DNA of 32,393 nt from a virus: positions 1-32,393 of the IMG/VR virus record IMGVR_UViG_3300010297_000038; one strand, given 5' to 3'. The position numbers were made by a program, and so were the translations under genes. Positions 1 through 32,393 of this stretch are shown here, in pieces. The notes below the pieces were generated by a model that searched no databases, had not been told where the DNA came from, and saw nothing but the letters and a program-made list of their open reading frames with translations. The stretch's first letter is position 1. Every line of letters begins with the position of its first letter.

Positions 1-3000
1 CTATCACCTTTTTCACCGATAACAGTCGTTGTAACTGGCTTTACCCATAATCTTTTAATACCTAGGCCATACCAATTTAAAATAGTTAAACTTACATATC
101 TATCATCTGCAGCCGGTGTAAATTCGATAGTTCTTGTTGTATACTCACCAGGCACTGGAGCGTTTTCGAGACTAGCTGAAGGAGTGACCTTGATATACTG
201 AGTATCAGCTCCGCTGCGGAGATACTGGTGATTAAAATTTTGTATAAGAGGTGAATTTTGTGTATCGCCTAGGTATCGGTACCCGACTCTATCCTTCCCC
301 TCAGCTAGATCAGTTGTTATTGAGTATAATCTTATATAGAGCCCATCTATAGTAGGAACCGTCACGTCAGGAGACTTGTATGTGACAGTAAATCTAACTT
401 TACGGCCATCACTAACATCGACAGCCGGGTATACCATACCTGTCGTGTAATCAGTTACCCCCTGTAACTGTAAAACATTTTCATCCTCAAGGTATGTAAT
501 AGAAGACGGGCCCTCATCATTACCGTAACCGTATACTGCTTCACAACCATTAGGCCGGCCGGCTGATCCATCTTTACCTACAATTTTTACCCAAGTGTAA
601 TCGTCGTGATCAGTAGAATCAAGTTCGTTACTGTCTGTATACGTACCTAAAAACGAACGATCCCCTGGGTTATTATCTGTAGTAAAGTTAGTACCGAATT
701 CATCATCTGCATACGCAATATGCAGATAGGAGCTGATACCATCTGCCCCATCCGCTCCTCGTATGCCTGCCGGTCCTTGTATTGAACCGGCATCCACGAA
801 CTCAGTCCCATTATATACATATAGACTACCGGATATCAGATATGAATCACCTTGTATGTTATTTGACGTGGGTAGATCATCTACTGAATCCAGACTATCT
901 TTAATGTTAATAGATGTACCATCACGACCAAGCATCTTTATAAATACTAGATCCTCAATAACATTATCAGTTAAACTGCTAATATTGGTAATAGAGGAAT
1001 TATAGAATGATACAAAAACAAAATCAGAATTAGTTTGTGTCAGCGAACACTGTGCTACCGTAGTTGGGTTCTCAACTGTTGAGTAAATCGGTGTAACAGC
1101 ACCGTCTTGCGATGTTGCTCTCGGTGATGACCAATCATCACTTAATATTATATCAGAGCTTGAATCTTGAGTACTAATTGCTGTTGCAAATGTCTGCCAT
1201 AGCACTCTATCTGTAGTATCTTTACTAGGTAGTTCATAGGTCCAACCGTTTGTTGTTCCTTCATCTCCATTTGATAGATACGTGCCAAAAGTCCAGGTGT
1301 CGGATACAAAATCATACGTACCACTTAATGTAGGTAAATCTAACTCTCCTGCGATAGGAGTAAAATCGGTTCTCTTGAAAAGAGTAAGCGGTCTACCTAT
1401 ACCACCGGACTCGCCTCGCAAGCCTCGTTCACCGACAATACCCCACTTAGCAGGTGCACTCCATTCGTTAGCTTCTATGGTATCAGTATCATTTATATTT
1501 GATACGTTACCGCTAGCAGTTGCATGTACAATATATACTTGCTGATCACCGTCAGGTATCGTATCGCTCCAGCCATTTGATAGTACATCGGTAATTTGCC
1601 CAGCCGTCTCGCCGGAGAGGGCTACAGTACATGTACCTGGATTCGTAGTAGGTAATACACTTGATCTTATATAAGCCTGTACTATATGCGATACAGTCGT
1701 TTCAGTTAAATCAAATGGGTTTTGAGAAAATATAATAGGCGACGTCCACTCTGTATCTGGTATAATATCGTAATTATCTCTCGACGATGCGGTTGCATTA
1801 ATCTGCCAGAGGTAATGATTTGAACCGTTATATGACGGCGCGGTAAGTGACCATCCTTGCTTATTTGCACTTTCTATCTCGATTAACTCACCTCTCTTAT
1901 TTGAGCCTTCATCGCCAAGGTAATATCTAAATGATCCGGTAGGTTTTTCAGGAGACGGTGTATTCGGTGATGACGTTCTCTTATATAGACTTACTACTGT
2001 AGTTGCTAGGCCAGTTAAACCTTGCCCACCGGGCTTGCGGAACGAAACCGTATCACTCCATTCATTACTAGCAATTATATCTATATAGTTATCATCAGTT
2101 TCATCGGAATCAGAAGCTAAAGCTTGTATACTATACACCCAGTCATTATCCGGTAACTCTGTTCTCCAACCAGTATCAACGTCATCGCCATTACTATTCT
2201 TTGTTAAAATTTTATGATCAGATGTAACATTTATAACCTGCCCGTTTATCTCTGTTCTAATCACATTACCGAAATTTGATGAATCTCTAGCTAAGTCAAC
2301 AGCTATATTAACTTCAGATGGCATAGTCGGTATATTGTTACCTGTTAATTGAGTATCAGAGCCATAGTATAGAGTTATACGCGTGTTTGTTACCCCATCA
2401 AACCCAGCTACACCGTCATAAGCTAGTATAGCAGGTATCGACCAGGGGTTATCAGAATCAGCATAGTCTGTACCAGTATTACCTCTCACATTAAAGTTAC
2501 GCTGACTAACATATATCTGTCCTGGGCCTGGAGGTATAGTAGAAGACCATGTCAATTCACCATTTGGGTCTGATGGCAGACCTAAGCTATTTTGACCGAA
2601 ATTATAGGACCCACCGGTAGGTATATAGCTTTCAACTTGTATATCTTCGCTACCGCTATACCGTGTATATACCTGTGCAAGATATGTAGATACAGCAACT
2701 TCACCGTCATCAGGGGCCAGGATAGGATCCCCCCATTGAATATCTGTATCATTCGGATATTGTCCGGATTCCGGGTCGTAAACTGATTCTGCTATACCTA
2801 CGGCTACGTATAAGAAGTCACGACCGTAATCTATATTACTATCTTCTAAAGTTGATTTATAAGGTTCACTCGACCAACCCGTGCCCTGTAAGTTTAGTAT
2901 TTTATCTTGAAAATTAAATTCAGCTGCAGAAAGAGATGTTACATGCGGAGCATCGCCGACAGAGCGGAGATATGCTCTTACCTGAGCTACTACGTTACCT

Positions 3001-4169
3001 TGATTACCATCAATTGTAGCTTGAGAAACTTTTTTAGGCCATGACCATACCAAAGAGTCATCTATAACATCTTCATTACCTGTGAAATTACTACGCGCGG
3101 ACGCGACAGTATGAGATACCCATAAGTCTGTTGTACGTCCAGCAACTTTAAAGTCATCCGGTACTTCTTCAGACCATCCTTCAAACTGCTCTCCTGGCCC
3201 ATCTGGTAAAATAAACTTGTTTAATCTAAAATCATATCTACCCCCTAAAGCAGGGTCCCCTTCACCAGGTCTGGGCATATAATTCAATCCTTCAGAAATA
3301 TTATCGGTAAAACTTACAAGACCTACTTCATTAGTTCTCTTATAAATCGAACCAAAATATGTTGAAAATCCATCCGCACCATCTGAAGCAAATCTCGTTG
3401 GAAGTGACCAGGTACCAGCTGTATCGATACCTTCATCTCCTACAATTGAGAATTGATGATTGCACATCCATAATTGCTGACCTTGATAAGCGGCCTCCTC
3501 AGCATCAGACGCACCACCACCAAGTTTTGGTCCTAGATCACCACCTACGTCTCTAAACCAACCCGCCGGTGGTGTTAATTCATCGGTTCCAAAATTGAAC
3601 GTACCGCCTGTAGGAGCAGGTGGCACTGTAGAACTTCTCGTAAAAATAACAGCTTGATATGTTGACTTACCAGCTGAACCAGGTAGCCCCTGTATACCAT
3701 TAGGCTCCGGGTCAGACCACTCTATATTGTTATCAATACCAGTTGAGCCTAAAACTTGAGCTACGCCGCTCGCTGAATATAAAACCCAATCTTCCTTCCC
3801 CGCTTCAACTGGAGGTACATTTTTATACCATCTCGGATTTTGCGGTGGGGTAAATATCTTATTAGTAAAATCATAGCTACCATCATCATTCTGACCGTAT
3901 CCGGGTTTCAGCTCATTAACGGTACCTTCAGCTATCGTTGTCGGGTCAATTCTCCTATATACTACTAATTGAGCTATTGTACCACCCGAGTAACCATCCT
4001 GACCTGGTTGACCGTCTTCACCTTTTGGACCTCTAAAAGCTATAGATTGAACTGGTGCCGAAACGGATCTAAACACGCCGTTAACTTCCTTATATACGTG
4101 TAATAAATCACCATCATTTAACTCATTATCACGTGGGATTTCATTTATTCTAATACCAGTATCCGCCAT
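1..4169 (-). CDS. Giant collagen-like, tandem-module tail fibre/adhesin, 3' end missing
   Basis: An uninterrupted reading frame runs on the minus strand from ATG at 4169 to the left edge: 1389 codons and no stop, so the C-terminus lies outside. The protein starts MADTGIRINEIPRDNELNDG. Short Gly-X-Y collagen-like runs include GPKGEDGQPGQDG near residue 46, GLPGSAG, GLRGESGGIG and GPAGIRGADGADG near residue 1130; the frame leaves the window in another (GEKGD). Between about residues 60 and 1020 lie roughly nine divergent modules of about 105 aa. Each has a Y-x-R strand, a PTGGSYNF-like strand, a GWS-x-x-x-P turn, an L/V-W/Y strand and a closing EWS-x-P. A further module carries SYLHIAYADDEFG and DDYTWVKIVGKDG. 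Such modules are common in phage fibres, so the protein is most likely a trimeric host-recognition fibre. A TATAAATA box sits 7 bases before the start. The receptor and the remaining length are unknown. Confidence 0.85.
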   Translation of the reverse strand, partial: MADTGIRINEIPRDNELNDGDLLHVYKEVNGVFRSVSAPVQSIAFRGPKGEDGQPGQDGYSGGTIAQLVVYRRIDPTTIAEGTVNELKPGYGQNDDGSYDFTNKIFTPPQNPRWYKNVPPVEAGKEDWVLYSASGVAQVLGSTGIDNNIEWSDPEPNGIQGLPGSAGKSTYQAVIFTRSSTVPPAPTGGTFNFGTDELTPPAGWFRDVGGDLGPKLGGGASDAEEAAYQGQQLWMCNHQFSIVGDEGIDTAGTWSLPTRFASDGADGFSTYFGSIYKRTNEVGLVSFTDNISEGLNYMPRPGEGDPALGGRYDFRLNKFILPDGPGEQFEGWSEEVPDDFKVAGRTTDLWVSHTVASARSNFTGNEDVIDDSLVWSWPKKVSQATIDGNQGNVVAQVRAYLRSVGDAPHVTSLSAAEFNFQDKILNLQGTGWSSEPYKSTLEDSNIDYGRDFLYVAVGIAESVYDPESGQYPNDTDIQWGDPILAPDDGEVAVSTYLAQVYTRYSGSEDIQVESYIPTGGSYNFGQNSLGLPSDPNGELTWSSTIPPGPGQIYVSQRNFNVRGNTGTDYADSDNPWSIPAILAYDGVAGFDGVTNTRITLYYGSDTQLTGNNIPTMPSEVNIAVDLARDSSNFGNVIRTEINGQVINVTSDHKILTKNSNGDDVDTGWRTELPDNDWVYSIQALASDSDETDDNYIDIIASNEWSDTVSFRKPGGQGLTGLATTVVSLYKRTSSPNTPSPEKPTGSFRYYLGDEGSNKRGELIEIESANKQGWSLTAPSYNGSNHYLWQINATASSRDNYDIIPDTEWTSPIIFSQNPFDLTETTVSHIVQAYIRSSVLPTTNPGTCTVALSGETAGQITDVLSNGWSDTIPDGDQQVYIVHATASGNVSNINDTDTIEANEWSAPAKWGIVGERGLRGESGGIGRPLTLFKRTDFTPIAGELDLPTLSGTYDFVSDTWTFGTYLSNGDEGTTNGWTYELPSKDTTDRVLWQTFATAISTQDSSSDIILSDDWSSPRATSQDGAVTPIYSTVENPTTVAQCSLTQTNSDFVFVSFYNSSITNISSLTDNVIEDLVFIKMLGRDGTSINIKDSLDSVDDLPTSNNIQGDSYLISGSLYVYNGTEFVDAGSIQGPAGIRGADGADGISSYLHIAYADDEFGTNFTTDNNPGDRSFLGTYTDSNELDSTDHDDYTWVKIVGKDGSAGRPNGCEAVYGYGNDEGPSSITYLEDENVLQLQGVTDYTTGMVYPAVDVSDGRKVRFTVTYKSPDVTVPTIDGLYIRLYSITTDLAEGKDRVGYRYLGDTQNSPLIQNFNHQYLRSGADTQYIKVTPSASLENAPVPGEYTTRTIEFTPAADDRYVSLTILNWYGLGIKRLWVKPVTTTVIGEKGD

Positions 4170-4176
4170 ATATAAT

Positions 4177-4184
4177 TATTTATA
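4177..4184 (-). promoter_or_regulatory. T4-type late promoter box, giant fibre
   Basis: Exact TATAAATA, 7 bases before the ATG at 4169. It matches the T4 gp55-dependent late promoter consensus. Confidence 0.65.
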
Positions 4185-4237
4185 TTTTGTCATCAGTTTA
4201 TACTGCACGGTCATAGCATTAAATAATATTATTATAA

Positions 4238-6076
4238 ATGATTGAGCAAACTTTATTTAACTATACAACCGGTAATATCCTCGCTTTAAACGATGAACCG
4301 TATACTGGTTATTATAATGTAACGAACGGAAACTTTTATAGTGGTCGGCAGGTTACATCTAACTCTAGCTTTCTTGATATATTAGATAACGCTCTCGGTA
4401 ATTACATTAAAGAGAAGCTATACTTTAATAGGACTCCTATAGAGGTACTGACATTACCATATTCAGAATCAGATGTACGGTTTGAACCAGGAGATTTTAT
4501 AAATCAAAATAGTATAAACGAAAAGCTTAAAAAACTCAATAGCAATTATTTAGAGCTTTTTAATTTTTCATCAACCCAGACGAATGACTTACCTGAAGGG
4601 TTTGTTGGGTTTATTGGTACAAGTGCTCAGGATGATGATAGTTTTGGATTAAATGTTACTCCACCTACACGAGCTAATTACTCTTTAGATTATACTGCCG
4701 CTGGGTTAAAAGATGTAATAAGGATTGAGGTAATTCCTCAAAAATTAGGTCCAGTCGAGACAACGCCGAGTAGCTTTCTATCAATTTACGCTACAGCTAG
4801 CGCCTTATATACATTTACATGCCCTAATGTAGACTTCAATACAACCTTTACCTTTAGATCTTCCTCTGCCTTCGTAGATGGATTTAATACAAGACCTTAT
4901 AATTCAATTGCTGATATAACTACTAATGGTAAAGATCTCTTATTTGTAAGCGATACTCATCATAACCAGATATATAGATTATATATTGACCCTCTCGTGA
5001 ATGATTCTAGAATTACCGGTAATGATCTAGAGTATTTAAATCAAGGAGGTGTTGAAATTAATACTGTCGGAGCTAGTATATTATCCGGAGCTGATATAAT
5101 AGAGTACGGTTTAGGGGAAGTATACACTTATAATAGAGGTACCAAAACCTTTGTAGTTCTCGGTGAAGATTTATCGTTTAAGAGGAGATTTACTAGTAAG
5201 GAAATTAAAGATAATGAACCAGTAAGCTTTACGATCAATACAGTTGATAAAAATTTATATGTACTTCTGAGCAACTATAAAATACTAAAGATACCTACGG
5301 ATTTTAAGCAAGAGATTACAACTATTACTCTCGATAATACTTTCTTTCCTATTGAGAGTCCGAAGAAGATATTCTTCTCGAAAAACAATAGTAATATTTA
5401 CTATATCATGACTACATATAATCTATATAAGTATTTTAATGTAGGTTCAAACGTACCGATTGGTAAATTTAACTGGGCAAAAACTAATGTACCATCACTA
5501 ACTTCAGACGGCTTATTAAGACCGGATGATATACTATCAGATGCAGCTATATTAGAGGAAAATAATAACTATGATTCGCTGTTTATTTTAGAGAAAAATG
5601 TACCGCAACATGAATATTCAGGTCTTATTAATGCTACTGGTATTGATAAAATTTTAAGATGTAACGAGGCAAATGGTAGAATAAAACTGCTTGAGAATGA
5701 ACTTTTTAGGTCATTTGATTTGAACGATATATTAGTTAAGGATCAATACTTTAATAGCTTGACACTTAATAAGAGTTTTAAGAAATTAATATTTAATATG
5801 GATATTTTTTCATCATATTTACAGTCAAAATTCTTATTGGAATACAACCAGTTCGATGATTTAAAATCAACCGGTAAAACTACACTAACAGCTACCCCGG
5901 TATTTGCAAAAGATTATAATATGTTTGCTGGTCCTAACGAAGTTATTACACCGCAAGTATTAAATAGATGCACAAAAAAAATAATAGATTATCAGGAATA
6001 TCTATTATCCGTTTTGCAAGGTCAGCTGATAAACCAAAAATATACAAAAACGGAAGTTAGGTATATAGCTACGTAA
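4238..6076 (+). CDS. Virion-associated propeller-like protein, 612 aa
   Basis: The function is not recognised. The N-terminus has EPYTGYYNVTNGNFYSG (residues 20-36), a strand pattern I associate with phage virion proteins, followed by NYIKEKLYFNR. The middle third holds repeated short beta strands of the type DLLFVSDTHHNQIYRL, KNLYVLLSNYKILKI and NIYYIMTTYNLYKY, which resemble the blades of an NHL-type beta-propeller. The C-terminal 80 residues look helical. No signal peptide or membrane segment is visible. The gene is divergent from the giant fibre and lies 17 bases before the S74 fibre gene, so it probably belongs to the tail or fibre apparatus. ATTAAATA lies 12 bases before the ATG (4218-4225), a poorer promoter match than elsewhere. 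No Shine-Dalgarno site is seen. Confidence 0.7.
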   Translation: MIEQTLFNYTTGNILALNDEPYTGYYNVTNGNFYSGRQVTSNSSFLDILDNALGNYIKEKLYFNRTPIEVLTLPYSESDVRFEPGDFINQNSINEKLKKLNSNYLELFNFSSTQTNDLPEGFVGFIGTSAQDDDSFGLNVTPPTRANYSLDYTAAGLKDVIRIEVIPQKLGPVETTPSSFLSIYATASALYTFTCPNVDFNTTFTFRSSSAFVDGFNTRPYNSIADITTNGKDLLFVSDTHHNQIYRLYIDPLVNDSRITGNDLEYLNQGGVEINTVGASILSGADIIEYGLGEVYTYNRGTKTFVVLGEDLSFKRRFTSKEIKDNEPVSFTINTVDKNLYVLLSNYKILKIPTDFKQEITTITLDNTFFPIESPKKIFFSKNNSNIYYIMTTYNLYKYFNVGSNVPIGKFNWAKTNVPSLTSDGLLRPDDILSDAAILEENNNYDSLFILEKNVPQHEYSGLINATGIDKILRCNEANGRIKLLENELFRSFDLNDILVKDQYFNSLTLNKSFKKLIFNMDIFSSYLQSKFLLEYNQFDDLKSTGKTTLTATPVFAKDYNMFAGPNEVITPQVLNRCTKKIIDYQEYLLSVLQGQLINQKYTKTEVRYIAT

Positions 6077-6080
6077 TTTG

Positions 6081-6088
6081 AATAAATA
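6081..6088 (+). promoter_or_regulatory. Late promoter-like box, S74 fibre
   Basis: AATAAATA, 5 bases before the ATG at 6094, in the 17-base gap after the upstream stop codon. Confidence 0.5.
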
Positions 6089-6093
6089 TTATT

Positions 6094-6903
6094 ATGTCTA
6101 AGTTTACCGGTCAGAATATATGCGCTACATATACTAACATACTCAACATTGGAAGTGTCGACGGTTGCAACTGCTGCCTAACGCAAAGTACTAAATGTCG
6201 CATAACAGATAGTTTCGGTATTCCTAGTTCGATATGTATCGGAGGTTCTGGTACCGGTATTGATATAAGTGGACCAATTAATGGTACGAGTTGCATTACA
6301 GTCGGTACCGATGCTAATATTAGTGGTAATCTCACTAGCGGCCCGGCAACTATAAACGGGTCAGCAACTATTACCGGGTCGAGTATTATCGGATCTAGTA
6401 ATAACTGCTGTACCGTTTCATGCGGCGATCTTTTCGTAGGCGGTACACCAACTGGTAGATGCGTAACAATGGATGCAGCAACTGGTAATACAACAATTAA
6501 AGGCACATTGAATGTAGGAGCGGATCAATCAGATACTACAGTAAACCTATTCGTGAAAGGCGTTACAACTGTTACAGGCGAGATAAGAAGCTGCGCTGAT
6601 GTAGTTGCTTACTATACATCTGATTGTAATCTTAAGAGTAACCTTAATAAAATTTGCAATACTCAGAGTATTATAAGCGGTCTTTCTGGTTATTCATTTG
6701 ACTGGAACGATAAATCAGATAAAGAAGGATCTGACTTAGGATTAATAGCTCAGGATGTTCAGGAGGTACTGCCTTCTATTGTTAAACAAAGGGATAATGG
6801 TTACCTAGCAGTAGATTACATTAAGCTTATACCTGTTCTTATTGAAGAGGTAAAGAGGCTTAATAACGAAGTAGAGAAGTTAAAGAGTTTGCAAACTTTT
6901 TAA
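6094..6903 (+). CDS. Tail fibre/spike with C-terminal S74 intramolecular chaperone domain
   Basis: The 269-aa protein ends in an S74 (intramolecular chaperone, self-cleaving) domain from about residue 165. Visible hallmarks are TSDCNLKSN (Ser176-Asp177 and Lys181, the expected catalytic Ser/Lys), then LSGYSFDWND, DLGLIAQDVQEVLPSIV and a terminal coiled coil (LIEEVKRLNNEVEKLKSL). This domain helps trimerise beta-helical fibres and then cuts itself off. Residues 50-160 are rich in short G/S/T-flanked strands (ISGNL, INGSATITGSSIIG), consistent with a beta-helix. The protein has 14 cysteines, including CNCC at 25-28 and CC at 105-106, which is unusual for a fibre. It is short for the class, so it may be a tip protein. 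Its stop abuts the stop of the convergent collar fibre. Confidence 0.88.
   Translation: MSKFTGQNICATYTNILNIGSVDGCNCCLTQSTKCRITDSFGIPSSICIGGSGTGIDISGPINGTSCITVGTDANISGNLTSGPATINGSATITGSSIIGSSNNCCTVSCGDLFVGGTPTGRCVTMDAATGNTTIKGTLNVGADQSDTTVNLFVKGVTTVTGEIRSCADVVAYYTSDCNLKSNLNKICNTQSIISGLSGYSFDWNDKSDKEGSDLGLIAQDVQEVLPSIVKQRDNGYLAVDYIKLIPVLIEEVKRLNNEVEKLKSLQTF
6886..6901 (+). terminator. Weak terminator-like palindrome with T-tract
   Basis: AGTTTGCAAACT (6886-6897) is a perfect 12-base palindrome ending in a run of T, at the 3' end of the S74 fibre gene where two genes converge with no gap. The hairpin would be short, so the call is weak. Confidence 0.25.
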
Positions 6904-8667
6904 TTACAGATATATTTCTTCAGCTTCAATTGTCGATACTGCAGCCGGAATCCAAACATTATTAGTCCTACCACCATTAATTGTATATAAATATCCACTA
7001 TAATACGCACTTTGTTTTAATGAATATACGACAGGTACACCTGCTGTAAAGCCACTCCCACCGTTATCATCTAAGAATTTAAATGATTGAGCACCTGCAG
7101 TATAGTATTGTTCAAAGCTTCCCGTTGTTGTGGCATCTTTAAATCTACTAGTTGATTCAGGGTTAATGCAAATTAGCTCTGGTATTTCAGCACCATTTCT
7201 AAATAACTTAATTGCCGGTGAGTGGCTATCCCCACCAGCATGCACATTAAAAGATACTAGTAATTTAGAGGTAGAAAATTTAGGCGTTATAGTTACAGAC
7301 ATTTCCGGTTGCGTACCTCCGGATGAGGGCCCTGTGTATATAGGTGTCCAACCAGCAGTATCTCTACCATAAAATGAATATCGGTACCGGTTTATATTCT
7401 GTACAATATTACGAGTTAGCGAATTCACGATAGGTGTCGATATTTTTAATCTACCAGATCCATCGAACTGGAAATCATCCGTTACTTTTAATCCAATCTC
7501 AGTACTAGATAGATCTATATTTGCTGTCTGACCACCTGATGCATTAAGAGCAGATAATCCAGGACCGACATTCATATCAAACTGCTGAATATCATCAGGC
7601 TTAGCTTTAATGATATATCGAGTTACCGCGTATGGTTGGATGTTGTTATGTGATCCGGTTCCGCCAGTTTCAGACGTGATCCCTTGATAAATCGCGGCAA
7701 AACCTCCACCTCTATCTCCACCCGCCGCCAGGCCTGGCATATCTTCTTGTGTTTTCCCGTAAACCATAACACCTGCGTCCTCAAACCCGCCGGCCGCAGC
7801 TATACCATTTTTATGGCTATGACTCGGCATTTCAGCTATATTAAGCTGGTGTCTGTACTTACCACCTCGTGAACCAAACACAAATTGACAGCTTTCGGTA
7901 CCATCGTTACCGGTACCTGTACCTACAACTACACGGCCTTCAAGATTAGGTAGGAAGTAATCGTCTTCCACGTGGATGCCCCATATATCACCGAGAACAT
8001 CTCTTAATTCCGGGTAATCAGAACCTTTAAAGGTATTACCTTTACACTCTAACCATTTATCATCCGGCACTGTACCTGCACCAGCCCACGGTACGATTGT
8101 ACCAACAGGCATAATTTCTGAGAATACTAATGCAACTGATTCACCTGGTACAGCTTGGTCCCAAGATAGATTACCTGAACCATCAGTCTTTAAAAATCGA
8201 CCTGCAGTTTCACTTTGAGGCCATTTATATGTCTGAGTGTTTAGTTTTGTTTTACCGGATTCAACAATTAGGCACCCATTTAAACCATTGCTGATATTAA
8301 CAGCGCCGTTATTAACGGTTAAGCATTTAACTGTAAACCCGCAATTGTTGTCTAAAACTCTACTATCTACACTATTACTATCTAGTAAAGGGTTATTAAT
8401 AGTACATTCTTTAATTTGATTACATGTTATTGTCTTGTTAGCTATTCTTGTACAATCTACAGCTAATGGCTTGATCTTATTACATGTCACAGCACTATCT
8501 AAAATATTAGTTTCTCGTACGATATTTGGAGTTAAGAAATTTTCTAACTTAATCTTCTTTGTAATACCTTCATCACCGGCATTCTCCCTATCATTAACGA
8601 TAATATGATTAATATCATTATTACGTGTTATTTCATTTAATTCTGAGATCTTTATATCGGTTGCCAT
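6904..8667 (-). CDS. Tail fibre with phage collar domain (short-tail-fibre-like)
   Basis: The 587-aa fibre contains a phage tail collar domain at about residues 184-250: MPVGTIVPWAGAG, then DDKWLECKG, and YFLPNLEGRVVVGTGTG. It is followed by MPSHSHKNG, whose H283-x-H285 recalls the metal-binding HxH of T4 gp12, and by NIQPYAVTRYIIKA, the usual end of the collar/tip region. An extra C-terminal domain of about 225 aa follows (YRYSFYGRDTAGWTP, ITPKFSTSKLLVSFNVHAG, FRNGAEIP), resembling the beta-sandwich end domains of fibres. The N-terminus (ATDIKISELNEI) resembles virion-attachment segments. Residues 61-90 are three 10-residue repeats with Cys at position 2 (C62, C72, C82). It probably binds the host surface as a trimer. 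Confidence 0.88.
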   Translation of the reverse strand: MATDIKISELNEITRNNDINHIIVNDRENAGDEGITKKIKLENFLTPNIVRETNILDSAVTCNKIKPLAVDCTRIANKTITCNQIKECTINNPLLDSNSVDSRVLDNNCGFTVKCLTVNNGAVNISNGLNGCLIVESGKTKLNTQTYKWPQSETAGRFLKTDGSGNLSWDQAVPGESVALVFSEIMPVGTIVPWAGAGTVPDDKWLECKGNTFKGSDYPELRDVLGDIWGIHVEDDYFLPNLEGRVVVGTGTGNDGTESCQFVFGSRGGKYRHQLNIAEMPSHSHKNGIAAAGGFEDAGVMVYGKTQEDMPGLAAGGDRGGGFAAIYQGITSETGGTGSHNNIQPYAVTRYIIKAKPDDIQQFDMNVGPGLSALNASGGQTANIDLSSTEIGLKVTDDFQFDGSGRLKISTPIVNSLTRNIVQNINRYRYSFYGRDTAGWTPIYTGPSSGGTQPEMSVTITPKFSTSKLLVSFNVHAGGDSHSPAIKLFRNGAEIPELICINPESTSRFKDATTTGSFEQYYTAGAQSFKFLDDNGGSGFTAGVPVVYSLKQSAYYSGYLYTINGGRTNNVWIPAAVSTIEAEEIYL

Positions 8668-8672
8668 AATAT

Positions 8673-8680
8673 TATTTATT
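8673..8680 (-). promoter_or_regulatory. Late promoter-like box, collar fibre
   Basis: AATAAATA, 5 bases before the ATG at 8667; it overlaps the stop codon of the upstream gene. Confidence 0.5.
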
Positions 8681-9791
8681 ATAAAGCTCTAATTAATAGC
8701 CCGTCCTTATCAGTCTTCATTCTATTAACAGCACTTAATCCAATTAATCCAGACGGGCCGTAGGCGTTAGATGTATAGCTATATATCTGATCTGTGAAAT
8801 CAAATGCAGTGAAATTATTTACACTACCACTTGACGTCGATGAAACCATGGTGGTACTTGTATATAAAGTAGCTTCCGGTGGTAACTGATTACTCTGGTA
8901 GAATTGTATACTCGCAATATCCTTTGTAATTGCGCTAAATTCTGTACCTATTAAATTATTTTGAGCGAAAAGACCGGTAATAGTATTTTGTAATGTTTCA
9001 AACCCGTCATAAGAATTTAGATTACTGGATAGTAAGATAGAAGTAGTGTTTTGAGTATATGTATATCGTAAATCTTCACCAGATATACTAAATGCTACTG
9101 TATATATATTACCGCTCTTACCCTGTATAGTAAAACCAGAACCTGATAAAGCTGAAAGACCGTTAGTTGTAATATCGTCTTCTAATGTAATTTCCGTACT
9201 ATATAAATAGCTATCGCTTAAGTTAATTAATTCCGGGTTAGTATTTAAATATATATTATCATCAAAGATTACTGGTTCATCAATCTCTACAAAAGCACAA
9301 GGATATATGATATTTTCATCAGACTCTAAATTAAAAAATGGTGTGTTATCACCTGATAAAGTAAATAATTGAGTATTTATAATCTCAAGATTTTTTTCAA
9401 TCGTATTCGCCGGTGATTGTTTGAATACTATCTTATGTTCTGTTGTTAGTGGAGCTGCACCGTTAACGGACATATATTTGATAGTTGCAACAGCGGTTAA
9501 CTCGGATGTAGCAGTTGTAGCCTGGTAATAGGTATGCTTCACAGCGCTTACCGGTAATTCTACGGGGAGACCGTTAGAAAATACCGGTGGTATGCTTTCA
9601 ACTTTTGAAGAGTCACCGTAATTAAAAGTAAATGAATATATACCAACGTTACCTAAATCTATATCATTTATATTAAAATAAACATCTGTAGGTCCTTGAA
9701 TAGCGTATAAATGCGATATCACGTTATCTACGCTCGGTACACCGTTTGATAATGTAACGGTTAAACTATGTCTAGAAGTTAAATGTGCCAT
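8679..9791 (-). CDS. PKD-like domain virion protein, 370 aa
   Basis: Residues about 35-110 look like a PKD/Ig-type fold: FTFNYGDSSKV (57-64, the place of the usual DFGDGS) and later AVKHTYYQA (the usual HTY strand). The rest is beta-rich with no recognised domain. The gene starts inside the end of the 788-aa gene (20-base overlap) and has no promoter box of its own, so it is probably co-transcribed and translated with the baseplate operon. The position between baseplate and fibre genes suggests a baseplate-periphery or fibre-connector protein; this is inference. Confidence 0.7.
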   Translation of the reverse strand: MAHLTSRHSLTVTLSNGVPSVDNVISHLYAIQGPTDVYFNINDIDLGNVGIYSFTFNYGDSSKVESIPPVFSNGLPVELPVSAVKHTYYQATTATSELTAVATIKYMSVNGAAPLTTEHKIVFKQSPANTIEKNLEIINTQLFTLSGDNTPFFNLESDENIIYPCAFVEIDEPVIFDDNIYLNTNPELINLSDSYLYSTEITLEDDITTNGLSALSGSGFTIQGKSGNIYTVAFSISGEDLRYTYTQNTTSILLSSNLNSYDGFETLQNTITGLFAQNNLIGTEFSAITKDIASIQFYQSNQLPPEATLYTSTTMVSSTSSGSVNNFTAFDFTDQIYSYTSNAYGPSGLIGLSAVNRMKTDKDGLLIRAL

Positions 9792-12138
9792 TTTGCGTTA
9801 TTTGTATTGGTGTTGAATCGAACGACTGAGTAGTAAAGTTATTTATAAGTTCATCATACTTATAAAAATTACTTGTGATATTATAATTATCAGGGGTTAT
9901 AATAAAGTTTTTCGATATTGTTAATTTATTACCTTTTATTGCAAAAACAAGCACATGATAATGATCTGCATTATTAAGATCAGCAAAATCTGTTAATAAA
10001 AAGAATTTATCTTGCTTTTTATTATACGATAGTTTCATATCTCTGACCTGGACAATATTTGTACCAACATCGAAAGTAAAGTTTTCGGCAAAATAACTTC
10101 TATTAGTTGTCTTATCGCTGATAATACTAATCTCATTTTGCGTATCTAGCTCATATTTAAAAATAGAAAAGTAAAATATACGGGAATTGATCGGCGATGT
10201 CGTTAAATCGCTTTCTATTTTGATATTATACACGTCCCTATCAACCCTTACACTATTACTGATATTGGATATTCGAGTATTATTCTGAGATATAGCTATA
10301 CCGGGGTTAACGCCCTTTACACGCGATACAAAAATCTTAGAGTTAAATGTACCGTCCTCGTTATAAATGATATTATCGATAATGAGGTAGTTTATGGTAC
10401 GGATGTAAAATGTATTCCTATATATATCTACGCGTGTAATAGAGTTTTGTAACTCGTTGTAGATTGCAGGGTTATATACATATTTACTAAATACGTTTTT
10501 AAGAGCGACTGCTATAGGCTGATACTCATCCTTTAAAGTATTATATACGTATATAGGTTTAATAATTCTCTTCTTGGTATCTATGGTTTGTCGTTCATCT
10601 GCAGTTAATGAAATATATTCTGTCGGTGCTATACCGAGAGGCGTTTCAATTGGTGTAAATCCTTCAAGATTTTTATTTGCGATTGTCGTTGGATCGTATG
10701 TATAGAATATATTACCGTATATATCACCTACCTCAGCAAATACATTGCCTTGTATATCACTAGCTTGCAATCCAGCTGACCAACCTTTGTTGGACTGGCT
10801 GAAATTATTCTGCTCTAGTGATGAATAACTGTAGAAATTTTGATTATCATTATTGCTCTTTACGAGTGATTTACCGAAAGACGATGAATTATTCTTAAAT
10901 TCAGAATTTTTTAAAACAAATATAAATGGAGACTCTCTAGCAGATTCACCTACACCGGATACTTTACCATATCGTGATGGGTCCGGAAATATATAAACCT
11001 TATCAGCTTCTATGGATCTTTTATCCAATACTGGTTCGAAAGCTGCGTCAATTTTAAGTATGCCATGATTTGTAGGTTTAAAGAATAGCCCAACTTCACG
11101 TTCAGTCTTATAATCATTACCAGGTACTTGTATAGTTGATGGGTTATTTATATTAAGTAGATTTCGATACGGGTATTGTGCATCAAACATCTTACCAGAT
11201 AAGATCTCATTAGAAGAATTAGAGGATATATAATACATATCCGTTCCCATAAACTTCTGAACTAGCTCCGCTTGCAGTATATACTTTAAATTTGACTCAC
11301 CGGAATTATTATAATCTTGAAAATATGTTTCTGGTAGAGTTGATATATCGGTATTATTAAAATCTACTAATAACCCGGGTATTTCTTGCAGGACAATACC
11401 TTGTGTATTTATAATGTCTTTAATCGCCTGTTCTGTATCATAAAAGAAATCGCCGCTAATTATATTTGTATTTGATGTATGGTACTCGAACCGGTCACCA
11501 GAAACCGTATCATAGAAGGTCGGAACTTTCCCGGGATCTAAATCATAGTAATCGTTAAAAGTATCATATATAGACTCTATTTCAATAGATAAACTATCAA
11601 TGAATTCTCCTATATTATCAGGAATTTCTAATTCCGATAACGCATCATCCCCACTATACAAATTAAGTAATTCGTTCTTTATAGAGTCAATTAACCCTGT
11701 ATCAGAACCTTTCGTCTTGATCAATTCAAGATCTTTATTTATCTGCTTTCTCTTTGTACAGAAATATTGAGATATCTCTTTAATTTTCCTCGCGAAAAAT
11801 GGGATCGCAATTGAGAGCTGCTCTTCATCCTGCAAATTAATATTATCTAGATATCTCCTCTCTTCAGATGATGAATATAGGAGTTTAACTTCGCTGAGAA
11901 ATGTAGTGAACTGTGTTTTTATATCTGCATTAATTACAGTTAAATTAATATTTGAGACGCTTTGCCATCGTCGAAGGTAAATATCATATTTACTAAGATC
12001 GTTGATTGATTTAGACGTATTACCGCTATAATTCAAAAATTCAATTAACGAGAATGGCGCACGCGCATCGAGCTTTTCGTCTCCTAGCGTATTAGTTATA
12101 CTATTGTATACTAAAGTATCTGATACAATCTCACCCAT
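9772..12138 (-). CDS. Large baseplate-operon protein of unknown function, 788 aa
   Basis: I do not recognise the family. The first 170 residues are helical and charged (KIKEISQYFCTKRKQINKDLELIK). The rest is rich in Asn, Tyr, Ile and Ser with many short strands, including VYIFPDPSRYGKVSG, DIYGNIFYTYDPT and TFYIRTINYLIIDNIIYNEDG. No signal peptide or membrane segment is evident. It lies in the minus-strand series gp25-like, gp6-like, PKD protein, 504-aa protein, this gene, where T4 has its peripheral wedge genes 7-10. A peripheral baseplate protein is likely but not shown. The C-terminal codons overlap the start of the next gene by 20 bases. Confidence 0.7.
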   Translation of the reverse strand: MGEIVSDTLVYNSITNTLGDEKLDARAPFSLIEFLNYSGNTSKSINDLSKYDIYLRRWQSVSNINLTVINADIKTQFTTFLSEVKLLYSSSEERRYLDNINLQDEEQLSIAIPFFARKIKEISQYFCTKRKQINKDLELIKTKGSDTGLIDSIKNELLNLYSGDDALSELEIPDNIGEFIDSLSIEIESIYDTFNDYYDLDPGKVPTFYDTVSGDRFEYHTSNTNIISGDFFYDTEQAIKDIINTQGIVLQEIPGLLVDFNNTDISTLPETYFQDYNNSGESNLKYILQAELVQKFMGTDMYYISSNSSNEILSGKMFDAQYPYRNLLNINNPSTIQVPGNDYKTEREVGLFFKPTNHGILKIDAAFEPVLDKRSIEADKVYIFPDPSRYGKVSGVGESARESPFIFVLKNSEFKNNSSSFGKSLVKSNNDNQNFYSYSSLEQNNFSQSNKGWSAGLQASDIQGNVFAEVGDIYGNIFYTYDPTTIANKNLEGFTPIETPLGIAPTEYISLTADERQTIDTKKRIIKPIYVYNTLKDEYQPIAVALKNVFSKYVYNPAIYNELQNSITRVDIYRNTFYIRTINYLIIDNIIYNEDGTFNSKIFVSRVKGVNPGIAISQNNTRISNISNSVRVDRDVYNIKIESDLTTSPINSRIFYFSIFKYELDTQNEISIISDKTTNRSYFAENFTFDVGTNIVQVRDMKLSYNKKQDKFFLLTDFADLNNADHYHVLVFAIKGNKLTISKNFIITPDNYNITSNFYKYDELINNFTTQSFDSTPIQITQNGTFNF

Positions 12139-12144
12139 ATAAAA

Positions 12145-12152
12145 TATTTAAT
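12145..12152 (-). promoter_or_regulatory. Late promoter-like box, 788-aa gene
   Basis: ATTAAATA, 6 bases before the ATG at 12138; it also covers the last codons of the upstream gene. One of the weaker matches. Confidence 0.35.
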
Positions 12153-13662
12153 CAATGCGTTCAAGACCTGAAATGAGACCGCAATTAGTATATAAATTAT
12201 ATTGCAATAAATTTTCGGCAATACCATCCTTATCCATAATTTCATCATAGGATGTTATTGTTTGCAAATATGTACAGTTCGAATTAGTATAATCAATAAA
12301 ATCCTCTATTAAAGTACCGTCGATAGTGTTATCATAGTCGTAGAATTCATAGTAATCTCGTATATCAATACCTGCGATACCTTTCGGTACAATTAATCCC
12401 CAACCCCAAGTATCATTATAACTTGATAATGCGTACGTACTCGATGTTCTATAATCAACGTCAATAGCACTAAGCAGATTAGTATTAACTAATGTATAAT
12501 TTTCACTAAATTTTTCGTACGCTAATATATACTTCGATTGTTCCCCGGTATGTAGAATAGTTGTACTGATTGGGAGAACATCTCCTTTATTTTTACCGAA
12601 TATAGTTTTTGATGTAAATCCTCTATCATCAAAATTTCCCTGGAACTGATTTACTTTAAGCGTCTGCTTAGATGGGCTAACGGATAGTATATCAACCAAT
12701 CTCGTCAAACTAGGTGGAAACTGTTGATTGTAATCTTCAAAATTTATATTTAACTCTCTAAACATTGAAATTAAAGCTTTTAAATTGCAGTAATCCGGGT
12801 CAGCATTATTTTGAACAAAATTAGCTGTCTTTTCGAACGTCTTTATCCCTAATGTCTCGACTGAGCTATCTCGTGTACCGACTGATTGACCGAGTAGATT
12901 GTCAAAGAACATTGGCTTATTTAATAGCACGTCTTGGTATATTAGATCTTTATAATTTTGAGATTGATCATTATTTTCGTTTACCTTTCTAATATCATAT
13001 ACACCGGTATTAGCGTTGATATCAAATGGTGTTGAGAAAGCTGTTAGAGTTTGACCTAGCGTAGTTGATTCATATATAAGTCGAATTCTAAAATCTTTAC
13101 CGGTTAATGTACTGGTAAGGTAACCTTTAAAGAATCCACCTTTATTACCGGTTAAATCCTTAAAGTTGCTACTAAATTTAGCGTATGATTCGTCGATAGT
13201 ACCACTGTTTGGTGTATTATATGCGCTTATAAGTGAAAGAGTCAGGTCTCCTTCATTAATAATAAGAGAATTATTATCCGTGTTAAATATACGTATTGTA
13301 TCATTGCTATTATGCGTAATGAGTAGATCTATTGTACTCTCTATTAACGGTTCTCTTTTAAGTGGTATAATCCCGTCTTTAAATCGAGCTACAAAGAATA
13401 TTTTTTGATTAGTAAAATTAATTTTCGGTATATTAAACGTCTCAATAAAATCGCCGAAACCATCAACGCCGTTAGATGTGAAGTTAATGGTAGGCGTTAA
13501 TGAAGTTACATCGCGAGCGCTGATTGTAAAATGTATAGTAGCTGGTACATCATTAAGAATAGCAAAATCGCTTTCATTATTATAGTTAATAAATCTCGAC
13601 TCTGGATCTTGAAACTGCTGAGTATCAAATGACGCAAATAGAATTGTATTATGACCTGCCAT
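12148..13662 (-). CDS. Baseplate-operon structural protein of unknown function, 504 aa
   Basis: The start is set at ATG 13662 (MAGHNTILFASFDTQQFQD). An upstream in-frame TTG at 13677 would place five codons inside a GATAAATA promoter box that is exactly 5 bases before this ATG, as in neighbouring genes. The N-terminal 100 residues contain beta strands (PATIHFTISARDV, IFFVARFKDGIIPLKREP). The C-terminal half contains NLKALISMFRELNINFEDY, PPSLTRLVDILSVSPSKQTL and DTWGWGLIVPKGIAG. I do not recognise the family. It is next to the PKD protein and gp6-like genes, which suggests a wedge or wedge-to-fibre connector. Confidence 0.7.
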   Translation of the reverse strand: MAGHNTILFASFDTQQFQDPESRFINYNNESDFAILNDVPATIHFTISARDVTSLTPTINFTSNGVDGFGDFIETFNIPKINFTNQKIFFVARFKDGIIPLKREPLIESTIDLLITHNSNDTIRIFNTDNNSLIINEGDLTLSLISAYNTPNSGTIDESYAKFSSNFKDLTGNKGGFFKGYLTSTLTGKDFRIRLIYESTTLGQTLTAFSTPFDINANTGVYDIRKVNENNDQSQNYKDLIYQDVLLNKPMFFDNLLGQSVGTRDSSVETLGIKTFEKTANFVQNNADPDYCNLKALISMFRELNINFEDYNQQFPPSLTRLVDILSVSPSKQTLKVNQFQGNFDDRGFTSKTIFGKNKGDVLPISTTILHTGEQSKYILAYEKFSENYTLVNTNLLSAIDVDYRTSSTYALSSYNDTWGWGLIVPKGIAGIDIRDYYEFYDYDNTIDGTLIEDFIDYTNSNCTYLQTITSYDEIMDKDGIAENLLQYNLYTNCGLISGLERID

Positions 13663-13667
13663 ATGAA

Positions 13668-13675
13668 TATTTATC
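13668..13675 (-). promoter_or_regulatory. Late promoter-like box, 504-aa gene
   Basis: GATAAATA, 5 bases before ATG 13662. It supports the ATG over the upstream TTG as the true start. Confidence 0.5.
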
Positions 13676-13683
13676 AATCGGCT

Positions 13684-14478
13684 CTAATCTTCGTAATAAT
13701 AAACTTCAGCAGTCCCGGACGTACCTATAAATATTGTACCGTTGGCTGGGAAGCTAAAAAATTCTAAACCCGCTTTAGGATCTAACCGGCGACGTCTTGC
13801 GTATATAAAAGTATTATCTGTCTGTATAGATGTCATAACCTCAAAACCGTTTGAAGTAGCTGAGGCAAATGTCGAAAATGTATCTAGATGGACGTTAAGG
13901 TCACTGTTGTAGCTTTCTTGCGTTTTAAATTTACTTTTATTACCTGATACAGATAAATTTATTGTATACCCACCTTTAGCAGACACTGACGCGTATGTTT
14001 GGTATGAATTAAATCTTGTTATAATAATAGGATTTTCAAACGTCGACTTGTAAGCAGATCCAGTATGCTTATATGTCATATATAAAGAATCTTCAACCGC
14101 ATTCACTACACGTATAACTGGTTGATCAACGGATTTATAAAAATTCGTGGCACTATCAACAGCGACGAGTGTTATTTTGTAATCACCTGGTGTAGAGTAA
14201 AAGTGCTGAGCAGTTAAATCGTCACTTATTGTACCGTCACCTAAATCAAGGAAGTATCTATAATCATCTGCAATATTTGTTGTACAGAGACCCTGACTAT
14301 AGGTAAATTCTGGGTATATAAATAATTTATCTATAGGACACGCGTAAGCCGATAATATTCGACCCGGGTCGAATGTAAAATTTGAGTTCTTTATCGTAAT
14401 AGGAACTACTATTGGCGGTAGCGAGTCGTAACTTCTATCAAAATTGTAACTAGGTGATGTTGGGTTTGTTAATGCCAT
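13684..14478 (-). CDS. PKD-domain baseplate-associated protein, 264 aa
   Basis: Residues about 70-110 match a PKD domain: RYFLDLGDGTISDD (Gly-Asp-Gly at 80-82), HFYSTPGDYKITLVAVD (92-108). PKD folds are beta-sandwich modules used for protein contacts or sugar binding. The remainder is beta-rich (YTINLSVSGNKSKF, GFEVMTSIQTDNTFIYARRR). The start codon overlaps the stop of the gp6-like gene by one base (TAATG), so translation is probably coupled. Its place directly after the gp6-like gene, where T4 has gene 7, suggests a wedge-associated role, but there is no sequence similarity to gp7 that I can see. Confidence 0.75.
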   Translation of the reverse strand: MALTNPTSPSYNFDRSYDSLPPIVVPITIKNSNFTFDPGRILSAYACPIDKLFIYPEFTYSQGLCTTNIADDYRYFLDLGDGTISDDLTAQHFYSTPGDYKITLVAVDSATNFYKSVDQPVIRVVNAVEDSLYMTYKHTGSAYKSTFENPIIITRFNSYQTYASVSAKGGYTINLSVSGNKSKFKTQESYNSDLNVHLDTFSTFASATSNGFEVMTSIQTDNTFIYARRRRLDPKAGLEFFSFPANGTIFIGTSGTAEVYYYED

Positions 14479-16310
14479 TATGATTCGACAGTTTCAATTA
14501 ATATTCTATCAGCTAACGTACCATTATATAAAAACGGATATTTAAAGAACGGTAGCGTGATATTTGATGAAGTTGATATAATATCTACATCGCTATATAT
14601 AGTGTTGAATGAGTATAAATTTAAAAACGGTACCTCTCTAACAATCTTTCCTAGGCTATTAACCCGTCTAGTTAATATACTCTGCACTCCTGGTATATTT
14701 AGTATCTGTGCTGTAATGTTACTATTATTAATAGTCTGTCCTAAGTTTGCCTCTCCAGTTTTAAATGCGTTTTGAAAAATGATATTTACGTTCTCTAGAA
14801 TTTTAGTTGCACTAAATCGTTCATTTAATACACGTCGAATGACTAGGAAACTCTTATCAATATCGGCTACACTAGCTTTACTGGTATTATCTTCAAGACC
14901 GACAGTAACGGCATTATATATCGGATCGTGAGGTACTATCTCCATATTTGCCATCTTACTACCGCTCATAGAATTTATTATTTCGGATTTTTGAGAGCTG
15001 GTTAAAAAGAAAGGCCGGTTATCACTGCTTACTGTCTTTATTTTAGGTACTAGAAATACATGTACAGTATTTAGCTGAGATGTACTCGCGAACCTAACTT
15101 GATTAAAGAGGAATCGCGGATCGTCATTTGGTCGATCGAGTCCTAAACTATAGTAATATTTTACAACATTATCAATATACGATGTATTATTAACTGACCG
15201 TGAACTAGATACTATATTCGAATAATTCTTATTGATAAAGGTATCGATATCTCCTATTGTTACTAATCGGTTCTGCGCAAAGAAAGTCTTCGGTGAATTA
15301 GTTTTAATTTGTTCGACAGTTTCAATCTCCATTGGAGTAGTTGAAGCATAATCATTTACAAACGATATATTTGTTGCGATGCTAGGCGTCAAAAATACAG
15401 TACCGTCCTCGTATATATATTTCGATATTTTTTCAAACTGATTACTAGTAAAAATATTAATATTATTACCATCTAAGGCGCCAGATGCGATTACTCCTTT
15501 TATACCATCGCTCTGTAAATAGTATATATACACTTTATCGCCAGCTCCTAGCTTAACTCCGTTAATATTATTTCCGAATTTTAATTCATAGAATCCATTT
15601 TCATTTAATCTTTTTTCGTAAGCATAAGATGAACTATTTTGCGTGAAGATAGAATCAACTTCAATAAATTCGATATATTTATCATCTTGAAATCTCTGTA
15701 CAAAAACATTAATACTGCTGTCCTCTATATTAATAGGAGTTTTATTTACATTATCCTTAACAATAAGAGATATAGTCTCAAAATCTTCCCCGATAGCTAT
15801 CTGCGCAGGATGTTCGAAGTACTTACCTTGATATAATAAATTCTGCTCAGTTAACGTAGTTAATACTTCGTTTACGTCATTTGTTTTACTAAAAGTAGCG
15901 TCCTTTATGAAAGAAAAATTAACACCATTTACTGTAAAAAAGGAAAATCTTTTTATCGTGTATATGTTGACTGGTAATAATTCACCGGCTGTGGCATTAA
16001 ATGATAGAACTGATGTCTTATAACCAGTCGGTTTATAACCTATAAGTTTAGTTACCCTATTAATGTTTTCAAAGATAGTGGCTTCATCAAATAATGCCTC
16101 TGACGCTGTTTGATTAAGATAAAATAACGATAAGTGGTAAGAGAAGGCAATAATATCTATAATAGAGGAAATATTACTGCCCTCAAAATCTTGATCTGTA
16201 AAAACACCGCCTTGAGTCAATCTCTGCTTTATAAGTTTCTTTAAAGTTAATGCATCGAAAGTAGCATATGCATCTCTCGGTAGAGTAAAATCTGTATCAG
16301 CAAAAGCCAT
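14478..16310 (-). CDS. 6: Baseplate wedge protein, gp6-like (baseplate J family)
   Basis: The 610-aa length is close to T4 gp6 (about 660). N-terminal signatures are typical of gp6: ALTLKKLIKQRL, DFEGSNISSIIDIIAFSYHL (41-60), NQTASEALFDEATI and TKLIGYKPTGYKT. The middle has YELKFGNNINGVKLGAGDKV (241-260), then NSPKTFFAQNRLVTIGDIDT (339-358), the conserved R-x-VT-x-x-D segment of baseplate J/gp6 proteins. gp6 dimers form the inner ring that holds the six wedges and transmits the signal for sheath contraction. The gene follows the gp25-like gene, as expected since gp25, gp6 and gp53 form the wedge core. TATAAATA lies 5 bases before the ATG. Confidence 0.88.
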   Translation of the reverse strand: MAFADTDFTLPRDAYATFDALTLKKLIKQRLTQGGVFTDQDFEGSNISSIIDIIAFSYHLSLFYLNQTASEALFDEATIFENINRVTKLIGYKPTGYKTSVLSFNATAGELLPVNIYTIKRFSFFTVNGVNFSFIKDATFSKTNDVNEVLTTLTEQNLLYQGKYFEHPAQIAIGEDFETISLIVKDNVNKTPINIEDSSINVFVQRFQDDKYIEFIEVDSIFTQNSSSYAYEKRLNENGFYELKFGNNINGVKLGAGDKVYIYYLQSDGIKGVIASGALDGNNINIFTSNQFEKISKYIYEDGTVFLTPSIATNISFVNDYASTTPMEIETVEQIKTNSPKTFFAQNRLVTIGDIDTFINKNYSNIVSSSRSVNNTSYIDNVVKYYYSLGLDRPNDDPRFLFNQVRFASTSQLNTVHVFLVPKIKTVSSDNRPFFLTSSQKSEIINSMSGSKMANMEIVPHDPIYNAVTVGLEDNTSKASVADIDKSFLVIRRVLNERFSATKILENVNIIFQNAFKTGEANLGQTINNSNITAQILNIPGVQSILTRRVNSLGKIVREVPFLNLYSFNTIYSDVDIISTSSNITLPFFKYPFLYNGTLADRILIETVES

Positions 16311-16315
16311 ATTAA

Positions 16316-16323
16316 TATTTATA
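16316..16323 (-). promoter_or_regulatory. T4-type late promoter box, gp6-like gene
   Basis: Exact TATAAATA, 5 bases before the ATG at 16310; it overlaps the stop codon of the gp25-like gene. Confidence 0.65.
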
Positions 16324-16798
16324 TATAAAATCCTGAGCTGCTAAGCTTACCTTTAAGATTTAGCTCCTGATTATTGAAACGAGGGATAGTATATACAAAA
16401 TCGCATATATACTCCTGCTGGTCGATGACGGGTGTTAGGGTAAGATTTAGAAGCTTTACTCTCGGTTCAAATTTTTCAATATTGGATATAATAGTACTAC
16501 CAATAACACCTGCACGCTCTTCCGTCACTGGTAAAAAAAGCAAATCACCGAAATTTATACCGAATAATGGATTTAATATTTTCTCACCAGGGCTTGTAGT
16601 TAATAAACTGATAAAAGCATTACTAATTGCGTCTAAATTAACATCTGAAATAATATCTCTAACTTGATATGTCTTCTCTAGTTCATTTCGGAGTGGAAAT
16701 TTTAGTTTAATATCTAAATGTAAATCTGTATATATAGCCTTTTCTCTGCCCTTTGCGGTATTTTGCTGTTTTAAAATATCTAGATTAAGAGTTGCCAT
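16319..16798 (-). CDS. 25: Baseplate wedge protein, gp25/GPW family
   Basis: The 159-aa protein has the core signature of the gp25 (GPW/gp25) family: AISNAFISLLTTSPGEKILN, then PLFGINFGDLLF (the P-x-F/L-G segment) and IEKFEPRVKLLNLTLTP (the EPR segment). gp25 is the most conserved wedge protein of contractile tails and contacts the first sheath ring. The N-terminal extension of about 50 residues (DLHLDIKLKFPLRNELEKTY) fits the usual region before the conserved core. It is the first gene of the baseplate operon, directly before the gp6-like gene. CTTAAATA at 16807-16814, 8 bases before the ATG, is a weak promoter candidate. Confidence 0.9.
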   Translation of the reverse strand: MATLNLDILKQQNTAKGREKAIYTDLHLDIKLKFPLRNELEKTYQVRDIISDVNLDAISNAFISLLTTSPGEKILNPLFGINFGDLLFLPVTEERAGVIGSTIISNIEKFEPRVKLLNLTLTPVIDQQEYICDFVYTIPRFNNQELNLKGKLSSSGFYI

Positions 16799-16837
16799 TA
16801 TAATAATATTTAAGCTATAGAATAATGTACTGAGTCT

Positions 16838-16845
16838 AATAAATA
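16838..16845 (+). promoter_or_regulatory. Late promoter-like box, 195-aa gene
   Basis: AATAAATA, 5 bases before the ATG at 16851, in a 52-base divergent gap shared with the gp25-like gene. Confidence 0.5.
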
Positions 16846-16850
16846 ATAAT

Positions 16851-17438
16851 ATGTCACATAAGTTTTTAAATTTAATCGAAAGTACTATTCAAAAAATGAC
16901 TAACGGCGGCGTCCTCGTAGGAGATAGAGTGTCATTAATCGACGGCTATAAAAGTAAAGAAGACTTTAAGAGCTTACCCGATAGTGTTAAAGAGTATATT
17001 ACTAGCTTATTCAAAGATAATGATCTTAACAAGAAAGTCATTAATATTAAAACAGAAATGCCTTCAAGGGCACCTGGTAATGAAGATAATCGCGGTGCAT
17101 CGTATTTTGCTGATGTAGCGGTAGAATTAGCAAACGGCCTCTACGATAATAAGAATGCAGTGACAATACCTGTTAGCATTCTACAGGTACATGACGATGG
17201 TATCAATAGATCCCCTGTACCAGACTCTCAGAAATATGATAACAAGGTTCAAATTGACCCTGTTGAAGCTGAAGAAAATGAAGAGCAGCAACAAACAATG
17301 ACTCAGCAAGGCGATAGTCTTAAAAAATCTAATCTTTCAAACCCAAGACAGAATACTAAGATTCCTTCAAAGCCTGCTACACCATCACCAGCTGTTAAAG
17401 AGAGTTACACATCTCAGTATTTACCATTAAACGGATAA
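16851..17438 (+). CDS. Putative virion protein, 195 aa, unknown function
   Basis: It is not recognised at family level. It starts MSHKFLNLIESTIQKMTNGG; the following VLVGDRVSLIDGYKSKEDF resembles a small beta-barrel entry strand. The middle (SYFADVAVELANGLYDNKNA, VTIPVSILQVHDDG) looks folded. From residue about 143 the sequence is low-complexity and polar (EENEEQQQTMTQQGD, KIPSKPATPSPAVKES), so the tail is probably disordered. L8-I9-E10 followed by S11 fits the (L/I)-x-E|(A/G/S) cleavage consensus of the T4 prohead protease gp21, as in the next two genes. First gene of a three-gene plus-strand unit. Confidence 0.65.
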   Translation: MSHKFLNLIESTIQKMTNGGVLVGDRVSLIDGYKSKEDFKSLPDSVKEYITSLFKDNDLNKKVINIKTEMPSRAPGNEDNRGASYFADVAVELANGLYDNKNAVTIPVSILQVHDDGINRSPVPDSQKYDNKVQIDPVEAEENEEQQQTMTQQGDSLKKSNLSNPRQNTKIPSKPATPSPAVKESYTSQYLPLNG

Positions 17439-17442
17439 TTTT

Positions 17443-17892
17443 ATGCAAAACATAGATAGTAAGTTAATTTATGAAGCGTATATAAATGAAGGGCTTCTTG
17501 ATAGGGCAAAAGCTCATGTACAAGGTGTTGCTGGAACCGCGAAAAATGCATTAAATGCTGGTAAAGAAAAAGCTGCCGGGTTAAAAGCTGCAACTGGTTC
17601 ATTAATTGGGAATCAACAAATGGCGCAGCAAGGCGCACAACAAGTGCAACAAGCGCAGCAAGCTCGAACACAAAACGCTCAGCAAACGCAGACTAATAAA
17701 ATCGATACCGTTAAAAGTGGGTTCACAGGTAAGGTAGATAAAGAGTTAATTAACTTTTCAACGCAACTTTCTAAAATTTTAAATGTTGCTGACCCATCTC
17801 AAGCATTAGGAAAGTTAAAAGAAATGTCTCCTGAATTAACTGAATTATATACGCAGATTTTAAACTTATCTAAGGAGATTAAGAATGTATAA
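17443..17892 (+). CDS. Putative internal virion protein, 149 aa, Gln-rich
   Basis: Unknown function. The N-terminus reads SKLIYEAYINEGLLDRAKA and contains two sites of the form I-x-E|(A/G): I9-Y-E11|A12 and I14-N-E16|G17. The next stretch, AHVQGVAGTAKNALNAGKE, is Ala/Gly/Lys-rich and similar to the matching part of the following protein. Residues 58-84 are Gln/Ala-rich (QQVQQAQQARTQNAQQTQ), and the C-terminus is helical (ELINFSTQLSKILN). The composition and the repeated cleavage-like motifs suggest a head-internal protein processed during prohead maturation; this is inference. It starts 5 bases after the previous stop and overlaps the next gene by 8 bases. Confidence 0.65.
   Translation: MQNIDSKLIYEAYINEGLLDRAKAHVQGVAGTAKNALNAGKEKAAGLKAATGSLIGNQQMAQQGAQQVQQAQQARTQNAQQTQTNKIDTVKSGFTGKVDKELINFSTQLSKILNVADPSQALGKLKEMSPELTELYTQILNLSKEIKNV
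17872..17877 (+). promoter_or_regulatory. Shine-Dalgarno site for the 400-aa gene
   Basis: AAGGAG with 7 bases to the ATG at 17885, inside the end of the upstream gene. One of only two clear Shine-Dalgarno sites noted in the window. Confidence 0.6.
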
Positions 17893-19087
17893 TACTATTT
17901 TATTAGAACAAAAATATATCCAAATTAATAATAGACCGAGTATTATTATTGAAGGTTTCGATGAATTAACTTATAAAGAACAACAACAGATTAATGAAGC
18001 GTATAATACGTTTTATGATATTTTAATCGACGAAGGTTTACTCGGTAATTTAAAAGCTAAGGTAAAAGGTGCAGCTGCTGGTGCAAAAGCTGCTTTTAGT
18101 GGTGATGAAAATTCCGGTAATGTTCGAACTAATACTCAATTACAGTCACTATTAGATACACTTAAAAAGAATATTGGTACATATACCGCTCAGTATGAGA
18201 ATGATCTTAAAAAGCTTAACATACCAGAAAATGACCCATCGTATCAAAAACTCATACAACTAAAAAGTACATTAGAAAATAGCCCTGCGAAAATTGAGGT
18301 TAAAGATACAAGCTTAGGTGCTCAAGCTGGTCAATTCGCTAAGGATAAAATGTTACCTGTCGCAATGAAAGCTATCCAACCTATCGTTAAGAAGGTTGAA
18401 GATATGTATGAAAATAGCGGGCCATTGAAGGATTTTGATAGTAAGTTTGAAAATTTAAAAAATACGTTAGTTCAAAAATACCCAGATTTATCAAAACCAA
18501 TACAACAATTTTCAGAAATAGCTAAAAAAAATAAAGGTAAAGCAACATTAATTATCGGTGCATTAACTGCTATTCTTGCAGCTTCAGGTGCAACTGGACC
18601 CGCTGCTCCTATCGTATTAGGTGTAGGTTTACGTGGTTTATATGGTTTAATTTCAGGTGAACCACCTGTTAAGTCGTTTGGTAAAGCAGCTCTCACCGCT
18701 GCCGCTGGTAAATTAGTCGGTGGTGCAGTTAATGATTTATTCAGTGATGTTGATACATCCGGAACATCAGATGTAGTTAGCGATGTCGATATACCTGATG
18801 CAGAAATTGCAGCTGATGTAGATAAAGCATACAACACTATAATGAAAGAATTGGAAACTCTTGATACAAGTAAAGGTCAACAACTTGATTATGAATGGAA
18901 AGATACAATTGCTCGTGGATTAGCTAGATCAGATTCATCTATGGCTTACAATGGTGCTTTAAAGAAACTTGATTTATATATACATGGCTTAGAATCAGGT
19001 CAAATTTCTGAAGATCAATTTGAAAAGGTAATTAAAGGCGCGTTAACGAGAGCAGAAAAGATAGATATAGCTAAGCTCAAAGCTTAG
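17885..19087 (+). CDS. Putative internal virion protein, 400 aa, with hydrophobic Gly/Ala segment
   Basis: Unknown function. The N-terminal 75 residues resemble the previous protein: an EAY segment, then DEGLLGNLKAKVKGAAAGAK. Three gp21-type cleavage-like sites are present: I21-I-E23|G24, I36-N-E38|A39 and I48-D-E50|G51. Residues 80-210 are helical and charged. Residues about 219-260 are hydrophobic and Gly/Ala-rich (TLIIGALTAILAASGATGP, IVLGVGLRGLYGLISG), enough for a membrane-active hairpin. After it come KSFGKAALTAAAGKLVGGAV, an acidic linker (SDVDTSGTSDVVSDVDIPD) and a helical end. An ejected or head-internal protein that interacts with the host membrane is one possibility. Its ATG overlaps the upstream gene by 8 bases. 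Confidence 0.65.
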   Translation: MYNTILLEQKYIQINNRPSIIIEGFDELTYKEQQQINEAYNTFYDILIDEGLLGNLKAKVKGAAAGAKAAFSGDENSGNVRTNTQLQSLLDTLKKNIGTYTAQYENDLKKLNIPENDPSYQKLIQLKSTLENSPAKIEVKDTSLGAQAGQFAKDKMLPVAMKAIQPIVKKVEDMYENSGPLKDFDSKFENLKNTLVQKYPDLSKPIQQFSEIAKKNKGKATLIIGALTAILAASGATGPAAPIVLGVGLRGLYGLISGEPPVKSFGKAALTAAAGKLVGGAVNDLFSDVDTSGTSDVVSDVDIPDAEIAADVDKAYNTIMKELETLDTSKGQQLDYEWKDTIARGLARSDSSMAYNGALKKLDLYIHGLESGQISEDQFEKVIKGALTRAEKIDIAKLKA

Positions 19088-19094
19088 TATAGTG

Positions 19095-19115
19095 AATCTA
19101 GATCTTTTCTAGATT
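19095..19115. terminator. Hairpin at convergent gene ends
   Basis: AATCTAGA (19095-19102) pairs with TCTAGATT (19108-19115) around a 5-base loop. It covers the last codons and stop of the clamp-loader gene and lies 8 bases after the stop of the convergent 400-aa gene. There is no T-tract, so its strength as a terminator is uncertain. Confidence 0.35.
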
Positions 19116-20012
19116 AACCCAACATGCAAACGCGTTAATTTCTTTATCTAATACAAATACGTCTTTATACATACTCTCTGAGAGGATTACAATATATTGA
19201 CGTTTTTTATTGTCATCTAAATTAGAATCGTATATAAAATTTAGATACTGCTTCATTAGATTATGATAATCGCCTTGAAACTCATTTTCGTTCTCGATTA
19301 GATATTTACGCAAATTAAGCGCATTCTTAGATTGAATCTCAGTATGGATTCTCTCTACAATCTCTTTACTATCTAAAGCTACATTAACTTCAAATACACC
19401 TTTAACAGTAGCTTTCTGAACGCTATTGATAATCTTACGAATATCTGGGTAATTTTGCTTTACTACATTTACAAAGTTACCTTTCTGATCTTCGGTAATC
19501 TTAATACCTTCTTGCTTTATAATACCTACAATAAGCTTTAATACTGTATCGAACGGCGGATTAAGATCAAAGAACTGAGACCTACTTTGAATAGCAGGTA
19601 TAATCTTATGCTTATAGTTAGCAGTTAAAATGAAGCGTGTACCACTACTATATTCCTCCATCGTATTGCGCAGAGCTCTTTGTCCATCAATGGTGATACC
19701 ATCTGCCTCATCAAGTATAACAACCTTTACTTTACCATCGAGAGACTTAGTCTGCGCAAAGCCAACTACCTTAGAGCGAATAGTGTCAATACCGTTTTCA
19801 TCAGATGCATTAATATACAAATACTGACATTCTAAAATATCATTAACCAGTATTCGCGCTAGCGTCGTCTTACCGATACCTGGAGTACCGACGAAGAGTA
19901 GATTTGGTATCTCATCAGTAATAGATTCAAAATACCTTCTATTACTATCAGATAAGACTAAATCGTTTAACGTTTTAGGTCTATACTTTTCTGTAAATAA
20001 GCTATCAAACAT
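19098..20012 (-). CDS. 44: Sliding-clamp loader ATPase subunit, T4 gp44-like (RFC small-subunit family)
   Basis: This AAA+ clamp loader opens the sliding clamp and places it on primer-template DNA for the phage polymerase. At 304 aa it is close to T4 gp44 (319). The N-terminus has the RFC box TEKYRPKTLNDLV. Walker A is VGTPGIGKTTLAR (41-53), Walker B is VKVVILDEAD (95-104, DEAD at 101-104), sensor 1 is FILTANY (127-133), the arginine-finger SRC-like motif is IQSRSQFF (141-148; Ser replaces Cys), and sensor 2 is in YPDIRKIIN. The C-terminal 100 residues are the helical collar. The start codon overlaps the stop of a 34-aa basic ORF (TAATG). The partner gp62-like subunit and clamp are not in the window. 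Confidence 0.95.
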   Translation of the reverse strand: MFDSLFTEKYRPKTLNDLVLSDSNRRYFESITDEIPNLLFVGTPGIGKTTLARILVNDILECQYLYINASDENGIDTIRSKVVGFAQTKSLDGKVKVVILDEADGITIDGQRALRNTMEEYSSGTRFILTANYKHKIIPAIQSRSQFFDLNPPFDTVLKLIVGIIKQEGIKITEDQKGNFVNVVKQNYPDIRKIINSVQKATVKGVFEVNVALDSKEIVERIHTEIQSKNALNLRKYLIENENEFQGDYHNLMKQYLNFIYDSNLDDNKKRQYIVILSESMYKDVFVLDKEINAFACWVNLEKI

Positions 20013-20116
20013 TATTTTTTACGCTTCGAAGGCTTAGTAACCGTAACAGTAACGGTCTTACGAATCTTAGTGTTACCTACCTTTTTCTCTGTAATTCTTT
20101 GTCTTGTACTTTTCAT
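20012..20116 (-). CDS. Small basic peptide, 34 aa, coupled to the clamp loader
   Basis: A short ORF reads MKSTRQRITEKKVG, then a run of alternating Thr/Val (TVTVTVT), and ends KPSKRKK. It has 11 Lys/Arg in 34 residues and a single acidic residue. Its TAA stop overlaps the ATG of the clamp-loader gene (TAATG), which suggests translational coupling. TATAAT lies 6 bases upstream of its ATG (20123-20128), but no clear -35 is seen. AAGGAA lies further upstream (about 15 bases). It could be a nucleic-acid-binding peptide or simply a translated leader for the clamp loader. No homologue is recognised. Confidence 0.5.
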   Translation of the reverse strand: MKSTRQRITEKKVGNTKIRKTVTVTVTKPSKRKK

Positions 20117-20142
20117 ATCTATATTATAATATTGTTCCTTAA

Positions 20143-20607
20143 TTATTTACCCGTTGATCCAAATCCGCCTTCACCGCGCTGTGCTTCTTCAACTTCATCA
20201 GTCCACTCAACAGTTGTTGCATAATTCTTCTCGATTTTAATTTGCGCTACTTTATCACCTTTCTTGTAATGATAATCAGTACCTGAGAAGTTATACATTT
20301 TAACGCTACAATCACCGCGGTAACCTGTATCGATCTCACCTAGATGTGGTTGTAACCCTGCTTTAAATCCAAGACCGGATTTTGGTTTAATCACGAATCC
20401 AAAACCAGGTGTAATATAACCTACCTTGATACCAACTGGTACTACATTATTACCTATTACCACTTCACCAGTAGGAGCTGCTTTTGATGCAGGTACAACA
20501 GTATCTTCAACTGCGAATAAGTCAAAGCAATTATCATCAGCGTGAGCCTTTTCAGGTAGCTTAGCATCTTCGTGAGTCTTAACAAATTTAATTTTTACAT
20601 CATCCAT
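20143..20607 (-). CDS. dut: dUTPase (deoxyuridine 5'-triphosphate nucleotidohydrolase)
   Basis: Trimeric dUTPases hydrolyse dUTP to dUMP and pyrophosphate, keeping uracil out of DNA and feeding dTMP synthesis. All five motifs are present in the 154-aa protein: motif 1 DDNCFDLFA (24-32; usually AGYDL), motif 2 KPKSGLGFK (74-82; usually RSG, here Lys-Ser-Gly), motif 3 GEIDTGYRGDC (90-100, with the catalytic Asp93 and Tyr96), motif 4 KGDKVAQIKI (116-125) and motif 5 RGEGGFGSTG (144-153). The changes in motifs 1 and 2 are conservative, so activity is expected. It lies between the biotin ligase and the clamp loader, a nucleotide and replication cluster. A sigma70-like promoter stands directly before its ATG. 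Confidence 0.96.
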   Translation of the reverse strand: MDDVKIKFVKTHEDAKLPEKAHADDNCFDLFAVEDTVVPASKAAPTGEVVIGNNVVPVGIKVGYITPGFGFVIKPKSGLGFKAGLQPHLGEIDTGYRGDCSVKMYNFSGTDYHYKKGDKVAQIKIEKNYATTVEWTDEVEEAQRGEGGFGSTGK

Positions 20608-20614
20608 ATAACCT

Positions 20615-20643
20615 ATTATATAGTATCAGTTTTTAATATTCAA
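20615..20643 (-). promoter_or_regulatory. Sigma70-like promoter for dUTPase
   Basis: TTGAAT (20643-20638), a 17-base spacer and TATAAT (20620-20615) on the minus strand, with 7 bases left before the ATG at 20607. It is a good match to a host vegetative promoter and different from the late boxes, as expected for an early gene. Initiation about 7 bases downstream would give a leaderless or near-leaderless mRNA. Confidence 0.6.
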
Positions 20644-20679
20644 CTGCATATCTCACTATATAATAATTTGTATCATATA

Positions 20680-21522
20680 TTATATATAGCTGCAAAAAAA
20701 GTGACAACCGGTGCTAGTTAAAATATCCTTTAATTTATCTTCGTTGTCTAAAATTAAATCACAGCTACGAAAAGACTCGATTTTCCTATCTTGTGTTTCT
20801 ATCAGTAATGCTCCTTCAGAGGTAATACCAATACCTACACCTTTAACGGGATGTATTATATTTTTACCCTTAATATAACTTACACTATCAAATGCAGTTA
20901 CAATATTATCCGAAGATTGGCATTTTAAATAGCTAGACATTAGTGATTCTATAACTTTAACGGTAATATGATTCATATCATACCTCGTACCAGATTCAAT
21001 CTTCAAGCTAGTAGCAATTTTTCTATAATCGATAGGGAAAGTATTTAGATCGGTATTAATATTTAAACCTAAACCGATAATAATATATTCGGTCATCTTC
21101 AACGAGCTATCAGTGCCGCTCCCTGTCATAGCCTCTGCTATCATTCCAGAGATTTTCTTCTGATTACAGTAAATATCATTAGGCCATTTTACTTTAAAAT
21201 CCAAATTGGGTATTGCACTGCCTAATGATCTGCAAACCTCGATGCCGTTCCATACGCTAAGAGTTTTAAAGAAGGTTATATCTGTAGATGGTAAAGCTAC
21301 AGACAGGTGCAAGTTATCAGGACATTCACTATGCCATTTCTTACCAAACCTACCTTGACCGTTAGTCATTTTTGATGCTACTACAGCAAACGGCGAGGGG
21401 ATCCCATCGTTCAATAATCGGCGCGCCTGTAGTATTACACTATCAATCGTTTCATAAAAATATATAGGGGTAGATGTAGTATTATATTTATCTAGAGATT
21501 TTTGATTAAGGTATTGCTGCAT
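20680..21522 (-). CDS. birA: Biotin--protein ligase (BirA-type, no HTH domain)
   Basis: The enzyme makes biotinyl-5'-AMP and transfers biotin to a lysine of biotin-carrier proteins such as the acetyl-CoA carboxylase subunit. Visible signatures (280-aa numbering): GQGRFGKKW (55-63, the biotinyl-AMP-binding GRGRxGRxW loop), KWPNDIY (112-118), KKISGMIAE (122-130) and IIIGLGLNIN (147-156). The C-terminal 60 residues (IIHPVKGVGIGITSEGALLI) fit the BPL C-terminal SH3-like domain. The BirA DNA-binding domain is absent, so it is probably an enzyme only. The start is ATG 21522; an in-frame TTG nine codons upstream would lie across an exact TATAAATA box. A biotin ligase is rare in phages. No carrier protein is visible here. 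The dUTPase gene follows. Confidence 0.9.
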   Translation of the reverse strand: MQQYLNQKSLDKYNTTSTPIYFYETIDSVILQARRLLNDGIPSPFAVVASKMTNGQGRFGKKWHSECPDNLHLSVALPSTDITFFKTLSVWNGIEVCRSLGSAIPNLDFKVKWPNDIYCNQKKISGMIAEAMTGSGTDSSLKMTEYIIIGLGLNINTDLNTFPIDYRKIATSLKIESGTRYDMNHITVKVIESLMSSYLKCQSSDNIVTAFDSVSYIKGKNIIHPVKGVGIGITSEGALLIETQDRKIESFRSCDLILDNEDKLKDILTSTGCHFFCSYI

Positions 21523-21527
21523 ACATT

Positions 21528-21535
21528 TATTTATA
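21528..21535 (-). promoter_or_regulatory. T4-type late promoter box, biotin ligase
   Basis: Exact TATAAATA, 5 bases before ATG 21522. It argues that the ATG, not the upstream TTG at 21549, is the start, and that the ligase is made late. Confidence 0.6.
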
Positions 21536-21575
21536 ACATGTAATTTCAACTATATATATAACATATACATTTATT

Positions 21576-21583
21576 AATAAATA
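21576..21583 (+). promoter_or_regulatory. Late promoter-like box, adhesin 1
   Basis: AATAAATA, 7 bases before the ATG at 21591. Most of it lies within the 91-bp exact repeat shared with adhesin 2. Confidence 0.5.
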
Positions 21584-21667
21584 TTTCTATATGCCGGTTG
21601 CTTATACAAATTTTGATATATCTAACGTTTACAAAGGTAGAAATAGCGTTAATAAAATTATGAAAGG
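21577..21667 (+). repeat. Exact repeat A, copy 1 (91 bp)
   Basis: Identical base for base to 24440-24530. It spans most of the promoter box, the start codon and the first 25 codons of adhesin 1. Confidence 0.95.
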
Positions 21668-23258
21668 TCATAACCATGTATGGCCTACAGCGCCTGTATT
21701 TTCATTTGATACACCACAAATCGGTGGTGAATTAAATTTTAAAGTAAGTTCTGATACAGAGTATGTAGCATGCACTGTTAATGATGCTGATGTTTATATA
21801 TTCTCTACAAATAGTACAAATAGTGATATTAAAAACACTGTAAGAGCTAACGGGGTAAATACTAGAGTAAGTGATACTAATAGAGTCGTGGATATATCAT
21901 TACCGTTATTTAAACGTATTCAAACTGCTATTACCGGTACCGGCACATCACTAGCAAGATACGGGGCCGATTTAAATAAAGGGTTCATTACAATTACAGT
22001 ATTTAACCCGCTTGATACAGTAATTAATTTTAGTATTTCAGTATCCGGTAAAGGTACGCAGACTAAATCTTGCCCAGCTTTTTCGAAAACAGCTTTTACC
22101 TTTTCGTCTCTGAGTACAGGTACATATACAGTTACCGTAAATAATTTAACAGACAATGTTGTAGAAAATACAACTGTATATGTTAATAGTAACTCCACTA
22201 GTATACCGGTACAAAGTTTGACATTAAAGTTGCTTCCTTCTGAAAAATCCGCTAGCGGTTTTACTAATAATGTCAAAATATACAGTTTAACACAGGAAGA
22301 AGCTATAAATAATTACACTAACGCGTACGGTCCTAAAGCTAGAATTTCAATAGATATAAGAATACTTGGCATCACTGGTTCTACCTCTAGCATTTATAGT
22401 TATTGGGCAGTGCAGGGTTTCTTTAAAATTATAAGCGGTGGGATCGGTTACCCACCAAATTCAGTTATAACGGTATCGATACCGAACACGTTGTATTTCA
22501 TCGATTACGGTAAAAGCAGCTTTTTTACTAGAGTTAATCTGAGGTTTTTTAAATTGTTTACCGATAGTAATGGTACAATCGTAGCCATTGCGAGTCGATA
22601 CTACGGGTCAGATACACCGGACTGGGAAGCCCCAGGAGGCCCAAATAAAGAGTTTATTGAAGCTTTTGGTGCTGATCAGACCGTCTGGAGTTCAGCTTTG
22701 AACGAAAATTCTAATAGTATGATCTTCAAAGAAGACGTAGGGTATAAAATTGTCACAAGAGATTTTCGAAGTCAGTTCAGCAGCAAAGATTTAAGTAACG
22801 TGATACCACACGATTATTTCTACACTGCGATAGTTGCACAGGAGTTGTTTTTATGGTATGCATCTGGTTTGCGCGGTCAAACACTAGCAAGTATATATAA
22901 CAGTGAACTCTCTAAAATAAATAATTTTGTTGTTCAAGGAGACGGCGGCCAAGGAATTGATCTAGTAACGAGTATTGATACAAATGTAGATATTTTTGGA
23001 AGTCAAGGTACATGGTTTAGTAACTTATTATTTGATAATAATGATAGTGAAGGTAATATACAAGCCGTAGAATTAGGTACTACCGATGTTAGTAATATTA
23101 GGAGTCAATCTCAGAGAGAACTTAAAGTTATACAATCTAACTATATTAATACAACAACTAATAAAAACGGTAATAGCAATGTCGAAATAATTAATACTCC
23201 TAATTTTGAAGCTATGCACGGGGCGGGGGTAACTTACGAATATATAAACGTGCCATGA
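21591..23258 (+). CDS. Receptor-binding-type tail protein, adhesin 1 (555 aa to TGA; 643 aa if read through)
   Basis: The N-terminus, MPVAYTNFDISNVYKGRNSV, continues to IMKGHNHVWP; the K-I-x-x-G-x-x-x-V/A-W-P pattern resembles virion-attachment segments of phage tail proteins. Residues 36-240 are beta-rich and paralogous to adhesin 2, including an Ig-like stretch (GTQTKSCPAFSKTAF, STGTYTVTVNNLTDN). Residues about 245-490 are unique. Residues from about 507 (QRELKVIQSNYINTTTNK) match adhesin 2 again. The frame ends at TGA 23256-23258 but stays open in the same frame for 87 more codons with a GC-rich repeat domain. It probably contacts the host surface; the receptor is unknown. The downstream oxygenase is convergent. 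Confidence 0.8.
   Translation: MPVAYTNFDISNVYKGRNSVNKIMKGHNHVWPTAPVFSFDTPQIGGELNFKVSSDTEYVACTVNDADVYIFSTNSTNSDIKNTVRANGVNTRVSDTNRVVDISLPLFKRIQTAITGTGTSLARYGADLNKGFITITVFNPLDTVINFSISVSGKGTQTKSCPAFSKTAFTFSSLSTGTYTVTVNNLTDNVVENTTVYVNSNSTSIPVQSLTLKLLPSEKSASGFTNNVKIYSLTQEEAINNYTNAYGPKARISIDIRILGITGSTSSIYSYWAVQGFFKIISGGIGYPPNSVITVSIPNTLYFIDYGKSSFFTRVNLRFFKLFTDSNGTIVAIASRYYGSDTPDWEAPGGPNKEFIEAFGADQTVWSSALNENSNSMIFKEDVGYKIVTRDFRSQFSSKDLSNVIPHDYFYTAIVAQELFLWYASGLRGQTLASIYNSELSKINNFVVQGDGGQGIDLVTSIDTNVDIFGSQGTWFSNLLFDNNDSEGNIQAVELGTTDVSNIRSQSQRELKVIQSNYINTTTNKNGNSNVEIINTPNFEAMHGAGVTYEYINVP
23108..23216 (+). repeat. Repeat B, copy 1 (109 bp)
   Basis: Bases 23108-23183 are identical to 25875-25950. The match continues with two substitutions to 23216. 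It codes for the shared C-terminal segment of the two adhesins. Confidence 0.93.
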
Positions 23259-23522
23259 CCGGCTGGCTTTGATCCTGCCGCATATTTGAGCCGCTACAGC
23301 GACCTAACCGCAGCCTTCGGCACGGATTACAATGCAGCGTGGGAGCATTATTTAAATTACGGCGTATGGGAAGGTCGCACGCACAGTGACAGCTTTTCCA
23401 TCGACGATTATCTTTTGCTAAATCCCGATCTGGCTGCGGCCTTCGGCGATGATAAAAAAGCAGCACTCCTTCATTGGTTTAATTATGGGATCAATGAAGG
23501 ACGGCAGACCATTAAGCTTTAG
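23259..23522 (+). pseudogene. In-frame GC-rich repeat domain after the adhesin 1 TGA (readthrough extension or decayed C-terminus)
   Basis: Directly after the TGA and in the same frame are 87 codons ending in TAG. They encode two copies of a roughly 43-residue motif: FDPAAYLSRYSDLTAAFG followed by HYLNYGVWEGR, and FSIDDYLLLNPDLAAAFG followed by HWFNYGINEGR. This YL..NPDLAAAFG...HY.NYG..EGR repeat recurs in secreted and virion-associated bacterial and phage proteins, from memory. By my count 90 of 180 bases in 23281-23460 are G or C, against 19 of 60 at 23041-23100, so the segment was probably acquired. It has no ATG, promoter box or Shine-Dalgarno site of its own, so an independent gene is unlikely. 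It is either made by TGA readthrough (the TGA is followed by C, a leaky context) or is a severed domain. Confidence 0.7.
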
Positions 23523-23546
23523 GGAGTAGCTTTTACCCTGATCTTA

Positions 23547-24245
23547 TTAGAGGAATTCTCTCGGTCTATTTTTCCACGGTAATATTACAAAAGATCTTCT
23601 GATTCCAAAGAAACTGAGAACCTCGTGTGGCATACCACCAGAAAATACAATCAATCTATTTTCTTTGGCCTCAATTTTATCTATTACATTTTTTTGATCA
23701 AAATCATAAACAACTAATTCTCCACCTTCTAAACCCTCTTCTACCTTATCGTAAAAAACATAGGTTATTTCCGGGCACACTATTTCACCAGTTAACATTT
23801 CTAAACCGCCGTCATAATCAACATGTATTGGAACGGCTATATTTCTATCTCCTCCAACGTTTATTGAGTCATAACTCCACCATTCTACACCTTTGAGATC
23901 AACAGGGTTTTTTGATATTATTTTTTGCAGTCCCTTTGGAAAATGTTGTTTTGTTAACCATTGACCAAAATGCGCCGTGTCGTGCATTTTAATCCCTCTT
24001 TTATTTAATATTTCTCGTATTGGGGTTTTTCTGACATGATACTTTAAATCCTCTCTTTCTCTTCGTTCTCCACTCTTCAAACATTTTGCTCTTGGCCTTA
24101 AATGATTTAACGAATCTTCTATAATATTACATTTTAATGCCCTATCAGTGTGTGGACAAATGATTATACCAGCAAATGCATTCATATCTGATGCAAAACT
24201 TTCTAACTCTTCTGAAGTTAATACATTATCAAATACTTTAATCAT
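23547..24245 (-). CDS. 2-oxoglutarate/Fe(II)-dependent oxygenase (prolyl-4-hydroxylase-like fold)
   Basis: The 232-aa protein starts like small 2OG oxygenases (MIKVFDNVLTSEELESF). The metal ligands are visible as H141-V-D143 in VPIHVDYDG and H207 in GGMPHEVL. Arg216/Arg217 in GIRRSFVILPW are the likely 2-oxoglutarate anchor, and EGGELVVYD (173-181) is the usual GGEL strand. The enzyme couples 2-oxoglutarate decarboxylation to hydroxylation of a protein or small molecule. T4-like phages often carry such genes, usually with unknown substrates. It lies on the opposite strand between two paralogous adhesins, behind two micro-ORFs linked by ATGA overlaps. Modification of a virion protein is possible but unproven. 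Confidence 0.88.
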   Translation of the reverse strand: MIKVFDNVLTSEELESFASDMNAFAGIIICPHTDRALKCNIIEDSLNHLRPRAKCLKSGERREREDLKYHVRKTPIREILNKRGIKMHDTAHFGQWLTKQHFPKGLQKIISKNPVDLKGVEWWSYDSINVGGDRNIAVPIHVDYDGGLEMLTGEIVCPEITYVFYDKVEEGLEGGELVVYDFDQKNVIDKIEAKENRLIVFSGGMPHEVLSFFGIRRSFVILPWKNRPREFL

Positions 24246-24319
24246 AATACAATTATTTCATATCCCCCAGAAAAATTATTTTTCCTTATCTCTAAAATTT
24301 TTAATTCTTTATCGATCAT
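24242..24319 (-). CDS. Micro-ORF 2 (25 aa) before the oxygenase
   Basis: It encodes MIDKELKILEIRKNN followed by FSGGYEIIVL. Its TGA overlaps the ATG of the oxygenase gene (ATGA), and its own ATG overlaps the stop of micro-ORF 1 in the same way. The chain of overlaps suggests translation, but the peptide may be the remnant of a larger gene. No function can be assigned. Confidence 0.35.
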   Translation of the reverse strand: MIDKELKILEIRKNNFSGGYEIIVL

Positions 24320-24396
24320 GACTCTACTCTATTAATTATGCTCATATAAAAAGCAATCAACCTCACCCTACACGATCCTATAAAAGCTATTTTCAT
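24316..24396 (-). CDS. Micro-ORF 1 (26 aa), possible truncated gene start
   Basis: It encodes MKIAFIGSCRVRLIAFYM followed by SIINRVES. The opening beta strand plus GSCRV is like the start of WcbI/GSCFA-type or sulfotransferase-like enzymes, so it may be the 5' stump of such a gene after a deletion. Its TGA overlaps the ATG of micro-ORF 2. An AT-rich TATATATT stretch lies directly before its ATG and could serve as promoter for this unit. Confidence 0.35.
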   Translation of the reverse strand: MKIAFIGSCRVRLIAFYMSIINRVES

Positions 24397-24438
24397 AATA
24401 TATAAATATTTAGTAATAATGTAGTTTTTAATTATATC

Positions 24439-24446
24439 GATAAATA
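24439..24446 (+). promoter_or_regulatory. Late promoter-like box, adhesin 2
   Basis: GATAAATA, 7 bases before the ATG at 24454. The preceding GTAGTTTTTAATTATAT also occurs, with one extra T, before the probable terminase gene at 27191. Confidence 0.45.
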
Positions 24447-24530
24447 TTTCTATATGCCGGTTGCTTATACAAATTTTGATATATCTAACGTTTACAAAGG
24501 TAGAAATAGCGTTAATAAAATTATGAAAGG
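24440..24530 (+). repeat. Exact repeat A, copy 2 (91 bp)
   Basis: Identical to 21577-21667, covering the 5' end of adhesin 2. Confidence 0.95.
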
Positions 24531-26517
24531 AAATGTACTTGCGTGGCCACCAACACCAGCATTTTCATTTAATACATATCGATCCGGTGGTGATTTAAAC
24601 TTTACTGTAACGTCGGATACTGATTATATAGCATGTACAGTTAATGATTCTGAGGTATTTATATATAAAACATCAGATATTACTGCTAAAGCTATCCGTG
24701 TTCTTGATACTATACATATACTTGAATCGACAAGTAAAGTCATCGATATATCATTACCATTATATGCTCGTAAGTATGTTAGAATTAGTGGGAATGGTAC
24801 TCGGTTAGCACGGTATGGGATTGATTACAATAACGGTAAGGTAGTTGTTGAAGTAATTAACCCGTATGGTTCTGCTATAAACTATACAGTAACTTTAACT
24901 GGTAAGGGTAGTATAACTAAGAATTGTCCAGTTGGTACTACAACAAGTTTTATTTTTACCTCTGTACCTCAAGGTACGCGTACGGTAACTTTAACAGACC
25001 TGGCTGACAGTAGTACTACTAGTACGCAAGTTGTTATTAATACAAATTCTTCACCGATCGGTATACAAAACCTTACGCTTGGTATAAGTAATACGGCTGA
25101 TGGTAGTGTTGGTACTATATTAAACGATATTAAAGTATACAGTATAACAGAAGATGAAGCTTTAAATAGTTTATATGGAACAACACCGGTTATATCTGTA
25201 GAACAAATTTACGATGGGGCGGTTGATGATTGGTTATATGAGGAAAGGTATTATCGGATTATATTTAGAATCATATCCGGTGGATCCGGACTACCACCTA
25301 ATTCAGAAATACAAGTTAGATGGGATGACGCCGTCACTATTAAAAAGGGGAATCCCTGGACCTATGACCTGGTGTATTCCACATACACCGCTGGTGCTCA
25401 CGTAGTAACATTAATAACGGATAGCGTTGGTAAAGTAACCCAACTAGGCCCCGGGACTCTTATGGACGTTGACCCGGTCGTGCTAGCACTCATGCCCAGC
25501 GGGTGGTCTTGGGGTTTTGCTGGTGACGGTCATCAGTTTCAGTCCGCGAGTTGGTCTCTCGATGCATCCGGTGAAAAAATCACAATGGCCTTTTTTGAAA
25601 GGTCGGACTTGAACGATCAGTATTATGGAAGACCGCAAGATGATGCCGAACCTGGGGCAACGTTTGTATCGAATTGGGTAGATGGTGGAGAGGCAGGAAT
25701 TAACTTTATAGGTACAGATAAACCGATATCTCTAGTGGAGCATACGACGTTTGACAGCCTTAATACGGTTGCTGGTACTTGGTCCGAAAACTTACTATTT
25801 GATAATAGAGACCTAGTAGGTAATTTACAATCTGTAGAACTTAAAGATATTAATATCGAAAACATAACATCTACATCTCAGAGAGAACTTAAAGTTATAC
25901 AATCTAACTATATTAATACAACAACTAATAAAAACGGTAATAGCAATGTCAAAATAACTAATACTCCTAATTTTGAAGCTATGTACGGAAATGGAGCAAC
26001 GCTTGAATACTTAAATGATCCTACTTTTCAAATTAAGTTTACTCCGACAAAAACGTGGTTTTGGGCTTCGAGTTTTTTCTCGAGCTATAGTAATACACCT
26101 ATAACAACAGGTGTTAATACAAGCTACAATGCTTTCCTCCTGTTTTTTATCGAACGAGAAATAACTGCTGACATACTACGACCTGGTTATGGCTACGAAC
26201 CTAACATGACATTTAATGATAATTACCTCGTACCCGTTAATATTGACCCGTCTATTGTCCCTATCATAATTGAATATCAATATGATATAAAGACTGCCCT
26301 GTATAATAAACACTTTAACGTTAAAGTAGAAACTAATAATGCAGGTAGTATTACAGCAGCTAGAGTGCAGCCAGTACCGGTTGCAGGTCCTTCGTGGGCT
26401 AGTGGTCGAGCCGTAGGTATAGGTCAACCAGACAAAAAATCTTATTATGGCTATGTATCTCGTTACTTATTCAATGTACCGGCGCCAGATACAACCTGGT
26501 CTCCAAGACCTATATAG
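24454..26517 (+). CDS. Receptor-binding-type tail protein, adhesin 2, paralog of adhesin 1 (687 aa)
   Basis: The first 26 residues are identical to adhesin 1, then IMKGNVLAWPPTPAF. Residues to about 240 are clearly paralogous (SDTDYIACTVNDSEVFIY against SDTEYVACTVNDADVYIF; GKGSITKNCPVGTTTSF against GKGTQTKSCPAFSKTAF). The core, about residues 250-470, is unrelated to adhesin 1 apart from SGGSGLPPNSEI, which matches SGGIGYPPNSVI. A GC-rich patch lies within it. The shared QRELKVIQSNYINTTTNK segment begins at about residue 477. The C-terminus then differs: about 175 residues starting FQIKFTPTKTWFWASSF, where adhesin 1 has the TGA and GC-rich repeats. The layout is constant attachment end, variable core, constant segment and exchangeable tip. 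Confidence 0.8.
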   Translation: MPVAYTNFDISNVYKGRNSVNKIMKGNVLAWPPTPAFSFNTYRSGGDLNFTVTSDTDYIACTVNDSEVFIYKTSDITAKAIRVLDTIHILESTSKVIDISLPLYARKYVRISGNGTRLARYGIDYNNGKVVVEVINPYGSAINYTVTLTGKGSITKNCPVGTTTSFIFTSVPQGTRTVTLTDLADSSTTSTQVVINTNSSPIGIQNLTLGISNTADGSVGTILNDIKVYSITEDEALNSLYGTTPVISVEQIYDGAVDDWLYEERYYRIIFRIISGGSGLPPNSEIQVRWDDAVTIKKGNPWTYDLVYSTYTAGAHVVTLITDSVGKVTQLGPGTLMDVDPVVLALMPSGWSWGFAGDGHQFQSASWSLDASGEKITMAFFERSDLNDQYYGRPQDDAEPGATFVSNWVDGGEAGINFIGTDKPISLVEHTTFDSLNTVAGTWSENLLFDNRDLVGNLQSVELKDINIENITSTSQRELKVIQSNYINTTTNKNGNSNVKITNTPNFEAMYGNGATLEYLNDPTFQIKFTPTKTWFWASSFFSSYSNTPITTGVNTSYNAFLLFFIEREITADILRPGYGYEPNMTFNDNYLVPVNIDPSIVPIIIEYQYDIKTALYNKHFNVKVETNNAGSITAARVQPVPVAGPSWASGRAVGIGQPDKKSYYGYVSRYLFNVPAPDTTWSPRPI
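25875..25983 (+). repeat. Repeat B, copy 2 (109 bp)
   Basis: Matches 23108-23216 exactly over the first 76 bases and with two substitutions over the next 33. Confidence 0.93.
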
Positions 26518-26530
26518 TAACAACTTTACT

Positions 26531-26551
26531 GTAATTAACTACCTTAATTAC
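26531..26551. terminator. Hairpin at convergent gene ends
   Basis: GTAATTAA (26531-26538) pairs with TTAATTAC (26544-26551) around a 5-base loop. It lies 14 bases after the adhesin 2 stop and covers the stop codon of the convergent 181-aa gene. It has no T-tract. Confidence 0.35.
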
Positions 26552-27089
26552 GAAAATTGTATTCCGGGCCTCTAATTATGAGATGTTTTATTTCATTCTT
26601 ACAGGTATAACCTATAATTATATCGGTCTTTATGTTAGTGGTAGAATATTCCTTCGGAATAAGGTCGGAGCGACATAGATAATTGCGTTGTAATTCTACG
26701 TCATTAGTATCATACTTTATCTCCACCTTCTTAATACCACGTTCTGTGAAATATGTACCTTCATACAAATATTTACTTTTAACAATATGGTTATGAGGTA
26801 TATATTCTACGCAGTGATATCCCGGGTAATTATTAAGAACTTTATTAGAATTATTTTCCATATTACTTGTACGTAAAATATAAAAATCTGTTATTGTATT
26901 ATTGCAAACCTTATATCCGAAAAGATGATCAAGTGACTGGTTACTACGCTTGTAAAGGTAAACCCCAGCGAGTTCGTTAGTTTCGAGGTTAAAAACATTA
27001 CAAGGATTTTTAATATCATTAATATTAATATCAGCTTGCTCAGCTAATAACTTTTTTGCATCAGTAATTTCTTGTAAAAATTCACGCAT
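26544..27089 (-). CDS. Hypothetical protein, 181 aa
   Basis: I do not recognise it. The N-terminus is helical (EITDAKKLLAEQADININD), followed by a beta-rich body (NELAGVYLYKRSNQSLDHLF, HCVEYIPHNHIVKSKYLYEG, GIKKVEIKYDTNDVELQR) with four Cys and three clustered His (HCVEYIPHNH). No membrane segment or signal peptide is seen. It stands alone on the minus strand between adhesin 2 and the divergent probable terminase gene. AATAAATA at 27099-27106 is 9 bases before the ATG, a looser spacing than elsewhere. Confidence 0.6.
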   Translation of the reverse strand: MREFLQEITDAKKLLAEQADININDIKNPCNVFNLETNELAGVYLYKRSNQSLDHLFGYKVCNNTITDFYILRTSNMENNSNKVLNNYPGYHCVEYIPHNHIVKSKYLYEGTYFTERGIKKVEIKYDTNDVELQRNYLCRSDLIPKEYSTTNIKTDIIIGYTCKNEIKHLIIRGPEYNFRN

Positions 27090-27107
27090 TTATACTTTTA
27101 TTTATTA

Positions 27108-27144
27108 AATAGGTTACATTATTACATCATGCATGTAACCTATT
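27108..27144. promoter_or_regulatory. 12-bp perfect inverted repeat in a divergent intergenic region
   Basis: AATAGGTTACAT (27108-27119) and ATGTAACCTATT (27133-27144) are exact reverse complements separated by 13 bases. A second TTACAT (27122-27127) can also pair with the right arm (ATGTAA, 27133-27138). It lies upstream of both flanking genes, so it is not a terminator of either. It may be an operator or protein-binding site, or a packaging-related site given the adjacent probable small terminase. Confidence 0.55.
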
Positions 27145-27176
27145 ACACAGTAGTAGTGTAGTTTTTTAATTATATT

Positions 27177-27184
27177 AATAAATA
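27177..27184 (+). promoter_or_regulatory. Late promoter-like box, probable terminase small subunit
   Basis: AATAAATA, 6 bases before the ATG at 27191. Confidence 0.5.
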
Positions 27185-27190
27185 TTTTAT

Positions 27191-27646
27191 ATGGATGATG
27201 ATATGAATGATTCAATTGACGATTTATTATCGCAACTACAAACATCTGCGCAGGTCACAAGAGACATTAAAAATAACGATGATTTTAAATTAAACCCTGA
27301 AGATCTGCAAGAATTTTTACTACAATACTCTGGTAAGCTTATTAAGGGCAGTGTTGAATTTGTCGATGAAGTTACACAATATATAACGAACGCTCCAGAC
27401 GCTAAAGACGTCGAGAGTTTAAGTAAATTAGTTGGAGCTTCAGCTGCAGCTATCGAAACTCTCAATAAAATTCATATAGCTAACGAAAAGAATAAATCAT
27501 CTAAAGAATTAAAGATAATGGATATTGAAAGTAAGAAGCAGTTACAGGCAGACGACAATAAAACTAAACTGCTTCTTAACCGGGAAGAGTTAATGAAGCG
27601 ATTAATAGATGACGCGAAAATTATTGACGCTGAGGTTGCAGATTAA
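27191..27646 (+). CDS. Probable terminase small subunit (T4 gp16-like)
   Basis: The 151-aa protein is acidic at both ends and mainly helical. Residues about 70-100, APDAKDVESLSKLVGASAAA followed by IETLNKIHIANEK, align by eye with the central helices of T4 gp16 (length about 164), where a short helix leads into a long one ending in Leu-x-x-x-His-Lys. The C-terminal part (ELKIMDIESKKQLQADDN, REELMKRLIDDAKIID) continues the coiled-coil-like pattern. Small terminases form rings that recognise or regulate DNA for packaging by the large subunit, which is not in this window. The similarity is weak and from memory; a scaffold or other helical virion protein is the alternative. Convergent with the 308-aa gene with no gap. 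Confidence 0.55.
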   Translation: MDDDMNDSIDDLLSQLQTSAQVTRDIKNNDDFKLNPEDLQEFLLQYSGKLIKGSVEFVDEVTQYITNAPDAKDVESLSKLVGASAAAIETLNKIHIANEKNKSSKELKIMDIESKKQLQADDNKTKLLLNREELMKRLIDDAKIIDAEVAD

Positions 27647-28573
27647 TTATACGATCACCGTATCTACTGTAACTATAGGCGTACTAATGGTCGTTTCACC
27701 CGTACTCTGAGTAACGGTAAGAGTATTTGGCGCAGATTTATCAAGCTTATTCTTTAATATATCAATTGCTACTTCTGTACCTTCAACATTAGCTTTGTAA
27801 GCCAGTAACAAAGCCTTCCGAGACGGGTCCTGATCCCTGTAGTTAACCTGCTTAAAGAAGTTAATAAAATCCGCCATATTACCAATTACATTTTTTAGCT
27901 GACTCTTAATTGTATCAGAATAGTCGTAAACTCTATTGATATATAGATTATCAGTAACAAGGTTCTCACCGTGAGATGTTAAAGCTGTCTGCGTATCAAC
28001 ACTACCCTGCAATCCTTTAATATTCGTCTTCAGTATTGCATCGGTTAATATGCCTAGATTTACACTAGTAGTTAATTCATTCCGCGATACCTTATTATAT
28101 AATGATGCTGCTATATTGGTAGGATATGCAAATAGAGTGTTATTGATATCAAAATAAGGGGATGTATTAGAATCCACTATACTTGTTGTATCTACTATAT
28201 TACCTGTATCATCACTATAATTAGTAAAATATATATTACTTGCGGAGAAAGATTGTGTTATTAAAGTCTTAAGATCTGCAGTTAAGCTTTGAAATTTTTC
28301 AATGTAAAATAATTTAAAAATATTATCAAATGAGTATGTAGTACTATCAACAGTTACCTTAAAATCATTTTCATTTAAGGCTTTGTATAATTTAGCTGAG
28401 CTATTAATTACATTATTGTCAATCTTACTTTTCTCAAAGTCAATAGCAACGCTTAGCTCTCCTGTATATGTACTAAACGAGCTCATTAAATTAGTAGCAG
28501 TCTTGTAGAACTCGATGCTTGGTTCCTGTACAATACTTACATAATCTGGTAGTAGTGTTGTTTTATTACTCAT
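27647..28573 (-). CDS. Hypothetical tail/baseplate-operon protein, 308 aa
   Basis: Not recognised. Long predicted helices (PSIEFYKTATNLMSSFSTYT, QSLTADLKTLITQSFSAS, DTIKSQLKNVIGNMADFINF) surround a short strand region with VTVDSTTYSFDNIF. The C-terminus is a beta-rich, Thr-rich tail (TLTVTQSTGETTISTPIVTV). It begins with an ATGA overlap on the hub-like gene and has a clear AAGGAG site, so it is co-expressed with the hub, wedge and tube-cap genes. A hub-associated or tail-assembly role is inferred from position only. Confidence 0.65.
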   Translation of the reverse strand: MSNKTTLLPDYVSIVQEPSIEFYKTATNLMSSFSTYTGELSVAIDFEKSKIDNNVINSSAKLYKALNENDFKVTVDSTTYSFDNIFKLFYIEKFQSLTADLKTLITQSFSASNIYFTNYSDDTGNIVDTTSIVDSNTSPYFDINNTLFAYPTNIAASLYNKVSRNELTTSVNLGILTDAILKTNIKGLQGSVDTQTALTSHGENLVTDNLYINRVYDYSDTIKSQLKNVIGNMADFINFFKQVNYRDQDPSRKALLLAYKANVEGTEVAIDILKNKLDKSAPNTLTVTQSTGETTISTPIVTVDTVIV

Positions 28574-30135
28574 ACTAAACTCTCCTTATATTTTGGATTA
28601 TCGAAGTGATAGGTTTTAATTGCTATTAAATTATTAAGATATGTTGTATCGTCAATAAAAAGATGATGTACATCAATTATAAAATATATTCCAAGCATTT
28701 TATTATCAAACGGGTTATCGATATAATCACCAGCTCTATCTATACTAAAAAATCTACCGGATTTACGCTGCAACTGACCTTTAACAGTTATTTCAATACC
28801 CATATTCGTTATTAGAGCATTCTTTAATAGCCTGTTAATCCCGTATGATTTACGAATCTCTGGATTATCACCGTACTCCGAGAATATATTCTCATAGGTT
28901 AAGTTATCTCGCTGCATTCCATTAATAATAAAATTCGGATACGGTGCTCTGTCCTTACCCTTCATCGTAGATACATAATTATCAGCAAAAACCTCTTTAG
29001 CTGTCTCGATATTAGCATCTTGCATATTAATATTAAATTCTTTTTTATTAAAATCGTAAGAATGAGTAATATATGTCTTAATTTTTTCTCTACGAATTCG
29101 CGAAGCTGTATTAAAAAATTTAAAATCTAGAATTTCACTTTTTTCACCGAACTCTAACGCATTATCAGGTTTTTTTTGTTCTTTTTCAATAATACTATTT
29201 GACTCACGACTAGATCCTGTAATGGTAAAATTTTCTAAAAATCTAGCACCTGTTTTACCTGATTCAGGGTTATAAGCTGCTTTAAATATATCAAAAGCTC
29301 CTTGTAAAGTATATTCACCGGTAAAATTTTCTTTCTTGAATATACTAAAGTCATTTTTTGTATCGCTACTGACATGTCGTTGCAATATATATAGCAAATC
29401 ATCATATAAAGTATTATCAGCTGGTGAAGAATAAAATATTCTTGATGAACCATCCTCAAAAAATGGTGTTATCTCATCTCCCGTATCAACATCTACATTA
29501 GTTTTTATGGCTAACTTATCTGATAAACCACTTGTAATAATACTTTTTATACATTTACCGGTAGGCACCTCTCTATTCTTATTACTTAATTGAGTCATTA
29601 TACCTGTGTCATCATCTATGACATTAGCACTACTAAAGAAACTTTTTTTCTCCTTTAAAATTTCTAGATCGTAATCTACAATTGTATATTTTTTAGCGCT
29701 TTTACCGTTATATTGTAATGACTCTTCATCCTCTAAACAGAATATATACTTTAGAGCGAATAATTTATTATAATCATCGTTACCTGTATTATAATCTTGC
29801 TTATTACCGTCAATAGGTAGTATCTCAATTTTTAATAAATCTCTACCATCGCCTCTTACAGTATAACCTTTCTGCTTACTTTTATCGGTAAATTCAATAT
29901 CATCCGGTGCTTGTACAAATCTTTCTAACGCGTCGTCTGTATTATCTAATATGATTTCACCTTTTAACCACGGATCAAAAATATTATCGAATAAACTTAA
30001 TTCTAAAACTGTACTCTTCGTTAACGTTATTAAGTCACCGTCGGGGTTAAAGAGAGTTGCTTTAAATATATATTTCTCATTATCGATAATATAACTAAAT
30101 CTCTCATCATATACTGTATCGTTAGTATACCTCAT
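28570..30135 (-). CDS. Baseplate hub-like protein, 521 aa
   Basis: The N-terminal strands (YIIDNEKYIFKATLFNPDG, SLFDNIFDPWLKGEIILDN) fit the first barrel of gp27-type hub proteins, which typically begin with a domain describing small conjugate displacements from a tube-like fold. The middle has DDLLYILQRHVSSD and GEYTLQGAFDIFKAAYNPES, and near the end GIEITVKGQLQRKSGRFFSI followed by DPFD-like loops, also common in hub proteins. The gp5-type lysozyme domain is not present. Both ends overlap neighbours by ATGA (TGA stop at 28570-28572; start within the gp53-like stop). The family call is by eye and by context. Confidence 0.55.
   Translation of the reverse strand: MRYTNDTVYDERFSYIIDNEKYIFKATLFNPDGDLITLTKSTVLELSLFDNIFDPWLKGEIILDNTDDALERFVQAPDDIEFTDKSKQKGYTVRGDGRDLLKIEILPIDGNKQDYNTGNDDYNKLFALKYIFCLEDEESLQYNGKSAKKYTIVDYDLEILKEKKSFFSSANVIDDDTGIMTQLSNKNREVPTGKCIKSIITSGLSDKLAIKTNVDVDTGDEITPFFEDGSSRIFYSSPADNTLYDDLLYILQRHVSSDTKNDFSIFKKENFTGEYTLQGAFDIFKAAYNPESGKTGARFLENFTITGSSRESNSIIEKEQKKPDNALEFGEKSEILDFKFFNTASRIRREKIKTYITHSYDFNKKEFNINMQDANIETAKEVFADNYVSTMKGKDRAPYPNFIINGMQRDNLTYENIFSEYGDNPEIRKSYGINRLLKNALITNMGIEITVKGQLQRKSGRFFSIDRAGDYIDNPFDNKMLGIYFIIDVHHLFIDDTTYLNNLIAIKTYHFDNPKYKESLV
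28582..28587 (-). promoter_or_regulatory. Shine-Dalgarno site for the 308-aa gene
   Basis: AAGGAG with 8 bases to the ATG at 28573, inside the end of the hub-like gene. Confidence 0.6.
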
Positions 30136-30494
30136 TGTAATTGATCTTTAATGCTCTGTAATACTACCTTAAGAAACGACTTCTTTATAAAGCGTATTTT
30201 TACCCCTGATTCAATCTTACCTGGGTTTTTAATATCATTGACAATCATTATTAACCACCAAAGATACGTTGTACCGTAAATTCTATAGCTCAAAGTAGTT
30301 AACGGGAATGCCGAGCTATACTTAACGTAGTCAAATATACCTTCATTTATATCATCAGGTAACTTTAGCTTCCTCAATATATTATAAGAGAAGAATTTTT
30401 TTTCACCGCGTTCATGAACCTTAAAAATATTTTCATATCTGTATAGCTCTAAATCTGGTAATACATCTATATCGTTTTGATACTTACCTGTCAT
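30132..30494 (-). CDS. 53: Baseplate wedge protein, gp53-like
   Basis: The 120-aa protein carries the gp53 signature LSYRIYGTTYLWWLIMIVND followed by IKNP (about residues 68-91). It matches the pattern of T4 gp53, which reads ANAIYGNPQLYWVLLMCND at this place. gp53 clamps neighbouring wedges together around the hub during baseplate assembly. The protein is shorter than T4 gp53 (196 aa) and lacks most of the region after the signature. The C-terminus, GVKIRFIKKSFLKVVLQSIK, is short and basic. It precedes the hub-like gene with an ATGA overlap; an exact TATAAATA box is 5 bases before its ATG. Confidence 0.78.
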   Translation of the reverse strand: MTGKYQNDIDVLPDLELYRYENIFKVHERGEKKFFSYNILRKLKLPDDINEGIFDYVKYSSAFPLTTLSYRIYGTTYLWWLIMIVNDIKNPGKIESGVKIRFIKKSFLKVVLQSIKDQLQ

Positions 30495-30499
30495 ATTAT

Positions 30500-30507
30500 T
30501 ATTTATA
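30500..30507 (-). promoter_or_regulatory. T4-type late promoter box, gp53-like gene
   Basis: Exact TATAAATA, 5 bases before the ATG at 30494, in a 44-base gap; it probably drives the gp53-like, hub-like and 308-aa genes together. Confidence 0.65.
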
Positions 30508-30538
30508 ACTCAAAACTATTTACAGTATTGATGTAAAT

Positions 30539-31702
30539 TTAACCACCTATAGGCTTATTCACTGTTAGTTTATCCTTTTTAACACTTGCGTAAATAAAAT
30601 TTCTGGTCTCTTCATTTAGACCAGTGACTGTTATGGATAGCTCGTAAGCGTCAGGTATAACTGTCTTAATATTACCTATATTATTTACCGTGCCACCGCT
30701 TACCCCTTCATTCATAATAGGTACACTTAACTCCATTTCGCGTCTATTACCTAGGAATTTAACCGAGAGATTTGAAATATATGCATATGGCATATATGCC
30801 ACTCCTGGCAGATGAACTTCATATATAACTGGTTGATCAATAATGCTTTTACTCACTCTACCTGGTCTATTTTGATATACTAACCCGAATATTAACTGCC
30901 AATTACGTCTGACGTCATCAAAAGAACCAGTATTAAGTAATGGAAATGTAAAGCTAAGCTGCCTCCCGCTGTCACCCATAGTGAACTGTTTGGATTTTTC
31001 TATATATGTACCAGGCTTAACAATGTTTAATGCACTAGTCATCGTAGCGGCATCCGACGCTAAATTCGCGAGAGGAGTTAGAATATTACCCTCACCTTCA
31101 CCGAATGCATTTGTTACTTCTCTATACGAGTCTTCTAGATAAGGGAAGTAATAATTAAACCCGGTATATTCTGTTGCGTAAAGACCATCATATGGTCTCA
31201 ATACTTCACTGTTAAACGTCTTAAAGAACCCGCCTTGCATAATCGCTTCAAAAGCTTCTCGTGTTTTTGATTTATTTGATTGTTCTTCTGCTGTAGTAAC
31301 TGCATTATCTACAGTCTCGGCACTAGCCGTCACATCCTGTGAATCTTCTTTTGGAAAAAATCTACTGACTAACCCAGCAGCTGTATTACCTAGTGAAGAT
31401 ATATTATCTGCTGAAGCTAACGCTGAATACACCATATTAGTTACCGTCGAGTTAAGAACAATTCGCTGTTCAATCATCTGTAGTTTCGGTACATCATCTC
31501 TCGAGCTCTTCGGGCTGTTCGTCCATTGGAAATCCCGTATAACATTAATAGGGTCTTTTACTTGGTTTGATTGATCACCGTAAATTCCTAGGTTTGTAAG
31601 GTCTTTAATATCGGTTGTCGAATCACTTAACTTACTCTCACCTCTAGTTAGAATGGGCAAAGCTGCGGTACCACCAAACTGTAAATTCCAAAGATTACTC
31701 AT
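30539..31702 (-). CDS. Tail tube cap/initiator-like protein (gp48/gp54 type), 387 aa
   Basis: It starts MSNLWNLQFGGTAALPILTR. Internal segments TEYTGFNYYFPYLEDSYREV (about 173-192), QFTMGDSGRQLSFTFPLLN, NWQLIFGLVYQNRPGRVS and PYAYISNLSVKFLGNRREM fit proteins that have a tube-like beta fold and sit between hub and tail tube, such as T4 gp48 and gp54. The C-terminal strand (VIPDAYELSITVTGLNEETR) is typical of tube-fold proteins. Residues 100-160 are Ala/Ser-rich linker. The neighbours (gp53-like and hub-like) support the role. Which of gp48 or gp54 it corresponds to cannot be decided. Confidence 0.6.
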   Translation of the reverse strand: MSNLWNLQFGGTAALPILTRGESKLSDSTTDIKDLTNLGIYGDQSNQVKDPINVIRDFQWTNSPKSSRDDVPKLQMIEQRIVLNSTVTNMVYSALASADNISSLGNTAAGLVSRFFPKEDSQDVTASAETVDNAVTTAEEQSNKSKTREAFEAIMQGGFFKTFNSEVLRPYDGLYATEYTGFNYYFPYLEDSYREVTNAFGEGEGNILTPLANLASDAATMTSALNIVKPGTYIEKSKQFTMGDSGRQLSFTFPLLNTGSFDDVRRNWQLIFGLVYQNRPGRVSKSIIDQPVIYEVHLPGVAYMPYAYISNLSVKFLGNRREMELSVPIMNEGVSGGTVNNIGNIKTVIPDAYELSITVTGLNEETRNFIYASVKKDKLTVNKPIGG

Positions 31703-31709
31703 ATACTAT

Positions 31710-31717
31710 TATTTATT
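31710..31717 (-). promoter_or_regulatory. Late promoter-like box, tube-cap-like gene
   Basis: AATAAATA, 7 bases before the ATG at 31702; it overlaps the stop codon of the upstream gene. Confidence 0.5.
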
Positions 31718-32393
31718 AGACATACATCTCTTGAAGGTCTCTTAAGCTTCGCTGACTATGCATATTAGTTACAGATGTATTATTGTTTGATATAATATTG
31801 GCACCGACACCAGTTTTATCAGCTATTTCTCTTAGAAGGCTTATATTTTCCTTTAGAAGTTCAATCTGAGCGGTAAGTAATTCACCGCTCATTTTAGTCT
31901 GATCAACGATTAGTTTCGAATGAGCTTTCGCAATATTAAGATGTAGCTTCGTTTGATCATTCGAACTTATATTAGAGTTAACGGCTTCGCTCGTATTGGC
32001 AACAACCGGTGTACCTCTTCTACCTTTACTAGTAGGTTGATTCGAGGTTGCCTCTTCATACTCACTCTCTGTAGGATCGTCAGGAGCAGTACCACCTTCA
32101 GCCTCTAATACACTGATAATATTATCAGGTAATACTTTTGACGCCCCCCATTTTAACCACCCTGGAGCTTTTTTCCAGAATGCTTTCAGCTTGTTCACGA
32201 CTCCAGTCTTTATCGCGCTAAAAAGACTCTCTTTCTTCGTGATAGTACCTGTCTCTTCATTAACTTCTTCTCTTTCACTAAATAGAAATTCAGCTAACGG
32301 CTTCATAAACGGTACCGCGAAAGCCATTTGCGTGAAACCTTCTTTAAAATTACCGGTTAAGACTTTACCTACACCGCTATAGAATTCCATTAA
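31716..32393 (-). CDS. C-terminal part of a tail protein, possibly tape measure, cut by the right edge
   Basis: The frame has an ATG at 32390, but the codon before it (TTA) is also open, so the gene probably continues beyond the window. Visible are an amphipathic N-terminal part (GNFKEGFTQMAFAVPFMKPL), KKAPGWLKWGASKVLP, a polar linker (DDPTESEYEEATSNQPTSKG), a helical coiled-coil stretch (KLHLNIAKAHSKLIVDQTKM, LLTAQIELLKENISLLREIA) and an Asn/Ser-rich end. Helical repeats and a position just upstream of the gp48/54-like gene, where T4 has the tape-measure gene 29, suggest the end of a tape measure. A chaperone or other tail protein cannot be excluded. Confidence 0.55.
   Translation of the reverse strand, partial: LMEFYSGVGKVLTGNFKEGFTQMAFAVPFMKPLAEFLFSEREEVNEETGTITKKESLFSAIKTGVVNKLKAFWKKAPGWLKWGASKVLPDNIISVLEAEGGTAPDDPTESEYEEATSNQPTSKGRRGTPVVANTSEAVNSNISSNDQTKLHLNIAKAHSKLIVDQTKMSGELLTAQIELLKENISLLREIADKTGVGANIISNNNTSVTNMHSQRSLRDLQEMYV

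Follow-up and report, generated by a model that had tools for sequence, protein, structure and literature searches.

An in-frame TGA shared by two phage adhesin genes ahead of a bacterial-type helical repeat suggests low-level stop codon readthrough

The stretch of DNA analysed here (IMG/VR record IMGVR_UViG_3300010297_000038, called the window at its full 32.4 kb) is part of the genome of a T4-like myovirus and includes baseplate wedge, clamp loader and dUTPase genes; to the nearest named phages it shows only ~29% identity in the baseplate wedge and 38% in the clamp loader. The clamp loader was at least 78% identical in ~40 IMG/VR contigs, with the top contig at 94%. Two paralogous genes with 41% identity lie on the plus strand of the window, adhesin 1 (21591-23258), which runs for 555 codons from ATG 21591 to a TGA, and adhesin 2 (24454-26517), which shares the N-terminus and connector of adhesin 1 and carries a different C-terminal domain. 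The conserved connector module (SQRELKVIQ...HGAGVTYEYINVP; 23109-23255, plus strand) directly precedes the stop codon in adhesin 1, while adhesin 2 has no stop there and continues beyond the connector for 164 further sense codons into its own C-terminal domain. A T4-type late-promoter-like box (AATAAATA; 21576-21583, plus strand) is located just 5' of adhesin 1, and late-promoter-like NATAAATA boxes occur immediately 5' of both adhesins (21576 and 24439). Adhesin 1 had no family match in Pfam, PHROGs or NCBIfam searches and no match among GenBank phages, and we infer that it encodes a fibre or adhesin from the paralogy, the late-promoter-like boxes and the place of the gene among tail genes.

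The two adhesin genes also share exact direct repeats, one of 91 bp at their starts (21577-21667 and 24440-24530) and one of 76 bp in the connector, near residues 507-531 (23108-23183 and 25875-25950). Recombination between these repeats could swap adhesin bodies and tips, with loss of the intervening oxygenase-like gene. The latter, on the minus strand between adhesins 1 and 2 (23547-24245), gave a 2OG-Fe(II) oxygenase match below threshold (25.2 bits, cut-off 27). Adjoining adhesin 1 on its other side, the minus strand ORF at 20680-21549 encodes a phage protein in which a biotin/lipoate protein ligase domain was recognised (PF03099, E 1.8e-13). The TTG start listed for this ORF is probably wrong, because the ORF contains a late-promoter-like box (21535) directly before an in-frame ATG (MQQYLNQ).

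Re-reading of the frame confirmed that the TGA at 23256-23258 is the sole stop between the 555 codons of adhesin 1 and 87 further sense codons (23259-23519, plus strand), which end at a TAG (23520-23522). An earlier sequence-only reading, from which the name adhesin is taken, had described this extension as two clean copies of a 43-residue repeat without start codon, Shine-Dalgarno site or promoter box. Two copies of a YL..NPDL..AFG.....H[YW]..YG..EGR repeat were indeed present, but they are related rather than clean (18/32 identical in the aligned core) and their period is 42. In-frame ATG and GTG codons were absent as described, but a TTG occurs at codon 10 (23286). No Shine-Dalgarno-like site was found for the extension, including before this TTG, nor any promoter of its own, the nearest upstream plus strand boxes being inside adhesin 1 at 22916 and 22304. 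The contrast in composition was likewise as reported, at about half G or C in the extension (0.50) against about a third in adhesin 1 (0.35), and was more pronounced at third codon positions (GC3 0.51 versus 0.26).

The repeat is no chance resemblance: a profile built for it matched the window extension with an E value of 3.6e-33, a figure from a profile that itself includes the extension, and bacterial copies that were found independently were up to 58% identical to it. The phage extension resembles these bacterial YL..NPDL..AFG / EGR tandem repeats of secreted proteins in sequence and in the conserved repeat positions F, YL, DL, AFG, H[YW], YG and EGR. AlphaFold2 modelling of the phage copy with the bacterial alignment (37 sequences) predicted three helices per unit (mean pLDDT 92.8), while structure prediction of the whole readthrough protein reached a pLDDT of 34.7, too low to be usable. 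The domain corresponded to no family in Pfam, PHROGs or NCBIfam and to none among PDB sequences. Its relatives were found in Azospirillum and other Alphaproteobacteria, in proteins annotated with an M10 metallopeptidase C-terminal domain or as calcium-binding or beta-helix proteins, as well as in Clostridia, one myxobacterium and one cyanobacterium. In contrast to the phage copies, which follow a stop, the bacterial tandem repeats follow uninterrupted sense codons, with at least 59 of these ahead of the match at all loci surveyed (61/61), and a stop before the domain is therefore peculiar to the phage genes. Bacterial homologs together with the unameliorated, foreign composition of the window copy support the earlier suggestion that the domain was acquired from elsewhere.

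A second phage contig (IMGVR_UViG_3300020185_000123, hereafter L010), whose clamp loader is 93% identical to that of the window, was found to carry a related arrangement. The L010 adhesin (398-1825, minus strand) lies between dUTPase and clamp loader in a gene neighbourhood unlike that of the window, has a similar late-promoter-like box, gave only a weak match among GenBank phages and shares 35% identity with adhesin 1 across 451 aligned codons. Its TGA-CCG comes directly after the HGAG[IV]TY[EQ]Y connector, at the matching position, and is followed in frame by 60 codons that encode a shorter, fused version of the same type of repeat (tblastn of the fetched loci with the window extension as sole query, E 2.4e-7). 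Comparison of related genomes at the stop codon, as proposed with the sequence-only reading, thus returned TGA again, and an in-frame extension behind a single stop at a position conserved between divergent homologs is present at two loci. No third locus came to light when 2.9 million viral contigs were scanned with protein queries and a single DNA pattern, or among 50 related records examined with the profile. The protein queries of the viral contigs (extension, adhesin 1, two- and three-row adhesin alignments, connector, and connector plus domain) returned L010 or nothing, and the pattern TGACC-N7-TTYGAYCC-N7-TAYHT occurred at 15 sites, with a long frame at L010 only. The gap between dUTPase and clamp loader holds the adhesin in L010 (1-2800) and is nearly empty in the related loci L009 (9408-10915) and L011 (5335-6842), which gives the adhesin the appearance of a movable cassette among these related phages.

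The sequence-only reading had also proposed that the codons behind the stop be examined for coding constraint. The extension domains of the window and L010 showed 57% amino acid identity over 56 aligned codons, in comparison to 35% for the adhesins that precede them, and identities at the three codon positions of 0.61, 0.64 and 0.36. Differing codons encoded 20 of the 32 identical residues. The value of pN was 0.34 and that of pS 0.91, giving a pN/pS of ~0.38, which is rough as pS is near saturation. When the same number of differences was placed randomly, 13.8 identical residues were expected in comparison to the 32 observed, a number that none of 2000 trials reached. By these sequence measures, the domain is under protein-level selection behind the stop. 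GC3 of the L010 extension (0.27) is close to that of its adhesin (0.30), and this copy appears long resident because its composition has ameliorated to that of the phage, in contrast to the foreign window copy. The simplest reading of these comparisons would be that the domain has long been kept as protein behind the stop, and the presence of a stop at the same point in two divergent adhesins suggests that it, too, has been retained.

The base after the TGA is C, as the sequence-only reading had pointed out, and in bacteria UGA followed by C is documented to terminate poorly (PMC5289835). This poor-termination context is present at both loci, and the proposed leaky stop context TGA-CCG (23256-23261, plus strand) is identical in L010. 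Stop codons were counted in 907 ORFs of at least 150 codons from the window and 80 related loci, a set gathered mechanically in which some ORFs are spurious or redundant across overlapping contigs. TAA (663) was followed by TAG (132) and TGA (112), the rarest stop; TGA-C ended ten ORFs and TGACCG only two, namely adhesin 1 and the L010 adhesin. From codon -5 to codon +9 around the stop, all seven residues shared by the two phages have identical codons in comparison to 15/44 elsewhere (Fisher p 0.0015, post hoc). This identity may point to nucleotide-level constraint by a cis element near the stop, or alternatively to a recombination junction. The residue preceding the stop is not shared by the two phages (Pro and Thr), no 3' RNA structure stronger than shuffles was seen that might stimulate readthrough (z 0.84, -0.90, -0.58 and 0.00), a feature that accompanies some but not all programmed readthrough genes, and no suppressor tRNA was found in the window or 40 related loci.

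We consider it likely that these features reflect a maintained, low-level readthrough of UGA that gives a small proportion of fibres an additional C-terminal domain. The sequence-only reading had raised this possibility, and it is from sequence that we infer readthrough and its rate, the inserted residue, the presence of the longer form in virions and its role in binding. Transcription would start from the late promoter 5' of adhesin 1, and most ribosomes would terminate at UGA-C to give the 555-residue adhesin. A minority would insert a residue at UGA, probably Trp through near-cognate tRNA-Trp, and produce a 643-residue form whose C-terminus consists of a pair of three-helix repeats of bacterial type. 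In virions, plain fibres would then predominate over a small number bearing the additional domain. This domain could serve to extend, or to fine-tune, attachment to a target on the cell surface or in the extracellular space. It is possible, although we put this more tentatively, that in one lineage of tailed DNA phages a conserved UGA-CCG, with nucleotide constraint near the stop, serves to display a domain borrowed from bacterial surface proteins on a fixed, minor fraction of adhesin fibres, so that each virion has mixed tips.

The strongest rival to readthrough is a silent tip cassette, in which the stop keeps the domain off, expression follows recombination behind a sense codon and selection acts through expressed descendants. 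The exact 91- and 76-bp repeats of the two adhesins could swap tips in this way, adhesin 2 gets to its different tip through sense codons, and the location of the adhesin varies among related genomes. However, both genomes with TGA-CCG have the domain in the same frame and at the same distance, neither of which a mere off-switch needs, and the domain was not found behind a sense codon in any phage searched, and we regard this explanation as unlikely. Termination at the TGA followed by reinitiation 27 nt downstream, at codon 10, would instead release a free small repeat protein, and a candidate start is present at codon 10 in both phages (TTG in the window, ATG in L010). It would have no need of exact in-frame placement, lacks a Shine-Dalgarno-like site ahead of codon 10 and would remove the conserved start of the repeat, as the nine preceding codons encode P..FDP..Y in both phages and FDP..Y is found in bacteria, which leaves reinitiation as a poorer candidate than the cassette. 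Marginally less likely still is the view that the domain is the untranslated remains of an acquired gene, open by chance; the window copy does retain a foreign composition, but this view is at odds with the protein-level constraint and with the amelioration of the L010 copy.

An error in sequencing or assembly, or the recent truncation of a formerly full-length adhesin by a nonsense mutation, had been offered as an alternative by the sequence-only reading, and TGA commonly arises by a single-base change, while adhesin 2 has no stop at the corresponding point. This explanation is very unlikely, because the same TGA-CCG and the domain recur in a divergent adhesin from a second phage and a second assembly. 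Least likely of all is a sense TGA in phage or host (such as code 4 or 25) with the 643-residue form as sole product, since two frames open across TGA are set against 112 of 907 long ORFs ending in TGA, its use as terminator at overlapping gene junctions (28570-30135 with 30132-30494; L009 6441) and the lack of any recognised domain among the other long in-frame extensions listed behind TGA.

The readthrough favoured here has a known counterpart in the Qβ A1 minor coat protein, which arises by UGA readthrough of the coat gene at about 1 in 15 with Trp inserted (PMC8067240). In both cases a virion protein would gain a C-terminal domain on a minority of copies through the reading of UGA, but Qβ is an RNA phage and A1 a form of its coat protein, whereas the window concerns an adhesin of a tailed DNA phage with UGA-CCG, an unrelated domain and a readthrough proposed from sequence comparison. 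Coat and tail proteins of tailed phages such as T3 and Lactobacillus phage A2 acquire Ig-like C-terminal extensions by programmed frameshifting, and it may be a matter of chance whether a mobile domain of this kind inserts in frame or out of frame, selection coming afterwards (PMC5009743). These systems similarly place a mobile domain on a fraction of virion proteins through recoding, but they shift frame, whereas the window extension follows a stop without a change of frame, is predicted to be alpha-helical and is located on an adhesin. In bacterial genes, in-frame stops that are conserved, with a dN/dS below 1, are reported to be widespread (PMC7918605), and the phenomenon is therefore not foreign to bacteria.

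The recoding known from tailed DNA phages is mostly of the frameshifting kind. The open-access literature searched describes no stop-readthrough adhesin in a tailed DNA phage, which is weak evidence of novelty. If the readthrough reading is true, tailed DNA phages can show two fibre forms from a single gene, the second of which is missed by standard gene calling. The helical repeat, widespread in bacterial secreted proteins and not in Pfam, would then be a domain selected on a phage adhesin tip and hence a lead to its binding target. The sole GenBank record labelled as phage in which the repeat was found (MT836085.1, 'Bacteriophage sp.') is probably misclassified, and it resembles a bacterial surface-glycan locus with an ABC transporter, glycosyltransferases and secreted repeat proteins.
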